Shown piece by piece: positions 1 to 64,000 of a DNA stretch of 64,000 nucleotides. The notes beneath the pieces are model-generated. The model searched no databases. It was not told the origin of the DNA and saw only the letters and a program-made list of their open reading frames with translations. Position 1 is the first letter of the stretch. Each line of letters starts with the position of its first letter. This DNA comes from Planotetraspora silvatica (GTDB taxonomy: Bacteria; Actinomycetota; Actinomycetes; Streptosporangiales; Streptosporangiaceae). The position numbers were made by a program, and so were the translations under genes. Location of the stretch: contig NZ_BOOQ01000019.1 of assembly GCF_016863315.1 (NCBI RefSeq), positions 124,001 through 188,000 on the forward strand, in the 5' to 3' direction.

Positions 1-78
1 GACGGCGGGGCCGGATCGCCCGGCATGGCGGGTGATCAGGGAACGCAGCTCGTCCAGGGACACGTTCGATTCAAGCAT
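1..78 (-). CDS. AraC-family regulator, N-terminal 26 residues only (runs off the left edge)
   Basis: An open frame starts at an ATG on the minus strand at 78 and continues to base 1 without a stop. The visible peptide begins MLESNVSLDELRSLITRHA. This resembles the opening of AraC regulators with an AraC/cupin ligand-binding N-terminus, where a DELRxLIxRHA helix comes first. It lies divergent from the aldo/keto reductase, a common arrangement for such regulators. A shine-dalgarno-like GGAAGG lies about 11 bases upstream of the ATG, which is rather far. Only 26 residues can be read, so the family call is an inference from a short motif and from context. Confidence 0.45.
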   Translation of the reverse strand, partial: MLESNVSLDELRSLITRHAGRSGPAV

Positions 79-219
79 CGAGCGCGGAGCCTTCCATCCC
101 GGTCCCGCCGAAGTCGACAGGATCGTGCAAGACACCGGCAGTATCGATCTAACGTTTGCGCAGGTCATGCCGCTTTACTCGAAGGGCTGGTTTCCACCCA
201 CGAGTACAGGAGCACAAGC

Positions 220-1302
220 ATGGCGCTCGATTCCTACGTGAGCCTCGGTCACTCCGGCCTCAAGGTGAGTCCTTTCTGCCTGGGGGCGATGAACTTCGGC
301 GAGGACGGCGGGATGGGCTGCGGCGTCGAGGAGTCGCAGAAGATCCTGCAGACCTACCTCGACCGCGGCGGGAACTTCGTCGACACCGCCAACTTCTACA
401 CGAACGGCCACTCGGAGAAGATCATCGGCGATTTCTTCGCCCAGCGCCCCGGGCTGCGCGACCGCGTCGTCCTGGCGACCAAGTTCTTCTGCAATCTGCA
501 CGTGGGCGACCCGAACGGCGGCGGCGCGGGCCGCAAGGCGATCTTCGGGCAGGTGGAGGACTCGCTGCGCCGCCTGCGGACGGATTACATCGACCTCTAC
601 TGGCTGCACAACTACGACTGGTCCACGCCCGTGGAGGAGACTCTGCGGACGCTGGACGACCTCGTCACCGCGGGCAAGATCCGATACGTGGGCTTCTCCG
701 ACACTCCGGCCTGGTTCACCGCGAAGGCGCACACCATGGCCCTGCTGCGCGGCTGGACGCCGATCACCGCACTTCAGATGGAGTACTCCCTGCTGGAGCG
801 CACGATCGAGGGCGAGCTGATCCCGCTGGCGCAGGACGCCGGCATGGGCGTGCTCCCCTGGAGCCCGCTCAAGAGCGGTTACCTGTCCGGGACGTACACC
901 CGCGGCAACGGCATCCCCGCCGGCACCAGGCGCTCGGCGGTGCTCGGCGCGCCCAGCGAGGCCCAGTTCACTGTGATCGACGCACTCGCCGCCGTCGCCG
1001 AGGAGGCCGGTGCGAGCTCCGCCGCGGTCGCGCTCGCCTGGGTGCAGAACCGCCCCGGCGTCACCTCCACGATCATCGGGCCCCGCCGGCTCGACCACCT
1101 CGAGGCGAACCTCGCCGGGCTGGAGGTGCGGCTGACCGAGGAGCAGACCGCCCGCCTGGACGAGGCGTCGGCCCCCACGCTGAACTTCCCCGCCGAACTC
1201 AACCGCCGGGTCGCGCCCATGCTCAAGTACTCGGGCGCCACCGTCGACGGCCAGAAGTCGTCCGTCTACCCGCCTCTGCTGGAGAGCACGACCCGCTACT
1301 GA
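220..1302 (+). CDS. Aldo/keto reductase, 360 aa
   Basis: Predicted NAD(P)H-dependent oxidoreductase of the aldo/keto reductase (TIM-barrel) family, cytosolic, with carbonyl compounds or sugars as likely substrates. The catalytic tetrad is visible: Asp and Tyr in DTANFYTNGHSE, Lys in VLATKFF and His in DYIDLYWLHNYD. The C-terminal nucleotide-binding part reads TSTIIGPRRLDHLEANL. The length is usual for the family. The start is the ATG at 220, preceded by AGGAG at about 209-213. The frame stays open upstream to about base 25, but that stretch has no recognisable protein sequence. A regulator start lies divergently at the left edge, and a thiolase remnant follows directly after the stop in the same frame. 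The substrate cannot be inferred. Confidence 0.93.
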   Translation: MALDSYVSLGHSGLKVSPFCLGAMNFGEDGGMGCGVEESQKILQTYLDRGGNFVDTANFYTNGHSEKIIGDFFAQRPGLRDRVVLATKFFCNLHVGDPNGGGAGRKAIFGQVEDSLRRLRTDYIDLYWLHNYDWSTPVEETLRTLDDLVTAGKIRYVGFSDTPAWFTAKAHTMALLRGWTPITALQMEYSLLERTIEGELIPLAQDAGMGVLPWSPLKSGYLSGTYTRGNGIPAGTRRSAVLGAPSEAQFTVIDALAAVAEEAGASSAAVALAWVQNRPGVTSTIIGPRRLDHLEANLAGLEVRLTEEQTARLDEASAPTLNFPAELNRRVAPMLKYSGATVDGQKSSVYPPLLESTTRY

Positions 1303-1587
1303 GCCGGCCAAGGCAGCGACCTGCGGACCCTCGCCGGCCTCCGGCCCGCCTACTACGACGAGGACGTCGCCCGGCGGTTCCCCCAGATCGCCTGGAACGT
1401 CACCGCCGCCAACGCGAGCCAGATCAACGACGGCAGCGCCGCGGTCCTGATCACCACCGGCGAGACCGCCGCGAAGCTCGGCCTCACCCCGCTGGCGCGC
1501 CTGCACAGCTTCGCCGTCGCGGGTGACGACCCCCTCTACATGCTGACCGCCGTCATCCCCGCCACGCGTCAGGTCCTGCGGCGGACT
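1303..1587 (+). pseudogene. Thiolase (acetyl-CoA acetyltransferase) internal fragment
   Basis: Immediately after the aldo/keto reductase stop, and in the same frame, the translation matches the centre of thiolases. It reads FPQIAWNVTAANASQINDGS, then AAVLI, LGLTPLARLHSF, AVAGDDPLYM and finally VIPATRQVL. The NASQINDGxAAVLI block is a thiolase signature. The N-terminal part with the nucleophilic Cys and the C-terminal part with the CxGGG motif are both absent, and no start codon or ribosome site precedes it. The match then dissolves into the 3' end of the convergent WYL regulator. This is a degraded relic, perhaps of a lost beta-oxidation gene, and not a functional enzyme. Confidence 0.8.
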
Positions 1588-1597
1588 TTCCTCCGGC

Positions 1598-2575
1598 TCA
1601 GCCGAGTCCATAGGCCCGGGCAAGTACGCGCACGGTGTCCGCCATCATCTGACGCAGTTCCAGGGGTGCGACGACCTCGACATCGACACCGAGTCTCAGC
1701 AGTTCGCCGCAGGCATGCTCGACGCTCTCGATGGGGATGACCGCCTCGATCCAGTCGTCGCCGTCGACCGCGGTCGCCGTGGAGTCGAAGGACCGCACCA
1801 CCTCCGGGGGGACATTGGCGGCCAGCCGTTCATGCCCCCGGGGGGACAACCGGATGGTGGCCGTGCCCGTATAGCGACGCGCATGGAAGTCGTCCAGGTA
1901 GGACGACCAGTATTCACTCAGGACGAAGCCCTCCGGCCGGTCGAAGCGCTCGTCGCTCAGCACCGCGTCGAGGACCTGGGTGACCCGGTAGGTGGCGGTT
2001 CGACCCTGAGCCGCAGCCACGAGGTACCACGTGCCCGACTTGAGCACGAGGCCGTAGGGGCGCAGTCTGCGGTTCACCTCCTGTGGTTCGCGCCACCGGC
2101 GGTATCGGACGTCCACCGCACGCCGTCCGAACAACGAGTCCACGAGCAGCGGTAGATGCGGCGTCACCTCCACTTCCCTGTACCAACCGGGAGCATCCAG
2201 GTGGAACACCGCGTCGGTCCGCGTCGCCTCTTCACGCAGGGCGACGGGCAGCGCGGCCAGCAACTTCACCCGCGCCGCGGTGACTTCCGCGGCGAGTCCG
2301 AGGTCGGCGGCGGGCGCGGGCAGGCCGGCGAGGAACAGCACCCGGGCCTCGCCCTCGCTCAGCCCGGTGAGGCGGGTGCGGTAGCCGTCGAGCAGCTGGT
2401 AGCCGCCGGCGCGGCCATGCTCGGCGTAGAGCGGGACCCCGGCGGCCTGTAGGCGATCCAGATCACGGTAGGCGGTCCGCACGGAGACCCCCAGCTCATC
2501 GGCCAGCCGCCGGGCGGACATACGGCCACGTGTCTGGAGCAACAGCAACATCGACAACAACCGGTCGGCAGACAT
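1598..2575 (-). CDS. WYL-domain transcriptional regulator (YafY-like), 325 aa
   Basis: DNA-binding regulator with an N-terminal DeoR/HTH_11 winged helix (residues about 5-60, RMSARRLADELGVSVRTAYR) and a central WYL domain (about 140-215). The WYL domain includes the segment PYGLVLKSGTWYLVAAA, where the W-Y-L residues normally sit. A WCX-type C-terminal part follows. WYL domains bind small ligands or nucleic acid. The gene is divergent from the NIPSNAP gene at 2693, with 117 bp between them, so it probably controls that gene and itself. An inverted repeat TAGGAG-N7-CTCCTA overlaps its start codon region. The 3' end abuts the thiolase remnant. Confidence 0.9.
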   Translation of the reverse strand: MSADRLLSMLLLLQTRGRMSARRLADELGVSVRTAYRDLDRLQAAGVPLYAEHGRAGGYQLLDGYRTRLTGLSEGEARVLFLAGLPAPAADLGLAAEVTAARVKLLAALPVALREEATRTDAVFHLDAPGWYREVEVTPHLPLLVDSLFGRRAVDVRYRRWREPQEVNRRLRPYGLVLKSGTWYLVAAAQGRTATYRVTQVLDAVLSDERFDRPEGFVLSEYWSSYLDDFHARRYTGTATIRLSPRGHERLAANVPPEVVRSFDSTATAVDGDDWIEAVIPIESVEHACGELLRLGVDVEVVAPLELRQMMADTVRVLARAYGLG

Positions 2576-2593
2576 AGGAGGATTTTGCTCCTA
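2575..2593. promoter_or_regulatory. Inverted repeat TAGGAG-N7-CTCCTA at the WYL gene start
   Basis: The perfect 6-bp arms TAGGAG (2575-2580) and CTCCTA (2588-2593) flank seven bases. They sit just upstream of the minus-strand WYL ATG and inside the divergent intergenic region shared with the NIPSNAP gene. The position suits an autoregulatory operator, although part of it could also act as the ribosome site. This is an inference from position and symmetry only. Confidence 0.4.
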
Positions 2594-2692
2594 AACACTG
2601 ACAGCTTCTGGCACGCAAGCCCCCTACCGTCGGTCCTGGCCGTCCCACCCGGCGCGGACCGAACGCGAAGAACGTGAAACCTGGAGCTCGCT

Positions 2693-3436
2693 GTGACCAG
2701 AACCGGCCCCGCAGGCCATCCCGCTGTACTTGAGCTTCGCCAGTACACACTGCGCCCCGGCCGCCGCGAGGAGCTCATCGAGTTGTTCGAGCGGGAGTTC
2801 ATCGAAACCCAGGAAGAGACCGGGATGATCATCCTCGGCCAGTTCCGGGACCTTGACGACCCTGACCGCTTCATATGGCTGCGCGGCTTCCAGAACATGG
2901 AGACCCGGCGAGAGGCGCTGTCGGCCTTCTACGGCGGGCCGGTCTGGGCCGCACACGGCCCCCAGGCCAACGACACCATGGTTGATTCCGACAACGTCCT
3001 GCTGCTGCGGCCCCTGCCGGCCGACAGCGGTTTCGCGGTGCCGTCCCCGTCCGAACGGCCGCAGGTCGGCGCCGCGGCACCGGACCGGTTCGTGGCTGCC
3101 ACGCTGTGGCACTTCCCGCCAAGCCGTCAGGACGGCACAGAGCTGATCCGGAACGGTCTCGTTCCCGCACTGAACAGTGCGGGGCCCGCTTCGCTCGCCG
3201 TGCTCACCACGGAGACAGCCCCCAACACATTTCCCAGACTTCCGGTCCGCACCGGGGAGAACATCGCCGCGGTCTTCACCTCGTACGCGGACGAAGCCGC
3301 TCACCGCCGACACGTCGCCGACGTGCTGGCCCGTCCCCTCGTACAGGACGGGATCCTTTCGGACATCGAGCGCGCGCAGGCCGCGCCCCCCCAGTCTCTG
3401 CGGCTGGCGCCCACGGCCCGCTCACTCATCCGCTGA
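2693..3436 (+). CDS. NIPSNAP-family protein, 247 aa
   Basis: The protein has two ferredoxin-like halves typical of the NIPSNAP family. The first (residues about 10-105) opens with VLELRQYTLRPGRREELIE and continues with GQFRDLDDPDRFIWLRGF. The second half (about 125-235) repeats the same fold weakly. The start is GTG at 2693 with GGAG six bases upstream. NIPSNAP proteins are dimeric alpha/beta-barrel proteins of poorly defined function; bacterial members are often single genes under a nearby regulator. It is divergent from the WYL regulator, which is the obvious candidate controller. No signal peptide or membrane segment is present, so it is likely cytosolic. Confidence 0.88.
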   Translation: MTRTGPAGHPAVLELRQYTLRPGRREELIELFEREFIETQEETGMIILGQFRDLDDPDRFIWLRGFQNMETRREALSAFYGGPVWAAHGPQANDTMVDSDNVLLLRPLPADSGFAVPSPSERPQVGAAAPDRFVAATLWHFPPSRQDGTELIRNGLVPALNSAGPASLAVLTTETAPNTFPRLPVRTGENIAAVFTSYADEAAHRRHVADVLARPLVQDGILSDIERAQAAPPQSLRLAPTARSLIR

Positions 3437-3544
3437 GGCCGCGGGCGCCGTCGCCTTCGTCGGGAGAGCGTGGCTGGAGCCCGGAGTCGGCTCCAGCCTT
3501 GTCTCGCGCGCGTACCTCGCACCGCAAAATTGGTCAAGACCGGA

Positions 3545-3592
3545 ATAACCCTGGTTATCCGTCGTTGCCACGGCTCCGAAATACGGATTTCG
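3545..3592. promoter_or_regulatory. Two adjacent palindromes upstream of the FAD oxidoreductase
   Basis: In the AT-richer gap before the FAD oxidoreductase there are two perfect dyads: ATAACC-CT-GGTTAT (3545-3558) and CGAAAT-ACGG-ATTTCG (3577-3592). Their centres are about 33 bp apart, close to three helical turns. They lie 30-80 bp upstream of a candidate promoter. They could be two operator sites on one face of the helix. No regulator can be assigned from sequence. Confidence 0.4.
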
Positions 3593-3622
3593 TCGTCATT
3601 TTCGGATATCTCGAATGATTCA

Positions 3623-3651
3623 TTGACTGAGTCGTTATGTGCTTCTAGCGT
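3623..3651 (+). promoter_or_regulatory. Candidate promoter TTGACT-N17-TAGCGT
   Basis: A vegetative-type -35 TTGACT (3623-3628) is separated by 17 bases from TAGCGT (3646-3651), 41 bases before the proposed GTG start of the FAD oxidoreductase. Spacing and the -35 match are good; the -10 is an average actinomycete one. Confidence 0.45.
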
Positions 3652-3692
3652 CCGCAGCATCCGTCGATCATCACGACATGGCGAGGTGCCAC

Positions 3693-5606
3693 GTGGCCAA
3701 GTTCACCGACGACGAGTTGGGCATGAAGCGGGGAATCACCCGGCGGGACCTTCTGAACGGAATGCTGGTGGGCGGCGGCGCGGCGGCGCTGACCGCGGCG
3801 TTGCCGGGGGGCGCGGCGCACGCGTCCAGCGGGCACGGTGGCGGTTCCGCGTATCCGCCGGGCAGCAACGGCGTCGTCGGCCAGACGGACGCCGCACGGA
3901 CCGTCGGCCACAATGTCACCTTCGGCGGCGCCCACCCCGGACCGGCTCGTGACCTGCGTGAACAGTATGACCTCGTGGTCGTGGGCGGCGGCGTGAGCGG
4001 CCTGGCCGCCGCGTATTTCTATCGGAAGGCCTTCGGCTCCCGCGCTCGCGTCCTGGTCCTCGAGGCCCTCGCGGACTTCGGCGGCCACCAGCATCGCAAC
4101 GAGTTCCGCGTCCAGGGCCGCATGCTGCTGAGCAACGGCGGCATGGTCAACCTCGACAGCCCCGACACGTGGAACTCCCCCTCGCTGAACCTCATGGAGG
4201 ACCTCGGCATCGACTTCGCGAAACTCGCCGAGGGCGTCGACACCGGCTACTACACGTCGAAGGGGCTCGGCACCGGCTACTTCTTCCCGGAGGAGAGCTT
4301 CGGCGCCGACACGCTGGTCAAGCGAGGCGCGAGCGAACCGCTCAGCACGTTGATCGCCCGGCTGCCGCTGTCGGAGACGGCGCGCGCGGACATCCTCAAA
4401 GTGGAGAACACGACAGAGGACTACTTCCCCGGACTCAGCGACGCGGACAAGAAGCAGCGCCTCGCCCGGATCAGCTACGCGGACTACCTGCGCCGCCACG
4501 TGGGCGTCGGCGAGGAGGCGCTCGTCTTCTACCAGCGCCGTACGCACGGGTTGTGGGGAACCGGCATCGAGGCGGTCCCCGCCGGAGACTGCTGGGGAAC
4601 CGGCCTTCCCGGCTTCAAGGGGCTCGGGCTCGAGCCGACTCCGTACAACGGCATCGGGCGAACGCCGGCGATGTCCCTGACCACGACCGACGAGGAGCTC
4701 TACTACTTCCCCGACGGCGGCGCCACGGTGTCGCGGCTGCTGGTGTCGCGGCTCGTCCCCGGGGTGTTCTCCGGACGCCAGACGATGGAGAGCGTCATCA
4801 CCGCCAGAGCCGACTACGGAAGGCTCGACCGGTCCGGCGCGGACGTGCGGATCCGGCTGAACGCCATGGCCACAGACGTGCGGCATCGGCGCGGCACCCG
4901 TGGGCCGGTCGACGTCGAATACGTCAGCGGCGGCAAGACGTACCGGGTGAGCGGATCGCACGTCGTCATGGCCTGCTGGAACAGCGTGGCCTCCTACATC
5001 GTCCCCGGCCTCCCGGCCGCCCAGGTCGAGGCCATGCGCTACGGGGTCAAGGTGCCGCTGGTCTACGCCAGGGTCGCCCTCCGGGACTGGCGGGCCTGGG
5101 AACGGGCCGGCATCTCGCGGGTCACCCCGTACGACACGTTCTGGGACAGCTGCTCCCTCGCGACGCCCACGCACCAGGGCGGCTACGAGTCGGCCCGCCG
5201 GTCCGACCAGCCGATCGTCGTCACGCTCTCCAAGACGCCGAACCAACCCGGCCTGCCGATCACCCGGGACCAGCACAGGGCCGGGCGCCGCCTGTTGCTC
5301 GAGACGTCCTTCAGCGACTACGAACGCGAGATCCGCGACCTCATGCAACGTGCTCTCGGCCCGAGCGGCTTCCGCGCCTCCAAGGACATCATGGCGATCA
5401 CCGTGAACCGCTGGTCGCACGGGTACGCGTACGAGTACAACTCGATCGCCGATCCGGTGATCTTCAAGCCCGTCGCCGAGCAGCCGTTCGTCCGCGCTCG
5501 CCGGCCCTTCGGGAACATCACCATCGCGAACTCCGACGCCGGAGCCTTCGGATACACCCACGCCGCCATCGACGAGGCCGCCCGGGCGGTGAAGGAGCTC
5601 ACCTGA
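3693..5606 (+). CDS. Tat-exported FAD/NAD(P)-binding oxidoreductase, SpdH-like, 637 aa
   Basis: Predicted flavoprotein amine oxidoreductase. A twin-arginine signal reads ITRRDLLNGMLVGGG, ending near AHASSG. A Rossmann FAD-binding motif YDLVVVGGGVSGLAAAY follows at residues about 90-106, then VLVLEALADFGGHQHRNEF, where the Glu should bind the FAD ribose. The opening FTDDELGMKRGITRRD and the length of about 620-640 recall the spermidine-dehydrogenase-like (SpdH) family, so a polyamine or amino acid substrate in the cell envelope is plausible but unproven. The start is GTG 3693, because GAGGTG lies four bases upstream; ATG 3678 in the same frame has no ribosome site. A promoter candidate and two palindromes precede it and a strong hairpin follows, so it is probably monocistronic. 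Confidence 0.85.
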   Translation: MAKFTDDELGMKRGITRRDLLNGMLVGGGAAALTAALPGGAAHASSGHGGGSAYPPGSNGVVGQTDAARTVGHNVTFGGAHPGPARDLREQYDLVVVGGGVSGLAAAYFYRKAFGSRARVLVLEALADFGGHQHRNEFRVQGRMLLSNGGMVNLDSPDTWNSPSLNLMEDLGIDFAKLAEGVDTGYYTSKGLGTGYFFPEESFGADTLVKRGASEPLSTLIARLPLSETARADILKVENTTEDYFPGLSDADKKQRLARISYADYLRRHVGVGEEALVFYQRRTHGLWGTGIEAVPAGDCWGTGLPGFKGLGLEPTPYNGIGRTPAMSLTTTDEELYYFPDGGATVSRLLVSRLVPGVFSGRQTMESVITARADYGRLDRSGADVRIRLNAMATDVRHRRGTRGPVDVEYVSGGKTYRVSGSHVVMACWNSVASYIVPGLPAAQVEAMRYGVKVPLVYARVALRDWRAWERAGISRVTPYDTFWDSCSLATPTHQGGYESARRSDQPIVVTLSKTPNQPGLPITRDQHRAGRRLLLETSFSDYEREIRDLMQRALGPSGFRASKDIMAITVNRWSHGYAYEYNSIADPVIFKPVAEQPFVRARRPFGNITIANSDAGAFGYTHAAIDEAARAVKELT

Positions 5607-5612
5607 TGGCCC

Positions 5613-5642
5613 GGCGCGATCCGCGCTGACGCGGATCGCGCC
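5613..5642. terminator. Hairpin terminator after the FAD oxidoreductase
   Basis: A perfect 13-bp stem GGCGCGATCCGCG / CGCGGATCGCGCC with tetraloop CTGA begins seven bases after the stop codon. There is no U-tract, which is usual for actinomycete terminators. Confidence 0.75.
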
Positions 5643-5799
5643 GTCACCATGAAGGAATCGGACGGGGGCGCACCGGCGGCGCTCCCGTTCCGGAATCCCC
5701 GCCCCGCGGGACGCCGGTCTCTGTCTCCGGGATCACCTCCGTTGCCACGATTGCGCTGGCGCCGATCCTCGGTGCGAGAACTCGTGAAGGGAGTGCGTC

Positions 5800-6486
5800 A
5801 TGGTTGATTCGAGGTGGCGCGTCGTGGCGGGGGTCGCCTGCCTGCTGGTGGGTTCGATCGGACAGCTCACGCAGTACCTGGTGACGCCGGTCCTGGGCGG
5901 CGACGCCGCCGCGGCCGACCAGATCCGCGAGGTGGCGGCGCACCTGCCCGAGATGCGGCTCGCGCTGTGGCTGGACCTTCCGGTGATCCTGGTGATCCCC
6001 GCCGTCCTGTACGTCGGGGCGGTCGCGGGCAGGTCCCGGCTCGCCGCCACGGGAACGGTGCTGGCGTTCCTGACGTCGCTCGGCGCGAGCGTCCTGGTGG
6101 CGGGCGACGCCCTCTACTACGAGGCCGCCCTGCGGGCCGACCAGGCGGGGGTCGTCGCCCTGGTCGCGGCGTACCAGGCGAACGGGCTGGTCAGCGGCCT
6201 GCTCGTGGCCTACCTTCTGGGCCACGCGGTCGGGTTCATCCTGCTGGGCATCGCGCTCGCCCGGGCACGTGCCGTGCCGGTGTGGGCGGGGGTGGCGTTG
6301 TGCGTGTCGCCTGTCGCGGAGATCGCGGGGCACGCCTCGGGGACGTCGGCGCTGGCGGCCGCCGGCTACGCCCTGCTGGTCGTGGCGTTCGGCGCCTGCG
6401 CGGCGGCTCTGGTCCGTAAGGGTCTGGCCGGTGTGTCCACCGGGGCGGGGAGTCCGGTCGCGTCGACGGCCTTCACGGCCTCCTGA
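5800..6486 (+). CDS. Multi-pass membrane protein of unknown function, 228 aa
   Basis: A hydrophobic protein with about six predicted transmembrane segments. Examples are VVAGVACLLVGSIGQL near the N-terminus, LWLDLPVILVIPAVLYVGAV in the middle and LAAAGYALLVVAFGACAAALV near the end. It has no signal peptide beyond the first helix. It resembles small DUF4386-type integral membrane proteins, but I do not recognise a firm family signature. It starts at ATG 5800 after an AAGGGAG ribosome site. The sensor kinase begins 40 bp after its stop on the same strand, so the three genes 5800-9195 look like one operon. The protein may be sensed or regulated by that two-component pair. Confidence 0.75.
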   Translation: MVDSRWRVVAGVACLLVGSIGQLTQYLVTPVLGGDAAAADQIREVAAHLPEMRLALWLDLPVILVIPAVLYVGAVAGRSRLAATGTVLAFLTSLGASVLVAGDALYYEAALRADQAGVVALVAAYQANGLVSGLLVAYLLGHAVGFILLGIALARARAVPVWAGVALCVSPVAEIAGHASGTSALAAAGYALLVVAFGACAAALVRKGLAGVSTGAGSPVASTAFTAS

Positions 6487-6526
6487 GGATGCGCCGGCGC
6501 CTCGCGCGACGTATGAATGGATCTCG

Positions 6527-8515
6527 ATGAACCGATCCAGACTCCTCATCGCGGTCACCCGCACCGCCGTCGCCGTGGCCGGTCTCCTGGCCCTGGCGGC
6601 GGTGGCCGTCGCGCTGCTCCACCGGCATGAGGCGCTGGACCTGGTGCTCGCGGCCATCGCGGTGGGCTTCCTGTCCGTGCCGATCGTGGGCGGCGCGGTG
6701 GCCCGGGCCGATCCGTCCAACGCCGTCGGCTGGATCCTCGTGGCCGCCGGAATCGGGATGCCGTTGGTGATCGGGGCCTACTTGTACTCGAAGGCGGCTT
6801 ACTCGTACGGCGTCCCTCTGGAAGGCGCGCGGCTCGCGGGCTGGCTGGACGGCTGGCCTTGGGTGCTCGCCCTGGGGCTCGTGCCGACCTTCGGCCTCCT
6901 GCTGTTCCCGGACGGCCGGCTGCCCTCCCGCCGCTGGCGCCCGGTGTCGTGGGCCTGCGCCGCGGTCGTCGGCGCGCAACTGGCCTCGACACTCTTCGCG
7001 CCCGGACTGCTCGACCACCCCGAGCAGGACAACCCCACCGGCCTGCCGGGGCCCGCCGGCGCGTTCGCGCAGGGCCTCGGCGGCACGATCGCCCTGGTCG
7101 CACCGCTCACCACGCTGACGGCGCTGTCGGTCCACCTGCGGCGGCGCAGGGCCGGCGGCACCGCCGACGCCGCCCCTCTGGCGCTCGTCACACCGGCCGC
7201 CTGGCTGATCGCGGCGTCCTGGTGGACCTGTCTCGCCATCAGCGTGGCGAGTGACGACAGCATCAACGCATTGCCGTACGAGGCCGTCGCCATGGTGAGC
7301 CTCGCGGTGACCGCGTGGATCGCGATCCGGCGGTACGGCCTGTTCGACGCCCGCCTGGTCGTCAGCACAACTCTGGTGTACGGCACGCTGACCGCCTCGG
7401 TGATCGGTCTGTATCTGGCGGTCGCCGCCGGTGGGGAGCGGCTGGCGTCGGACACGGTGAGCCATCCACTCGCCGTCGCGGTCGCCGTGCTGGTGGCGCT
7501 GCCCCTCCGCGACCTGTTGCAGCGGGTGGCCAACCGCCTGGTCTACGGCTATCGCGACCGCCCCTACGAGGCACTGGTGCGGCTCGGCCGCCGGCTGGAG
7601 GACGCCGCGGCCTCCGACGAGGTTCTCCCCGCGGTCGCGCGAACCGTACGCGAGGTGTTGCGTCTCCCCCACGTGGCCATCGAGATCGGCGAGGAGACCG
7701 TCGCGGCGGCCGGACGCTCGGCGGGCACGTCGCCAGAAGAGTTCCCCCTGGTCTTCGCCGGAGAGACCATCGGAACGCTCATCGCGGAACCCCGTGAGGC
7801 GGGCGGTCCCTTCACCACGGAGGAGCGGCGGCTGCTCGCCGGGATCGCCGGCCAGATCGCGGCGGCCGGGCACGCCGTCTCGGTCACCGCGGACCTGCTC
7901 CGCTCCCGCGAACGGCTCATCGCCGCCACCGAAGAGGAACGCCGCCGCCTCCGGCGCGACCTCCACGACGGCTTGGGGCCGGGCCTGGCCGGCGTGGTCC
8001 TCGGACTGCAACGCGCGCGCAGGCATCTGGCCACGGACCCGGCCGCCGCGACGAGCCAGCTCGACGAGCTCACCAGCCAGACCCAGCAGGCCGTCGCCGA
8101 GGTGCGCCGCCTCGTCTACGGCCTGCGCCCGCCCGCGCTGGACGAGCTCGGCCTCGTCGGCGCGCTCCACGAACACGCACGCGTGCTGGGCGGGATCACG
8201 GTCGACGGCCCGGACCCGGCTCCGGCCCTGCCCGCCGCCGTGGAGGTGGCGGCCTACCGGATCGCCCTGGAGGCGATGACCAACTCCGCCCGCCACGCCC
8301 GCGCCGCCACGTGCACGGTCCGGGTGCGCATCGACGGCGCCCTGCACCTGGAGGTCGCCGACGACGGCGCTGGGCTTCCCGCGGAGTACCGGGCCGGGGT
8401 CGGCATCTCGTCCATGCGGGAACGCGCGACCGAACTCGGCGGCTTCTGCGCGATCGAGCGCCTGACCCCCACCGGCACCCTGGTCCGTGCCACGATCCCG
8501 TTGGAGCCGGAATGA
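6527..8515 (+). CDS. NarL-type sensor histidine kinase, 662 aa
   Basis: Membrane-bound sensor kinase. The N-terminal half (residues about 1-330) is a bundle of hydrophobic helices. A GAF-like segment follows (about 365-450), then a HisKA_3 dimerisation domain with RRDLHDGLGPGLAGVVLG (phosphoacceptor His about residue 480). A short HATPase_c domain carries AMTNSARHARA (N box) and VADDGAGLP (G1). It phosphorylates a LuxR-type regulator, whose gene overlaps its stop codon by ATGA. The start is taken as ATG 6527; the frame is open upstream, but that part overlaps the preceding gene. The signal is unknown. The large membrane domain without an obvious extracellular loop suggests sensing within or at the membrane. 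Confidence 0.92.
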   Translation: MNRSRLLIAVTRTAVAVAGLLALAAVAVALLHRHEALDLVLAAIAVGFLSVPIVGGAVARADPSNAVGWILVAAGIGMPLVIGAYLYSKAAYSYGVPLEGARLAGWLDGWPWVLALGLVPTFGLLLFPDGRLPSRRWRPVSWACAAVVGAQLASTLFAPGLLDHPEQDNPTGLPGPAGAFAQGLGGTIALVAPLTTLTALSVHLRRRRAGGTADAAPLALVTPAAWLIAASWWTCLAISVASDDSINALPYEAVAMVSLAVTAWIAIRRYGLFDARLVVSTTLVYGTLTASVIGLYLAVAAGGERLASDTVSHPLAVAVAVLVALPLRDLLQRVANRLVYGYRDRPYEALVRLGRRLEDAAASDEVLPAVARTVREVLRLPHVAIEIGEETVAAAGRSAGTSPEEFPLVFAGETIGTLIAEPREAGGPFTTEERRLLAGIAGQIAAAGHAVSVTADLLRSRERLIAATEEERRRLRRDLHDGLGPGLAGVVLGLQRARRHLATDPAAATSQLDELTSQTQQAVAEVRRLVYGLRPPALDELGLVGALHEHARVLGGITVDGPDPAPALPAAVEVAAYRIALEAMTNSARHARAATCTVRVRIDGALHLEVADDGAGLPAEYRAGVGISSMRERATELGGFCAIERLTPTGTLVRATIPLEPE

Positions 8516-9195
8516 CCGCCGACAAGCCGATCCGCGTCGCGATCGCCGACGACCACCCGATGTTCCGCTCCGGGCTGCGCACGCTCGTCGAGGAGAGCCC
8601 GCACCTCGAGTTCGCCGGGGAGGCCGGCGACGGCGAGGAGGCCCTCGCGATCTGCGCCGACACTCGGCCCGACGTCATCCTCATGGACATCCGGATGCCG
8701 GGCACGAGCGGAGTCGAGGCCACGCGCCGCATCCTGGCCGGGCAGCCCGCGATCGGCGTCCTCATGCTCACCATGCTGGAGGACGACACCTCCGTCTTCG
8801 CCGCCATGCGCGCCGGCGCCCGCGGTTACATCCTCAAGGGCGCGGCGCCGGACGAGATCGTCCGCGCCGTCGTCGCGGTCGCCGCGGGTGAGGCCATCTT
8901 CGGTGCCGCCCTCGCCACGCGCATGGCGCACTTCTTCGCCACCGGCCCACGCGGCGGCGCCCACCCGTTCGCGGCCCTGTCCTCCCGCGAACGCGACGTG
9001 CTCGACCTCATCGCGGCCGGTCACTCCAACGCCGTCATCGCCGCCCGGCTCGCTCTCAGCGAGAAGACGATACGCAACAACGTGTCGAGCATCTTCGCCA
9101 AGTTGCAGGTCGTGGACCGGCCCACGGCGATCGTCCGGGCGCGGGAGGCGGGACTCGGCACACCGAACAGCGCACGCGGCGACACCCCCGTGTGA
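8512..9195 (+). CDS. NarL/FixJ (LuxR-type) response regulator, 227 aa
   Basis: Receiver domain (residues 8-125) with the acidic pocket DD at 13-14, phosphoacceptor Asp59 in DVILMDIRMPG, Thr87 in LMLTML and Lys109 in GYILKGA. A LuxR/GerE helix-turn-helix follows at about 155-210 (LSSRERDVLDLIAAGHSN, then SEKTIRNNVSSIFAKL). It acts as the DNA-binding partner of the upstream kinase, with translational coupling by the ATGA overlap. The target promoter is not evident; the only gene certainly linked is the membrane protein at 5800. It ends about 50 bp from the convergent GH31 gene. Confidence 0.95.
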   Translation: MTADKPIRVAIADDHPMFRSGLRTLVEESPHLEFAGEAGDGEEALAICADTRPDVILMDIRMPGTSGVEATRRILAGQPAIGVLMLTMLEDDTSVFAAMRAGARGYILKGAAPDEIVRAVVAVAAGEAIFGAALATRMAHFFATGPRGGAHPFAALSSRERDVLDLIAAGHSNAVIAARLALSEKTIRNNVSSIFAKLQVVDRPTAIVRAREAGLGTPNSARGDTPV

Positions 9196-9244
9196 GCTTC
9201 GTCTCGTGCGCCCTCCCCGACTCGACGAGCGTGGTCGTGACCGG

Positions 9245-10795
9245 TCAGCCTTGGCGGCGGAACCAGGGCAGTCGTGACAGGGGCGCGCTGACGGTCACGA
9301 CGTCGGGGCCGTGCAGGAGGGTGCCGTCATCGGCCTGCCACACGCCCGGCGGCAGCGCGACCTCGCGTGAGATGGCGCCCTTGACCAGGACCGGCGCCAC
9401 CAGGAGGTCGGGACCGAGCAGGAACTGGTCGATGACCCGCTCGTAGCCCTGTCCGGGGAAGGCGAACTCCAGTGACCGCATGATCGGGTCGCCCGTACGG
9501 GACGAGTCCTTGGCCAGTGCGAGGATCTCCGGGCCGAACCGTTCGTGCAGGGTGGCGGCCGCCCTGCAGTGGTCCAGGTGCTCGGCGGGCAGCAACCGCC
9601 AGGGCGCGGCCGAGAACTGCATCATCGGGAACAGCGCGGAAGCCTGCGCGTAGCGGACGAAGAGCTCGGGGTCGAAGTCGGCGCTGCCGAACGACTGGTA
9701 CTCGCCGCCGCCGATCATGTCGGGACAGGTGTACGCGTGCCCGGTGAGCGCCTGGGCAAGCGCGTTCGGGATGAGGCTGGCCAGCCCGTCGCGGCCGTCC
9801 CAGGCGTGGTGCTTGTCGCGCTGGCGCTGGGCCAGCGGCAGTCCCGCCGCGAGCCACGCGTCGCGGAACTCGTTGAGGGGGTACGGCAGGCCGAACCGGT
9901 TCCAGGCGATCGTGTACGCCTGGGGATCGGGGCATCCGAGGTCGGCGTAGAAGGCCGCCTCTCCGCCGTCGAACTTGAACCCGTCCACGCCGACGTCCTG
10001 GCGCAGCCGTCGCAGTTCTCCCGAGAGCCATCGGAGCGCCTCGGGCTTGAGCAGGTCGAGCGCCGCGCCGAACCCGTTCCACCACTCGCCGATCGCCGGC
10101 CGTCCGCGCCGGTCACGGATCAGCAGGCCGTCGTCGCGCAGCCTGCGGAAGACCTGCGAGTCGGGTGTGACGTAGGGCACCAGCCACAACATCACCTTGA
10201 AGCCCATCTCGTGCAACCGGGCCACCATCGCCGCCGGGTCGGGGAAGCGTCCGGTGTGGAAGGTCCACTGGCCGTACTCCTCGTGCCAGCGATCGTCGAT
10301 CATCAAGATGCCGGGCGGGAACCCCTGGTCCAGCACGGCCTGGGCGTAGCCGAGCACGTTCTGCTGGGTCGGCTCGAAGAGGGTCTCGATCCACAGGTTG
10401 TACTGCGGCGCGGTGAACAGGAGCGGGTCGGGCATCCGTCCGTCCGGTGGGAAACGGTCCTCGGCCAGTTGCCGGTAGACCCCTGGCAGGTCGCCGTGGC
10501 CGCCGCCGACGATGATGCCGGCGGACACGTCCGCGCGCAGCAGCAACTCGCCTCCGGCCATCTCGATCGCGAACGGCCGATCGGACCAGATGTAGCGTCC
10601 CTTGCTGGACAGGAGCATCGGCATGCCCTGGTTGCCGCCCAGGTCGCGCAGGTCGGCACGGTAACCGTCGGTGAACGGCATCTCGATGCCGTCCGCCGCG
10701 GCGCCGCCCCACCAGTACTCGCCGTCCTCGATCGGCAGTCTGACCGTTGCCCCGAGTGTCACGTTCTCCCCTTCACGACGTCCGATGTCGCTCAT
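9245..10795 (-). CDS. Glycoside hydrolase family 31, probable alpha-galactosidase-type, 516 aa
   Basis: TIM-barrel retaining alpha-glycosidase without signal peptide. The catalytic nucleophile is Asp276 in the motif VDGFKFDGGE, and a substrate-binding region WHEEYGQWTFHTGRFPDP precedes it at residues about 170-187. The KFDxGE form of the GH31 nucleophile motif is seen in the MYORG/alpha-galactosidase-like branch rather than in classic alpha-glucosidases, which fits the galactoside context. The start is ATG 10795; a GTG at 10762 with GGGGAG close upstream is an alternative that would remove 11 residues. It is divergent from the DeoR regulator, with a duplicated operator between them. Confidence 0.85.
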   Translation of the reverse strand: MSDIGRREGENVTLGATVRLPIEDGEYWWGGAAADGIEMPFTDGYRADLRDLGGNQGMPMLLSSKGRYIWSDRPFAIEMAGGELLLRADVSAGIIVGGGHGDLPGVYRQLAEDRFPPDGRMPDPLLFTAPQYNLWIETLFEPTQQNVLGYAQAVLDQGFPPGILMIDDRWHEEYGQWTFHTGRFPDPAAMVARLHEMGFKVMLWLVPYVTPDSQVFRRLRDDGLLIRDRRGRPAIGEWWNGFGAALDLLKPEALRWLSGELRRLRQDVGVDGFKFDGGEAAFYADLGCPDPQAYTIAWNRFGLPYPLNEFRDAWLAAGLPLAQRQRDKHHAWDGRDGLASLIPNALAQALTGHAYTCPDMIGGGEYQSFGSADFDPELFVRYAQASALFPMMQFSAAPWRLLPAEHLDHCRAAATLHERFGPEILALAKDSSRTGDPIMRSLEFAFPGQGYERVIDQFLLGPDLLVAPVLVKGAISREVALPPGVWQADDGTLLHGPDVVTVSAPLSRLPWFRRQG

Positions 10796-10814
10796 GGTGC
10801 GGAACGCGGGCGAG

Positions 10815-10907
10815 CTTGTCAATGAGAAACAAACTCTTTCCAAACAGAAAGGATCTTGTGTGTCATAAGCGTTACAAATTGCCGATTGACAAGGTTTGGA
10901 AAGTGTT
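10815..10907. promoter_or_regulatory. Divergent GH31/DeoR control region with paired operators
   Basis: Two copies of AAC-N-CTTTCCAAAC lie in inverted orientation, at 10832-10845 and (as reverse complement) at 10894-10907, 62 bp apart (about six turns). Just outside or overlapping them lies a second inverted pair, CTTGTCAA (10815-10822) and TTGACAAG (10886-10893). In each direction this supplies a -35 TTGACA, followed 16-17 bases later by GCACC and the ATG. The symmetry fits a DeoR-family repressor looping across or blocking both promoters. Operator assignment is an inference from repetition and position. Confidence 0.65.
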
Positions 10908-10913
10908 AGCACC

Positions 10914-11756
10914 ATGGCGGCCATGGTTCCCGAGCCTGAAGGCGTCCCTACCGAAGGGCGCCGCGAACGCATCGCGGCCCTCGTGGCCGACCGCACTTTC
11001 GTCCGTATCGGCGATCTGGCCGACGCGTTCGGCATCTCCAGGGTCACCGTCCGTGCCGATCTCGATTTCCTGGAGAAGCAGGGCAGGCTCAAACGGGTCC
11101 GCGGTGGGGCACTCGCCGACGCGCGGCCCGGCGCACTGCCCGCCAGCCGGGCGGGCGGCCTCATCGAGTCCTCCTTCGAGGACGCGATGGACGCCTCCGC
11201 CACGGAGAAGACGCTCATCGGCCGGGCCGCCGCGCAGCTCATCACTTCGGGCGAGAGCGTGATCCTCGAGGCCGGCACCACCACGATGGCGGTGGCCAGG
11301 GCACTCGTCGAGCGCGCCGACCTGCGTGACGTGGTGATCTTCACCAACGGCCTGGCGATCGCGCTGGAGCTGGAACGGGCGATCCCCCGCTTCACCGTGA
11401 TCGTCACCGGCGGCACCCTGCGCCCGCTGCAACATTCCCTGGTCAACCCGCTGGGAGTGGGCATGCTGGCCCAGATCAACGCCGACACCCTGTTCCTGGG
11501 CTGCAACGGAATCCATCCCCGGACGGGCTTCACCAACCTCAACCTTCCCGAGGCCGAACTCAAGCAGGCCATGATCCGCTCGGCGGGCCGCCGGATGTTC
11601 GTGGCCGACGGCTCCAAGGTGGGCCGCGTCGAACTGGCCCCCATCTGCCCGATCGACGAGGCGGATCTGCTGTTGACCGGCGCCTCCGCCGACGTCCAGG
11701 CGGTGGCCGAGTGCCGCGAGGCCGGCCTCGACGTCGAGATCTGCGAGGAGGCGTGA
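10914..11756 (+). CDS. DeoR-family sugar-responsive transcriptional regulator, 280 aa
   Basis: N-terminal DeoR winged helix (residues about 12-65, RIAALVADRTFVRIGDLADA, then GISRVTVRADLDFLEKQG) and a C-terminal DeoRC sensor domain with the NagB/RpiA-like fold (about 85-245, ESVILEAGTTTMAVARAL and FTNGLAIALELE). These repressors usually release DNA on binding a sugar phosphate. The start is ATG 10914; ATG 10923 and an upstream TTG are alternatives and none has a good ribosome site, so a leaderless or near-leaderless mRNA is possible. The stop codon overlaps the ATG of the permease gene (TGATG), so it leads the first transporter operon. Confidence 0.92.
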   Translation: MAAMVPEPEGVPTEGRRERIAALVADRTFVRIGDLADAFGISRVTVRADLDFLEKQGRLKRVRGGALADARPGALPASRAGGLIESSFEDAMDASATEKTLIGRAAAQLITSGESVILEAGTTTMAVARALVERADLRDVVIFTNGLAIALELERAIPRFTVIVTGGTLRPLQHSLVNPLGVGMLAQINADTLFLGCNGIHPRTGFTNLNLPEAELKQAMIRSAGRRMFVADGSKVGRVELAPICPIDEADLLLTGASADVQAVAECREAGLDVEICEEA

Positions 11757-12688
11757 TGGCCGCCACCCTCCTGGCGCGGCCACTCGGACGCCGTACGGCG
11801 CGGCGGTCCGGGTCGTCGTGGCAGCGTGGTCACGGCAGGATCGCACTGGTCTTCCTCGCACCCGCGCTGATCGGGTTCGCCGCCTTCTACCTGGTGCCGA
11901 CCGTGCGTGGCCTGTGGTTCAGCTTCACCGACTACAACCTGCTGTCCGACCCGAAGGTCGTCGGGCTGGGCAACTACGGCGAGGTGCTGAGCGACCGGGT
12001 GTTCTGGAACGCGCTCAAGGTGACCGGCGTCTACGTCGTGTTCAACGTCGCCACCCAGACCGTTCTGGCCCTGGGCCTGGCCGTCCTGATGGAAAGACTG
12101 ACGAGGTCGGTCATGATCAGGGCGATGGTGCTGCTGCCGTGGCTGGTGCCGAACGTCACGATCGCCCTGCTGTGGATGTGGCTGCTCGATGTCAACGTCG
12201 GCTTCGTCAACCACGTGATGGAGCAGATCGGGCTGTCCAAGCAGGGTTTCCTGTTCAGCCCCGACCAGAGCATCCTCACCATCGCCTCGATCAACACCTG
12301 GCGGCACGTCGGCTACACGGCGTTGTTGCTGTTCGCCGGCATGCAGCTCATCCCCAAGCACCTCTATGAGGCGGGCAGGATCGACGGCGCGGGCGAAGGG
12401 CGGATGTTCCGGCAGATCACTTTGCCGCTGCTGCGCCCGGTGCTCGCGCTGGTGCTCGTGGTCTCCCTGATCGGATCGTTCCAGATCTTCGACACCGTGG
12501 CGGTGACCACGGAGGGCGGGCCGGTCAACGCGTCCCGGGTCATCTACTACTACATCTACGAGAAGGCCTTCACCCAGTTCGAGTTCGGCTACGCCTCGGC
12601 GATGTCGGTCTTCCTCATCGTGTTCCTCGTCGCGCTGACCCTGCTGCAGATGCGGCTGTTGCGCGCCTCGACCTCAGATCTCGCCTAG
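11756..12688 (+). CDS. CUT1 sugar ABC transporter permease, MalF-type, 310 aa
   Basis: Integral membrane permease with six predicted helices, starting around IALVFLAPALIGFAAFYLVP. The cytoplasmic EAA loop reads EAGRIDGAGEGRMFRQITLP (residues about 203-222) and is the contact site for the ATPase. The start ATG overlaps the DeoR stop and has GAGGAG upstream. It pairs with the permease at 12697 and the binding protein at 13589. No ATPase gene is in the window, so a shared MsiK-type ATPase elsewhere is presumed, as is known for actinomycete CUT1 systems. The substrate is likely a galactoside, from the adjacent glycosidases. Confidence 0.93.
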   Translation: MAATLLARPLGRRTARRSGSSWQRGHGRIALVFLAPALIGFAAFYLVPTVRGLWFSFTDYNLLSDPKVVGLGNYGEVLSDRVFWNALKVTGVYVVFNVATQTVLALGLAVLMERLTRSVMIRAMVLLPWLVPNVTIALLWMWLLDVNVGFVNHVMEQIGLSKQGFLFSPDQSILTIASINTWRHVGYTALLLFAGMQLIPKHLYEAGRIDGAGEGRMFRQITLPLLRPVLALVLVVSLIGSFQIFDTVAVTTEGGPVNASRVIYYYIYEKAFTQFEFGYASAMSVFLIVFLVALTLLQMRLLRASTSDLA

Positions 12689-12696
12689 GCGGAACC

Positions 12697-13572
12697 ATGC
12701 GGAAAAACCCAGCCCGCCTGCTTGCCTGGGTGGGTCTCCTCGCAGCGCTCGCGATCACCCTGTTCCCCTTCTGGTGGATGCTCCGCACGGCGCTCACCGG
12801 CAACGCGAACCTGTTCAACGGCAGTTACTCGTTCCTTCCCGACGACCCGACGCCGATCAATTTCGAGCGGGTCCTCGGCCTGGCCTCCCCCGAGGAGGCG
12901 CGAGCCGCGGGCGGCACCGCGGCCAGCATGGACTTCTGGCTCTACCTGCGGAACTCGGTGCTGTTCGCCTTCGCCGTCGTCGCCGGTCAGGTCACCTTCA
13001 GCGCGATGGCCGCCTACGCCTTCGCCCGGCTGCGCTTCCGCGGGCGGGACGTGCTGTTCTACCTGTTCCTCAGCACGATGATGATCCCGCCGATCTTCAC
13101 GGTCCTGCCCAACTTCGTGCTCATCAAGAGCCTCGGCGGCGTCAACACCTTCTGGGGGCTGGTCGCGCCGTACTTCTTCATGACGCCGTTCGCGGTGTTC
13201 TTCCTGCGTCAGTTCTTCCTCAGCGTGCCCGGCGAGATCGAGGAGGCGGCCGGGCTCGACGGCGCGAGCCGCTGGCGCATCTTCTGGCAGGTCGTCGTGC
13301 CGATGAACAGGGGCCCGCTGCTCACCCTGGCCGTCATCACCGCGGTGCAGACCTGGAACGAGTTCCTGTGGCCGCTGCTGATCGCCAAGCAGGAGAACGT
13401 CCGGGTGCTGACCACGGCCATGGCGATCTTCCAGCAGCAGACGCCCAACGCCACCCCCGACTGGGCGGGTCTCATGGCCGGCGCCACCCTCGCCGTCCTG
13501 CCCGTCCTCCTGCTGCTCATCCTCTTCGGCCGCCGACTGGTCGATTCGATCCGTTTCACCGGCATCAAGTAA
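12697..13572 (+). CDS. CUT1 sugar ABC transporter permease, MalG-type, 291 aa
   Basis: Second permease of the first importer. It has six hydrophobic helices, an extracytoplasmic loop after helix 1 of about 60 residues, and the EAA motif EEAAGLDGASRWRIFWQVVV at about residues 182-201. The C-terminus ends in RRLVDSIRFTGIK, similar to the usual MalG tail. It begins eight bases after the MalF-type gene, and the solute-binding protein starts 16 bases after it, so the four genes 10914-14929 form one operon. Together with its partner it should form the membrane channel that passes the sugar delivered by the lipoprotein. Confidence 0.93.
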   Translation: MRKNPARLLAWVGLLAALAITLFPFWWMLRTALTGNANLFNGSYSFLPDDPTPINFERVLGLASPEEARAAGGTAASMDFWLYLRNSVLFAFAVVAGQVTFSAMAAYAFARLRFRGRDVLFYLFLSTMMIPPIFTVLPNFVLIKSLGGVNTFWGLVAPYFFMTPFAVFFLRQFFLSVPGEIEEAAGLDGASRWRIFWQVVVPMNRGPLLTLAVITAVQTWNEFLWPLLIAKQENVRVLTTAMAIFQQQTPNATPDWAGLMAGATLAVLPVLLLLILFGRRLVDSIRFTGIK

Positions 13573-13588
13573 CCCCCCTGGAGAGACC

Positions 13589-14929
13589 ATGAAGACCCCC
13601 CGCCGCACTCTGTTCGCGACCATGCTCACCCTCAGCACTCTCGCCGTCACCGCATGCGGCGGCGGCGGCTCGGGGACTCCCGCGGCCGACGAGAAGGTCA
13701 CGCTCACCTACGCGTTGTGGGACGACAAGCAGCAACCCGCCTACCAGAAGTGCGCCGACGCCTTCCACGCCGCGAACCCCGGCATCGACATCACGATCAC
13801 CCAGTCCGGCTGGGACCAGTACTGGACGGACCTGACCACCAAGCTGGCCGCGGGCGACGCGCCCGACGTGTTCACCGACCACCTGTCCCGCTATCCCGAG
13901 CTGGCCAAGAACAACCAGCTGCTGGACATCCAGCAGGACGTCGCGAACGACAAGCTCGATCTGTCGATCTACCAGAAGGGCCTGGCCGACCTCTGGGTGC
14001 GCGACGGCAAGAGGTACGGCCTGCCCAAGGACTGGGACACCATCGCGGTCGTCTACAACACCAAGCAGGTGGCGAAGGCCGGGATCGACCCCAAGGAGTT
14101 CGCCACCTGGACGTGGAACCCCACTGACGGCGGCGACTTCGAGAAGACGGTCGCCAAGCTCACCATCGACGGCCAGGGCCGCAACGGCCTGGACCCCGCG
14201 TTCGACAAGACCGACGTCAAGACCTACGGCCTGGCCCTGGAGACGGGAGGCGGCGCCTACGGCCAGGGCCAGTGGAGCCACTTCGCGGCCAGCGACGGCT
14301 TCGTCTTCACCGACAAGAACCCCTTCGGCTCCCGGTACAACTACGACGACCCCAAGCTGGCCGAGACGATCGACTGGTACGCCGGGCTGATCAAGAAGGG
14401 CTACATGCCGCCCTACGACCAGGCCGGCAAGCTCGGCGTCACCCCGATGATGGAGGCGGGCAAGGCCGCCATGGTCACCACGGGCTCCTGGACCATCTCC
14501 AGCTGGGGCGAGGACTTCGCCTTCGCGCCGCTCCCCATCGGCCCGCAGGGACGCAAGACGATGATCAACGGCCTGGCCGACTCGATCTACGCCGGCACCA
14601 AGCACAAGGACGAGGCCTGGAAGTGGGTCCGCTTCCTCGGCTCGGCCGAATGCCAGGACCTGATCGCCGACAGCGCGGCGGTCTTCCCCGCGATCACCAG
14701 CTCCGCCGACAAGGCCCTGGCCGCGCACAAGGCCGCAGGGCGTGACGTCAGCGCCTTCGTGGACGAGGCCGCCGACCCACAGGGCACCTTCCTCTACCCG
14801 ATCACCGACAACGCCGCGAAGGTCGAGCAACTCGTCCTGGCCGCCTACGAGAGCGTCATGCTCGGCAAGGCCGACGCCCGCACGGCGCTGCCCGCCGTCA
14901 ACACCGAGGTCAACAACCTCTTCCAGTGA
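13589..14929 (+). CDS. Extracellular sugar-binding lipoprotein of ABC importer 1, 446 aa
   Basis: Family 1 extracellular solute-binding protein. A lipoprotein signal peptide ends in the lipobox LAVTAC, with Cys23 as the lipidated residue, followed by a flexible GGGGSGTPAADE linker. The mature part begins VTLTYALWDDKQQPAYQK, a typical first strand of this family. Aromatic residues that could stack on sugar are present, for example QSGWDQYWTDL and WTWNP. The ATG follows a GGAGAG ribosome site. It is the last gene of the DeoR-led operon and meets the convergent epimerase-like gene 39 bp away. It is about 20 residues longer than the binding protein of the second importer and clearly divergent from it. 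Confidence 0.93.
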   Translation: MKTPRRTLFATMLTLSTLAVTACGGGGSGTPAADEKVTLTYALWDDKQQPAYQKCADAFHAANPGIDITITQSGWDQYWTDLTTKLAAGDAPDVFTDHLSRYPELAKNNQLLDIQQDVANDKLDLSIYQKGLADLWVRDGKRYGLPKDWDTIAVVYNTKQVAKAGIDPKEFATWTWNPTDGGDFEKTVAKLTIDGQGRNGLDPAFDKTDVKTYGLALETGGGAYGQGQWSHFAASDGFVFTDKNPFGSRYNYDDPKLAETIDWYAGLIKKGYMPPYDQAGKLGVTPMMEAGKAAMVTTGSWTISSWGEDFAFAPLPIGPQGRKTMINGLADSIYAGTKHKDEAWKWVRFLGSAECQDLIADSAAVFPAITSSADKALAAHKAAGRDVSAFVDEAADPQGTFLYPITDNAAKVEQLVLAAYESVMLGKADARTALPAVNTEVNNLFQ

Positions 14930-14968
14930 ACCGCCGGCCTGGACGTCCCTGACACCGCGGCGGACGGT

Positions 14969-15796
14969 TCACCCCTGGCCCAGCCGTTCCGCTGCCAGGA
15001 CGAGCCGCCACGTCAGCTCGCCGGAGGCGGGGACCACCGCGGCGTCCCCCGGTCCCGCTTCGGCGAGGTCGAAGACCGCGCCCAGCATGGGCTCCACGCC
15101 GATGCTGCGGTACGGCGCGTGCGCGGGGAATCCCCCGAGGTTGCGCCACAGGGCGACGGAGACCGGGACTCCGGCGGGCGCCTCCACACGCAGGCTGAGC
15201 GTGTCGGGACCGTCGGTCACCCGTACGGCGCCGCACCGGAGCACAGCCCCCACCGCGGTGCCGTCTCGCGGGCCGAACCGGTCGAGCGGCAGGTCCAGGG
15301 GGGCGGGCCAGCGACCCTCGAGGTAGGGGGCGCCGGATGGCCACGGACGGCCGAGCATCGGCGCGGCCTCGGGGAAGACCCTCGCCGGGGTCGCGGGAGG
15401 AGCGATGAGCCGGGCGTCCTCACCGAGGTCGAGCAGGGCATGGGCGGCCCAGACGAACGGGTACCCGGGCTCGGCCGACAGGCGGTAGGACGCCACCACC
15501 GTCCCCGCCTCCTCGGCGACCGTGCGCCGCAACTCGAAGCCCTCGCCGCGTACGGAACTGTCGGCGGCGGAGCCGTCCCAGGGGCGGCTCCACACGTCGC
15601 CGTGGTCCGGCAGGCCGCGCACCGTGGGAAGGCACTCCTCCAGGCCGCCCACGTCGACGAAGTCCGCGCCGGGAGCCGCGGTCTCCCGGTCCGGATCGGG
15701 ACGCGACCACAGCCACTCGCGTCCCCCGCCGGCGAGGGACGTCCATCTTCCGCCCCGCGCCAGATCGAAGCGGGGACGCAGCGGGATCGAAAACAT
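14969..15796 (-). CDS. Aldose 1-epimerase-like (galactose mutarotase fold) protein, 275 aa
   Basis: A beta-rich protein whose layout resembles aldose epimerases. It opens FSIPLRPRFDLARGGRWTSL, contains WSRPWDGSAADSS and FVWAAHALLDLGEDARL (a HALL-type motif with the expected His), and ends in GVEPMLGAVFDLAEAG, matching the GxEP region with the catalytic Glu. This would interconvert sugar anomers released by the glycosidases. The start is ATG 15796, as GGGAG lies five bases before the spacer; an ATG 12 bases upstream is less likely. The SDR gene upstream on the same strand ends 44 bp away, so both probably form one transcript. Family similarity is moderate. Confidence 0.65.
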   Translation of the reverse strand: MFSIPLRPRFDLARGGRWTSLAGGGREWLWSRPDPDRETAAPGADFVDVGGLEECLPTVRGLPDHGDVWSRPWDGSAADSSVRGEGFELRRTVAEEAGTVVASYRLSAEPGYPFVWAAHALLDLGEDARLIAPPATPARVFPEAAPMLGRPWPSGAPYLEGRWPAPLDLPLDRFGPRDGTAVGAVLRCGAVRVTDGPDTLSLRVEAPAGVPVSVALWRNLGGFPAHAPYRSIGVEPMLGAVFDLAEAGPGDAAVVPASGELTWRLVLAAERLGQG

Positions 15797-15840
15797 CAGC
15801 TCTCCCATCAGGGCCTGCACGCCTGTCCTGAGAAACGCGG

Positions 15841-16572
15841 TCAGGCGGAGTCCTTGACCGCGCTCCATCCGCCGTCCACGACCAGGCACGCCCCGGTGAC
15901 GTACGAGCTCTCCTCGCAGGCGAGGAAGGTGACCGCGGCCGCCACCTCGTCGGGCCGGCCGAAGCGCGCGGCCGCGGTGCCCGCCACGCTGCGCCGGCGG
16001 TCCTCCGCACCGATGCCGTCCCAGGCGGGAGTGAGGATCGGCCCGGGAAGCACGGTGTTGACCCGCACGTCGGGGCCGTACTCGACCGCGAGCTGGCGGC
16101 CGAGCGACACGAGGCCGCCCTTGGCGGCGGCGTAGGCGGGATGCCCGGGCAGGCCGAACGACGCGTGGACGGAGGAGCTCAGGACGACGGCGCCTCTGGC
16201 CTCCCGCAGGAGCCCGAGACAGGCGTTGACCGCCAGGTACGTCCCCTTGAGATTGACCGCGATCTGCCGGTCCCAGTCGTCCTCGGCCAGTTCGTGCGCG
16301 GGAGCCCGGACCACCATGCTGGCGTTGCTGTGGAGCACGTCCAGCCGTCCGAACTCGGCTTGCGCCGCCTCCGCGATCCGCCGCCAGGTCGCGGCGTCCG
16401 ACACGTCGCCGGTCACCGTCAGCACGCCCGGCCTGTCGGAGCTCTGCGCGGCGACGTCCACCGCGATCACGCGCGCGTCCTCGACGAGGAACCGATCCAC
16501 GACCGCGGCGCCGATGCCCGAGGCCGCACCGGTGATCACGGCGACCTTCCCGGACAGCAGTCCTCGTCCCAT
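15841..16572 (-). CDS. Short-chain dehydrogenase/reductase, 243 aa
   Basis: Classical SDR. The NAD(P)-binding motif is TGAASGIG near the N-terminus, followed by DVSDAATW. The usual NNAG is replaced by SNAS. Catalytic Ser is in VVLSSSVHASF and the Tyr/Lys pair is in YAAAKGG. The C-terminus YVTGACLVVDGGWSAV is typical of the family. The start is ATG 16572 with AGGTGG five bases before the spacer. Located among galactoside genes, it may oxidise a sugar such as galactose, but the substrate is not determined by sequence. It is divergent from the AraC regulator and upstream of the epimerase-like gene. Confidence 0.9.
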   Translation of the reverse strand: MGRGLLSGKVAVITGAASGIGAAVVDRFLVEDARVIAVDVAAQSSDRPGVLTVTGDVSDAATWRRIAEAAQAEFGRLDVLHSNASMVVRAPAHELAEDDWDRQIAVNLKGTYLAVNACLGLLREARGAVVLSSSVHASFGLPGHPAYAAAKGGLVSLGRQLAVEYGPDVRVNTVLPGPILTPAWDGIGAEDRRRSVAGTAAARFGRPDEVAAAVTFLACEESSYVTGACLVVDGGWSAVKDSA

Positions 16573-16739
16573 TCTCTCCACCTTGTCCCCGACGGTGAGT
16601 GATACGTCGAGCCGATCCCTTCAGGCCGGGATCAGCCCGGTTGTTCATCGCGACCAGTCAACACGCGCCGGCGGTCGCGGGGAATGTCCGATGATCGCGG
16701 TCACCTGGACGATCCGATGGTTCGTGCCATACTGAGCCC

Positions 16740-17603
16740 ATGCCGATCCAGGAGGGGTTCCACAACCAGCGGCTGACCGTCGTGCCTCGCCGGGTCGTCG
16801 TCGAGGCGATCTCCCGCCCGGTGACGAGACGCCTCATGGTCACCGATACCGGCTACTACCCGAACGCCGCAGACCACCTGATGAGACGGCCGAGCGGCAT
16901 CGAGGAGACCATCCTCATCCTGTGCACGGCCGGCACGGGGTGGGCGAATGTCGGGGGGACCCAGCATCGCGTCGGGGCCCACACGGCCTTGGTGATCCCC
17001 CACGGCATCCCCCACGCCTACGGCGCGTCCGCCGATAATCCCTGGACGATCTGGTGGTGCCACTTACGAGGCGCAGACCTGACGGAGCTCATCGAGGAGA
17101 TCGGGGCGGGCGCGTCCAGACCCGTGGTCCCGATCGGCCGCCTCGATCGGGCGATCGCCTTGCTCGACGAGATCGTGACCATACTTGAACGGGATCATTC
17201 ACCGGCGAGCCTGATGGGCGCGGCCGGCGTCGCGTGGAAACTCCTCACCCAGATCGTGGTCGACCGCACCATGCCGGTGCCCGGTGACCCCCTGCAGCGC
17301 GCGATGGCCTACCTGGCCGAACGGCTGGACAGGACCGTCCGGGTCGCCGACCTGGCGGCTCTGGTCGGCGTCTCCCCCTCCCACCTGAGCGCGCTGTTCC
17401 GCCGCGCCACCGGAGGCGGGGTGCTCGCGCACCACACGGCGCTCCGGATGGCGCAGGCGCGCAACCTCCTCGACACGACGGACGCGACCGTCGCGGCCAT
17501 CGCCCGCGAGGTCGGCTACCCCGACCCCTTCTACTTCTCCCGTCACTTCAAGCGGATGCACGAGGCCAGTCCCACCGAGTACCGCAACCGCGCGAAGGGC
17601 TGA
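16740..17603 (+). CDS. AraC-family transcriptional regulator, 287 aa
   Basis: N-terminal cupin sensor domain (residues about 20-110, with GGTQHRVGAHTALVIPHGIP and the WWCHLRG tail) and C-terminal AraC HTH pair (about 190-285, LAALVGVSPSHLSALFRRAT and GYPDPFYFSRHFKRMHEASP). This architecture is that of sugar-responsive activators such as RafR, MsmR or MelR. A -10-like CATACT at 16728-16733 ends only six bases before the ATG and there is no ribosome site, so the mRNA is likely leaderless. It sits between the SDR and the GH36 operon, and probably activates one or both when galactoside is present. Confidence 0.93.
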   Translation: MPIQEGFHNQRLTVVPRRVVVEAISRPVTRRLMVTDTGYYPNAADHLMRRPSGIEETILILCTAGTGWANVGGTQHRVGAHTALVIPHGIPHAYGASADNPWTIWWCHLRGADLTELIEEIGAGASRPVVPIGRLDRAIALLDEIVTILERDHSPASLMGAAGVAWKLLTQIVVDRTMPVPGDPLQRAMAYLAERLDRTVRVADLAALVGVSPSHLSALFRRATGGGVLAHHTALRMAQARNLLDTTDATVAAIAREVGYPDPFYFSRHFKRMHEASPTEYRNRAKG

Positions 17604-17666
17604 GCCGTACGGCCACCCCCTGTCACGACGCCGCGCGCACACGCGGTGCCGAGCCCGCTCTCCCCG

Positions 17667-19832
17667 TCACGACGCCGCCGGCACACTCACGACCCGGAGC
17701 AGCACCGACCGGTCGACGTCCAGTGACGGCGCCTCGATGCCGACGAGCCGGAGCGCACGCCCGGGAAGGGTCACCCCGTCGCGCTGCCACGGCGGGAGCA
17801 CGGCGCCGGCCGCGGGCGCGGAGCCGGGATGGACGGCTTCGACGGTGTAGTGGCGCTCGTCGTCCAGGCCGGGCAGGCGGATGCGGCCCGGCGGCCACGT
17901 CGAGGGACGCTCGACGACGCTGAACGCGTAGAGCGCCTCACCGCGGTCGCGCGCCACGACGCCCTCCAGGCGGAACGCCGCGTCGGCGAGGTCGGCGTGG
18001 ACCACGTCGCCCGAGTGCAGCAGCGCCCGGTGCTCCTTGTGGAAGGCGATCCACCGGGCGAGCGCCGCGTGGGTCTCGTCGTCGGCGGTGAGCAGGTTCA
18101 CCTCGATGCCCAGGTGACCCCACAACGCCTTCTCCGCGCGGTAGTCGAGCGGATGCGTCCGGTGCGTCGTGTGCGACTCCTCGGCTCCGATGTGGGTGCC
18201 CTGCATCTCCGGGGGCACCAGCAACCCCGTCCAGCGCTGGATCTCCAGCCGCTCGTGCGGGTCGTTGCAGTCGCTGGGCCAGACCCGGTCGGCGAACTCG
18301 AGGACACCGAGGTCGACGCGTCCGCCGCCGCTGGCGCACGACTCGATCTCCAGCCCCGGGTGGGCGGCCTTGAGTTCCGCCATCAGCCGGTAGGCCTGCT
18401 CCACCTGCCTGCGCACACCGGGGCGGCCGTCGGGAGTGTGGCCGGCGTCGAGCAGATACCGGTTGTGGTCCCACTTGATGTAGTCGATGCCGAGCGACCC
18501 GACGAGGCCGCTGATCCGGTCGAACAGATGGGTGTACGCGTCGGGATGGCCGAGGTCGAGCACATGCTGGTGGCGGGAGGCGAGGCCGGGGCCGTGCCCG
18601 CCGTCGAAGATCCATTCCGGATGCTCGCGGGCCAGGTCGGAGTCGAGGTTGACCATCTCCGGCTCGAACCAGAGCCCGAAGTCCATGCCGAGTTCGCGGA
18701 CCCGGGCGACGAGCGGTTCGAGGCCGCCGGGCCAGATGGCCGGGTCGACCGTCCAGTCGCCGAGCGAACTGGTGTCGTCGCGGCGGCCCTGGAACCATCC
18801 GTCGTCGAGCACGAACCGCTCGGCGCCGGCCTCCGCTCCTCGTTCGGCGAGCGCGGTGAGGGTGTCGAGGTCGTGGTGGAAATAGACGGCCTCCCACGTG
18901 TTCAGCACCACGGGCCGGGGCGAGCGGGGGTGCTGAGGCCGTGACCGCAGGTGGCGGTGGAACCGCGAGGCGAGGTCGTCGAGCCCGGCTCCCCACGAGC
19001 CGTACTGCCAGGGGCTCCGATACGACTCGCCCTGCCCGAGCACCACCTCGCCGGGAAGCAGCACCTCCCCCGCGGTGAGGTGCCTCGTGCCCGCCGGTGT
19101 CCGCTCGGCGGCGAGCACCTGGTTGCCGCTCCACGCGAGATGGGTCGCCCACACCAGGCCGTGCCGGAAGCCGAACCCGGCCTCCCCGGCGACGAGCAGC
19201 ATCGTGTGCTCGAGTCCCGGCTTGCCTCCCCGCGAGGCCCTGACCCACTCCCCCACGTGGAACGGGCGTCGCTGCGGCACACGCTCCAGCGCCCAGCGGC
19301 CGGTCAGGTCGAGGATCTCCGACGCGTCCGACGGCACGGGGAGAGCCAGTTCGAGAGAGTCGATCCGGTACGGCGCCGCCGTGTCGTTCCTGACGGCGAC
19401 CCGCTGGCGGACCAGCCCGCTCGCGGCGAGCACCTGGATCTCGAAGTCGGCGGCCAGGCCGTACTCCGGGTCGAGTGCCGTGCTGCGCAGCACGGGCCCG
19501 TCGTCGGCGTGGTCGACCTCGTGCGTCGCGTCCCGGAACTTGGGGGCCCAGCGGCGGCCGTCCGCGTCGCCGACGAGGCCCGGGCGCCCGAGCCAGCCCT
19601 CCGCCAGTTGCGGGAGCACCGGGACGGGCTGCGGATAGGTGACCGCGCTGTCGCCCACGGCGGGAAGCGCCGCCCGGTGCAGGTCCGCCAGGGCGTCGTC
19701 CCCGAGTGCGCCGAGGTCCGGCCCCCAGTGCAGGATGCGCGGGAGCCGGCCGCCGTCGACGGCGATGACGAGGCTGGTGCCGCCGGCGCGCAGGTGGATC
19801 GGTGTGGAGCCGTCGTTCACGTTTTCTTTCAT
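17667..19832 (-). CDS. Alpha-galactosidase, GH36, 721 aa
   Basis: Retaining alpha-galactosidase of GH36 subgroup I by length and motifs. The N-terminal beta-sandwich covers about residues 1-320. The TIM barrel follows with the nucleophile Asp455 in DYIKWDHNRYL and acid/base Asp521 in WPSDCNDPHERL. Between them is SCASGGGRVDLG, the segment that reads the galactose hydroxyls. No signal peptide is present, so it hydrolyses imported melibiose/raffinose-type sugars in the cytosol. The ATG overlaps the stop of the permease by ATGA, making it the last gene of the 22870-17667 operon (binding protein, two permeases, hydrolase), which itself follows the GH97 gene. Confidence 0.96.
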   Translation of the reverse strand: MKENVNDGSTPIHLRAGGTSLVIAVDGGRLPRILHWGPDLGALGDDALADLHRAALPAVGDSAVTYPQPVPVLPQLAEGWLGRPGLVGDADGRRWAPKFRDATHEVDHADDGPVLRSTALDPEYGLAADFEIQVLAASGLVRQRVAVRNDTAAPYRIDSLELALPVPSDASEILDLTGRWALERVPQRRPFHVGEWVRASRGGKPGLEHTMLLVAGEAGFGFRHGLVWATHLAWSGNQVLAAERTPAGTRHLTAGEVLLPGEVVLGQGESYRSPWQYGSWGAGLDDLASRFHRHLRSRPQHPRSPRPVVLNTWEAVYFHHDLDTLTALAERGAEAGAERFVLDDGWFQGRRDDTSSLGDWTVDPAIWPGGLEPLVARVRELGMDFGLWFEPEMVNLDSDLAREHPEWIFDGGHGPGLASRHQHVLDLGHPDAYTHLFDRISGLVGSLGIDYIKWDHNRYLLDAGHTPDGRPGVRRQVEQAYRLMAELKAAHPGLEIESCASGGGRVDLGVLEFADRVWPSDCNDPHERLEIQRWTGLLVPPEMQGTHIGAEESHTTHRTHPLDYRAEKALWGHLGIEVNLLTADDETHAALARWIAFHKEHRALLHSGDVVHADLADAAFRLEGVVARDRGEALYAFSVVERPSTWPPGRIRLPGLDDERHYTVEAVHPGSAPAAGAVLPPWQRDGVTLPGRALRLVGIEAPSLDVDRSVLLRVVSVPAAS

Positions 19833-20692
19833 CCCTTGAGTCCGCTGCTCGCGATGCCCGCGAAGAACTGCCGCTGCAGAACCAGGAAGACGATCACGAG
19901 AGGTATCGAGCACACGAGCGCACCCGCCATGAGGGTCGGGTAGTCCGTACCGAACTGTCCTTGCAGCCCCGCGAGGCCCACCGGCAGTGGCCGGTTCTCC
20001 CCCGAGGGGGAGACGATGAGCGGCCAGAGCAGGTCGTTCCATGAGTAGAGGCCGGTCAGCACGGCGAGCGCCGCGAGCATCGGCCGGGCCATCGGGAGCA
20101 TGACGTACCAGAACACCTGGAAGGTGTTGGCGCCGTCGAGCCGGGCCGCCTCCTCGTAGTCCGCCGGCATCGTGAGGAACGCCTGCCGCATCAGGAAGGT
20201 GCCGAACGCCGAGAAGAGGCCGGGGATGGCGAGCGCCGGGAGGGTGTCCAGCAGCTTCATGTCGCGGATGATCTCGAACTGGCCGATCAGGAAGAGCTGG
20301 CTCGGGACCATCAGCATGACGATGAACAGGCCGAACAGCACACGGCTGCCGCGGAACGGGATGCGCGCGAACGCGTACCCCGCGAGCGCGGCCACCACGA
20401 TCTGACCGGCGACCCGCAGGACGAGGGAACCGGCGGAGACCGCGAACATCGACCAGAACGGCACGGTCGAGAAGAACGTCTCGAACGAGTGCAGGCTGAA
20501 ATCCGCAGGCAGGATCGTCGGCGGGATCCGGGTCACCTCGGCGGTCGTCTTGAAGACGGTGAGGAGCTGCCAGACGAACGGCACCACCATGAAGACGACC
20601 GCGACGATGAGGAACACGTGGATCGGCCAGGTGGTGCTCGGCTTCCCCCGCCGCCGGGAGCCTGACGTGCGGCGGACGGTGATCTCAGCCAT
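19829..20692 (-). CDS. CUT1 sugar ABC transporter permease, MalG-type, 287 aa
   Basis: Permease of the second importer. Six helices start at VFLIVAVVFMVVPFVWQLL and the EAA loop is EEAARLDGANTFQVFWYVML. The C-terminus QRQFFAGIASSGLKG is the usual MalG ending. Its start lies inside the upstream permease gene (8-bp overlap) and its stop overlaps the GH36 start, so translation is probably coupled through the operon. An N-terminal cytoplasmic stretch of about 20 Arg/Lys/Ser-rich residues precedes helix 1. As in importer 1, the nucleotide-binding subunit is not encoded here. Confidence 0.94.
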   Translation of the reverse strand: MAEITVRRTSGSRRRGKPSTTWPIHVFLIVAVVFMVVPFVWQLLTVFKTTAEVTRIPPTILPADFSLHSFETFFSTVPFWSMFAVSAGSLVLRVAGQIVVAALAGYAFARIPFRGSRVLFGLFIVMLMVPSQLFLIGQFEIIRDMKLLDTLPALAIPGLFSAFGTFLMRQAFLTMPADYEEAARLDGANTFQVFWYVMLPMARPMLAALAVLTGLYSWNDLLWPLIVSPSGENRPLPVGLAGLQGQFGTDYPTLMAGALVCSIPLVIVFLVLQRQFFAGIASSGLKG

Positions 20693-21614
20693 AGAACACC
20701 CACGATCTCTGCAGACGGAACTGGACAGCCGTCGCGATCATGATGACCATGAGCAGCACGATCGCGATCGCGGCCCCGTAGCCCTGGTCGAACTGCACGA
20801 ACGCCTTCTCGTAGAACAGGTACACGATCGTCTTGGAGTCGGTGAGGGCCGTGTTGTTCACCCCGCGCAGCATGATGAACAGCAGGTCGAACATCTGCAG
20901 GGCGGCGATCACGCTGAGGATCGTCACGAAGAAGATACTCGGGCTGAGCAGCGGCACGGTGATGTGGAAGAACTGCCGGACACGGCCGGCGCCGTCCAGG
21001 GAGGACGCCTCGTAGAGGGCCTTCGGGATGGCCTGCAGGCCGGCGCCGAGGATGATCAGGTTGATGCCGAGGCCCATCCAGATGCCGACCACGCCGAACG
21101 CGTAGATCGTGAAACGCGGATCCGCCACCCAGAACTGACCGTCGATCCCGAACCATGACAGCACGTAGTTGAGCAGCCCGAAGTCGCCGTTGTAGATGAA
21201 CCGCCAGACCATGCCGATGGCGACGGGCAGGGTGACGACCGGCAGGAAGAAGAGCACCCGGTAGACCGCGCGGCCCCGGCCGACCTGCTCGATCAGCGCC
21301 GCGAGCACGACGGCCAGGGGGATGCCGAGCAGGATGATCACGGTGTAGAGCGCCGAGTTCCTGAACGCCTTCCAGAAGTCGCCGTCGCCGATGAGGGCGG
21401 TGTAGTTGTCCAGCCCGACGAAGGTGGCCGGCCCGAAGGCCGGCACGTCCTGGAAGCTCTTCATCAGTGTGGACAGGAACGGCCACACGTAGAGCGCGAT
21501 CAGGCCGATCGTGGCGGGGGCGATGAACGCGAGCCCCCACCACCCGTTGGGCTTGCTGACGCCTGTGCGGCGGCCGGTCGGCCGCCGCACGGGCTTCGTC
21601 GCGACTGTCGTCAT
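20685..21614 (-). CDS. CUT1 sugar ABC transporter permease, MalF-type, 309 aa
   Basis: First permease of importer 2. A basic N-terminus RRPTGRRTGVSKPNGWW is followed by six hydrophobic helices. The EAA loop reads EASSLDGAGRVRQFFHITVP at about residues 205-224. The ATG (21614) overlaps the TGA of the binding-protein gene, and its 3' end overlaps the next permease by 8 bp. It works with the MalG-type partner to form the channel. The overlap pattern throughout this operon is tighter than in the DeoR-led operon, where spacers of 8-16 bp are used, so the two transporter sets are not a simple recent duplication. Confidence 0.94.
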   Translation of the reverse strand: MTTVATKPVRRPTGRRTGVSKPNGWWGLAFIAPATIGLIALYVWPFLSTLMKSFQDVPAFGPATFVGLDNYTALIGDGDFWKAFRNSALYTVIILLGIPLAVVLAALIEQVGRGRAVYRVLFFLPVVTLPVAIGMVWRFIYNGDFGLLNYVLSWFGIDGQFWVADPRFTIYAFGVVGIWMGLGINLIILGAGLQAIPKALYEASSLDGAGRVRQFFHITVPLLSPSIFFVTILSVIAALQMFDLLFIMLRGVNNTALTDSKTIVYLFYEKAFVQFDQGYGAAIAIVLLMVIMIATAVQFRLQRSWVFYG

Positions 21615-22870
21615 TGCTTGGCGAGCACCTGGTCGACGGCGTCCTGGTATTCCTTCGCCGCCTGCTCGACGGGCTTCTTGCCGTCCCAGGCCGGGCTCAG
21701 GAACTGCGGGGCCAGGCCCTGCCACTCGGACGCGTTGCCCGCGACCGGGAGCGGCACGCTGTAGTCGATGGCGTCGATGAACACCTGCAGGTGGAATTCG
21801 GGCATCGAGTCGAGCCACGGCTTCTGCGTGCCCTGGTAGGCGGGCAGCACCGTCCCGGTGGCCGCCTGGATCTCGGCCGCCTTGGTCCCGCCGAGGAAGG
21901 CGAGGAACTTCTTGAGCTCCTCAGGGTGCTTGCTCCCCGCGTACCCGGCGTTGCCGATGCCGCTGGTGACGGTGGCGCGCTTGACGCCCTGGGGCAGGGG
22001 CGCGACGTCGACCTTGTCCTTCAGGTCGGGGTTCTTGTAGAACCGCAGGGCCCAGTACGCGCCGGAGGTGTACATGGCGACCTTCTGGTTCTCGAACATC
22101 GAGACCGCCTCGGTGTCCGACAGCTGCTTCAGCGTCGGCGACTCGCCCGCCGCCTGCAGGTCGGTCCAGAACTTCAGACCGGCGATCCCCGCCGGGCTCG
22201 CGAAGTCGGACGCGGTACCCTCCGGGTTGATGATGCTGCCGCCGGCCTGCAGGATCGTGTTGTAGAAGCCGCCCTGCGCGTCGATCGGCGCGGCGATGCC
22301 GAACACGCCCTTCTTGGGGTCGGTCAGCTTCTTGGCCGCCTCCTGGACGTTCTGCCAGGTCCACGTGTCATCGGGGTACTTGACGCCCGCGGCGTCGAAG
22401 AGGGCCTTGTTGTACCAGAGGCCGTTGGTGTCGAAGTCCTTCGGCAGCGCGAAGACCTTGCCTTCGTAGGTGTAGGAGTCGGACACCGGCTTGGGGTAGA
22501 CGTTCATGTCGATCTGGTTGGACTTGATGGTGTCCGTCAGGTCGAGCAGCTGGCCGCCCTTGGCGTACTCGCGGAAGTGGTCGGCCAGCATCCAGAACGC
22601 GTCCGGCGCGGTTCCGCCCGCGGCGCCGACCTGAAGCGTCGACCAGTATTCCGGCCACGGCAGGGTCTGCACCTTGATGGTGATGTTCGGGTTCGCCTTC
22701 TCGAACTCGGCCGCGATCTGCTTCATGGCGGGACTCTGGTCCTCGCTCCAGTTCGCGTACGTGAGGGTGACCTTCTCGTTTTTCGGCGTGTCCCCGGATC
22801 CGCCCGAGCAGGCGGTGAGGAGGCCGGCTGTCACGGCCATCGCCGTGGCGGCTATCCACTTGCGCTTCAT
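21611..22870 (-). CDS. Extracellular sugar-binding lipoprotein of ABC importer 2, 419 aa
   Basis: Family 1 solute-binding protein with a lipoprotein signal ending GLLTAC (Cys21) and then a SGGSGDTPKNE linker. The mature protein begins VTLTYANWSEDQSPAMKQ and contains aromatic sugar-stacking candidates such as LPWPEYWSTLQ and DTWTWQN. The start is ATG 22870 with AGAGGA five bases before the spacer. It is the first gene of the importer-2/GH36 operon and follows the GH97 gene by 53 bp on the same strand, so all five may be cotranscribed. The ligand is probably an alpha-galactoside such as melibiose or raffinose, by association. Confidence 0.95.
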   Translation of the reverse strand: MKRKWIAATAMAVTAGLLTACSGGSGDTPKNEKVTLTYANWSEDQSPAMKQIAAEFEKANPNITIKVQTLPWPEYWSTLQVGAAGGTAPDAFWMLADHFREYAKGGQLLDLTDTIKSNQIDMNVYPKPVSDSYTYEGKVFALPKDFDTNGLWYNKALFDAAGVKYPDDTWTWQNVQEAAKKLTDPKKGVFGIAAPIDAQGGFYNTILQAGGSIINPEGTASDFASPAGIAGLKFWTDLQAAGESPTLKQLSDTEAVSMFENQKVAMYTSGAYWALRFYKNPDLKDKVDVAPLPQGVKRATVTSGIGNAGYAGSKHPEELKKFLAFLGGTKAAEIQAATGTVLPAYQGTQKPWLDSMPEFHLQVFIDAIDYSVPLPVAGNASEWQGLAPQFLSPAWDGKKPVEQAAKEYQDAVDQVLAKQ

Positions 22871-22923
22871 GGTGTTCCTCTGATCGTGTTGCGTGCCGGT
22901 CGTGCGGGACCGGCACAGGGGGG

Positions 22924-25473
22924 TCATCCGCTGACGGATGGGACGTGAACCGTGGTGTCGACCCAGTCGACGTGAACGCCGGCGTCGTCAGGAGTCATGG
23001 CCTCGCTGCGCAGGCACAGGGTCCGTACGCCCCGGACTTCCAGGGAGAAGGCCGTGACGGGCTTGCCTGCCTCGACGACGGTGGTGAAGATCACGTTGTC
23101 GTCCGCGAGGACCGCGACTCCGGCGCGCCCGGCCGACTCGTCGTCGACGCCCACGGCGCCGGTGAAGATCTCGGCGCGCCCGCCGAGGTGGAAGAGCGCC
23201 TCGGAGTACGGCGCCGTGCCGAGGCCGCGTTCGAACTCCTGGTCCGCGACGCGCAGGGGTCGGCCGTCGCCGGGGTTTCCGGCGCCGTTCGACTGGTCGC
23301 GTTCGACGGGGCCGTCGTCGTTGACGAACGCGACCATCGGCAGGTCCGGCAGCGCGTGCTCGCCGGGGGTCAACGGGCGCACGACCCGGGCGTGCGCGAC
23401 GACCGGGACCACGCCGTCGCCGTCCCGCTCGACCGTGACGACGCCGAGCCGCCCGGGCCGCAGCGAACGATCGGGCCGTACGGCCCAGCCGGTCTCTCCG
23501 GAGCGGTGGGCGGACCACCCCGCCGGCAGGCGCAGCCGGGCGTCCGCGTCGGTCGTCAGCGACGCGGTCCCGTCCGCTCCGACCTCGGCGACGGCCGGGT
23601 GCACGGCCGGCGCGGGAAGACGTGGGCGCGGCGCGGCCCGGAAGAGCATCGTGTCCGCCGGGGCCACGATCGCGACGAAGCCGCCGTCGCGGGCGACCTC
23701 GACGTCGATCGCGTCCGTCGCGCTCCTGGTCGTCTCCGCGAGTCCGGTCGCAGGCACCTCGGCGGACGCCGGCGCGGCGTCGCCGACGACCCAGACCTGG
23801 GCGTCGGGCCCCACCCGGAGAGCGTCGAACGGCACCCGGACGGTACGCGCGTCCCCTGTGGCGATACCGCCCACGAACCACCGGTCACCGGCTCGGCGGG
23901 CGATGACCGCGTGGGTGTCGGGGTCGCCCGCCAGCAGGATCGTCTCGTCCCAGACCGGCGCCAGTTCCGCGAGGAACCGGGCCGCGAGCGGACGTGAGGC
24001 GTAGGCGTCGACATGGTCGGCGAAGTGGGTGATCCCGGATTCGAACGCCACCGAGAGTCCGAGTTCGTGACCGTCGCTGGTCGTCCGGTTCGCGGCGCCG
24101 AACGCGACGGGCGTGGCGTCCATCGCCCCGACGACGTTGCGGGTGAAGGGCTGGATGACGTTGTGGGACGCGGTGAGCGCCTGGTTCTCGAAGAACACGT
24201 AGTATTCGGCCCCGCGGATCGCCTCGTACCCGATGACCTGGGGGAAGGTCCGCGCCCACCCGCGCGGGACGACCGATCCGTGGAAGTTCACCATGAGGCC
24301 GAGTCGTGCGGTCTCGGCGAGGATCGTGTCGTACCAGCGGTACCGGTCCTTCGACTCCGACTCCATGAAGTCGACCTTGATCCCGGCGACGCCCCAGGAG
24401 CGCCACAGCGCCAGCTTCCGGAGGTCCTCCGGGCTGTTGAGGTCACGCCAGATGGTCCACAGGTGCACCTGGATTCCCCGCCGGCTCGCGTAGGCGACGA
24501 TCTCCGGTACCCAGGTCTCCTCCCATCCGCAGTCGATGAGCAGGTGCTCCCAGCCGAGGTCGGCGGCGACGTCGACGAAGTGCCGCTGCTTGTCCAGTTG
24601 CGCGCCCGAGTAGAAGTCCGACCACCACGACCAGGCCGCGCGGCCGGGCCGTACCCACTCGGCGTCCTCAAGCTCCGGCGCGGCGGCCGGCGCGAGCTCC
24701 TCGACGAACAGGGAGGACACGAGCTCGGGCAGCCCCCCGACGAGGAAGACGCGCCACGGCGTGACCACCCCGCGGGTGACCTCGACGGCGTCGTCGGCGA
24801 GCGTGAACCGCAACGTCCGGCTCCCGTCCCCGTCCGGCTCGCCCGCCTCGACGTGCGCGCCGGCGAAACGGCCGTCGATCCCCGATTCGGTGATCAGCAG
24901 GTGCGTCGCCGCGTCGAGCCGGGCGAGGAACGGGAAGCCGTACGCCCCGCCTGCCAGCTCGGCCGTGTCCGCGCCGAAGCGGGACGTCTCGTACCAGGTC
25001 TGGTAGTCGAGCACCCAGCTCCTCGACCCGGCGGGAAGCGTGACGGCGGTGCGGTCCGCCGTGACGCGGGCGGTCCCGTCGAGCACGGGCATCGCGTAGC
25101 GGATCGCGACGCCGTCGCGCGCCGTGCGCAGGATGACCTGCCATTCCACGCCGCCGGCCTCGCGGAAGGTGTGCACGCGCTCGTGGTGCTCGTAGCCGTG
25201 GTCGCCGGCGGCCTTGCCCGAGCGGAGGCTGATCCGATCGCGAACCGTGCGGTCCGAGACGTGCACGAGTTCCGCGTCGACGCCGAGCTCGGCGCCGTCG
25301 ACGGTGAACCCGAGCGGCACCCGGTCAAGGACGATCGCGTCGTTCCAGGTGACGGTCAGCCGCACGCCCGTGCCCGCGTCTCGGACCAGGGCGCTCACCG
25401 CGCCCGCGCTCACCGCACCTGCGCTCACCTGGCCTGTGCTCCCCACGGGGAGGGGACGTACGTCGTCGCTCAA
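22924..25473 (-). CDS. GH97 glycoside hydrolase (retaining alpha-galactosidase type) with C-terminal NPCBM-like module, 849 aa
   Basis: Three-part GH97 architecture: N-terminal beta-supersandwich (residues about 30-280), TIM barrel (about 290-560, WSWWSDFYSGAQLDKQ, LIDCGWEE) and C-terminal beta-sheet domain (about 570-660). A further C-terminal segment from about 700 (VERDQSNGAGNPGDGRPL, then FERGLGTAPYSE) looks like an NPCBM carbohydrate-binding module. Asp368 in GIKVDFMES corresponds to the nucleophile of the retaining alpha-galactosidase branch; the inverting glucosidases lack it. The start is TTG 25473 with GGAGAA five bases before the spacer. No signal peptide is visible, which is unusual because Bacteroidetes GH97 enzymes are normally periplasmic. 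Confidence 0.88.
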   Translation of the reverse strand: MSDDVRPLPVGSTGQVSAGAVSAGAVSALVRDAGTGVRLTVTWNDAIVLDRVPLGFTVDGAELGVDAELVHVSDRTVRDRISLRSGKAAGDHGYEHHERVHTFREAGGVEWQVILRTARDGVAIRYAMPVLDGTARVTADRTAVTLPAGSRSWVLDYQTWYETSRFGADTAELAGGAYGFPFLARLDAATHLLITESGIDGRFAGAHVEAGEPDGDGSRTLRFTLADDAVEVTRGVVTPWRVFLVGGLPELVSSLFVEELAPAAAPELEDAEWVRPGRAAWSWWSDFYSGAQLDKQRHFVDVAADLGWEHLLIDCGWEETWVPEIVAYASRRGIQVHLWTIWRDLNSPEDLRKLALWRSWGVAGIKVDFMESESKDRYRWYDTILAETARLGLMVNFHGSVVPRGWARTFPQVIGYEAIRGAEYYVFFENQALTASHNVIQPFTRNVVGAMDATPVAFGAANRTTSDGHELGLSVAFESGITHFADHVDAYASRPLAARFLAELAPVWDETILLAGDPDTHAVIARRAGDRWFVGGIATGDARTVRVPFDALRVGPDAQVWVVGDAAPASAEVPATGLAETTRSATDAIDVEVARDGGFVAIVAPADTMLFRAAPRPRLPAPAVHPAVAEVGADGTASLTTDADARLRLPAGWSAHRSGETGWAVRPDRSLRPGRLGVVTVERDGDGVVPVVAHARVVRPLTPGEHALPDLPMVAFVNDDGPVERDQSNGAGNPGDGRPLRVADQEFERGLGTAPYSEALFHLGGRAEIFTGAVGVDDESAGRAGVAVLADDNVIFTTVVEAGKPVTAFSLEVRGVRTLCLRSEAMTPDDAGVHVDWVDTTVHVPSVSG
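25391..25435. repeat. Three tandem 15-bp repeats inside the GH97 gene
   Basis: GCGCTCACCGCGCCC, GCGCTCACCGCACCT and GCGCTCACCTGGCCT follow each other directly. On the coding strand they give repeated Ser-Ala-Gly-Ala-Val units near the enzyme's N-terminus. Multiples of 15 keep the frame, so copy number could vary without breaking the gene. Confidence 0.8.
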
Positions 25474-25841
25474 CAGTTCTCCATCGGATGCCGCAGGGTT
25501 GTTCGGGGGGCGATGGCCCGCTATGTACGGGTGACGTTATAGGTCGTCTCGTCCTCGACCACATGGGCCTTCGTAGTTGCGGGATGGACAATCCGACGAT
25601 TCCGGGGCCCGGCGCCGCGGGGGCGCGCAAGGCGGCCTGGACCCTCACATCCCGACGTCAGGAGAGTCGACCGTCGTGGTCGCCCCGGATGCGCCCTCGG
25701 TCAGGATGGTGTTTACGCCGGAACTCAGCGGAAGCCCGGCGGTCGCCGTCGCGGGGCGCCGACGGCCACCCGGACGGCGGACGAGATCCTCGGCCGTGTG
25801 GGGGTCGAGGCCGCTGTCAGGTGACCTCTATCGGCCGACCT
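25474..25841. other. Intergenic region between the GH97 and XRE genes; weak promoter only
   Basis: No convincing gene in these 368 bases. On the minus strand TATAAC (25536-25541) is a candidate -10 for the GH97 gene, 63 bases before its TTG start, but the -35 region ATGTGG is poor. The part from 25600 to 25840 is GC-rich with open frames on several strands but no recognisable motif or ribosome site. Confidence 0.4.
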
Positions 25842-26687
25842 TCATCGGGTGTCCTTCAGCGCTCCGGAGCGGAGTGATCGCCCCAGCCTGGCGAGTGCGC
25901 GCTCGGACGGACTGCCGGGCTCGGCCTGGAAGACGACGAGTTTCTGGCCGGGCGCGCCGTCGATGCTCAGCGCCTGGTAGGAGAGGGACAGCTCTCCGAC
26001 ATCGTGGAAATGGAAGCGAATGGCGTCGGGGGTTTTCGTCCGTACGTCATGGCGAGCCCACATCCGGCGGAAGTCCTCACTCGCCTGCGAGAGTTCCTCG
26101 ACCAACTCGAGCAGGGCCCGGTCGCACCCCGTGCCCGCGGCGGCACGCAGATGGGCCACCACGGTATGGGCCTCGCCCTCCCAGTCCAGCCATATCTCGC
26201 GAACCGCGGGTTCCAGGAAGGTCAGCCGCATGATGTTGCCGCGATGCTCCAACCCGTCATAAAGAGCCTCGAACACCGAGTTCCGCACCAGGACGTCCAG
26301 AAGGCGGTTCACCACGAGGGCCGGCTTGTCGTGCCAGGTTTCCATGAGCCGCAGGATGTCCGGGTGAACCCGATCTTCCTGCTCGGGGGACGTGCCGTCG
26401 CCCGCCGTCAGGCGTGCGAGATCGTGGAGATGGCGGGCGGCCTCGGGACCGAGTTGGAGGACCCCCGCCAGGGCGCCGAGCACCTGATCCGAGGGGCGGC
26501 GCTCCCGGCCCTGCTCCAGGCGCGTGTAGTAGTCGATGCTGACACCGGCCAGCGTCGCCACCTCCTGGCGGCGCAGGCCGGGCGTCCTGCGACGATCACC
26601 GGCATGGCCCAGCCCCACCTGATCAGGAGTCGTGAGGTGGCGCCGAGCGCGGAGAAACTCACCCAGACGGCTACTCATGGCGTGCAT
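25842..26687 (-). CDS. XRE/HTH_31 regulator with MmyB-like ligand-binding domain, 281 aa
   Basis: N-terminal helix-turn-helix (residues about 8-75, GLRRQEVATLAGVSIDYYTR and LEQGRERRPSDQVL) and a C-terminal MmyB-like domain (about 105-270) related to PAS folds that may bind fatty acids or other small ligands. This two-domain family is very common in actinomycetes, usually next to an oxidoreductase or transporter it controls. The start is ATG 26687: TTGGCG-N18-TGCTAT ends eight bases before it, which fits a leaderless mRNA, and no ribosome site precedes either this ATG or the next at 26678. Neighbours do not reveal the target; the MarR gene lies upstream on the same strand. Confidence 0.9.
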   Translation of the reverse strand: MHAMSSRLGEFLRARRHLTTPDQVGLGHAGDRRRTPGLRRQEVATLAGVSIDYYTRLEQGRERRPSDQVLGALAGVLQLGPEAARHLHDLARLTAGDGTSPEQEDRVHPDILRLMETWHDKPALVVNRLLDVLVRNSVFEALYDGLEHRGNIMRLTFLEPAVREIWLDWEGEAHTVVAHLRAAAGTGCDRALLELVEELSQASEDFRRMWARHDVRTKTPDAIRFHFHDVGELSLSYQALSIDGAPGQKLVVFQAEPGSPSERALARLGRSLRSGALKDTR

Positions 26688-26766
26688 AGTAAGAAATAGC
26701 AGGTCAAGGCCGTTTAAAGCGCCAATCCTAGGGACCGGACGCGCGCCGAAGCGGGGGACGAGACGC

Positions 26767-27234
26767 TCACGTTCCGAACCAGCTGACGGTATCGACGCGT
26801 AGCTCGGTGGAGCCTACGGCTGTCCGCAGTGCGTCTTCCAGATCGGCCAGGCGGTCGACGCCGAGGGCGGCCGCCCAGTCGGCACGCAGCTCATCGAAGA
26901 TGATCGCGGATCGGCCGAGCGCGTCGACGCCGCGGGGAGTGAGACGGATGAGCTTGCGCCGCCCGTCCACCGGATCATCCACCCGTTCGACATATCCGAG
27001 TTCCTCGAGCCGATCGACGGTCTTGCCTGCGGCCTGCTTGGACACGCCGAGCCTGCGGCCCAGTTCCGTGGCCGACGCGCCGTCGAGGCCGACGGCCTGC
27101 ATCGCGAACCCGTGCACCGGCCGCATGTCCGGGTGGCCCTGGCGGGCCAGCTCAGCGTGGAGCCGATCGATGAGCGCGCGGAAGCCCGCGAGCAGCAGCA
27201 GCGGCAACTCGAAGCCGGGACGGTCCTCAGTCAT
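26767..27234 (-). CDS. MarR-family transcriptional regulator, 155 aa
   Basis: Winged-helix regulator of the MarR family. The recognition region reads ASATELGRRLGVSKQAAGKT at residues about 60-79, followed by the wing VERVDDPVDGRRKLIRLTPR. The length is normal. The start is taken at ATG 27234, directly at the edge of the divergent promoter shared with the AhpD-like gene; longer starts are possible but would enter the operator region. MarR proteins of this type commonly repress an adjacent divergent enzyme gene in response to phenolics or oxidants, which fits the peroxidase-like CxxC protein next door. Confidence 0.92.
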   Translation of the reverse strand: MTEDRPGFELPLLLLAGFRALIDRLHAELARQGHPDMRPVHGFAMQAVGLDGASATELGRRLGVSKQAAGKTVDRLEELGYVERVDDPVDGRRKLIRLTPRGVDALGRSAIIFDELRADWAAALGVDRLADLEDALRTAVGSTELRVDTVSWFGT

Positions 27235-27242
27235 TGCACAAC

Positions 27243-27272
27243 TCGACAACCTGGTTTACCATTTCGACAACC
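27243..27272. promoter_or_regulatory. Candidate MarR operator: two TCGACAACC direct repeats 21 bp apart
   Basis: TCGACAACC occurs at 27243-27251 and 27264-27272, a register of exactly two helical turns. It lies between the MarR gene and the divergent AhpD-like gene. A small dyad AACC-T-GGTT overlaps the first copy. Binding by the MarR protein is inferred. Confidence 0.5.
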
Positions 27273-27302
27273 ACGTTGCCTACTTTAGTGCGAGGAACCG
27301 TC

Positions 27303-27857
27303 ATGACCTTCACCGACCACACGATCGAGTCGGCCCCGGCCGCCGCCCGCCGCTCCATGGAGGCCGTACTCGAGCACCAGGGATATCTGCCCTCGGCCGT
27401 TGGCCGTCTCGCCGGCTCACCCCAACTCCTCAACGGTTTCCTGCAGATCAGCGGCCTGTTCGAGACGACGACCCTGGAACCGATCACCCGCGAGGTCGTC
27501 ATCATGACCATCGCGACGCGCAACGGCTGCCACCTGTGCGTCGCCATGCACTCGGCCAACCTCACCTCCCTGGGCGCCGACCCCGCCCTGATCGCCGCGT
27601 TGCGGGAACAGCGGTCGCTGGACGACGCCCGACTCGAAGCCATCCGGCTGTTCACCCTGGACGTGGTCGCCACCTCCGGAGCGGTCACCCCGGACACGTT
27701 GCGCTCGTTCTTTGAGCACGGCTACACCGAGCAGAACGCACTGGAGGTGGTCCTCGGCATCGGCGCCTACACCTTGTCCACGCTGGCCAATCGGATGACC
27801 GGCGCACCCGTCGACGAGGCCCTTCAGGCCTTCGCCTGGAGCGAGCACGCCGCCTGA
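27303..27857 (+). CDS. Carboxymuconolactone decarboxylase/AhpD-family protein, 184 aa
   Basis: All-helical alkylhydroperoxidase-D-like protein. The active-site signature CHLCVAMH (CxxCxxxH) stands at residues about 78-85, with the upstream ITREVVIMTIATRNG helix that normally carries the conserved Glu. AhpD-type proteins use this dithiol in peroxide or thiol metabolism. The start is ATG 27303, preceded by GAGGAA; the frame is open further upstream, but that part overlaps the operator. It is divergent from and probably repressed by the MarR protein. A second protein of this superfamily, with a different active-site layout, lies at the right end of the window. Confidence 0.92.
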   Translation: MTFTDHTIESAPAAARRSMEAVLEHQGYLPSAVGRLAGSPQLLNGFLQISGLFETTTLEPITREVVIMTIATRNGCHLCVAMHSANLTSLGADPALIAALREQRSLDDARLEAIRLFTLDVVATSGAVTPDTLRSFFEHGYTEQNALEVVLGIGAYTLSTLANRMTGAPVDEALQAFAWSEHAA

Positions 27858-27939
27858 CCGAGCAGTTCAGCTCGAACCAGCGACAAACCCACCCAACGAG
27901 CGAAGCCGGTTCCAGAGAATGACCCACGGACCAAAGAAT

Positions 27940-28195
27940 CGGGCATATCGCTCATATATGTACATTCAGAATGCGACATATACGACAATCTATATCATAA
28001 TGATCAAGACTGACCTAAAGTAGTTAATAACCAGATAAGCAAGACCCAACATCCCGTGATCATCGTTTATCACCCTCTCAGCGCGGAAAATAAGACAAAG
28101 CAGGCATTGCCTATCAAAGGCGGCCTGACGGACATTTTCCACATCATTGGGAAAACGTCGCAGCGTAGAGAAATCAAACCTTTCACGGGGGAAAA
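27940..28195 (+). promoter_or_regulatory. Conserved AT-rich leader, copy A
   Basis: An AT-rich stretch quite unlike the surrounding DNA precedes the small secreted protein at 28196. It shares ordered blocks with the leader at 30058-30314: AATGCGACATA-N-A-N-GACA, AATAA, AGATAAGCA, GATCATCGTTT, GGAAAA-N-AAGACAA, CCTGA, ACATTTTCCA and finally CTTTC-NN-GGGGGAAA just before the ATG. The ACATTTTCC block can pair with GGAAAACGT nine bases on (one A-C mismatch in this copy) to make a hairpin at about 28132-28159. The role is unknown: possible cis-acting RNA, protein-binding leader, or both. No known riboswitch class was recognised. Confidence 0.7.
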
Positions 28196-28549
28196 ATGCC
28201 CAACTTCAAGAGCCTCGTCGGGGTTCTCGCCATCAGCACCGCGCTGACCGGCGGGGCCGTCGCGCTCGGCACCGCGGTCACCACCAGTGCGGCGAACGCC
28301 AGCACTGTCATGGGTTGCGGCGGCGGCTGCGGAGGTGGCGGTTGCGGATGGGGCCGCGGGCACCGCAACCACAACCGCAACTTCAACCACCAGCGGCAGC
28401 ACACCCGTCAGCGCCAGCACCAGAACCAGCACCTGCTGCGCGACTTCACGCTGATCGTGACGCCGTTCCAATCGAGCGACAACCAGGCCACTCCGTGGCA
28501 GAGGCAGACCACCGACTCGGCGGCCCGCCCGATGGCCGGCCTGAACTGA
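28196..28549 (+). CDS. Small secreted Gly/Cys/His/Gln-rich protein, paralogue A, 117 aa
   Basis: I do not recognise the family. A Sec-type signal peptide (residues 1-36) reads KSLVGVLAISTALTGGAVAL and ends near AANA. The mature protein starts STVMGCGGGCGGGGCGWGRG, with three Cys among glycines. A basic His/Asn/Gln/Arg-rich stretch follows (HRNHNRNFNHQRQHTRQRQ) and then the conserved tail LLRDFTLIVTPFQ. The composition suggests metal, surface or nucleic-acid binding. GGGGGAAAA stands directly before the ATG. A close paralogue lies 2.1 kb downstream behind the same leader, with the SUKH gene between them. A strong terminator follows. Confidence 0.8.
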   Translation: MPNFKSLVGVLAISTALTGGAVALGTAVTTSAANASTVMGCGGGCGGGGCGWGRGHRNHNRNFNHQRQHTRQRQHQNQHLLRDFTLIVTPFQSSDNQATPWQRQTTDSAARPMAGLN

Positions 28550-28637
28550 CAATCGAAGCCATGAATGTGCCGTACCCGACCGTTTCCCGGAGGGCCGACC
28601 TGACGGCGAGCGCCGTCTAGTCCTCTCGGATCGGCCG

Positions 28638-28686
28638 GAAGCCGGCCGCCGACGATCAACGTTTTGCTTCGTCGGCGGCCGGCTTC
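28638..28686. terminator. Strong hairpin terminator after paralogue A
   Basis: A perfect 18-bp stem (GAAGCCGGCCGCCGACGA at 28638-28655 and its complement at 28669-28686) with a 13-base loop, about 90 bp after the stop codon. The rest of the gap to 28901 contains a run of ten C (28799-28808) and a possible -10 TAAGAT (28888-28893) before the SUKH gene; I see no other gene in it. Confidence 0.85.
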
Positions 28687-28901
28687 TCGCGTCGGCGGCC
28701 TCACCCGAGGAATGACACGACCACAGCCACCCACTGCGGTCCGCCCCGGCACACCACCGCACATAGCGCCAGAGACCCGGCTGAGACGCCGGGCGCCGCC
28801 CCCCCCCCGTACGCCCCCGAAGAACCGAGCGATCAGGTTATTGCGTGGACTGGGTCCGTTAGCGGTCAGGAGCGCGCCTTGCCTGGCTAAGATCGCCGGC
28901 T

Positions 28902-29741
28902 ATGACGACGATCGACAGGTTGGTACGCCTTGCGGCGCCCCCGAAGTCGCCGGTCGACGCGGGCGAGGACTGGGCCGTGGCCGAGGCGGAGTTGGGCCTG
29001 GAACTGCCTTCCGACTTCAAGGAGCTGGTCCGGCGGTACGGCGTCGGCAACTTCTGCGATTACCTTTTCACGCATCCGATGCGGTCTTTGATCGACTCCA
29101 ACCTGGAACTGCTGGAGGCGAACCGGCTCGACCGGGTGGAGTACCCGAGTTGGTATCGGTATCCGCTCTATCCAGAACCGGGCGGGCTGCTGCTCTGGGG
29201 GGCGACCTCCAGCGGCGATCGGCTGTGCTGGCTCACGGGAGGCCATCCGGATTCCTGGCCGGTGGTGGTGTGGAATCCGCGCGATCCCGAGTTCCTCCCG
29301 CAGGACGTGGGCGTGGTCGAATTCATCGAGGCTGGAGTCAGCGGACGGACCGAGTTGTTCTTCGACGAAGACGAGGAGGACAAAACCGCGTGGTTCGAGC
29401 CTTACAGAGAACTGGCCGAGGTCTATGTCCGGCTGGCCGACGGCGAATTCACCTACCTTGATCGTCTTCGGATCTTGCGTGAGGCGCTGGCACCCACGGC
29501 CAACCGGGGAAGCGTGGAGACCCTGGACGGACACCGGCAAGATCACTTCGCCGCCACCGAGGCGCTGTGGAACGTGACCTACGAGACGATGTACGGCCAC
29601 CAGATCCGGATCGCGTTCCCCCCCGACGACGAAGACAAGGTTCGTATCAAGATCATGGCTGCTGTCGAGTCCATGGGATGCCGGGTGCTGTCCGCGAGCC
29701 GCGCCGATGGAGCGCCGGTTTGGGTCGTCGGCACGACCTGA
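28902..29741 (+). CDS. SMI1/KNR4 (SUKH) family protein, 279 aa
   Basis: The N-terminal 150 residues match the SUKH fold: AEAELGLELPSDFKELVRRY, then GLLLWGATSSGDRLCWLTGG and VVVWNPRDPEF. The C-terminal 100 residues are less typical and contain a second alpha/beta unit. SUKH proteins are best known as immunity proteins for polymorphic nuclease or deaminase toxins, but many stand alone as regulators. No toxin gene is adjacent here; instead it sits between the two paralogous secreted proteins. A TAAGAT -10 ends eight bases before the ATG and there is no ribosome site, so a leaderless mRNA is likely. Confidence 0.85.
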   Translation: MTTIDRLVRLAAPPKSPVDAGEDWAVAEAELGLELPSDFKELVRRYGVGNFCDYLFTHPMRSLIDSNLELLEANRLDRVEYPSWYRYPLYPEPGGLLLWGATSSGDRLCWLTGGHPDSWPVVVWNPRDPEFLPQDVGVVEFIEAGVSGRTELFFDEDEEDKTAWFEPYRELAEVYVRLADGEFTYLDRLRILREALAPTANRGSVETLDGHRQDHFAATEALWNVTYETMYGHQIRIAFPPDDEDKVRIKIMAAVESMGCRVLSASRADGAPVWVVGTT

Positions 29742-29791
29742 CCTGGTACGACTAGCTCGCTCCGCCGCGACCAAGGCCACCGTCGCCGTCG

Positions 29792-29890
29792 TCAGCGGCC
29801 GGGTTTCTCGAATGGGCCCTGGTCGTCCAGGCTTCCCATGGTCAGGTTGACGGTGGTTCCCGTCATCCCGCTCGCGTTGCCGGACGCCAT
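29792..29890 (-). CDS. Candidate 32-aa small protein
   Basis: A short minus-strand frame starts at ATG 29890 with AAAGGA seven bases before the spacer and ends at TGA 29792. The peptide opens MASGNASGMTGTTVNLTMG and ends DDQGPFEKPGR. It has no Cys and no signal peptide. The good ribosome site and normal codon usage argue for translation, but length and lack of homology make this tentative. It lies in the 573-bp gap between the SUKH gene and the second leader. Its own upstream DNA (29891-30057) has no obvious promoter. Confidence 0.3.
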   Translation of the reverse strand: MASGNASGMTGTTVNLTMGSLDDQGPFEKPGR

Positions 29891-30057
29891 GAAGGGTCCT
29901 TTCCGGCCTTCGCTCACGAGGTGGGCACAGGTGCGACCGCCGCCGAGGCACGATTGCCGGACCCCCTTGCGGTCAGGCACCTCTCCTTGACCTCCAAACC
30001 CTCGACTGCGACGCGGAATCCGCCCCTCTCGAGATGCGATCCACAGATTGATAAATC

Positions 30058-30314
30058 CGGAATATCACCCATATTCGGATACGTGAAATGCGACATAAAT
30101 GACATTTCATCGCAAGGTGCACCCTAGCGGCCCAACGTCGTCAATAAAGAGATAAGCAGGCTGCAAAAGCCGCCGATCATCGTTTGTCGCGCAGGCGACG
30201 AGGAAAACAAGACAATGCATGGATGATCCGCCAAGGATCACCTGAAAAACATTTTCCAGATTATTTGGAAAATGTCAGCGCATAGGGCACAAGTCCTTTC
30301 AAGGGGGAAATGAA
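30058..30314 (+). promoter_or_regulatory. Conserved AT-rich leader, copy B
   Basis: Second copy of the leader described at 27940-28195, with the same blocks in the same order and nearly the same spacing. In this copy the terminal hairpin is perfect: ACATTTTCC (30249-30257) pairs with GGAAAATGT around a nine-base loop. Sequence between blocks has drifted, so the blocks are likely under selection. An extra out-of-frame ATG (30310) lies five bases before the true start. Confidence 0.7.
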
Positions 30315-30737
30315 ATGCCCAACTTCAAGAGCCTCGTCGGCGTTCTCGCCATCAGCACCGCGCTGACCGGCGGAGCCGTCGCCCTCGGTGCCGCTGTCAC
30401 CAGCAGCGCCGCGAACGCCACCACCGTCATGGGCTGCGGCGGCGGCGGCTGCGGCGGCGGTGGCTGGGGCCGGGGTCACCGGAACAGCAACCACAACTGG
30501 AGCCGCAACCAGGCGCGTCAGCACGAGCGCCAGCACCAGCACCAGCGCCAGTACCTGCTCCGCGACTTCACCCTGCTCGTGACGCCCTTCCAGAAGAGCG
30601 AGAACCAGGCCATCACGCAGCAGAAGCAGGACACCGACTCCAAGTCGAAGGCGGAGGCCGAGGACTACTACGGGGGGGCGCCCCGTCCGGTCGCCACGGT
30701 GACCGTCACGCAGGTTCCGCCCCTCCCGGCGGCGTGA
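30315..30737 (+). CDS. Small secreted Gly/Cys/His/Gln-rich protein, paralogue B, 140 aa
   Basis: Paralogue of the 28196 protein. The signal peptide is almost identical (MPNFKSLVGVLAISTALTGG), then the mature start TTVMGCGGGGCGGGGWGRGH with two Cys instead of three. A His/Asn/Gln/Arg-rich stretch (NQARQHERQHQHQRQ) and the shared tail LLRDFTLLVTPFQ follow. It carries a longer C-terminus (KAEAEDYYGGAPRPVATV) absent from paralogue A. Family and function are unknown. Conservation of the signal peptide, glycine/Cys cluster and tail, with a variable middle, points to retained function in both. Translation likely begins at ATG 30315 after AGGGGGAAA. A terminator hairpin follows the stop closely. Confidence 0.8.
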   Translation: MPNFKSLVGVLAISTALTGGAVALGAAVTSSAANATTVMGCGGGGCGGGGWGRGHRNSNHNWSRNQARQHERQHQHQRQYLLRDFTLLVTPFQKSENQAITQQKQDTDSKSKAEAEDYYGGAPRPVATVTVTQVPPLPAA

Positions 30738-30746
30738 TCCTGTGAT

Positions 30747-30785
30747 CGAGGCCTCCCCGGTGGGCTATCTACCGGGGAGACCTCG
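30747..30785. terminator. Hairpin terminator after paralogue B
   Basis: A 15-bp stem with one mismatch (CGAGGCCTCCCCGGT against ACCGGGGAGACCTCG) and a nine-base loop, starting nine bases after the stop codon. It also lies 80 bp from the convergent MFS gene and may serve both. Confidence 0.75.
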
Positions 30786-30864
30786 GTCCCGCTGTCCGGC
30801 GCCTTTCATCCGGAGCACTCGTCCGCTCCACCGGCCGGGACGCGCCGGCCGGCGGAAGCGGCGG

Positions 30865-32535
30865 TCACGTCTGAGATTGGAGTGCGGCCAACTCCCGGGC
30901 GACGGCGCGCTCGTGCTCTTCGGCGTCCTCCCGTGCCCGTCGGGGACTCCAGCGCCCGGTCATGACGAAGATGAACGGCAGGAAGACGATCTGTCCGGCG
31001 AGGCACACCCACCACCAGGTCTGCCACTGACCCGGCCCTTCCAGCGACGCCTTCTGGACCTCGGCCCCGTGCTCCTGCAGAACCTTGAGCTGCGGCCCCG
31101 CCTGCTGGACGACGGCGAGGTCGGCGGCGCCCACCTCCTGGGCCGCCCGGGCCGCGAGGTCCGGCGGAACGGAACCCGCCGGGTGTTCGGCCAGTTCGGC
31201 GAAGATCTGCGGATGGGCGTTCACGATGGCCAGCGCGGGGGCCGCCTGTGCCTGAGCGGCCTGCACCTCGGCTCCGTGCTCCACGAGCGGGGTGACGGCG
31301 GTCACCACGATCGGCACGAACGCGGCCGAGACGGCCACGACGATGCGCAGGATCCATCCCCAGACGGCGAGGCCGGTCGCGGTCGCGGCGGGATTGTGCC
31401 TCTCGACGGTCTCGGTGAAGCTCGCCATCCAGGGGGCGTACGTCAGGCCGCCGAGTATGCCGATCGCGACGAACAGCGCGGCGAACGTGGAGTACTCGGT
31501 GTCCGGGTGGGTGGCGAGTGTCGCGAAGATCGCGGTGACGACGGCCGACCCGATGCCGCCGACGAGCATCAACGGCTTGCGGACGCCGAGCCGGTCCGAC
31601 AACAGGCCCGCCAGGACGAGCGCGACGGCGTTGGCCGCCCAGTACCAGTTGGCGAGCCCGTTGGCGCGCTGCTCGCTGTAGCCGAACGTCGAGGAGAAGT
31701 AGATGACGAAGTTGCCGACGGCCGCGTAGTACAGCAGCAGGTAGACGCTGATGGCGAAGGCCGAGCCGACCACGTCCAGCCGGAGCATCTGCCGCCAGTG
31801 CCCGGAGGCCTGCTGTTCGGCGTCGATGCCCCGGGCACGCGCTTCGATCAGGGCGCGGTCGCGCATGCTGACCATGACCTGATCGCGCAGCCGCGGTGAC
31901 AGCTCACGCAGACCGAACAGCGCGATGACGAACACCACCAGGGCGCTGATCCCGGAGTAGCGGAGCTCGTCCTGCCAGGTCGAGGTGTCGAGGGTCGCGC
32001 TGGTGATGCTCGTGACCACGAGGCTTCCGATGACCGGGCCCATCGTCCAGTAGCCCATGGCGGTGGCACGGCCGAGCTGCGGGGAGAAGTCGCGGATCAG
32101 GGCAGGGGTGGCGACCAGGACGATGCCCTCGATGAAGCTGAGCACGGCGAACAACACCAGGTAGACGGTCTTGTTCGGCGAGCTCGGCAGGACCAGGACC
32201 AGGACCCCGGCGACCAGCAGGCCGTACACGACGAGGTTCGCGCGGCCCCAGCGGTCGGCGAGCCCGGCGAGCAGCGACGCGAACGCGCCGATGGCGTTGC
32301 CGACGACCGACAGCCAGATGAAGTAGCCGAAAGTCATCTCATAGTGCGTGATGATCGAGGTGGCGACGGCGTACTGGATGTAGAGCAGGTAGTACAGCAC
32401 GATCGTGGTGACGACCACGATCGCCAGATAGGCGTAGCGGCGGCCCGACTCGGGATAGTGCGCGAGGTCGCGGCGCCACAACCGGCCCGCGAGACCTGGT
32501 GTGGCGGCGTCGTCGGCGGATGTGGAAACAGTCAC
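30865..32535 (-). CDS. MFS transporter with large late insertion, 556 aa
   Basis: Major facilitator permease. The first helices begin at YLAIVVVTTIVLYYLLYIQY, and the signature between helices 2 and 3 reads LLAGLADRWGRANLV (GxxxDRxGR). Helices 1-10 run to about residue 420. Then comes an unusual stretch of about 85 Ala/Gln/Val-rich residues with two EHGAEVQ copies before the final hydrophobic segment WWWVCLAGQIVFLPFIFVM. The start is GTG 32535 with AGGGAG upstream. It is the last gene of a three-gene minus-strand operon with the PTE-like hydrolase and acyl-CoA ligase, so it probably imports their organic acid or lactone substrate. Confidence 0.88.
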   Translation of the reverse strand: MTVSTSADDAATPGLAGRLWRRDLAHYPESGRRYAYLAIVVVTTIVLYYLLYIQYAVATSIITHYEMTFGYFIWLSVVGNAIGAFASLLAGLADRWGRANLVVYGLLVAGVLVLVLPSSPNKTVYLVLFAVLSFIEGIVLVATPALIRDFSPQLGRATAMGYWTMGPVIGSLVVTSITSATLDTSTWQDELRYSGISALVVFVIALFGLRELSPRLRDQVMVSMRDRALIEARARGIDAEQQASGHWRQMLRLDVVGSAFAISVYLLLYYAAVGNFVIYFSSTFGYSEQRANGLANWYWAANAVALVLAGLLSDRLGVRKPLMLVGGIGSAVVTAIFATLATHPDTEYSTFAALFVAIGILGGLTYAPWMASFTETVERHNPAATATGLAVWGWILRIVVAVSAAFVPIVVTAVTPLVEHGAEVQAAQAQAAPALAIVNAHPQIFAELAEHPAGSVPPDLAARAAQEVGAADLAVVQQAGPQLKVLQEHGAEVQKASLEGPGQWQTWWWVCLAGQIVFLPFIFVMTGRWSPRRAREDAEEHERAVARELAALQSQT

Positions 32536-32575
32536 ATTGGACTCCCTGGGTTTGTCTCCCCCGAGAACCGGAAAC

Positions 32576-33559
32576 TCAGGATGCTTCGAAGAAACGGCGG
32601 GGAACGTCCAGAAGCATCGAGCTGATCTGCTCGTCCACCACACCCTTCTCCCGCAGGTACGGCAGGACCTCCTGGCCGAGGTGCAGGTAGTGCCACTGGG
32701 GCAGGAAGGGCATCACGTTCGGGTCGATCCAGTCGATGTAGCAGGCCGCGTCCTGCGACAGCACCATGCGGTCGGCGTAGCCGCGGCGGCACATCTCGAC
32801 CACGGTGTCGGCGCGCGCCTCGAAGGTGGTGTCCTGGTAGAGGCCGAACCGGTCCATACCCAGGACGAACCCGGCGTCGGCGAGCTCCGCCAGATGGTCG
32901 CAGTCGGTGGTGTCGCCGCTGTGCCCGAGAACGATCCGGGACGGTTCGACGCCTTCCTCCTCGCACATCACCTTCTTGACCAGGGCTCCGGCCCGGGATC
33001 GCGGGTGGGTGTGGACGGTGATCGGCGCCCCGGTGCGATGGTGGGCGAGGGCGACGGCGCGCATCACCCGCTCGACGCCCGGCGTCAGCCCCTCATGGTC
33101 GATCGCGCACTTGAGCATCCCTGCCTTGACGCCCGTGCCGGCTATGCCGTCGGTGAGGTCGGTGACGAACATGTCGACCATCGGGTCCGGGATCTCGGTG
33201 CCGAGCACCGCGTTGAGGGCCGGACCACGGTGGAGGAAGAAGAACGGGACGCTGTCGTAGGTGTAGACCCCGGTCGCCACCACGATGTTGAGCTCCGGCA
33301 CCTGCTCGGCGATCCGCTGGATCCGCGGGATGTACCGGCCGAGCCCGATCACCGTCGGGTCGACGATCGTCTTGACGCCCTGCGCGGCCAGGGCGCGCAA
33401 CTTGGCGATCGCGTCGGCGATCCGCTCGTCCTCGTCGCCCCATTCGCCGGGATGGTTCAGCTGGACGTCGGCGGTGAGGACGAAGATGTGCTCGTGCATA
33501 TACGTGCGGCCGAGCTCGGCGGTGTCCACGGGGCCCTGGACGGTGTTGACGAGACTCAT
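32576..33559 (-). CDS. Phosphotriesterase-family metal hydrolase (lactonase-like), 327 aa
   Basis: Amidohydrolase-superfamily TIM barrel of the PTE family. The first metal pair is in YMHEHIFV (HxH), the probable carboxylated Lys is in AGMLKCAID, further His ligands are in VHTHPRS and LGHSGDTTD, and the final Asp is in LSQDAACYI. The length fits PTE-like lactonases. The ATG overlaps the stop of the acyl-CoA ligase (ATGA), so both proteins are made together. PTE homologues in such operons usually open lactones rather than phosphotriesters; the released hydroxy acid could then be activated by the ligase. The exact substrate is unknown. Confidence 0.9.
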   Translation of the reverse strand: MSLVNTVQGPVDTAELGRTYMHEHIFVLTADVQLNHPGEWGDEDERIADAIAKLRALAAQGVKTIVDPTVIGLGRYIPRIQRIAEQVPELNIVVATGVYTYDSVPFFFLHRGPALNAVLGTEIPDPMVDMFVTDLTDGIAGTGVKAGMLKCAIDHEGLTPGVERVMRAVALAHHRTGAPITVHTHPRSRAGALVKKVMCEEEGVEPSRIVLGHSGDTTDCDHLAELADAGFVLGMDRFGLYQDTTFEARADTVVEMCRRGYADRMVLSQDAACYIDWIDPNVMPFLPQWHYLHLGQEVLPYLREKGVVDEQISSMLLDVPRRFFEAS

Positions 33560-35067
33560 GCGCGCAGCTCCTTCTTGAGGATCTTGCCGGTGGGACCGAC
33601 GGGCAGAGCGTCGAGGAAGCGGATCTCGCGCGGGTACTTGTAGGCCGCCAGATGCTCCCTGCAGAAGGCGATGACCTCCTGCTCGGTGACGACCGCGCCT
33701 GGGTGGAGCGTCACACAGGCGACGACCTCCTCACCCAGCCGCACGTCGGGGCGGCCGATGACCGCGGCCCCGGAGATCGCCGGGTGCGTGTAGAGGATCT
33801 CTTCGATCTCGCGGGGATAGACGTTGTATCCGCCGCGGATGATGAGGTCCTTCTTGCGGTCCACCACGAACAGGTAGCCGTCCTCGTCGGCGTAGGCGAG
33901 ATCGCCGGTGTGGAACCAGCCGCCGCGGAACACCTGGGCGGTGTCCTCGGGACGGTTCCAGTAGCCCTTCATGACGTTGTGCCCGCGTACGACGATCTCG
34001 CCGACCTGGTCCGGGCCGGGCGGCAGGGGCCGCTCCTCCTCGTCCACGATCATGGTCTGCACACCCCAGATCGGCTTGCCGATCGAGCCGACCTTGCGCT
34101 GCTCCGCGCTGATGTTGAACGTGGTGGTGCTGGCCGTCTCCGACAGGCCGTACCCCTCCAGGATGACCACACCGGGGAACTTCTCCTCGAACGCCCGGAG
34201 GATCTCGCCGGGGATCGCGGCCCCGCCCGAGACGCCCACCCGCAGCGACGTCAGGTCCCGGCCAGAGGTGTCGGCCTGCAGCATGGCGAAGTACATGGTC
34301 GGCACGCCCGAGAAGATCGTGCAGCGGTGCCGTTCGATGGCGTCCACGACGGGCCCGATCTCGAAGCGGGGCACCAGCGCGACCGTCCCGCCGAACCGCA
34401 CGGCCACGTTGAGCACACTGGACAGCCCGAAGACGTGGAACAGCGGCAGCACCGCCAGGCCGATGTCGTCGTCGCGGAACCCGAACAGCTCTCCGCCGAC
34501 GGTGCAGTTCATATAGAGCTGGAAGTGGGTGAGTTCGGCGCCCTTGGGCCGTCCGGTGGTGCCGCTGGTGTACAGCAGGACAGCCGTGTCGTCGGCGTCG
34601 GTCGTCTCGATCTCACCGGTGTCGGCCGCGACGTACAACTCGGCGTACGGAAGGGTCCCCTCGGGGCGGTCCTCGTCGCCCGGCAGGGTCACCACATAGG
34701 TCGGGACGGTCCCGGCGGCCTTGACAGCCTGCTCGGCGATCGATGCGAACGTGATGAGCACCCGCGCGCCCGAGTCCTCCAGGTGGTAGGCGATCTCGGA
34801 GGCGTGCAGCAGCGGGTTCAGCGGGACCATGATCAGGCCGGCCTTGAGGATCGCGAAGTAGCTGAACAGGAACTCCGGGAGGTTGGGCAGGTGGACGGCC
34901 ACCCGGTCGCCGGGCTCCAGCCCGAGGCGGCGCAGACTCGCGGCGACCCGCCCGGACATCTCGTCGACCTGGCCGTAGGTGAAGCTCAGGTCCCCGATGT
35001 GGCAGAGCGTCTTGTCGGGGCGGGCCTGCCGCGATTCGCGGAGGATCGTCGCGAGGTTGAAGCTCAT
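33556..35067 (-). CDS. AMP-dependent acyl-CoA ligase (FadD-like), 503 aa
   Basis: ANL-superfamily adenylating enzyme. The P-loop AVLLYTSGTTGRPKGAELTH stands at about residues 160-179, then GYGLSETASTT and the hinge GDLAYADEDGYLFVVDRKKD. The catalytic Lys is near the end in PVGPTGKILKKELR. It converts a carboxylic acid to its CoA thioester with ATP. The start is ATG 35067 with GGGAG before the spacer. It is first in the operon with the PTE-like hydrolase and MFS transporter. A dyad TACCG-N6-CGGTA 21-36 bp upstream may be the operator of a TetR/FadR-type regulator not present here. Confidence 0.95.
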   Translation of the reverse strand: MSFNLATILRESRQARPDKTLCHIGDLSFTYGQVDEMSGRVAASLRRLGLEPGDRVAVHLPNLPEFLFSYFAILKAGLIMVPLNPLLHASEIAYHLEDSGARVLITFASIAEQAVKAAGTVPTYVVTLPGDEDRPEGTLPYAELYVAADTGEIETTDADDTAVLLYTSGTTGRPKGAELTHFQLYMNCTVGGELFGFRDDDIGLAVLPLFHVFGLSSVLNVAVRFGGTVALVPRFEIGPVVDAIERHRCTIFSGVPTMYFAMLQADTSGRDLTSLRVGVSGGAAIPGEILRAFEEKFPGVVILEGYGLSETASTTTFNISAEQRKVGSIGKPIWGVQTMIVDEEERPLPPGPDQVGEIVVRGHNVMKGYWNRPEDTAQVFRGGWFHTGDLAYADEDGYLFVVDRKKDLIIRGGYNVYPREIEEILYTHPAISGAAVIGRPDVRLGEEVVACVTLHPGAVVTEQEVIAFCREHLAAYKYPREIRFLDALPVGPTGKILKKELRA

Positions 35068-35087
35068 GATGCTCCCGCTGTTGTTCG

Positions 35088-35103
35088 TACCGACCGTCCG
35101 GTA
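35088..35103. promoter_or_regulatory. Inverted repeat TACCG-N6-CGGTA upstream of the acyl-CoA ligase
   Basis: A dyad with perfect 5-bp arms lies 21 bases before the minus-strand start codon of the ligase. TetR-type regulators of acyl-CoA metabolism in actinobacteria often bind sites of this general shape. No linked regulator exists in the window, so the link is an inference. Confidence 0.4.
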
Positions 35104-35281
35104 TGTCGCGCAACGTACTGCTGGCCTCATCCGGTGTCAATGGATCTCACCGGCGCGAGATACGTCGGCCTCCCGCCGCCTCCCTGTTCAGTTGGGTGAC
35201 GAGCACGCCGCGCGCTCGCACTCCCGTTCGAGCAAATCCAAGCAATCTAACGTTTAGTAACGATATTTTTACGCTGTGCTC

Positions 35282-35838
35282 ATGGCATACATAGATGAGA
35301 GCCTGCGCCGTGGTCACACGACGACAGCGTCTATGCGTTGGCAGCGGTCATCGTGGATACCGCCGACCAGGAGAGCGTGCGTGCCGCCATCGAATCCCTC
35401 CGCGTGGGGAAGAGCCCTCGCCTTCATTGGCGCGAAGAGCCGACCCTGCGGCACCCCATCATTGCCAGAGCGATCAGTGGTATGCCCCTGGAGAGCCTTG
35501 TCACCGTCCACATCTTCAGCAGAGGCCTTCCATACGAGCGGGCGCGGCGGCTCTGCCTCGAACGGCTCCTGCATGAACTTGATCAAGCCAGAATCCGATC
35601 CGCCATCATCGAGAGCCGGTCGGCCAGATTGGATCATCTTGATCTCTTGCTCGTCCTGGGGATTCGCAAGGCTCGAATTCTCTCGGACGGCATCAGGGTC
35701 GACTGGCGACTCCCAGGGGAAGAACCGCTGCTCTGGGCCGCCGATGTGGTGGCAGGGGCCACAACCTGGTGGCTCGACGGCCAGCCCGCCGGTTTCGACA
35801 TTCTGGCCCACCGCATACGCCTGGTATGCCTGGACTGA
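35282..35838 (+). pseudogene. DUF3800-like protein gene with a frameshift
   Basis: The frame starts at ATG 35282 with MAYIDESLRRGHT, whose YIDES motif is the typical DUF3800 opening. At about 35318-35320 the coding sequence moves to another frame and continues DDSVYALAAVIVDTADQE. It then includes PRLHWREEPTLRH, RARRLCLERLLHEL and EEPLLWAADVVAGA and ends at 35838. One missing base in CACAC-GACGAC would restore a protein of about 185 aa. DUF3800 proteins have an RNase H-like fold and are often found near defence or mobile genes. No slippery sequence is present, so this is either a recent inactivation or a sequencing error. Confidence 0.7.
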
Positions 35839-35853
35839 GCCAAAACAACGCGA

Positions 35854-35889
35854 AGGCCGGGCACCCGATTCCATCGGTAGTCCCGGCCT
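35854..35889. terminator. Nested hairpin after the DUF3800-like gene
   Basis: An outer stem AGGCCGGG/CCCGGCCT encloses an inner stem CCGAT-TCC-ATCGG, 16 bases after the stop codon. This is a plausible terminator. The remaining bases to 36105 hold no gene. Confidence 0.6.
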
Positions 35890-36105
35890 CACTTCCAACA
35901 CCCACCGGGGGTGCGGCACTACTCAGTGTGCATCACGAACAGTGATCGGGCAAGCTCGTTGAGCCATCTAAGAGCGTGACACCGGTCCATCCGGAGATGT
36001 CGAGACGCCACCAGGCACAAGCAGGCCGCATCTACGCATCCCGGATGGCGCTGCTATCGGCCGATGAGGTGAAATATCGAGACACTCTGACGCTTGGAGA
36101 TCACT

Positions 36106-37086
36106 GTGCCGTTGTTCGACCTCCCTCTTGAAGAACTCCGTGACTACCTCCCCGCGCGTGACGAACCCGCCGACTTCGACGCCTTCTGGTCCAGGACCCT
36201 CGCCGAGGCCGCCGAGCACGACCTGTCCCCCACGTTCACGCCCTACGACATCCCCCTCACCGCCGTCGACGTCTACGACACCGACTTCGCCGGCTGGGGC
36301 GGCGACCGGGTGAAGGCCTGGTTCCTGGTTCCGCGCGGCGCGCAGGGTCCGCTGCCGTGCGTGGTGAAGTACATCGGCTACAGCGGGGGGCGGGGCTTCG
36401 CCCACGATCACCTGACCTGGCCCTCGGCCGGTTACGCCACGCTCGTGGTCGACACCCGCGGCCAGGGCGCGGCTCATGTGCAGAACCCGGGCAGCACCGC
36501 CGACCCGCACGGGGGCGGCGCCCCGCACGTGCCGGGCATGATGACCAGGGGCGTCCTCGACCCCGACACCTACTACTACCGGCGGGTCTTCACCGACGCG
36601 ACGCGCGCCGTCGACGTGGCTGCGGGGCATCCCACGGTCGACGCCGAGGCGATCGTGGTGGCGGGTGCCAGCCAGGGCGGGGGCATCGCCCAGGCGGTCG
36701 CCGCGCTACGACCCGACGTGCGGGCCGCACTGATCGACGTGCCGTTCCTCACCCACTTCCGCAGGGCCGTGGAGATCACGGACCGCGACCCCTATCAGGA
36801 ACTCGTCCGCTTCCTCGCCTCCCAGCGCGGCACGCCCGAGCAGGTCTTCCGCACGCTTTCGTACTTCGACGGCCTCAACTTCGCCGCCCGGGGTCAGGTC
36901 CCCGCGCTGTACTCGGTGGCGCTGATGGACGACATCTGCCCGCCGTCCACGGTGTTCGGCGGCTACAACCACTGGCAGGGGCCCAAGGAGATCACCGTCT
37001 GGCCGTGGAACAACCACGAGGGCGGCGGCCCCTTCCAGGTGGAGGAGCAGTTGCGCCACCTGCACAAGCTCCTGGCCGTCGGCTGA
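36106..37086 (+). CDS. CE7 acetyl xylan esterase / cephalosporin-C deacetylase, 326 aa
   Basis: Alpha/beta-hydrolase of carbohydrate esterase family 7. It opens VPLFDLPLEELRDYL, the standard CE7 start. RGQG appears in VVDTRGQGAAH, the nucleophile Ser is in VAGASQGGGIA, and the catalytic Asp and His are in ALMDDICPPST and PWNNHEGGG. No signal peptide is present, consistent with cytosolic CE7 enzymes that deacetylate imported acetylated oligosaccharides. The start is GTG 36106 because GGAG lies six bases upstream; a TTG at 36094 is less likely. It is a single gene ending in a strong bidirectional terminator. Confidence 0.94.
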   Translation: MPLFDLPLEELRDYLPARDEPADFDAFWSRTLAEAAEHDLSPTFTPYDIPLTAVDVYDTDFAGWGGDRVKAWFLVPRGAQGPLPCVVKYIGYSGGRGFAHDHLTWPSAGYATLVVDTRGQGAAHVQNPGSTADPHGGGAPHVPGMMTRGVLDPDTYYYRRVFTDATRAVDVAAGHPTVDAEAIVVAGASQGGGIAQAVAALRPDVRAALIDVPFLTHFRRAVEITDRDPYQELVRFLASQRGTPEQVFRTLSYFDGLNFAARGQVPALYSVALMDDICPPSTVFGGYNHWQGPKEITVWPWNNHEGGGPFQVEEQLRHLHKLLAVG

Positions 37087-37154
37087 ATCCCTGGAGTGCG
37101 GCCCGGCGTTCTGGCGAAGTAACCCGCGCGGGATCGTCGGCCACCACAACGCGA

Positions 37155-37185
37155 AGGGCCCGCGCCGGTCGACGGCGCGGGCCCT
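37155..37185. terminator. Bidirectional hairpin terminator
   Basis: A perfect 13-bp stem AGGGCCCGCGCCG / CGGCGCGGGCCCT with a five-base loop lies between the convergent esterase and amidase genes and probably serves both. Confidence 0.85.
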
Positions 37186-37199
37186 CCTCGGGGTGACGG

Positions 37200-40100
37200 T
37201 CAGTGGTGGGGACGGGACTCGAGGAGACGGTCACCGGGGTTGCACAGCTCCCCGGTGAAGAACGTGCTGCCGGGCACGCACCGCCACATGCTCGGGTTGG
37301 TGTAGCTGGGCGCGAGGCGGACGTTCGTCGCCTGCTCCAGGGCGTAGCCGTCGGCGAGGAGGGTCGCCTCGCTGAAGGCCGTGCCGACGAGGGTGACGCC
37401 GATCGGGTTGTGGCCCGCGGAGCTGGCGGTTGCACCGTACCCGGCGGGGATCGTCAGCGCCGGATAACCCGCGCGGTCGGCGTATCCGACGAGGGCGCTG
37501 CCGCTCGGCGCCATGACGGCGTCGAAGTCGTCCGACGTGTCGCCGGGCGTTCCGTTGGTGAGGATGCCGTCGATCAGCGCCCGGGTGGACGTCTTGCCCG
37601 CCTCCAGGTCGGCCTTGTACGCCGCGCTGGTGGCGGGGTCGGACAGGTCGACGGCCTGGGCGGCGAGCAGCTGCCCCTGCTGGTACTTCAGTCCCTCCAC
37701 GGGGTGGGCGTCGTTGTAGCCGATGACGGCCTGCAGCGACCGGGCTCCGGGGCCCCGCCGGATGCCGGACAGGTAGGAGTTCAGGTCGCGCTTGAACTCG
37801 CTCGGCACGACACTCGCCGGGTCGGGGCTCGGCGTGCCGATCGTCACCTGGGTGGTCGTGGCGCCGAGCGCCTGCAGAGCCGTCACCGTCGCGGGGTACG
37901 GCGCGGCGGTGCTCGCCACGACGGCGATCTTCTTGCCCTGGAGGGCGGTCGCGGACAGACCCGCGGTGTAGTTCTTGACGGGCGCGCCCGCCGTCGCCGG
38001 GTCGGCCCGGTCGGGCCCGGCGATCGCCGTGAGCGCGGTCGCCGCGTCGTACACCGTGCGGGTGATCGGCCCCGGCGCGTCCTGCGACCGGGCGACCGGC
38101 AGGACGCCGGTGCGGCTGACCAGGCCGACCGTCGGCTTCAGGCCGACGACGCCTGCCGCGTCGGCGGGGGCCACCAGCTGGGCCGAGTCGGTGGACGTCT
38201 CCATTCCGACGGTGAACGCCGCCAGCCCGGAGGCGGTCGCCGCCGCCGAACCGCCGGATGAACCGGCCGGGGTCTTGTCGGTGTCGGACGGCAGGAGCAC
38301 CTGACCGGCGAGCGAGGAGTACCCCTTCGGCATGTTCGCGTCGAAGACGCCGTTCAGCTCGGACACGTTCGTCTTGCCGAGGATGATCGCCCCGGCGGCC
38401 TTGAGTTTGGCCACGACCGTCGAGTCGCGGCCGGGCTCGAGGTCCTGCAGGGCGATCGAGCCGCCTGTGGTCGCCAGCGAGTCCACGTCGAACCCGTCGT
38501 TGAGCAGCACGGGCAGGCCGTACAGGGGCCCGCGCGGCGGCTTGTGGCCCTTCTTGTCCTTCTTGTCCTTTTCTCGCTCCCGGTCGAGGGCACGGGCCTC
38601 GTCGACGGCGTCGGTGTTGATCGTGCGGACCGCCTGGGTGGCCGGACCCTCGGCGTTCGTCAGCGCGATCCGGTAGAGATACGCCTTGACGAGTTCCTCC
38701 GAGGTCAGCGTGCCGGCGGCGAGCCGGGCACTGAGGCTCTGCGCCGACTCCGTCTCCAGCGAGAACGGCAACGGCCGGGGCGCGTGGCCGAGCATGCGCA
38801 TGATCGTGTCGTAGTCGGGGTTGCAGTGCCCCCGCTCCGCGAAGGGCTCCGCCGGGACCGTCTTCGCGCAGCGGTACATGCTCGGGTTGACCGAACCTGC
38901 CGTCTGACGCAGGCGGGTGGCCTGCTCGACGACGTATCCGACGCCGATCAGGTTGTACTCGTCGTAGGCGTTGCCGTGGACCTGCACGTTGACCGCGCGG
39001 CGGGTCGTGGCGGCGTACCCCATGGGGATCGTCATCGAGGGGTAGCCGGCCTGAGGCCCGTTCGGAACGCTGCCGAGGATCGCGATCACGGGGTCGGCGG
39101 GCTTGGCCGGGTCGGAGTCGGTGTAGGTCATCATGTCGTCGATGGCCTTGTGCCAGGCGGCCTTGCGGATGGGCAGGTTCGCCCGATACGCGATCTCGTT
39201 GGCACCACCGGGGGTGATGTCGGCGGCCGCCGCACTGAGGTGGCTGTTGTTGCCGAATTTCAGGGCCTGCTGGGCGTTGGCCTGGTTGTCGGCCACCTCC
39301 TGGACCAGCGACGTGATCGGCGCCTTAGGGCCGAGCCGGTTGTAGTACTCATCGATCGTCTTGTGCTGCTCGTACCCGCTGGGCAGGCTCGGGAGCGTGC
39401 CGACGGACACCGTCGGCCGCGGCACCATGATCGCGCCCGCGGCGGTCAGCGCGTCGTACGCGATCTTGAGCGGGCTGCCGTCGGTGAGCGTGCCGTTGTA
39501 GCCGATCTTCTTGCCCTCGACGAAGTCGAGGCTGAGGGCCTTCATGTAGTCCGGCAGCTTCGCGGGCGGAGCCGGGATGACGCCGGTGGCGAGGTAGTCG
39601 GGTCCGAAGATCGCACGGTACTCCGCGTCGCCGTCCGGATCGGGTCCGGCGATCGAGGCGAGCGTCATCGCCGCGTCCGACACACTGCGGACCATCGGTC
39701 CCGCCGTGTCCTGCGACGCGCTGATCGGCGCGATGCCGTACCCCGGGACGAGCCCGACGGTCGGCCGCAGCCCGACGAGACTCTGCGTGCTCGACGGGCT
39801 GATGATCGAGCCCGACGTCTCCGTGCCGATCCCCAGTGTCGCCATCGCCGCGGCCATGGCCGCGCCGGTGCCCGACGACGAGCCACTGGGGTTCTGGTCG
39901 GCGTCGATTCCGTTGATCACCTGGCCGGTGAGGTTGCTGAATCCGGACGGCTGGCTGCCGAAGCTGTTGGCGAACTCCGAGAGCCCGACCTTGCCGAGGA
40001 TCACGACCCCGCGCTGGCGCAGCTTCTTGGTGATGCCCGCGTCCGTCGCCGGATACGAGTCACGCAACGAGTAGTTGCCGGCCGAGGTGTACATGCCCTT

Positions 40101-40463
40101 CACGTCGACGAGATCCTTCAGAAGGATCGGCAACCCGTGCGCGGGGCCGAGGACCTGCCCCTTCGACCGCTGCCGGTCGGCCAGCGCCGCTTCCTTCAGC
40201 GCGTCCTCGTTGAGCTGCGTCACGGCGTTGAGGCCCGGTCCGCGCTTGTTCAGCGCCTCGATTCGGTCGATGTACGCCTGGGTGAGCTCGACGGAGGTGA
40301 GCCGCCCCTTCGCCATCATGTCCTCGGCCTGGGCGCCGGTGAGCGTTTCCAGGTCGAGTACGGGAGGCCGGCGGGTGTGGGCCGAGGCGGTCGTCGGTAC
40401 GAGCGGGATGGCGAGAGAGAGGGTGAGGAGTGTTGCCAGAGTGAAGCGGAGTTTGCGCACCAC
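37200..40463 (-). CDS. Secreted tandem amidase-signature protein, second active site degenerate, 1087 aa
   Basis: A Sec signal peptide (LATLLTLSLAIPLVPTTASA) is followed by two amidase-signature domains, about residues 36-575 and 590-1087. Domain 1 keeps the Ser-cisSer-Lys triad: Lys116 in ILLKDLVDVKG, cis-Ser in PSGSSSGTGAA and Ser219 in GTETSGSIIS. In domain 2 the Lys position is Asn655 (VLLNDGFDV), and the nucleophile loop reads GMETSTDSAQLVAPA, three residues longer than normal. Each half ends in a related NPSM-YRC or NPSM-WRC tail with paired Cys. The second half is thus probably structural or substrate-binding. Extracellular amide hydrolysis is the likely role; substrate unknown. Confidence 0.9.
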   Translation of the reverse strand: MVRKLRFTLATLLTLSLAIPLVPTTASAHTRRPPVLDLETLTGAQAEDMMAKGRLTSVELTQAYIDRIEALNKRGPGLNAVTQLNEDALKEAALADRQRSKGQVLGPAHGLPILLKDLVDVKGMYTSAGNYSLRDSYPATDAGITKKLRQRGVVILGKVGLSEFANSFGSQPSGFSNLTGQVINGIDADQNPSGSSSGTGAAMAAAMATLGIGTETSGSIISPSSTQSLVGLRPTVGLVPGYGIAPISASQDTAGPMVRSVSDAAMTLASIAGPDPDGDAEYRAIFGPDYLATGVIPAPPAKLPDYMKALSLDFVEGKKIGYNGTLTDGSPLKIAYDALTAAGAIMVPRPTVSVGTLPSLPSGYEQHKTIDEYYNRLGPKAPITSLVQEVADNQANAQQALKFGNNSHLSAAAADITPGGANEIAYRANLPIRKAAWHKAIDDMMTYTDSDPAKPADPVIAILGSVPNGPQAGYPSMTIPMGYAATTRRAVNVQVHGNAYDEYNLIGVGYVVEQATRLRQTAGSVNPSMYRCAKTVPAEPFAERGHCNPDYDTIMRMLGHAPRPLPFSLETESAQSLSARLAAGTLTSEELVKAYLYRIALTNAEGPATQAVRTINTDAVDEARALDREREKDKKDKKGHKPPRGPLYGLPVLLNDGFDVDSLATTGGSIALQDLEPGRDSTVVAKLKAAGAIILGKTNVSELNGVFDANMPKGYSSLAGQVLLPSDTDKTPAGSSGGSAAATASGLAAFTVGMETSTDSAQLVAPADAAGVVGLKPTVGLVSRTGVLPVARSQDAPGPITRTVYDAATALTAIAGPDRADPATAGAPVKNYTAGLSATALQGKKIAVVASTAAPYPATVTALQALGATTTQVTIGTPSPDPASVVPSEFKRDLNSYLSGIRRGPGARSLQAVIGYNDAHPVEGLKYQQGQLLAAQAVDLSDPATSAAYKADLEAGKTSTRALIDGILTNGTPGDTSDDFDAVMAPSGSALVGYADRAGYPALTIPAGYGATASSAGHNPIGVTLVGTAFSEATLLADGYALEQATNVRLAPSYTNPSMWRCVPGSTFFTGELCNPGDRLLESRPHH

Positions 40464-40535
40464 ATGCTCCTTGAGGGGTGATGCTCGCGACCGTATAGAC
40501 GATCAGTTACGGCCAGATGTCCGGGATGTTCCCGT

Positions 40536-40575
40536 CCGGATAGCGAAGATCATGGGTCCGAATCCCAGACACGGC
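40536..40575 (+). other. tRNA-like T-arm fragment
   Basis: TGGG-TCCGAAT-CCCA (40553-40567) has the stem and loop of a tRNA T-arm, differing from the consensus TTCGAAT at one base. The preceding TAGCGAAGATCA resembles a variable-loop region. No acceptor stem, anticodon arm or D-arm is found, so this is not a gene. It could be a relic of a tRNA 3' end such as those used as integration sites. Confidence 0.25.
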
Positions 40576-40616
40576 TGAGCGGGTGCGCGCGATCGTCCGG
40601 ATTCTGGTTGATGTCC

Positions 40617-43600
40617 ATGGCCGTGTGCGGCGATATTTGCGGGGTGAGCGGTGAACCGCAGACTGCCCAGTCGGGGGTGATGCGTGCCGGGGCAGGCCAG
40701 CTGACCCGGACGGTGTGGACGAGCGCGCGCCGATGGACTCCGCCGCTGTTGCTCGCGGTGCTCTCGGCCGGAGCGCTCGCACCGCTACTGACCTCGGGCG
40801 CGGGTCTTGCGACGGCGGGGGTCGGCGCCGTCGCCGCAGTCGGCGGGAACGTGCTGACCGATGTGGTCAAGGCGGGTGTCGCGCGCCTGATGGGGACTGG
40901 AGGGAAGCCGTCGGCTCAGGACGTCCAGGCTGAGTTGGTGCGGCGGATCCAGGAGACGCTGGAGGCCGGCGGGGAGCACGCGAAGCAGTTGCGTGGGGAC
41001 ATCGCGCGGCTCATGCGGGAGCACGAGCTGGTCGGCGCGGCGATCGAGGCAGCCGTGCAGACCGGTGACCGGGATCTGCAGGCGGCGCTGGCCGCGGGTC
41101 TGGCCGGGCTGAGCGAAGACTTCGCCGAGTTCGCCTTCGTCCTTTCCGATGTCGGGGCGAACCTGCGGTCGATCCGGGAAGGCGTCGACCACAACCGCGC
41201 CGAGCTGCAACTGGCGGTGGGGTTGCAGTACCGGCAGGCGACGGATACCCGGCTGCTCCTGGACCAGGTGTCGCTGATCGAGCGGCGGACCCGCCCCGGT
41301 GGCTCTCCGGGCGGCGACGTGCCGCGGTGGGAGGCCCGGAGCCCCTACCAGGGGCTGGCTCCTTATTACGAGTCGGATGCCGAGGTGTTCGCCGGGCGTG
41401 AGGTCGCCACGGCCGAGCTGGTCAGCACGCTGTCACAACGGCTCACCAGCCCGGGACCGCTGATGGTGACCGGCGCCTCCGGGGCCGGGAAGTCCTCTCT
41501 GCTGCGCGCCGGGCTGGTCCCGGCCATCGCTCGGGGCGACCTGTCCGAAGCCGCCCGGCAGTGGCCGCGGCATGTCATCGACCTGCCTCCCCGCTCCCCC
41601 CTGTCTCGTCTGGCGATGGTGCTGGCGGGCATGGCCGGACTGGATGCCCCCTCCGTCCTCGGTGCCCTCGCCAGAGAGCCCCGGCATGCCCCGTTGCTGG
41701 TCCGGCAGGCCCTGGACGAAGACGCCCGGCTCCGCGCCCTCTCCGTGAATGTGGCGAGCAGATCCAGGCTGGTCCTGGTGGTCGACCAGTTCGAGGAGAT
41801 CTTCGCCGTCGACGACGAGGACGCCGCCGCCGAACGCGTCGCCTTCATCACGGCGCTGGACGCCATGGCGACGATTCCGGCCGGACCGGACGGCGCCCCT
41901 GCGGCACTGGTGCTGATCGCGGTGCGCGGAGACTACATCGACCGCTGCGCCCGACACCCGCAACTGGCCACGGCGTTACGGGACGGCCCATTCGTGCTCG
42001 GGCCGATGTCCGAGACCGAACTGCGGATCGCGATCGCCCGGCCCGCCGCCTCCGCGGCCCTGGAGATCGAGCCCGGCCTGGTGGACACCCTCCTCGGGGA
42101 ACTCCGATCACCGGCCGGAGGGTACGACCCGGGCGCCCTCCCGCTGCTCTCCCAGGCGATGCTGACCGTCTGGGAGCACCGTGAGGACGACCGTCTCACC
42201 AGCCGCGGGTACGCCCTGACCGGCGGCGTCACCCGCGCGGTCGCCACAAGCGCGGAGACCGCCTACGGCAGCCTCGGCCCCCGCGGGCAGGAACTGACCC
42301 GTCAGCTGTTCCAGCAGTTGACGATGGTCTCGCACGACGGCCAACTCGCTCGCCGTACGGTCGCCCGGACCGACGTGGACGCCGCCTGTCCCGAGGAGGA
42401 CCGCGCCTGCCTGGAAGAGGTGCTGGAGCTCTTCGCCCGGCGGCGGCTCATCGTCGTCGACACCGCCTCCGTGCAGATCGCCCATGACACACTGCTGCGG
42501 AACTGGCCGCGGTTGCGCGACTGGCTGGACACGGACCTCACCGGGCACGCCCTGCGCAGCCAGCTCGTCGACGACGCCGACGAATGGGACCGGAACGGGC
42601 GGGCCGCTTCGTATCTGTACCGCGGAGAACGCCTGGCCGCGATCCTGCACGCCGAAGGACGCCGGCAGGCCGACCCGCTCTCCCGGCCTCCTCCCACCGG
42701 CATCCCCAAGGCGTTCCTCGACGCCGGCGTGCGTGCGGACAACCGCGGCAGACGTCAGCGTCGACTCGCCCTCACCACGCTTTCCACACTGCTCGCCGCA
42801 GCCGTCGTCCTCGCGGGCGTCGCCTTCGTCCAGGGGAGAACCGCTCGGGAGCAGCGTCAGGCGGCACAGGAGCAGCAGCGCGTCGCCACCGCCCGGCTCC
42901 TCATCTCCAAAGCCGAGGCGGCCCGCGACACCGACCCCCGACTCGCACTGCAACTCGGCATCTCCGCTGAAAGAGTTCACTCCGATCCCCAGACGCGGGC
43001 CAGCCTGGTGGGCACCCTCACCACCACCCAGTACGCGGGAACCCTCACCGGATACGAAGACACCGTCGAGTCGGTGAAGTTCTCCCCCAACGGCCGCATC
43101 CTGGCCACCACCAGCCGCATCACGACGACGAAACCGGTCACGACCTGCGGCGGCGACGGAACCGGCTGTGCCGTCGCCGGGCCGGCCTGCCGCGCCGGAG
43201 AGACTGCGTGCCCGGCCCCCACTCCCGAGCCCACGACGTCCACCAGCCTGGACGGCGCGATCATCCTGTGGGACATGTCCGCACCGGGCCGGCCAAGCCG
43301 GCTCGGCGCGCCCCTGATCATCGACAACACCTTCACCGCTTTGATCGCCTTCTCGCCCGACGGCCGTCTCCTGGCCACGAATGACGACGGCGGCAGGACC
43401 GCGACCCTGTGGGACATCTCCGATCCGGCGAAGCCGCTCCGGCGCGGCTCTTCGGCGGACGACACCTCCAGTGACATCCGATCCATGGCCTTCTCCCCGG
43501 ACGGACGCACGTTGGCGACAGGCCGCGAGAACCACCAGGTCGACCTGTGGGACATGTCCGATCCATCGCGGATCACCCGGCGGGGCGCGGCGTTGACCGG

Positions 43601-45197
43601 GCAGACCAAGACGGTGGACTCGGTGGCGTTCTCGCCGGACGGCCGGACCCTCGCGGCCGGCAGCGACGATTCGGTGACGTTCTGGGGCGTCGCCGACCCG
43701 TCACGGCCCACCAAGCTGGGCTCGCCCCTCACCGCTCGTTCGCCAGTGGCGTTCTCACCCGACGGCCGCCTTCTGTCGACGCACCTCAAGGACCCCGAGT
43801 CGAAGAACCAGAACGCGTTCGTCCTCTGGGATCTGACCCGGGCCACGCCCACCCGGATCGGGACACCCATGAGCGGCAACAACAGTTCGATGGCGTTCTC
43901 CCCCGACTCGAAAACGGCGGTCACCGCCGGTGCGGAGGGCACCGCGGCTCTCTGGAACGTCAGCGACCCCGCCCGGCCCGTCCGATCACAATTCCCGCTC
44001 ACCGGCCACACCGACTCCATCCAGGCGGTCACCGTCTCACCCGATGGGCGGACTCTGATCACCGGCGGTCAGGACCGGACCGCAATCCTGTGGAACCTCG
44101 TCGATGTCGGACGGCCCGCCCGACGCGGATCGACCCTGACCGGAGCGGACTCACTGGCATTCCGCCAGGACAGCCGCGCCCTAGCCTCCGGCAGCGCGAA
44201 CGGCACCGTCTCCCTGCGGGACCTGACCGATCCGGCCCGGCCGGTCACCTTCGACGCCACCCTGCCGGGAACGGCCACCAAACTGTCGCCCGACGGACGT
44301 TCCCTCGCCGTTCTCGGGGCTGACGGCGCCGTCACCGTGTGGGACATCTCCAGCCCTGGCCATCCCGTCAAACGTGGACCGCCGCTGCCGGGCAGCGGAA
44401 CTCCGGCCATGTTCTCCCCTGACGGCCGGATGCTGATCACCGGCGACGAGAAGGCATCGATGCTCTGGGATCTGACCGATCCCGCACGGCCAGTCCAGCG
44501 CGAGAAGGACCTGCCTGCCGTCATCGTGCTGGTGGCGGCTTTCCGGCCGGACAGCCGAAGCTTGGCCATCAGCAATATCTACGACTTCGACGGCAAAGTG
44601 ACCCTGTGGGACGTCTCCGATCCGGCCAGACCCGCCGCACAGCCCGTGCCGATCCTGGCCGGCGATGCGTCGAACGTGACGTCGGTGTCGTTCTCTCCCG
44701 ACGGCCGCATCCTGGTCACCGGGCGCGCGGACGGCACGATGATCCTCTGGGACGTCTCCCATCAGGGGCAATACGTCAGGATCGGGCAACCTCTGATCGG
44801 GCCGAGCGATCCCAACGGGAACATCGCGTCGCTGAGCAGCAGGGTGTCGGTCGTGGCCCTGGCGTTCTCCGCCGATGGACGGACCCTGGCCACGACCAAC
44901 GTCGCGGGCTCGCTCACTCTCTGGGACCTCACCGACGTCTCCGCCCCGCACAAGCTGAGCCCGCCGATCCTCCTTCCCGACAGGTACGCGTTCGACCTGA
45001 AGTTCGCGCCCGACGGGAAGACCCTGGCCACCATCACCCTCGAAAGCAAGGTGGCCCTGTGGGATCTGTCCGGCATCAACGATCTCCTGGCCAACGCGGT
45101 GCAACGAGCCTGCTCCATCACCGGCCGGGGCCTCGACCGGACGGAATGGGCCCGCTACATCCCAGGCCTCCCGTACGAGGAGACGTGCGGGAAGTAG
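40617..45197 (+). CDS. nSTAND1-type NTPase with fourteen WD40 repeats, 1526 aa
   Basis: Giant signalling ATPase. The N-terminus has a hydrophobic Ala/Gly/Leu segment (residues about 42-78) and a helical region. The STAND NTPase core follows with Walker A GASGAGKSSLL (Lys292) and Walker B LVLVVDQFEEIF (Asp390). After winged-helix/helical parts comes a transmembrane segment (about 716-738, LSTLLAAAVVLAGVAFV). Fourteen WD40 units follow (tryptophan-aspartate blades such as ILWDM, TLWDIS, DLWDMS), enough for two seven-bladed propellers. The tail is GRGLDRTEWARYIPGLPY. Such proteins sense a trigger through the propeller and act in conflict/defence or signalling. No adjacent effector was found. ATG 40611 and 40680 are alternative starts; none has a clear ribosome site. 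Confidence 0.9.
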   Translation: MAVCGDICGVSGEPQTAQSGVMRAGAGQLTRTVWTSARRWTPPLLLAVLSAGALAPLLTSGAGLATAGVGAVAAVGGNVLTDVVKAGVARLMGTGGKPSAQDVQAELVRRIQETLEAGGEHAKQLRGDIARLMREHELVGAAIEAAVQTGDRDLQAALAAGLAGLSEDFAEFAFVLSDVGANLRSIREGVDHNRAELQLAVGLQYRQATDTRLLLDQVSLIERRTRPGGSPGGDVPRWEARSPYQGLAPYYESDAEVFAGREVATAELVSTLSQRLTSPGPLMVTGASGAGKSSLLRAGLVPAIARGDLSEAARQWPRHVIDLPPRSPLSRLAMVLAGMAGLDAPSVLGALAREPRHAPLLVRQALDEDARLRALSVNVASRSRLVLVVDQFEEIFAVDDEDAAAERVAFITALDAMATIPAGPDGAPAALVLIAVRGDYIDRCARHPQLATALRDGPFVLGPMSETELRIAIARPAASAALEIEPGLVDTLLGELRSPAGGYDPGALPLLSQAMLTVWEHREDDRLTSRGYALTGGVTRAVATSAETAYGSLGPRGQELTRQLFQQLTMVSHDGQLARRTVARTDVDAACPEEDRACLEEVLELFARRRLIVVDTASVQIAHDTLLRNWPRLRDWLDTDLTGHALRSQLVDDADEWDRNGRAASYLYRGERLAAILHAEGRRQADPLSRPPPTGIPKAFLDAGVRADNRGRRQRRLALTTLSTLLAAAVVLAGVAFVQGRTAREQRQAAQEQQRVATARLLISKAEAARDTDPRLALQLGISAERVHSDPQTRASLVGTLTTTQYAGTLTGYEDTVESVKFSPNGRILATTSRITTTKPVTTCGGDGTGCAVAGPACRAGETACPAPTPEPTTSTSLDGAIILWDMSAPGRPSRLGAPLIIDNTFTALIAFSPDGRLLATNDDGGRTATLWDISDPAKPLRRGSSADDTSSDIRSMAFSPDGRTLATGRENHQVDLWDMSDPSRITRRGAALTGQTKTVDSVAFSPDGRTLAAGSDDSVTFWGVADPSRPTKLGSPLTARSPVAFSPDGRLLSTHLKDPESKNQNAFVLWDLTRATPTRIGTPMSGNNSSMAFSPDSKTAVTAGAEGTAALWNVSDPARPVRSQFPLTGHTDSIQAVTVSPDGRTLITGGQDRTAILWNLVDVGRPARRGSTLTGADSLAFRQDSRALASGSANGTVSLRDLTDPARPVTFDATLPGTATKLSPDGRSLAVLGADGAVTVWDISSPGHPVKRGPPLPGSGTPAMFSPDGRMLITGDEKASMLWDLTDPARPVQREKDLPAVIVLVAAFRPDSRSLAISNIYDFDGKVTLWDVSDPARPAAQPVPILAGDASNVTSVSFSPDGRILVTGRADGTMILWDVSHQGQYVRIGQPLIGPSDPNGNIASLSSRVSVVALAFSADGRTLATTNVAGSLTLWDLTDVSAPHKLSPPILLPDRYAFDLKFAPDGKTLATITLESKVALWDLSGINDLLANAVQRACSITGRGLDRTEWARYIPGLPYEETCGK

Positions 45198-45310
45198 GCG
45201 TTCGAAGCCGCGATCCGCACGGGTCGAGGGCACGGGCACCGCCCGACATCGAGGAGGCCCGGCGCTGCCCTGCACCGTTCGTCGCCGGTGCCGGCGTCCA
45301 CCGCTGACGA

Positions 45311-45339
45311 ATTAGACAAAATTCGGCTAGTTGTCTAAT
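45311..45339. promoter_or_regulatory. TetR operator: ATTAGACAA-N11-TTGTCTAAT
   Basis: A perfect 9-bp inverted repeat (45311-45319 and 45331-45339) ends ten bases before the proposed GTG start of the TetR gene. It overlaps where the -10 element should be, so bound repressor would block transcription. Autoregulation is the simplest reading. Confidence 0.75.
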
Positions 45340-45348
45340 GTGTCAGGA

Positions 45349-45933
45349 GTGAGCAGTTCGGAGATGGAGAACGACGACCCCAAGCGCGGCGCCGTCCTCA
45401 CGGCCGCCCTCGGCCTGTTCGGGCGGTACGGGTTCCAGAAGACGTCGATGGAGGAGGTCGCCAAGGGGGCGGGCATCTCCCGGCCTGGCCTGTACCTGCT
45501 GTTCCCGAACAAGGAACAGCTGTATCGCGCCACGATGCAGGGCGTCATGGAACGGGCGCAGCAGGCCATGGAGGCGTGCTTTGCCGACGAGTCGCTGAGC
45601 TTCGAGGAGCGGATCGTCACGGCGCTGGACGCGCTGATGGGCCAGTACGTCGAGACCCAGGTGGCCAGGGATCTCAGCGAACTGCTGGAGAACAGCGAGC
45701 CGCAGCTGGGCTCGATGTTCCATGACTACCAGGAGAAGGCCAGGGCGACCATCAGCGCACAGGTCGGCTCGCTCGCCCCGCCGGGCGTCCTCACCGGGGA
45801 ACTGGGTGCGGACGACGTCATGGACGTCCTCTTCTCCGCCGCCCTGACCTGGAAGCAGACGGCGGCCACCCGCGCCGAGTTCCGCGACAGGACCAGGCGC
45901 GCCGTCCGACTGATCTGCCGCGCCGCGGACTGA
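45349..45933 (+). CDS. TetR/AcrR-family transcriptional regulator, 194 aa
   Basis: N-terminal TetR helix-turn-helix (AVLTAALGLFGRYGFQKTSM, then EVAKGAGISRPGLYLLFPNK at about residues 32-51) and an all-helical ligand domain. The start is GTG 45349, possibly leaderless, because the -10-like TCTAAT within the operator ends ten bases before it. ATG 45364 is the alternative, with AGGAG 14 bases away, too far for normal initiation. The SDR gene 125 bp downstream on the same strand is the obvious regulated partner. Together they make a small drug- or metabolite-responsive unit. Confidence 0.93.
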   Translation: MSSSEMENDDPKRGAVLTAALGLFGRYGFQKTSMEEVAKGAGISRPGLYLLFPNKEQLYRATMQGVMERAQQAMEACFADESLSFEERIVTALDALMGQYVETQVARDLSELLENSEPQLGSMFHDYQEKARATISAQVGSLAPPGVLTGELGADDVMDVLFSAALTWKQTAATRAEFRDRTRRAVRLICRAAD

Positions 45934-45937
45934 TCCC

Positions 45938-46014
45938 CGCGCTGCGAACCGACCTCACGCCCCAGACCAACCCGCGCCGCGAACCGACCCCGCACCGCAG
46001 ACCGACCTCACGCC
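45938..46014. repeat. Three imperfect repeats between the TetR and SDR genes
   Basis: Units of about 24 bp based on CGC-R-C-Y-GC-GAACCGACCTCACGCC recur at about 45938, 45973 and 45991. They are short direct repeats in a non-coding spacer. They might be operator-like or simple duplication; nothing else marks their role. Confidence 0.55.
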
Positions 46015-46057
46015 TCCGCGGCGTTTTCACCGACACATCGACCCATGGAGTACAGCC

Positions 46058-47017
46058 ATGCCCGCAATCACGACCCCCTTCAACGCGGAGTCGACCGCCG
46101 CCGAGGTGATCGCCGGTGTCGACCTGACCGGCAAGCGCGCCGTCGTCACCGGCGGCACGTCCGGGATCGGCCTGGAGACCGCCCGGGCGCTGGCCTCCGC
46201 CGGCGCCCAGGTGACCCTGCCCGTCCGCGACACCGGCGCCGGCGCGCGCGCAGCCGCCGACATCCGTTCCACGACGGGCCGGGACGACGTTCGCATCGTC
46301 CCCCTTGACCTGATGGAACGCTCCACCATCGACGCCTTCGCCGCCGGCTGGACGGGGCCTCTTCACATCCTGGTCAACAACGCCGGCGTGATGGCCCTCC
46401 CCGAGCGCACCACGACCCCGGAAGGCTGGGAGACGCAGTTCGCCACCAACCACCTGGGCCATGCCGCCCTGGCCCTGGGCCTGCACGACGCCCTCACCTC
46501 CGCGCAGGACGCCCGGGTCGTCGTCGTCAGCTCCTCCGCCCATCTGATCTCCCCCGTCGTCTTCGACGACATCCACTTCGCGTCCCGGCCCTACGAGGCC
46601 TGGTCCGCCTACGGCCAGTCGAAGACCGCGACCCTCCTGTTCGCCGTCGCCCTGGCCAAGAGGTGGGCCGCCGACGGCATCACCGCCAACGCGCTCCACC
46701 CCGGCGGCGTCGTGACCAACCTCCAGCGCCACCTCGACGACGCGCAACTGCGTTACGTGGGCGCGATGGACGAGCAGGGCCGCCGCATCGACCACCCCCA
46801 AGGATGGAAGACCCCTCAACAGGGCGCGGCGACCCCCGTCCTCCTGGCCGCCTCCCCCCACGTCCAAGGGGTGACCGGACGCTACTTCGAGGATTGCAAC
46901 GAGGCCGCCGTAATCACCGAGCCGGGTGACGGCATGCGAGGAGTGGCCCCCTACGCGCTCGACGGATGTGCCGCCGACCGTCTCTGGGAGGAGACGGTCC
47001 GGCTCCTTCGGCGCTGA
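46058..47017 (+). CDS. SDR oxidoreductase (retinol dehydrogenase/WWOX-like), 319 aa
   Basis: Classical extended-size SDR. The dinucleotide motif is TGGTSGIGLETAR at residues about 32-44, the structural motif NNAGVM is present, the catalytic Ser is in VVVVSSSAHLIS, and Tyr/Lys are in YGQSKTA. The C-terminal region RYFEDCNEA is found in the retinol-dehydrogenase-like branch that is widespread in actinomycetes. It follows the TetR gene, so it is probably induced by the ligand of that regulator. The ATG has GGAG eight bases upstream. Substrate unknown. Confidence 0.93.
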   Translation: MPAITTPFNAESTAAEVIAGVDLTGKRAVVTGGTSGIGLETARALASAGAQVTLPVRDTGAGARAAADIRSTTGRDDVRIVPLDLMERSTIDAFAAGWTGPLHILVNNAGVMALPERTTTPEGWETQFATNHLGHAALALGLHDALTSAQDARVVVVSSSAHLISPVVFDDIHFASRPYEAWSAYGQSKTATLLFAVALAKRWAADGITANALHPGGVVTNLQRHLDDAQLRYVGAMDEQGRRIDHPQGWKTPQQGAATPVLLAASPHVQGVTGRYFEDCNEAAVITEPGDGMRGVAPYALDGCAADRLWEETVRLLRR

Positions 47018-47043
47018 CAACGCCGGAGCCCACCAACTCGGCG

Positions 47044-47062
47044 ACGCGTACGGTCCCGGCCC
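47044..47062. repeat. 19-bp direct repeat, copy 1
   Basis: ACGCGTACGGTCCCGGCCC. An identical copy stands at 48060-48078, so the two flank the orphan gene at 47192-47983. Confidence 0.75.
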
Positions 47063-47191
47063 TCGGCGTGGCCGCGACTGTCTACACCGTTCTGGGCGGG
47101 CGTGAGGCCGGTGGACATGGAGATCAGAAACAGCGTCCATCCGTGATCAATTCAGCCCACTTCGATCGTCCGCCGTGGCTAGCCTCGGCAC

Positions 47192-47983
47192 ATGGATGGA
47201 GAAGGGACCAGCGAGCCTGATTTGCAGACGCTGGCCGCACAGGCTGTCGCGGACCGAGACTACGAGCAGGCCCGCCGTCATCTCGCCCGTCTCAGGACGA
47301 GCAATCCCGCGGGGCTGGTGAGTGTGGCGCCGAACATCTATGACATGCAGGGCACGCCCCGCCCTCACGGCAACAGCTGGGAGCCAGGCTGGCACCACAT
47401 CAGCCCTTCCTTCCTCGTCGTCACCCCCGACCCTGAACGCGCCGCCGCAGCCATGCACAGGGCAGGGCTCCGCTTCGGTCTCGTCACCGAAGACGGCCGT
47501 GAACTGAGGGACTGGGAGTGTGACGTCTCCGACGCCTACACGCCCAACTACATCTCCCCCATTCACCTCACCGAAGCCGGCCCCGCCTTCTATGCCGACA
47601 CCAAGGGCGAATTATCGACCCCGATGGCCGAGGCCATGCTCCATGTCCTGGTGGACGAGCTCATCGCGGAGGAGGTTCCCTCCCATGTGACGAGCCCGCC
47701 CAGCCGAGACTTCGACCACGAAGTCTGGACCCCGCCTTCCGCGGAACCCGAGAAGGCCGGGGGCGCCAGGGCCTGGTTCGTCGCCCGGCCGGTGATCCGC
47801 CCCGTCGGCGACGGGCGCCATTACCGTGACCACGAGTACCGCCGTGCCGACGGCATCTGGACGCGTGATCTATCCGTGGCGGAGCAATTCACCACCCCTC
47901 CCAACGAGCTGGTCGAGGCCCTCAGGAATCTCCCCACGCCGGGGCTCCACCACGCGATGGGCCTGTTGCTCGAGCTTCCCTAG
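47192..47983 (+). CDS. Hypothetical protein, 263 aa
   Basis: Not recognised. The first 45 residues are helical (LQTLAAQAVADRDYEQARRH), like a TPR-type helix pair. The middle is mixed alpha/beta with many aromatic residues (HGNSWEPGWHHISPSFLVVT, YTPNYISPIHLTEAGPAFYA). There is no signal peptide or membrane segment. The 12-residue steps of the C-terminal half (EALRNLPTPGLHHAMGLLLE) look globular. It begins at ATG 47192 without a clear ribosome site. It stands alone, between the SDR and the hydantoin operon, and is flanked by identical 19-bp repeats, which hints at arrival as a cassette. Confidence 0.7.
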   Translation: MDGEGTSEPDLQTLAAQAVADRDYEQARRHLARLRTSNPAGLVSVAPNIYDMQGTPRPHGNSWEPGWHHISPSFLVVTPDPERAAAAMHRAGLRFGLVTEDGRELRDWECDVSDAYTPNYISPIHLTEAGPAFYADTKGELSTPMAEAMLHVLVDELIAEEVPSHVTSPPSRDFDHEVWTPPSAEPEKAGGARAWFVARPVIRPVGDGRHYRDHEYRRADGIWTRDLSVAEQFTTPPNELVEALRNLPTPGLHHAMGLLLELP

Positions 47984-48059
47984 AAGCCTGAACGGCGGGG
48001 GCTCACCTCCTGAAAGGTGTAACTCACGCGCACCAGGTCCGTGATGTGGTCGATCCATC

Positions 48060-48100
48060 ACGCGTACGGTCCCGGCCCGCGGGCTGACGCGTACGGTCCC
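48060..48100. repeat. 19-bp direct repeat copy 2 and shortened copy 3
   Basis: ACGCGTACGGTCCCGGCCC (48060-48078) and, eight bases on, the first 14 bases of the same unit (48087-48100). Copy 1 lies at 47044. The stretch 47984-48318 otherwise contains the palindrome at 48190 and no gene that I can support. Confidence 0.7.
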
Positions 48101-48189
48101 AGGCGCGCATGCCGGGGCGAGACCTCCGTGCTGTAGAAATGAAGCTCGGCGAACCGAGGTTCGGCATGGCGCCAGAACCCCACGCCATC

Positions 48190-48204
48190 TGTGCACGGTG
48201 CACA
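48190..48204. promoter_or_regulatory. Palindrome TGTGCAC-G-GTGCACA upstream of the NCS1/hydantoinase operon
   Basis: A perfect 15-bp dyad, with ATC and GAT continuing the symmetry after a one-base offset, lies 115 bp upstream of the permease start. It is the most symmetrical element in front of the operon and a natural candidate site for the PucR-type activator encoded at the operon's end, or for an unlinked GntR-type repressor. Confidence 0.55.
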
Positions 48205-48318
48205 CGATCCGGCTCCGGGCTGTGCCGATCGCATCGTGACGAGGACTGGGCCCGTTCCTACGCTCAGGGCACCACCCGTGGCCCGGCCTGGCGCTCTTCG
48301 CCCCCCTCGGAGGCAATG

Positions 48319-49665
48319 ATGGCTTCTTCTCTCGGCACCGACGACTACGCGATATCCCGAGTCCCCGCCCGCGCCCGATACTCCTGGGTGTCGGTCGCGG
48401 TCCAGCGGTTCGGTCAGATCTCCGCCCTCAGTCAGTTCCTCCTCGGCGCGACCCTCGGATTCGGGATGAGCTTCTGGAGCGCCTTCTGGGCGATCACCCT
48501 CGGCGCGGTCATCCTCGAACTGGTGGCCATCGCCTTGGGCGTCATCGGCATGCGGGAGGGGCTGACGACCTCCATGCTCGCCCGGTGGTGCGGTTTCGGC
48601 CAAGCCGGGTCCGCGCTGATCGGCCTGGCCATCGGGATCAGCCTGGTCGGCTGGTTCGGCATCCAGTCCGGGGTGTCGGCCGAGGGCCTGCACGCACTGC
48701 TTCCGGGGCTGCCCGTGTGGGCGTGGTCCCTGTTGTTCGGGCTCGCGGTGACGGCCATCGTCGTCAAGGGCTTCCATTCGATGGCGTGGACCGCCTACCT
48801 CACCGTGCCCGCGTTCGTCCTGCTGGTCGCCTGGTCGGTCGGGAGCGAACTTTCCCAGCGCTCGCTCTCCGAACTGGCCGCCGCCGCCCCCGCCGGCCCC
48901 TCGTTGTCCCTGCTGCAGGGCACCACGCTGGTCGCCGGCGGGTTCATCGTGGGCGCGGTGATCACTCCGGACATGACCCGGTTCAACCGGTCGGTCGGCG
49001 ACGTGGTCAAGCAGACACTGCTCGGGATCACCCTCGGCGAGTACGTGATCGGCCTGATCGGCGTCCTGCTGGCGCACGCGATCAAGTCGGCGGACATCAT
49101 CACGATCATCACGTCCACCGTCGGCTGGGTCGGCGTGCTGGTCATCGTCGTCGGAACACTGAAGATCAACGACTGGAACCTGTACTCCTCCGGGCTCGGC
49201 CTGGTGAACTTCGTCGGCACGGTCTTCGGCCGGCAGGTCAACCGCGCGGTCGTGACCCTGCTCATCGGCCTGGTCGGCAGCGTGCTGGCCGCGGCGGGCA
49301 TCCTCAACAACTTCACCGACTTCCTCACGGTGCTGGGCGTGGCGTTCCCCCCGATCGCCGGAATCATGATCGCCGAGTACTTCGTGGTGCGGACCTGGCG
49401 GCGCGACCTCGACAGCGGCAAGGCGGCGGACGGGGTCCCGCCCGAGGCGCCCCGCTGGGTGCCCGTGACCCTCGTGATCTGGCTCGTCGCGGGCCTGGTC
49501 GGGAAGTTCGTGACCTGGGGCCTGCCCAGCATCAACTCACTGGTCGTCGCGTTCGTGCTGTACGCCGTCGTGGGCCGGCTCGGCCTGATTCGGGGATACG
49601 GCATCGCGCGCACCGAGACGGCGGACGGCCGGACGGCCGCCGCGTCCGCCCCCTCGGCCGCCTGA
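48319..49665 (+). CDS. NCS1-family permease (cytosine/purine/hydantoin type, CodB-like), 448 aa
   Basis: Twelve predicted transmembrane helices and the NCS1 pattern. Helix 1 begins near ISALSQFLLGATLGFGMSF, with the QFLLGATLGFG motif typical of CodB/PucI-like proteins. An acidic ligand position GAVITPDMTRFNRS follows in helix 6. It takes up nucleobases, allantoin or hydantoins by cation symport. The start is ATG 48319 with GGAGG five bases before the spacer; an ATG three bases earlier is too close to it. It leads the six-gene operon, so the likely substrate is the hydantoin degraded by the next genes. Confidence 0.93.
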   Translation: MASSLGTDDYAISRVPARARYSWVSVAVQRFGQISALSQFLLGATLGFGMSFWSAFWAITLGAVILELVAIALGVIGMREGLTTSMLARWCGFGQAGSALIGLAIGISLVGWFGIQSGVSAEGLHALLPGLPVWAWSLLFGLAVTAIVVKGFHSMAWTAYLTVPAFVLLVAWSVGSELSQRSLSELAAAAPAGPSLSLLQGTTLVAGGFIVGAVITPDMTRFNRSVGDVVKQTLLGITLGEYVIGLIGVLLAHAIKSADIITIITSTVGWVGVLVIVVGTLKINDWNLYSSGLGLVNFVGTVFGRQVNRAVVTLLIGLVGSVLAAAGILNNFTDFLTVLGVAFPPIAGIMIAEYFVVRTWRRDLDSGKAADGVPPEAPRWVPVTLVIWLVAGLVGKFVTWGLPSINSLVVAFVLYAVVGRLGLIRGYGIARTETADGRTAAASAPSAA

Positions 49666-49676
49666 AAGGACCTGAA

Positions 49677-51233
49677 ATGCGGATCGGAATCGACGTCGGC
49701 GGGACCAACACCGACGCCGTGCTCATGGACGGGCAGAGCGTCCTGGCCGCGGTCAAGACCGCGACCACGCGGGACGTGACCAGCGGCATCAACACCGCGC
49801 TCGCCGAGCTGAAGCGCCAGCGGGCCTTCGACCCGCTGGCGGTGAACGCGGTGATGATCGGCACGACGCACTTCATCAACGCGCTGGTCGAGGCCGACCG
49901 GCTGGCGCCGACCGCCGCCGTGCGGCTCGGCCTGCCCGCCACCGCGTCGTTGCCGCCCATGGTCGACTGGCCCGAGCGGCTCGTGGACGCCATCGCGGGC
50001 CGGGCCTACCTCTGCCACGGAGGGCATGAGTTCGACGGGCGTCACATCGCCGAACTGCGTGAGGACGAGATCCTGCGGGTTGCGGAGGAACTGCACCGGC
50101 ACGAGATCCGCAGCGTGGCCATCTCGAGCGTGTTCTCCCCGGTCAACGCCGAGTTCGAGCAACGCGCCGCCGACATCCTCACCGGGCAGCTGCCCGCGAT
50201 CGCCGTCTCGCTGTCATCGGAGATCGGCCGGATGGGGTTGCTGGAACGGGAGAACGCCACCATCATCAACGCCTCGCTGCGCGAGCTCGCCACCCAGATC
50301 GTCGACGGGCTCTCCCAGTCCCTCGAGGGCGCGGGCATCAGCGCACCGCTGTATCTCAGTCAGAACGACGGCACGTTGATGGACGTCGACTTCGCGCGTC
50401 GCTACCCGGTCGCCACCTTCGCCTCGGGTCCGACCAACTCGATGCGCGGCGCCGCTTTCCTGTCCGGCGTGGAGTCGTGCGCCGTCGTCGACGTGGGCGG
50501 CACGACGAGCGACATCGGCGTGCTGCAGCACGGCTTCCCGCGGGAGGCCACCACCGAGGTGAGCGTCGCCGGGATCCGCACCAACTTCCGGATGCCCGAT
50601 GTCCTCAGCCTGGGCATCGGCGGGGGCAGCCGGATCCGCGGCGACGGCACGGTGACGGTGGGGCCGGACTCGGTCGGCTACCGCCTCGCCGATGAGGCGC
50701 TGGTGTTCGGCGGGGCGACGCTCACCGCCACCGACGTCGCGGTGGCGGCGGGTCGCGCCGTGATCGGCGACCCCGGCCTCGTGAAGGAACTGGACCGGTC
50801 GCTGGTGCGGGCGGCACTGGACCGGATCGCCCGCGAGATCGGCGACGCCATCGAGCGCATCCGCACCTCCCCCGAGCCGCTTCCCGTGGTCGCGGTCGGC
50901 GGCGGGTCGATCCTGCTCCCGGACGAGATCGGCGACTCCGGGCCGGTGCACCGGCCCGAGCACTTCGCCGTCGCCAACGCCATCGGCGCCGCCATCGCCC
51001 AGATCGGCGGAGAGGTCGACCGGATCTTCCCGGTGGAACCCGGCCAACGGCAGGCCGTGCTGGACGACGCCAAACAGGAGGCGGTCGACAAGGCGATCGC
51101 CTCGGGAGCCAAGCCGGGCAGCGTCCGGGTCGTCGAAGTCGACGAGGTGCCCCTGGCGTACCTGCCGGGAAACGCCACCCGGATCCGCGTCAAGGCGGTC
51201 GGCGACCTGCAACTGGAGGCCGGTCGTGGCTGA
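49677..51233 (+). CDS. Hydantoinase/oxoprolinase family protein (HyuA-like), 518 aa
   Basis: Actin/Hsp70-fold enzyme. The N-terminal part carries the phosphate loop GIDVGGTNTDAVLMDG, and the C-terminal hydantoinase_A part contains SCAVVDVGGTTSDIGVLQ (second phosphate loop) and LGIGGGSRIRGDG. Members cleave hydantoins or 5-oxoproline with ATP. A ribosome site AAGGA stands seven bases upstream of ATG 49677. It is shorter than the large oxoprolinases because the HyuB-like subunit is missing; such short forms usually pair with DUF917 proteins, three of which follow directly. The end overlaps the next gene by 8 bp. Confidence 0.92.
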   Translation: MRIGIDVGGTNTDAVLMDGQSVLAAVKTATTRDVTSGINTALAELKRQRAFDPLAVNAVMIGTTHFINALVEADRLAPTAAVRLGLPATASLPPMVDWPERLVDAIAGRAYLCHGGHEFDGRHIAELREDEILRVAEELHRHEIRSVAISSVFSPVNAEFEQRAADILTGQLPAIAVSLSSEIGRMGLLERENATIINASLRELATQIVDGLSQSLEGAGISAPLYLSQNDGTLMDVDFARRYPVATFASGPTNSMRGAAFLSGVESCAVVDVGGTTSDIGVLQHGFPREATTEVSVAGIRTNFRMPDVLSLGIGGGSRIRGDGTVTVGPDSVGYRLADEALVFGGATLTATDVAVAAGRAVIGDPGLVKELDRSLVRAALDRIAREIGDAIERIRTSPEPLPVVAVGGGSILLPDEIGDSGPVHRPEHFAVANAIGAAIAQIGGEVDRIFPVEPGQRQAVLDDAKQEAVDKAIASGAKPGSVRVVEVDEVPLAYLPGNATRIRVKAVGDLQLEAGRG

Positions 51234-52314
51234 GCGGCTCATCACCGGTCCGGACCTGGACGACCTCGCGGTCGGCGCGGCCATTCTCGGCACCGGCGGC
51301 GGCGGGGACCCGCACATCGGCCGGCTGCTCGCGCACGCGGCCGTCCGCGCCGACGGTCCGGCCCGGCTCATCCCCCTGGAGAACGTCCCGGACGACGCGG
51401 TCGCCGTGGTGGTCGCCATGATGGGCGCACCCACGGTGATGCTGGAGAAGGTGCCCTCGACCGAACAGGCGAAGCTCGCCGTCCAGGCCCTCGCCTCCTA
51501 CCTGGGCGAATCCCCCACTCACCTGGTGTGCGCGGAGGCCGGCGGCGTCAACGCCCTCGTGCCGGTCGTCGCCGCCGCTCAGCTGGGGCTCCCCCTGATC
51601 GACGCCGACGGGATGGGACGGGCCTTCCCCGAGCTGCAGATGGTGATGCCCACGTTGTACGGCCTCGGCGCCACCCCGATGTCGATCGCCGACGAGAAGG
51701 GCAACCAGGGGATCTTCGACACCGTGGACAACCACTGGGCGGAACGGCTCGCCCGCTCCGCCACGATCGACATGGGTTGCTCCGCGATGATCAGCCTGTT
51801 CCCGATGACCGGGGCGCAGGCCCGCGAGGCCCTCGTCCCGGGCACCCTGTCCCTCTGCGGCGAACTGGGCCGTCTGGTGCGCGAGGCACGTGCCTCGCAC
51901 CAGGACCCGGTCGCGGCCGTCGTCGACCGGCTGGGCGGGGCCGAGCTGTTCAGCGGCAAGGTCGTGGACGTCAGCCGGCGGACCGAGGGCGGATTCGCGC
52001 GCGGCGAGGCGACGCTGGAGGGGCTGGACGGCCGGTCCGGCGAGCGGTTCCTGCTGCGATTCCAGAACGAGCACCTCGTCGCCGTCAGGGACGGCGTCGT
52101 GGTGGCCACCGTCCCCGACCTGATCTGCGTGCTCGACGCCGAGGTGGGCACCGCCGTCACCACCGAGACGCTCCGGTACGGCCAGCGCGTGCGGGTCATC
52201 GCGGCGCCGTGCGACCCTCGATGGCACACCCCCGAAGGGCTGGAGCTCGTCGGGCCCCGGTACTTCGGCTACGACCACGACACCGTCCGCGTCGGATCCG
52301 GAGCGCTCACGTGA
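51226..52314 (+). CDS. DUF917 (S-methyl thiohydantoin desulfurase-like) protein 1, 362 aa
   Basis: DUF917/S-Me-THD family. The N-terminal Gly-rich loop AILGTGGGGDPHIGRLL is followed by MGAPTVMLEK, the central DADGMGRAFPELQM and the C-terminal FARGEATLEGL and VPDLICVLDA blocks. The family includes a characterised S-methyl thiohydantoin desulfurase, and most members sit beside hydantoinase genes. The GTG start lies inside the hydantoinase gene (8-bp overlap), so translation is coupled. It is the closest of the three to the second copy in motif order and spacing. It likely handles a heteroatom-substituted hydantoin intermediate. Confidence 0.9.
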   Translation: MAERLITGPDLDDLAVGAAILGTGGGGDPHIGRLLAHAAVRADGPARLIPLENVPDDAVAVVVAMMGAPTVMLEKVPSTEQAKLAVQALASYLGESPTHLVCAEAGGVNALVPVVAAAQLGLPLIDADGMGRAFPELQMVMPTLYGLGATPMSIADEKGNQGIFDTVDNHWAERLARSATIDMGCSAMISLFPMTGAQAREALVPGTLSLCGELGRLVREARASHQDPVAAVVDRLGGAELFSGKVVDVSRRTEGGFARGEATLEGLDGRSGERFLLRFQNEHLVAVRDGVVVATVPDLICVLDAEVGTAVTTETLRYGQRVRVIAAPCDPRWHTPEGLELVGPRYFGYDHDTVRVGSGALT

Positions 52315-53414
52315 GCTACACCCTCGAGATTCACGACCTCGCCGACCTGGCCCGAGGGGCGGCGTTGCTCGGCACCGGCGGCGGAGGTGATCCGTACATC
52401 GGGAGGCTGCTCGTGGAGCAGGCGCTGCGCGACGGCCCGGGGACGATCACCGTGCTCGACCCCGCCGAACTCGGCGACGACGACGTGGTCATCCCGACGG
52501 CGCAGATGGGCGCCCCGACGGTGATGGTGGAGAAGATCCCCCGGGGCGACGAGGCCGTGGCGGCGCTGCGGGCGCTGGAAGGACACCTGGGACGGCGGGC
52601 CGACGCGACCATGCCGATCGAGTGCGGCGGGATCAACTCGATGATCCCGTTACTGGTCGCCGCCCGCACCGGCCTGCCCGTCGTGGACGCGGACGGGATG
52701 GGCCGCGCCTTTCCCGAACTGCAGATGGAGACCTTCTCCGTGTACGGCGTGCCGGGTTCGCCGCTCGCGATCGGCGGCGAGAACGGCGAGACCGTCGTCA
52801 TCGACACCGGCGCCGACAACAAGCGCCTCGAATGGCTCGCCCGCGGGATCGCCATCAGGCTCGGCGGCGTCGCGCACATCGCCGAATACGCGATGAGCGG
52901 CGCGGACGTCAAGCGGACGGCGGTCCCGAACACGCTCAGCCTCGGACTGCGGATCGGGCGCGCCCTGCGCACCGCGCGCGAGGAACACCGCGACCCGGTC
53001 GCGGCGCTCGCCGACACGATGTCCGGCACTCTCTATGACAAGGTCCGGGTGCTGTTCCGCGGCAAGGTCGTGGACGTCGAGCGGCGTACGGTCGCCGGGT
53101 TCGCCCGCGGGAGCGCCACGCTCGCCGCCTTCGAAGGCGACGGCAGGCTCGAACTGGTCTTCCAGAACGAGAACCTGGTGGCGCGGGTGGACGGCGAGAT
53201 CCGGTGCGTGGTCCCCGATCTGATCTGCGTGCTCGAGGCCGACTCCGGCGAGCCGATCACCACCGAGGGGCTCCGGTACGGCCAGCGGGCCGTCGTCGTG
53301 GGGATCAGCACCCCGGACCTGATGCGCAGCCCGGAGGCCCTCGCGGTGTTCGGACCTCACGCGTTCGATCTCGACGTGGAGTTCCAGCCGGTGGAGGATC
53401 TCGTGTCACTCTGA
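52311..53414 (+). CDS. DUF917 (S-methyl thiohydantoin desulfurase-like) protein 2, 367 aa
   Basis: Second paralogue, with the same blocks: ALLGTGGGGDPYIGRLL, MGAPTVMVEK, DADGMGRAFPELQM, FARGSATLAAF and VPDLICVLEA. The start GTG overlaps the previous stop by four bases (GTGA). High motif conservation with copy 1 suggests a duplication, but scattered differences show it is old. The two could form a heteromeric enzyme or process related substrates. A third, more diverged copy starts five bases after this stop. No signal peptide; cytosolic. Confidence 0.9.
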   Translation: MSYTLEIHDLADLARGAALLGTGGGGDPYIGRLLVEQALRDGPGTITVLDPAELGDDDVVIPTAQMGAPTVMVEKIPRGDEAVAALRALEGHLGRRADATMPIECGGINSMIPLLVAARTGLPVVDADGMGRAFPELQMETFSVYGVPGSPLAIGGENGETVVIDTGADNKRLEWLARGIAIRLGGVAHIAEYAMSGADVKRTAVPNTLSLGLRIGRALRTAREEHRDPVAALADTMSGTLYDKVRVLFRGKVVDVERRTVAGFARGSATLAAFEGDGRLELVFQNENLVARVDGEIRCVVPDLICVLEADSGEPITTEGLRYGQRAVVVGISTPDLMRSPEALAVFGPHAFDLDVEFQPVEDLVSL

Positions 53415-53418
53415 GTGC

Positions 53419-54486
53419 ATGCCAATCCGCTACCTCGGTGAGCCGGACATCGACCACCTCGCCCGGGGCACCACACTGCTCGGCTCGGGCGGCGGCGGGC
53501 AGACGGACACGGCCGCCCGCCTGCTCAGGCGGAGCCTGGCGGGCGGCCGGATCGAGCTGCTGACCAGCGACGACGTCCCCGGCGGCCACGTCGTCCCGGT
53601 GGGGATCGTCGGGGCGGTGTCGGCGTTCACGGAGAGGCTGCCGTCCGGTGGAGAGTGGGCGCCCGTGCTCGCGACGATCATGGACCGGACGGGGATCAGC
53701 CCCGCCGGGCTGATCGCGATCGAGGCCGGCGGGGTGAACGGCATCGTCGTGTTCGTCGCCGCGGTCGAGCTCGGCCTCCCGGTGATCGACGCGGATCTGC
53801 AGGGCCGGGCGCTGCCGCGGCTCGACCAGATGTCCGTGGCGGCGCTCGGCGAGCCGCTCACGCCCCTGGCCATCGGCGACGCCGGCGGCCGGCTGCTCAT
53901 GCTGGACTCGCTGTCTCCCCAGGCCGCCGAGCGGATCGTCAGGTCCGCGCTCACCGAATTCGGCGGCTGGGCGGCGATCGCACTGCGCCCGCTGCCCGTG
54001 GAGCTGCTGGACCGCCTGACCATCCTCGGCTCGTTCAGCCGCGCCCTGCACCTCGGGGCCCGTCATGCGGCCTGGACCCTGAGCGCCGATCCACGCGAGG
54101 CGGCCGCGTCCCTCGGGGCTCGGATCCTGGTCACCGGCCGTGTCATCGAGGTCGTCCGGCACCGGGCGGCGGCGGGGTTCGGCCGCGGATCCGTGATCAT
54201 ACGAGCCGGCCGTGACGGGACCCTCGTTCGGCTGGAGATGGAGAACGAGTACCTGCTCGCTCTCATCGACGGCGAACCCGTCGCGTCCACCCCCGACATC
54301 CTGTGCGTCCTCGACAGGACCAGCGGCCTGCCCATCTCCTGCGACACCGTGCGCGGCGGCGCGGAGGTCGTCGCGCTGCACCTTCCCGGCCCGCCGTTCT
54401 GGTGGCGGCCGGAAGCCGTGGACATCGTGGCGCCCCGCGCCTTCGGGCTGGGCATCGACCCGATCCCTCTACGGGGGGCGACATGA
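53419..54486 (+). CDS. DUF917 protein 3, diverged, 355 aa
   Basis: Third paralogue, clearly drifted. The Gly loop is TLLGSGGGGQTDTAARLL, and the MGAPTVM block is replaced by VGAVSAFTERL. The conserved DADGMGRAFPELQ becomes DADLQGRALPRLDQ, losing the Gly-Met and Phe. The C-terminal TPDILCVLDRTSGLP block is preserved. Loss of otherwise invariant positions suggests a different substrate or a structural role in a hetero-oligomer with copies 1 and 2. The ATG follows the previous stop by four bases and its own stop overlaps the PucR start (ATGA). Confidence 0.85.
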   Translation: MPIRYLGEPDIDHLARGTTLLGSGGGGQTDTAARLLRRSLAGGRIELLTSDDVPGGHVVPVGIVGAVSAFTERLPSGGEWAPVLATIMDRTGISPAGLIAIEAGGVNGIVVFVAAVELGLPVIDADLQGRALPRLDQMSVAALGEPLTPLAIGDAGGRLLMLDSLSPQAAERIVRSALTEFGGWAAIALRPLPVELLDRLTILGSFSRALHLGARHAAWTLSADPREAAASLGARILVTGRVIEVVRHRAAAGFGRGSVIIRAGRDGTLVRLEMENEYLLALIDGEPVASTPDILCVLDRTSGLPISCDTVRGGAEVVALHLPGPPFWWRPEAVDIVAPRAFGLGIDPIPLRGAT

Positions 54487-56030
54487 CGGACGTTCCGCCG
54501 ACCCTGCGCGAGCTGATCGGCCATCCGCACCTCGCCGCCACGCCACTGTCCGGCGACGACGACCTCGACCGGCGCGTCACCGGGATCACCCTGATCGACC
54601 CGGCCGACACCGGCCTCGTCCAGGCGGGCGAGATCGCGGTGTGCCCGGTGATCCCCGCCGGTTACCTGAGCAGCTGGCGCCTGGACGCCACGATCCGCCG
54701 CCTGTACGACCAGCGGGCCGCCGCCCTCGCCGTCCCTCTCCCGGGACCCGGCGGCGAGACACTCCTGGACGGCAGCCGCCGCCTCGCCCGGCATCTGCAC
54801 CTGCCGATCCTGGGCATCAGCGGGGCACCGCTGCGCTGGGCGGGGACCGCCGCCGTGTTCGTGCACTCCCCCGCCGTGGACGCGGCCGATCATCTGTGCC
54901 GCGCCCACCGCGCGCTGACTCCCCGCCTGCTCAATCCCCAGGACGTGGCCCGCGCGCTCACCGGAATCCTGGACCGGCCGGTGGCGGTCCTCGGCCCCGA
55001 CGGCACACCGATCACCGTGTCCTTCGAGCTGCCGTCCGACTTCGATCCGCACGCCCCGGTGGCGCAGATCCTCACCGCGGACGGCCACACGACCGTCGCC
55101 GTACCCGTGCCGGGGACGCCGAGCGGGACCGCCGACCTGTGGATGGCGGCCGCTCTCGGGCCCGCGCCGGCCGCCTGGGCGCGCGCCGTCCGCGACGTCC
55201 TCCAGTTCGCGACACTCGCCGTCCAGCGGTGGCAGGCCACCCGCCGGGTCGTCCTGGAGCGTGACGCCCGGCTTCGCGCCGGCCTGTTCGGCGATCTCCT
55301 CGAGGGCAGGCTGGACAGCGGAGGCACCGCGCACCAGCGTGCGGCCGAAATGGGCTGGCGGCTGGACGGCTGGCACGTGGCCTTCCACATCGCGGCTCTG
55401 GGACAGGTCGACCTCCTGGGGCACACCGACGCCGTCGTGGCCGCCATCGCGGCGGAACAGATCGACGTCACCGTGGTGGAACGCGGTGACGGCTGGTCCG
55501 CGTGGACGACCAGCAGGACCGAACCGGACGAGGACACCAGCCGTGACCTGCTCGCCTCCCTTCAGCGGATCCGCCGGCGGCTGGCCGGCCGGTTCGACTG
55601 CGCGATCGGGGTGGGACGCGGCCATCCCGACACCGGCGGGCTGACCCGGAGCCTCGCCGAGGCGTGGGACGCGGCCAGGCTCGCCCGCGGACGGCCGCAG
55701 ACCGGCCGCCTGGTGCACATCGACCGTCTCGGGCTGGCCCAGTTGCTGGTCGCCTGGGCGAGCACCGAGACCTTCGCCCCCACCGCGACCCGGCTGCTCG
55801 CCCCTCTGGAGTCACAGCCCGGCGAGCTCGTCGCAACGCTGTCCACCTATCTGGACGCCGGAGGATCGGCGGCCGACACCGCGGCGATACTCGGCGTGCA
55901 CCGCAACACCGTCGCGGCGCGGCTCCACCGGATCGAGGAACTGCTCACCGTCGACCTGAACAACCCGGACGACCGCCTCGCCCTCCACCTGGCCTGCCGG
56001 GTCACCCTCGACCGGAACACCGGCTACTGA
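54483..56030 (+). CDS. PucR-family transcriptional regulator, 515 aa
   Basis: Standard PucR architecture: N-terminal purine-catabolism ligand domain (residues about 5-125, [20 protein letters not shown]), a central GGDEF-like segment (about 270-400) and a C-terminal HTH_30 (about 450-505, [20 protein letters not shown]). PucR proteins activate purine, allantoin or hydantoin catabolism on binding a ligand. Its position as the last gene of the permease/hydantoinase/DUF917 operon, translationally coupled by ATGA, makes it the pathway-specific regulator. The upstream palindrome at 48190 is the likeliest binding site. Its end overlaps the convergent DUF418 gene by seven bases. Confidence 0.93.
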
Positions 56031-57133
56031 CCGGCGGTGCGGCGCAGGGGTGGGCGGCGTGCCAAGGTGGCCCAGCGCCAGAGCCACTCCAGGGGGCCCT
56101 GGCGGTATCGGCGCAGCCAGAGGGTGGACCACACCCACTGGAGGGTGAGGATGGCGCCGGCGATCAGGAGCAGCGTCGTCGAGGACCATCTCTCCGGCGG
56201 GCCGTCGATGAATCGGCTGACCACCAGGACGAGGACCGTGGCGGTCAGATAGTTGGTCAGCGCCATCCGGCCCAGCGGCATGAAGACGGCCTGCAGCGCC
56301 GGTCGCAGCGGCGTCCTGAGCAGGACCAGCAGTACGCACACGTACAAACCCGCGAGCAGCAACCCGGCCACGGCCATCGCGCGGACGAAGTCCCGGTCGG
56401 ACAGGCCTCCGATCTGCCACCACAGGGCAGGCGCCGCTCCCGCCGCCAAGACCAGGCCCAATACGGCCGGTACCCAGGTGGACCGCTCGATCCGGTCGAT
56501 CACGCCGTACCGGACGAGTGCCGAGCCCAGCAGGAAGAGCCCGGGGACCAGCGTGAAGAAGCCGCCTGTGAAGATCGCCGACGTCGGGATGAGCACGGCG
56601 GCGAGGCCGGCCACGGCCCACCGCGGCAGCCAGGTCGAAGGCAGCAGCACGACCAGACCGACGATGGCGTAGACGGTCAGGATGTCGCCCTGCCACAGCA
56701 GCACGTGGTGCAGCAGGCCGACCCCGAGCAGCACCAGAAGCCGGCGCAGAAGGACCAGTCGCGGACGAGGAGCACGGCCCGCGGCGGAGCCCAGCAGCAG
56801 CGAGAACCCGACACCGAACAGCAGAGAGAAGATCGGGAAGAAGCGCTGATCGGTGAGCAGCCCCATCCACTCCCCGTGCGTGCCCGGCGAAGCCGGCACG
56901 ACCACCCTGCCGGCGTTGGCTATCGGCTTGATGTTGACCCAGAGGATGCCGCACAGCGCGAACCCGCGCACCACGTCGAGCGCGGATATTCGCGGCCGGC
57001 CGAGGGAGGTCGCGAGGCCTTCCAGGGCGTCGTCTCGGACCGGCCCGCGGGCATCTCGGTCTCGCGTGTCGGCACTGTCGTGACGCCCGGCTCGGCCTGC
57101 GGCTTTCAGTACGGGGAGGTCTTCAGGTGACAT
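56024..57133 (-). CDS. DUF418 family integral membrane protein, 369 aa
   Basis: A membrane protein with ten or so hydrophobic helices. The conserved opening [19 protein letters not shown] and the C-terminal DUF418 block ([29 protein letters not shown]-type loop, [14 protein letters not shown]) are typical. Function of the family is unknown; it is related to acyltransferase-like membrane proteins. The start is ATG 57133, with AGGA eight bases before it; ATG 57142 is possible. The frame continues open upstream but not with family sequence. It overlaps the 3' end of PucR by seven bases and lies downstream of a kinase-like gene on the same strand. Confidence 0.88.
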
Positions 57134-57213
57134 GGGCCCCATCCTGCGGACCCGACCCGTCGCCGGCATCGGCTCAAAGCACGGTAAGCGTTCTTCGTGA
57201 CCGTACTTTCGGC

Positions 57214-57277
57214 CGGTTGAGCGGCGCGAAGCACCCCGACGGCACACATACGGGCAGTCGGTTGAGCGCCGTGAAGC
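57214..57277. repeat. 19-bp direct repeat pair upstream of the DUF418 gene
   Basis: CGGTTGAGCGGCGCGAAGC (57214-57232) and CGGTTGAGCGCCGTGAAGC (57259-57277) share 17 of 19 bases, starting 45 bp apart. They lie in the 207-bp gap between the kinase-like and DUF418 genes. Confidence 0.5.
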
Positions 57278-57340
57278 GGCCGACGCCACGGGGCAGAGCG
57301 AACGGCCGCATGATCCGGCTCACGGCCGCTGAGGAAATCG

Positions 57341-58240
57341 TCAGCCGATGGAAAGGCCGCATGCCGCGACGACCCGGTGGATCTCCTCCAGCGGGTACGG
57401 CGTCTGCCTGCTCTCTTCCTGGAGCTTGCGATAGAAGTCCGCCATCACCACGGCGAGGGAACTGTAGCGGGTCAGGATCGCCGCGGCCGCCTCGGGGATT
57501 CCTGTGGGGCGCTCGCCCTCGGCGCACGCGCGCACCAGCGCGTCACGCTCCTTCCTCTCGAAGTGCGCGTCGAAATGCAGGAGCCCGCGGGCGTTCATGA
57601 ACGAGACGCCGGCCTCCAAGCCCTTGTCCACCAGAGAACACGCCCGGTCGGCGGCCTCCTCCCCCGCGCGCACCTGCGCTCCCAGCCACTCGTGCAGGTT
57701 CTGCGGGATGTACTCCAGGAACAGGGCCACACTGGCCGAGGCTTGCCGAAGGGCCTCGATCCGGTGCCGGACCTCCGGTCCGCCTCCCCAGTAGGCGACG
57801 GCCCGTTCCACGTCGGCCAGTTCCTCCGGAAGGGGCTGCTCCGTGTCCGGCAGCACGCGCCAGTGGTACATCAGCGGGAACCCCTGGAACTGCCCCGCGA
57901 GCACCCAGTTCGTGGTCATGGTGTGCACGGCGAGCTCCCGCCAGGCCCCGAAACCGGGCCCGCCGATGCCGTACTGACAGAAGGCCGGAAGCCCGAACAT
58001 GTTCGCGGTGGACCGGGTGTTCCGCGGCAGCCTCTCCGAATCGGTGAGAGGCACCCTCTTCAAGAAAACCGGGGTCCCGGCGACCTCCATCAGCGCCGAC
58101 CTGCCGCCGATGCCCGAACCGAGCGGGACGGCCGCGTCCACCAACTCGCGCAGCCCACGATCACTGCACAGGGCGAGGGAGGTGGAGACCGCGCTGTGAG
58201 CGGTGAGACGCCCACCGCGCGACATGTCAGGGTGCTCCAT
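57341..58240 (-). CDS. Protein-kinase-fold protein, apparently missing part of the catalytic core, 299 aa
   Basis: Kinase-like protein. The N-lobe includes PLGSGIGGRSALMEVAG and VFLKRVPLTD, where the Lys would contact ATP. The catalytic-loop equivalent is GLLHFDAHFE (HxD). Members of this fold should continue with Asn after FDAHFE and then an Asp-containing metal-binding segment. Here the sequence passes directly into RKERDALVRACAEGERPTG, a region normally in the late C-lobe, without a frame change. About 50-60 residues seem deleted in frame. The start is ATG 58240 with GGAG six bases before the spacer. It follows the AlkZ-like gene by 42 bp. Function: uncertain, possibly a non-catalytic relic. 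Confidence 0.65.
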   Translation of the reverse strand: MEHPDMSRGGRLTAHSAVSTSLALCSDRGLRELVDAAVPLGSGIGGRSALMEVAGTPVFLKRVPLTDSERLPRNTRSTANMFGLPAFCQYGIGGPGFGAWRELAVHTMTTNWVLAGQFQGFPLMYHWRVLPDTEQPLPEELADVERAVAYWGGGPEVRHRIEALRQASASVALFLEYIPQNLHEWLGAQVRAGEEAADRACSLVDKGLEAGVSFMNARGLLHFDAHFERKERDALVRACAEGERPTGIPEAAAAILTRYSSLAVVMADFYRKLQEESRQTPYPLEEIHRVVAACGLSIG

Positions 58241-58282
58241 CACCGTCTCCGGTCGAGCCTGTGACCGGCTGAGCGATCAAGG

Positions 58283-59356
58283 TCACCTCGCCGCGGCGAG
58301 CAGGGCGGCGACGCGTTCGGTCTCGCGGCTAAGCGCGGCGGCGGGCACGTCTTCGAAGAGATCGAGGGCGATCTCGCCGTCCTTGGCCTCCCACACCCCG
58401 GCGACCCGCCCCTGGAAGACCACCACGGGTGAGATCCAGCCGGCGGCGCGACTGACCTTGGGCTTGGCCGCCCGGGGCAGCAGCGGCTCGAGGTCACGCG
58501 GGGCTCCCATGACGTATTGGTCGAAGCCGGGGAGAAGGCGGACCGACTCGGATGGGCGGGTGGCGGCCAACGCCTCGACATGCTCGGTGAGCGCCGACAT
58601 CGGGCGCCCCTCGACCTCCACCTCGGTGACGTCGGGGCCGAGGTCGTGGAACCAGCCGCGCAGCGCCGCCTTGGGGGTCTTGCCGCGGAACAGCCAGGCG
58701 TCGAACATCTCGGGCGTCGCGGGTCCGTGAGCGCCGAGGAAGGACCGGACCAGCCGGGTGCCCGCCTCCGCCACAGGAAGCGGCACGATGCCCGGCGCGG
58801 TGAAGGTGACCCGGCCCTCGCGCGGCGGGCCGTAGCACAGCTCGCCGAGGAAGCTCAGGGGCTTGAGCAGCATTCCCCAGCCGGAGGTCAGCGCCTCTCT
58901 CAGATGGGCGTCGCCGGTGGAATCGATCACCGCCTCGACCAACTCGTCGCGGGTCAGCGCCCGCTCCCCCAGCACCCGTGGCACCGTGTCGACGATCGCC
59001 TCGATCTCGGCGGCGGTGACGCCGTGGCCGCGCTGCCACGATCCCTTCTCCCACAACCGCAGCGATCCGAGAGCGCCGCAGTACATCGGCAACTCGTCGG
59101 CGGGAACCAGGTGCAGGGTGCCGCGCATGAGCCAGGTCTTGCGCAGCGTGCGCTCCCGCCAGAGGGCGGTCTCGACCTCGCCGGGCCGCGGGTCCGCCTG
59201 CCGTACGGCGATCGCCAGATCGGCCGCCGAGGCCACCTGGCTCTGCACGCCGCAGAGCCTGCGGACGACGGAAACGACGTCCGCCCCGGTGCCGCCGGCG
59301 AACTGGCGCTCCAGCCGCCAGGCGAGCACCTGCGGCCACGTCAGGGAAATGCTCAC
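58283..59356 (-). CDS. Winged-helix DNA-binding protein of the HTH_42/AlkZ-YcaQ family, 357 aa
   Basis: Three-winged-helix protein. The block RRLCGVQSQVASAADLAIAV (residues about 32-51) contains the QxQ motif that is catalytic in the DNA glycosylase AlkZ. Other family blocks are LWRERTLRKTWLMRGTLHLV and LPGFDQYVMGAPRD. AlkZ-like enzymes excise alkylated or crosslinked bases, and actinomycete copies are often resistance genes for DNA-damaging natural products. No biosynthetic gene cluster is seen around it, so a housekeeping or stress role is more likely. The ATG is preceded by AGGGAA. It is upstream of the kinase-like gene on the same strand. Confidence 0.88.
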   Translation of the reverse strand: MSISLTWPQVLAWRLERQFAGGTGADVVSVVRRLCGVQSQVASAADLAIAVRQADPRPGEVETALWRERTLRKTWLMRGTLHLVPADELPMYCGALGSLRLWEKGSWQRGHGVTAAEIEAIVDTVPRVLGERALTRDELVEAVIDSTGDAHLREALTSGWGMLLKPLSFLGELCYGPPREGRVTFTAPGIVPLPVAEAGTRLVRSFLGAHGPATPEMFDAWLFRGKTPKAALRGWFHDLGPDVTEVEVEGRPMSALTEHVEALAATRPSESVRLLPGFDQYVMGAPRDLEPLLPRAAKPKVSRAAGWISPVVVFQGRVAGVWEAKDGEIALDLFEDVPAAALSRETERVAALLAAAR

Positions 59357-59722
59357 GACCCATGACTACACGAGACGGCCGACAAATGGCGCACGAGCGA
59401 TCACGGAAAGAAGCAGACGCGTCCCTCTGCCAAGCCGTCGGACAGGGCGAGCAGATGTCATGACCCGAGTTCATCATCGTCTTCATCCCTGGGGAAGATC
59501 ACGATGAGCGGGGAGGTCCCTCAACACCCCCGTCCGCTACGTGTCGTGGCGGACGATCTCCCATCAACCCGCCATCGCCCTGGCGAAACCGACGGACTGT
59601 CACGATCGGTGCCCTCTGAGCGATGGTGGAAGTATGCGAGCGACCAACGCCGATCGGGCGTCCGCGACCGTCCGCCCTCACCGCCGGTCGGACTCCAGAG
59701 CCGGCAGCCGGGAGATACGCCA
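59357..59722. other. 366-bp region without a supported gene
   Basis: Divergent promoter region of the AlkZ-like and 59723 genes. No ORF with a ribosome site and recognisable product was found, and no repeat or dyad stands out. The plus-strand frame of the 59723 gene is open back to 59504, but its composition there (Arg/Pro/Ser-rich) does not look like part of the protein. Confidence 0.4.
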
Positions 59723-60502
59723 GTGGCCATGAAAGACGGACAAGAGAACACGGCGCGGACCGGCTTCGTCGTCATCAGCGACCATGAATCCAGGGGCTCC
59801 GCGGGAGAAGGCCCCCTGTACGTGATGATCACCGGAGAAGCCCCGGCAGGCACGAGCGTGGTGCCGGGTTCAGCGGATGAAGTGTCGGCGGACGGGGAAA
59901 CGGAGGACGAGGAGCCGACGCCGGGCCTGGAGACGGAACTCAGTGCGATGGTGGAATTCATCACGGCCCAGCACCCCGAGATGACTCCGCATCCGGTCGT
60001 GCTCTACCTCGATGACGACGGCGACTACGAGGCCGTTCAGTCCGCGCTCCTCGACGCCATCGACGCCTTCGGGCTGAAGCTGGTCATGGTCGGCCGCCCG
60101 ATCCGGGGATCCATATGGCAACCGTTCATCGCCATCTTCAAACGGCAGACGGCAGCCGAGCGCCTCGAGCAGGCCGGAGACGCGTTGACGGCGGGCGCCA
60201 AGGCGCGGTGGTACGGCGAGCCCATGTCACAGATCACCAAGGCACAGGGAGAGGCCATCGCCGGCCTGCTGAACAGCTTGCAGAACACGCAGAACGCGTT
60301 GCTGACGTTCAGCAACATCCTCCTCGTGAAGATCGACGGTGTCCCGATAGTGCGCGAGCTGACGCCCGAGCAGGTCGAGCACCTGCAGAAGAACCCACGG
60401 CTCTACGGCGACCCCCGGTTGGCGCTCGGCGTTCTCGATGACGGACCCTCGCAGGTGAAGACCGTCGGCTCGAGCAAAGATCCACACGCCGTCGTTCCGT
60501 AG
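59723..60502 (+). CDS. Unrecognised cytosolic protein, 259 aa
   Basis: I do not recognise the family. Residues 1-70 are polar and acidic with low complexity (DETEDEEPTPGLET-like). The folded part begins PHPVVLYLDDDGDYEAVQSA and continues AFGLKLVMVGRPIRGSIWQP, a likely alpha/beta unit. A helical segment (AERLEQAGDALTAGAKARWY, GEAIAGLLNSLQNTQNALLT) and a strand pair ending VKIDGVPIVRELTPEQVEHL follow. There is no signal or membrane segment. The start is GTG 59723 with GGGAG eight bases upstream; ATG 59729 is the alternative. It stands alone between divergent and convergent genes. The pattern suggests an adaptor rather than an enzyme. Confidence 0.7.
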   Translation: MAMKDGQENTARTGFVVISDHESRGSAGEGPLYVMITGEAPAGTSVVPGSADEVSADGETEDEEPTPGLETELSAMVEFITAQHPEMTPHPVVLYLDDDGDYEAVQSALLDAIDAFGLKLVMVGRPIRGSIWQPFIAIFKRQTAAERLEQAGDALTAGAKARWYGEPMSQITKAQGEAIAGLLNSLQNTQNALLTFSNILLVKIDGVPIVRELTPEQVEHLQKNPRLYGDPRLALGVLDDGPSQVKTVGSSKDPHAVVP

Positions 60503-60580
60503 CGAAACATGCTCCGCGCGGCACTTCGATCGAGAAAGCAGCCGCACCCCGGGAGAAGGACCGATGCGAGACAAAGGGGG

Positions 60581-61525
60581 CTACGAAGCGGCTTCGGCCC
60601 TCGCCCGCCGGGCGTCGCGTCGCTCCTCGAAGCGGGTCGCGGCCACTTCGAGCTTGGCGAGGAAGGCCGACAGCTCCTCGCGAGCCTGCTCCCCTTCGGC
60701 GTCGAGCCCTTCGACGTCGAAGGTCTTCCACTGCCGCAGCACCGGCAACAGGACCTCGTCACAGTGCTGGCGCAGGTCGTAGATGCCCGCCATGGCGATC
60801 GTCACGGACTTGCGGGCGAAGCCCTCGATGCCCTGCCCCGGCATCTGGAACGAGGTCACGACATCGGTGACGGCCCGCATGGTCTGCGACGGGGCCAGCT
60901 CGAGCGCGGCGGCGAGGAGGTTCCGGTAGAAGAGCATGTGCAGGTTCTCGTCGGCGGCGACCCGCGAGAGCAACCTCTCGCAGACCGGGTCGCCCGACAC
61001 CTTTCCGGTGTTCCGGTGAGCGACGCGGGTGGCCAGCTCCTGGAACGAGACGTAGGCCAGCTGCCGCAGCATGCCGTCGTACTCCGTGGCGAAGCCGTTC
61101 TGCATGTGGGTCATCCTGGCCCGCTCCAGCGCGACCGGATCGACGGCCCGGGAGACGGTGAGGTAGTCGCGGATGGCGAACGCGTGCCGCCCCTCCTCCG
61201 CCGTCCACCGGTGCACCCATGTGCCCCAGGCGCCGTCCCTGCCGAATGTCGTGGCGATCTCGTGGTGATAGCTCGGCAGGTTGTCCTCGGTCAGGAGGTT
61301 GACGATGAGCGAGACACGGGCGGGTTCGGGAATCGAGGAGTCCTCCGGCGACCAGGCCTCGCCCTCCAGCACTCCGTCGAACGTCCGGCCGTCGCTCCAC
61401 GGGACGTACTCGTGCGGAAACCACTCCTTGGCCACCGCGAGGTGGCGGTCCAACTCTCGCCCTACGACGGGTTCGAGCTCTACGAGCAGCTCCGTCTGGG
61501 TGAGCGGGCGAGACGCGACCGACAT
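60581..61525 (-). CDS. Acyl-ACP desaturase (FA_desaturase_2), 314 aa
   Basis: Soluble di-iron desaturase of the ferritin-like fold. The diiron ligands are visible in TEDNLPSYHHEI, WTAEEGRHAFAIRDY (EExxH) and AADENLHMLFYRN (DExxH). It introduces a double bond into acyl-ACP or acyl-CoA for membrane or mycolate-like lipids. The start is ATG 61525 with GGAGG six bases before the spacer. A perfect 28-bp palindrome lies 31 bp upstream of the ATG, which strongly suggests control by a TetR-family regulator of lipid metabolism. No such regulator is adjacent. It is convergent with the gene at 59723. Confidence 0.93.
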   Translation of the reverse strand: MSVASRPLTQTELLVELEPVVGRELDRHLAVAKEWFPHEYVPWSDGRTFDGVLEGEAWSPEDSSIPEPARVSLIVNLLTEDNLPSYHHEIATTFGRDGAWGTWVHRWTAEEGRHAFAIRDYLTVSRAVDPVALERARMTHMQNGFATEYDGMLRQLAYVSFQELATRVAHRNTGKVSGDPVCERLLSRVAADENLHMLFYRNLLAAALELAPSQTMRAVTDVVTSFQMPGQGIEGFARKSVTIAMAGIYDLRQHCDEVLLPVLRQWKTFDVEGLDAEGEQAREELSAFLAKLEVAATRFEERRDARRARAEAAS

Positions 61526-61556
61526 GTGGGACCTCCGAGTCAGCAAACCTACTTTG

Positions 61557-61584
61557 GCGTAACCTACGCTAGCGTAGGTTACGC
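61557..61584. promoter_or_regulatory. Perfect 28-bp palindromic operator of the desaturase gene
   Basis: Half-site GCGTAACCTACGCT (61557-61570) is followed directly by its exact complement (61571-61584). The core TACGCTAGCGTA has the form of TetR-family operators. It is located 31 bp upstream of the desaturase start. Confidence 0.85.
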
Positions 61585-61909
61585 ACTCGCCCGGCCATTT
61601 CGCCCGGGCCGTCGAGCTTCCGGGACTGCTCGAGCCCGGCCACCTCCGCTCCGCCGCTCAACCGTGCCCCACCGCGACCCGGCCGACTGCCCCACTGTGC
61701 GGCTCCGAGGAAGCGCTGCAACGCAACGGATACGGGCCGTGCGCCGGTCGGCGCGTGGTCGAACCGGGAGCCGAGGCCACTGGGGTGAACACCGACAGCG
61801 GTCAAGTCGAGGCCCGCTCGAACGGACATGGCTTGCGGGCACAGGGGGCTTGCGTAATGTTCCTCTACTGTTCCTCGGGGCGACGGCTGGCGCGGTCATA
61901 GTCACTAAC
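61585..61909. other. 325-bp gap upstream of the PhoD-like gene
   Basis: No supported gene. The stretch is GC-rich. A GGTGAAC heptamer at about 61783 resembles one unit of a PHO box, but in reverse and without a clear second unit. Just before the ATG, TCATAGT could be a -10 for a nearly leaderless PhoD-like mRNA. Confidence 0.35.
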
Positions 61910-63520
61910 ATGCCTGATCTTCAGCTCAGCCGCCGCCACCTGCTCGCGGGTGCCGCCACCGTCGTGGGTGCCGCCGTTCTGCCGTCCGTCAGCAACAGCC
62001 CCGCCGCAGCCGAGGCCGGGCATACCACGGAGCCTTTCCTGCTCGGAGTCGCAAGCGGTGATCCGCTGCCGAACCAAGTAGTGCTGTGGACGCGCCTCGT
62101 CCGCAACTTCGCCGCCGCCGCGTTCTCGACACGGCCGGTGCCGGTGAGCTGGCAGGTGGCCCACGACGAGCGGTTCCGGCGGCTCGCCCGCACCGGAGTC
62201 ACCGTCGCCCGTCCCGAACTGGCCCACTCGGTGCATGTCGACGTCACCGGGCTGGAGCCGGGCCGCGAGTACTTCTATCGCTTCAAGGCCGACGGCGACG
62301 TCAGTCCGGTGGGTCGCACCAAAACAGCGGCGGCCCGCTGGGCCGATCCGTCCCGGCTCCGCCTGGGCATCGTCAACTGCCAGGACTTCCAGAACGGGTA
62401 CTGGCCGGCGTATTGGGGCTTGGCCGAGGAGGACCTCGACGTCGTCTTCCACCTCGGCGACTACATCTACGAGTACGACCCGCGCAGCCGCTTTCCCGAC
62501 CGCGCGCACACGACGCCGGAAACGCTGGGCAACGATCAGCTCACCACGCTCAGCGACTATCGGAACCGGCACGCACAGTACAAGTCGGACCCTGCGCTGC
62601 GCGCCGCGCACGCCGCCTTCCCCTGGGTGGTCACCTGGGACGATCACGAGACCGAGAACAACTACGCGGCCCTGACCGACGAGATCGACGACGCGGGCCC
62701 GGCCAAGCAGACGCGCAAGCAGTTCGCCGCGCAGCGGGCCAACGCCTACCAGGCGTACTACGAGCACATGCCCATCCGGGCCGACCTGCGCATCGGCAGC
62801 AGCGACCTGCGTATCTTCCGGCGCTTCGACTTCGGCCGTCTGGCCCGCTTCAACGTGCTCGACACGCGGCAGTACCGTACCGACCAGCCCGGGGGCTTCT
62901 CCGGTGACTTCGGGTTACCTGCCGCGGGCACGGCTAACTCCGCAGGGACGCTCACCGGTGAGGATCAGGAACGCTGGCTCTCCGCCGGACTGCTCGGCTC
63001 GCACGCGCGATGGAACGTGATCGCCCAGCAGGTGATGATGTCCCGCACGCTGTTCCCCAACCCCACCGGCAGCCCTGTCCCGCCGACGCTGGCCAACCTC
63101 GACCAATGGGACGGCTATGCCCCGCAGCGCACCCGTCTGCTGCGACTGCTGGCCGAGGCCAAGATCTCCAATCCGGTGGTGTTCGCCGGCGACATCCACT
63201 CCACTTGGTTCAGCGAACTGAAAGTGGACTTCGATCGCCCCGAATCGCGCTCGGTCGCCGTCGAGTTCGTCGCCACGTCGGTCAGTTCGGATTTCCCCAC
63301 CGCGTTCGACGCACCTCTCAAGGCCGTCAATCCCACGCTCAACCCGCACGTCCGCTACTTCGACGGGCTCAAGCGGGGCTACCTGCGCTGCGATGTGCGG
63401 CGCGACACCTGGCGCACCGACGTACGCGTCGTCGACACCATCGAGGTCCGTCAGGCACCGGTGAGCACCAGCGCGTCGTACACCGTGGAGGCCGGTAGGT
63501 CCACCCTGGTGACCACCTGA
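61910..63520 (+). CDS. PhoD-like secreted alkaline phosphatase/phosphodiesterase, 536 aa
   Basis: Tat-exported metallophosphoesterase. The twin-arginine signal [20 protein letters not shown] ends near AAAEAG. The N-terminal Fn3-like PhoD_N domain (residues about 40-135) is followed by the metal-binding core: [34 protein letters not shown] and the C-terminal [12 protein letters not shown]. These supply the Asp, Asn and His metal ligands. It releases phosphate from phosphodiesters or monoesters outside the cell. No SD is visible before ATG 61910, so a short leader is likely. A strong bidirectional terminator follows. Phosphate control is expected, but a PHO box is not evident. Confidence 0.94.
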
Positions 63521-63550
63521 GGCACCAGGTGGGAATTTCAGCGTTCTCAG

Positions 63551-63595
63551 CGGTGCCGGTCTGGTCCGTGACAGTTCCGGACCAGACCGGCACCG
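63551..63595. terminator. Bidirectional hairpin terminator
   Basis: A perfect 18-bp stem CGGTGCCGGTCTGGTCCG with its complement and a nine-base loop, between the PhoD-like gene and the convergent decarboxylase-family gene. Confidence 0.88.
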
Positions 63596-63659
63596 ACCTC
63601 CTCACCGCCCTCGGTCACGGCAGGTATCGAGCACTGAACCGCAGCCGTCCGGACGGCCC

Positions 63660-64000
63660 TCAGCCGACAGGCAGCAGGCCGCGTTCGCCGAAGACCTTCT
63701 TGGCGACGAAGGTGGCGTTGAGCGCCTTGGGCATGCCGCAGTAGACCGCGGAGTGCAGCAGCGCTTCGACGATCTCTTCGGGGGTGAGTCCGACGTTCAG
63801 GGCGGCGTTGATGTGGACGTCGAGTTGGGGCTCACAGCCGCCGAGGGCGGTGAGCATGCCGAGAGTGACCAACTGCCGGTCGCGGGGCGCCAGACCTGGG
63901 CGGTCGTAGATGTCGCCGAAGGCCCAGGCGACGACCTGGTGGCCGAGTTCGGGGGAGATGTCGGCGAGGGAGTCGATGACCTTCTGCCCTCCCTCCCCGT
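63660..64000 (-). CDS. Carboxymuconolactone decarboxylase family protein, partial (5' end beyond the right edge)
   Basis: Minus-strand frame without start inside the window. It reads QKVIDSLADISPELGHQVVA, then FGDIYDRPGLAPRDRQL, VTLGMLTALGGCEPQLDVHI, NVGLTPEEIVEALLHSAVYC and GMPKALNATFVAKKVFGERG before the stop. These are the classic CMD family blocks (RDRxLVTLGmLtALG, GlTpeEIvEallH). At least 113 residues are visible; full proteins are about 120-130, so little is missing. This branch has no CxxC redox motif and is closer to 4-carboxymuconolactone decarboxylases, unlike the AhpD-like protein at 27303. Substrate unknown. Confidence 0.9.
   Translation of the reverse strand, partial: GEGGQKVIDSLADISPELGHQVVAWAFGDIYDRPGLAPRDRQLVTLGMLTALGGCEPQLDVHINAALNVGLTPEEIVEALLHSAVYCGMPKALNATFVAKKVFGERGLLPVG

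Follow-up and report, generated by a model that had tools for sequence, protein, structure and literature searches.

Three DUF917 genes stand in tandem behind a short hydantoinase/oxoprolinase A gene (hyuA) in a hydantoin-type operon of the soil bacterium Planotetraspora silvatica, and the question raised by this locus is what so many relatives of one enzyme family do in a single operon, the third of them in particular. The window, a stretch of 64,000 nucleotides from contig NZ_BOOQ01000019.1, had been described in an earlier note made from its letters and open reading frames, which treated the three genes as one tandem family and proposed a heteromeric enzyme or a pathway of several related steps. 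Its reading of the arrangement itself, three DUF917 ORFs at 51226-54486 following a short HyuA with overlaps and one 4-bp gap, was confirmed. These genes, here called D1, D2 and D3, are part of the following set:

48328..49665, + strand, NCS1-type permease of the cytosine/purine/allantoin transporter family (Pfam PF02133, 79.5 bits)
49677..51233, + strand, short HyuA (hydantoinase/oxoprolinase A), 518 aa (Pfam PF05378 and PF01968)
51226..52314, + strand, D1, DUF917 gene 1, GTG start, 362 aa (Pfam, tree, neighbours, AlphaFold2)
52311..53414, + strand, D2, DUF917 gene 2, GTG start, 367 aa (Pfam, tree, overlap)
53419..54486, + strand, D3, DUF917 gene 3, ATG start, 355 aa (Pfam, tree, neighbours, model)
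54483..56030, + strand, PucR-family transcription regulator (Pfam)

The permease start codon is uncertain, its ORF being open from 48109, and the protein scores under every NCBIfam cut-off. HyuA overlaps D1 by 8 bp and D1 overlaps D2 by 4 bp; a 4-bp gap separates D2 from D3, and D3 overlaps the regulator gene by 4 bp (ATGA). HyuA matches Hydant_A_N (125.5 bits) and Hydantoinase_A (120 bits) in Pfam, scores far under the NCBIfam cut-offs, and carries both ATPase phosphate motifs, read from its sequence as DVGGTNTD and DVGGTTSD. In these domains and motifs it resembles HyuA/HyuB-type ATP-dependent hydrolases such as caprolactamase and acetophenone carboxylase, a type that also includes 5-oxoprolinase. 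Unlike those systems, this HyuA is short and has DUF917 in the place of HyuB: PF02538 (HyuB) has no match on the window's contig (C19), and the two matches in the genome lie on contigs C9 and C15. The regulator matches HTH_30 (81.6 bits, cut-off 27) and GGDEF_2 (56.3 bits), and its match to the N-terminal PucR sensor domain PF07905 (30.0 bits) falls below the cut-off of 33.5.

D1, D2 and D3 all match both S-Me-THD Pfam domains (PF06032 and PF20906), with scores of 190/251, 204/221 and 135/151 bits, respectively (135-251 bits against a cut-off of 27). As in the S-Me-THD desulfurases described by the NCBIfam models NF058532 and NF058529, the two domains span the whole protein and both models match, but the scores for D1, D2 and D3 are only 110.8, 96.2 and 86.4 bits for S-methyl thiohydantoin desulfurase (NF058532, equivalog cut-off 450) and 75.5, 69.6 and 77.6 bits for thiohydantoin desulfurase (NF058529, equivalog cut-off 440), which makes them relatives but not necessarily desulfurases.

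After removal of pieces shorter than 280 aa and identical sequences, which emptied two census loci of genes, 322 DUF917 sequences were kept (298 unique), and 95 representatives were used to build a tree. In it D1, D2 and D3 fall into three deep clades, that of D3 with support 100/99 and those of D1 and D2 as separate clades both linked to HyuA. Holding the three genes as one group was rejected (AU test, p 9.8e-63); the tree and this test rule out a recent or local tandem duplication and do not bear out the single tandem family of the earlier note. Its general rule that a HyuA is usually joined by one DUF917 protein proved fair, 34 of 52 census loci carrying a single DUF917 gene outside the D1, D2 and D3 clades, directly adjoined by HyuA in 31. 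The note had added that its case would become ordinary if most related operons held the same three genes, and this is partly so: the order NCS1-HyuA-D1-D2-D3-PucR recurs across Actinomycetota, and all three DUF917 genes are present in 60 of the 80 named loci found with D3. Because the set recurs in many related operons, we regard it as a conserved actinomycete operon and not a local oddity.

What distinguishes D3 is its neighbour. Among 91 unique D3-clade genes, 87 have a PucR gene as their immediate 3' neighbour, compared with none of 207 other DUF917 genes (two of which lie too close to the end of their stretch for a 3' gene to be visible); by class census the corresponding counts are 11/11 and 0/56. 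Two changes suffice to explain this trait on the tree, with L107, at a contig end, excluded. The pair remains intact where it is separated from the enzyme genes: at L103 it is divergent from them, at L085 and L096 convergent, and at L165 roughly 15.6 kb distant, and at L166 it stands behind genes for OsmC and cysteine synthase. One exception, L081, has an aminotransferase gene after D3 and is without PucR in its 17 kb. Frame-checked 4-bp stop/start overlaps occur in 75/89 D3-PucR and 60/65 D1-D2 junctions, and in 0/45 between D2 and D3. Genes inserted between D2 and D3 include those for a trypsin-like protein and D-glutamate cyclase (L052), an abhydrolase and a peptidase S9 (L069), a glycosyl hydrolase 1 (L070), a short-chain dehydrogenase (L095) and DUF1838 (L097). 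We dropped them as a clue to substrate, and since their identity varies from locus to locus they show little except that D2 and D3 are more readily parted than D3 and PucR. No fused DUF917-PucR or DUF917-HyuA ORF was found in a search with four domains over loci L025-L173 and part of the window. Also dropped was the idea that loss of the PucR sensor domain is specific to D3-linked regulators, with sensing shifted to D3, as there was no contrast with controls: at E 6e-8, a threshold picked to sit near the 33.5-bit cut-off, the domain was detected in 0/27 D3-linked and 0/13 other PucRs, most of these sequences having been trimmed to the domain found.

Rates of evolution also tie D3 to PucR. In the final run, which left out L026 and L032 (nearest permease on the opposite strand, with a low score), D3-PucR had the highest partial rate covariation of the 15 gene pairs in 6 of 6 settings (rho 0.47-0.51), and that of HyuA-D3 was about zero (rho -0.04 to 0.07). 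HyuA-PucR (rho 0.34-0.39) and D1-D3 (rho 0.27-0.41) also covary, as do the rates of HyuA and D1 over all branches. Neighbourhood and rate covariation are evidence of functional ties, not of contact.

The HyuA genes beside relatives of D3 provide another line of evidence. Both ATPase motifs have been lost in seven HyuA genes, all of which adjoin a DUF917 gene of the D3 clade or its sister clade with PucR nearby (a further flagged gene, L155_5159, overlaps another HyuA piece and was excluded from the count), and at 29 more loci of this type HyuA is without the second motif. The second motif is also broken in L041 and L147, exceptions that belong neither to the D3 clade nor to its sister clade, and at two loci, L038 and L121, the HyuA that precedes a D3-type gene is apparently intact.

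Because D3 belongs to an old, separate branch found nearly always just before a regulator gene, it looks like an enzyme turned regulator partner, probably a sensor for PucR. We therefore consider it probable, with real room for doubt, that the operon consists of two modules, an enzyme (HyuA-D1-D2) and a regulatory module (D3-PucR) built on a co-opted DUF917 protein. The enzyme, supplied by the NCS1 permease, would most likely be an ATP-dependent ring-opening or desulfurising one acting on a hydantoin-, thiohydantoin- or lactam-like substrate, with HyuA providing the ATPase and DUF917 occupying the position expected of HyuB. The ancestor of D3 would have been a HyuA-linked DUF917 protein that left HyuA and became a partner of PucR; D3 is presumably translated together with PucR, and probably binds a substrate or product of the pathway in its inherited pocket and signals this to the regulator. 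From the patterns above we infer contact of D3 with PucR, ligand binding and the direction of regulation, as well as the substrate and reaction of the enzyme.

A broader version of this history is tentative, and we rate it slightly below an even chance: in Actinomycetota a whole HyuA-DUF917 enzyme pair may have been converted to a sensor for PucR. Some lineages would have kept a HyuA devoid of ATPase motifs (HyuA*) still beside DUF917 and PucR, a set of the L159-L161 type, and the lineage of the window would have lost HyuA*, leaving DUF917 alone as a near-obligate, co-translated sensing subunit. If so, the operon would carry a working enzyme next to the sensor that is its twin.

The alternative that fares best, although we think it rather unlikely, sees in D3 a third active hydrolase of the DUF917 family that works on a related step or substrate and is placed before PucR by conserved gene order only. 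D3 departs from both motif blocks singled out by the earlier note, having DADLQGRALPRLDQ and VGAVSAF where D1 and D2 have DADGMGRAFPELQ and MGAPTVM, and differs from the family, the named desulfurases included, at P69, F134 and R321 (D1 numbering); its residues E316 and L132 stand where the rest of the family has Arg and Phe. Of 50 conserved columns it keeps 24 at 97% or above. Nevertheless, four residues of the first block that are invariant among 50 aligned family members (two Asp, one Arg and one Pro) are kept, as are near-invariant acidic, Asn and Arg residues, among them two Asp, an Arg, a Glu and an Asn. Because of these residues D3 may still be catalytic, and complete catalytic death is unsupported. 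Its model (pLDDT 94.9; D1 95.8 by AlphaFold2) predicts a confident and complete DUF917 fold, shared with the solved structure 2o3i (CV_3147, Chromobacterium violaceum; E 1.9e-21 in Foldseek; Z 37.6 by VIA over 335 aligned residues, 24% identity), the next-best match outside DUF917 having a Z of only 4.6 and being set aside. The molecule in 2o3i is named 'Hypothetical protein', so it offers no mechanism to borrow for D3. Purifying selection (dN/dS 0.11-0.22), which like the kept fold and columns accords with a co-opted D3 as well, also suits an active hydrolase, as do the intact HyuA before D3 in L038 and L121 and the 4-bp overlaps in 4/5 HyuA-D3 pairs, where present, as expected of an enzyme pair. 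However, gene order cannot alone account for D3-PucR adjacency away from the enzyme genes or for the absence of a 3' PucR from the 207 other DUF917 genes, and it leaves unexplained the HyuA proteins without ATPase motifs in related modules.

The heteromer of the earlier note, as a single enzyme of HyuA, D1, D2 and D3, seems to us improbable. One operon with tiny gaps and the covariation of D1 with D3 speak for it; against it are the absent HyuA-D3 covariation, the lack of 4-bp overlaps between D2 and D3, the occurrence of D3-PucR apart from HyuA-D1-D2, and the loci with D3 that are without D1 (7), D2 (9) or both (3) among the 79 named ones counted, as judged from the stretch examined, some of these being short contigs. 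The specialisation of D3 seen by that note is real and a HyuA-D1-D2 heteromer is plausible, given the D1-D2 overlaps and the HyuA-D1 covariation, but a third-subunit role is unsupported because clade, neighbour, stop/start overlap and covariation tie D3 to PucR. We give similarly little credence to D3 as an enzyme that makes or destroys the inducer of PucR, a feedback without D3-PucR contact: this would suit the PucR linkage and the retained active-site-like residues, but by itself accounts neither for the frequent D3-PucR overlap nor for loss of the ATPase motifs in the partner HyuA of related modules. That D3 is a decaying duplicate, as its longer branches might suggest (tree length about 11.6, compared with 5.5 and 6.4 for D1 and D2), is largely refuted by its dN/dS, its complete fold and its retention in many genera, and has a negligible chance of being right.

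Enzyme paralogues have become transcription co-regulators elsewhere, as in yeast Gal3 and in Lactococcus DhaQ with DhaS. The likeness to a two-module operon is one of analogy, an enzyme relative beside a regulator as putative sensor or co-activator; the protein families and regulators differ from DUF917 and PucR. Should the proposed modules be correct, the PucR regulators of these operons acquire a testable sensing partner, and an enzyme and its possible sensor twin within one operon allow a direct test of the change from enzyme to sensor. The DUF917 family is little studied, and its proteins are termed experimentally uncharacterised in part of a 2024 paper (PMC11055893). No report of a DUF917-PucR pair was found in the literature searched, including portions of PMC11055893 and PMC8305020. 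NCBIfam now has two named desulfurase models in the family, and if a deep DUF917 branch is a regulatory partner, labelling every copy desulfurase or hydantoinase would mislead. Family-wide searches, which count presence only and not tandem triplets, gave 136/341 and 136/338 genomes.

The three DUF917 genes, here called D1, D2 and D3, lie in a single run of genes:

48328-56030, + strand: six-gene run of NCS1 permease, short HyuA, D1, D2, D3 and PucR-family regulator
51226-52314, + strand: D1, first DUF917 gene
52311-53414, + strand: D2, second DUF917 gene
53419-54486, + strand: D3, third DUF917 gene

The claim of the earlier note that three DUF917 genes follow HyuA with overlaps or a 4-bp gap is borne out by the reading frame coordinates: HyuA/D1 overlap by 8 bp, D1/D2 by 4 bp and D3/PucR by 4 bp, with a 4-bp gap between D2 and D3. 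Both S-Me-THD domains score well over cut-off in D1, D2 and D3, none of which reaches the NCBIfam cut-off for thiohydantoin desulfurase. A scan of the genome's contigs gave no HyuB match on the window's contig; on another (C9, about 328137-341095) lies a fourth DUF917 gene with its own HyuA, with a full-length HyuB ~11 kb beyond. The closest named genome found was Planotetraspora mira, with a 98% identical D3 (own-genome records possibly fall outside that search). Upstream of the operon (40608-45197) is a 1529-aa reading frame in which GASGAGKSS, an ATP-binding motif, and numerous WD40-like repeats can be discerned by eye.

D3 differs from its DUF917 neighbors in its link to the regulator gene. 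PucR lies directly 3' on the same strand in 87 of 91 unique D3-clade genes, the exceptions being two with a PucR domain 408 and 422 bp off, one at a contig end, and one (locus L081) with an aminotransferase gene next. Outside the D3 clade this arrangement occurs in none of 207 unique DUF917 genes, two of which are too close to the end of their stretch for judging; in five the next recognized 3' gene is PucR, on the opposite strand. A census of the class gave 11/11 for the D3 clade versus 0/56 for other DUF917 genes, and the trait requires two changes on the tree. In the 80 named loci, where 79 D3 genes were counted, PucR is the immediate 3' neighbor of 75, but a further DUF917 gene lies within 300 bp upstream of only 46. 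Genes intervening between D2 and D3 vary from lineage to lineage, and the D3-PucR pair may be divergent from NCS1-HyuA-D1 (L103), convergent with HyuA-D1 (L085, L096), or 15.6 kb from D2 (L165). On a Streptomycetaceae plasmid (L166:7919-9450), D1 is separated from D3-PucR by genes for OsmC and a PLP-dependent cysteine synthase, which hint at released sulfide.

Gene junctions were compared by counting 4-bp stop/start overlaps with a frame check in pairs up to 400 bp apart. In-frame overlaps occur in D1-D2 (60/65), D3-PucR (75/89) and HyuA-D1 (38/80), and in none of the D2-D3 (0/45) or D1-D3 (0/5) pairs; the operon can therefore be read as a HyuA-D1-D2 unit followed by a D3-PucR unit. Counter to this, HyuA directly precedes a D3-clade gene in 5 cases, with a 4-bp overlap in 4. 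Evolutionary rates were compared over 36 six-gene loci using fixed-tree branch lengths and partial correlations that remove the other four genes. D3-PucR ranked first among the 15 pairs in each of the six settings (rho 0.47-0.51), in agreement with a first run on 38 loci (0.46). HyuA-D1 and HyuA-PucR came next when all branches were used (0.34-0.38), NCS1-D1 and NCS1-D2 reached 0.33-0.45 on end branches alone, D1-D3 ranged from 0.27 to 0.41 across settings, and HyuA-D3 from -0.04 to 0.07. Such covariation shows shared pressure, not contact, and the gene pairs are non-independent tests.

Local tandem expansion of D1-D2-D3 is ruled out. The 298 unique sequences were reduced to 95 representatives by merging those more than 72% identical, and in the maximum-likelihood tree of these, D1, D2 and D3 fall into three deep clades, the D3 clade with support 100/99. 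Constraining the window's copies to group lowers the log-likelihood by 448 units (p-AU 9.8e-63). An unrelated triplication, DUF917-DUF917-DUF917-HyuA, occurs in another actinomycete (L029:6557-9959), its three similar DUF917s lying outside the D1, D2 and D3 clades.

D3 is an intact DUF917 protein under selection, with an altered set of conserved positions. Its AlphaFold2 model has a mean pLDDT of 94.9 and matches 2o3i (Z 37.6), and among four Planotetraspora genomes its dN/dS (0.11-0.22) is close to that of PucR (0.11-0.20) and somewhat higher than those of D1 (0.10-0.15), HyuA (0.08-0.13) and D2 (0.07-0.11). We took as reference 50 columns at least 90% conserved in 48 representatives that do not belong to the wider D3 clade, and compared 31 core D3 representatives, using an earlier set of 86 representatives and D1 numbering. 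D3 may still be an enzyme: 24 of the 50 columns are retained at 97% or more, including D126, D128, R132, P135, E74, E104, N109, E173, R177 and E282. Three of the 50 are lost from almost all core D3 representatives: P69 is kept by 2/31, F134 by none (Leu or Val instead) and R321 by none (Glu or Asp in 27). The altered set of positions would suit a binding protein.

HyuA genes without ATPase motifs may be a second sign that enzyme proteins were converted to another role. Both phosphate motifs are missing in 8 of 150 HyuA reading frames, one set aside because it overlaps another HyuA piece. All seven others (L044, L136, L154, L157, L159, L160, L161; L154 and L157 from the same genus) adjoin a DUF917 of the D3 or sister clade with PucR near (on the opposite strand in L044), and Pfam recognizes partial HyuA domains or none in the six searched. 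HyuA beside D1 or D2 is intact in 98/100, the other two being short frames without the N-terminal motif. When 338 genomes of the family were searched with four early-branching D3 proteins, the best 30 of many matches were taken as loci outside the tree sample, one of them (L174) being a repeat of the L161 gene. The second motif was missing from the DUF917-adjacent HyuA in all 30; the first motif was not judgeable where short loci cut the gene. PucR lies 3' in 27, the other three ending at contig edges. There are counter-cases: a D3-type gene is preceded by an intact HyuA in L038 and L121, and the two HyuA with a broken second motif in L041 and L147 lie outside the D3 and sister clades. In both L044 and L136 the pair without ATPase motifs and a PucR lie next to a HyuA-DUF917 pair that is intact, an arrangement that looks like an enzyme and its putative converted twin.

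The simplest account is that HyuA-D1-D2 is the enzyme and D3-PucR a regulatory module. A HyuA-DUF917 operon would originally have been under PucR regulation; several sister-clade members still have HyuA, DUF917 and PucR close together. A second enzyme copy may then have been co-opted as partner of the regulator, its HyuA losing ATPase function and disappearing in the lineage leading to D3, so that D3-PucR would now control the true enzyme. We infer the D3-PucR contact, ligand binding by D3 and the direction of control. Gal3 and DhaQ are precedents for enzyme paralogs turned transcription co-regulators. The relatives' neighborhoods would fit the breakdown of nitrogen rings or hydantoins, with an Asp/Glu/hydantoin racemase gene next to HyuA in L085 and L096, HyuB and ABC transporter genes in L160, and molybdenum hydroxylase-type genes in L040. 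A search of open-licence papers found no description of a DUF917-PucR pair, nor 'PucR family' together with 'hydantoin', nor 'thiohydantoin desulfurase'; in the parts of two papers that match PucR and hydantoinase (PMC11055893, PMC8305020), PucR occurs in the reference lists only.

When named genomes were searched using 13 aligned D3 proteins, 123 relatives came up; the best 80 were kept and are Actinomycetota throughout by record title. Of these 80 loci, 60 carry D1+D2+D3, 9 D1+D3, 7 D2+D3 and 3 D3 alone, some partial sets being on short contigs; in the remaining one (L123) D3 is truncated by a contig end. Any DUF917 occurs in 42 of 394 genomes sampled evenly from the class. Haloferax mediterranei has the set DUF917-HyuA-DUF917-DUF917, one DUF917 falling within the D2 clade and one branching beside the D1 clade, and such HyuA pairings are therefore old. 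The multi-DUF917 HyuA operons of H. mediterranei (L167:4157-9748) and Rhizobium leguminosarum (L169:3158-9711) have an Lrp or LuxR-type regulator gene after the last DUF917. Sediminivirga luteola (L121:3939-13290) has NCS1-D2-HyuA-D1-HyuA-D3-PucR with ATPase motifs in both HyuA. In Pseudonocardia sp. CNS-004 (L106:3426-4972) HyuA lies in two reading frames and PucR is recognized as three pieces, from gene decay or sequencing errors, in an operon that otherwise has all six genes.
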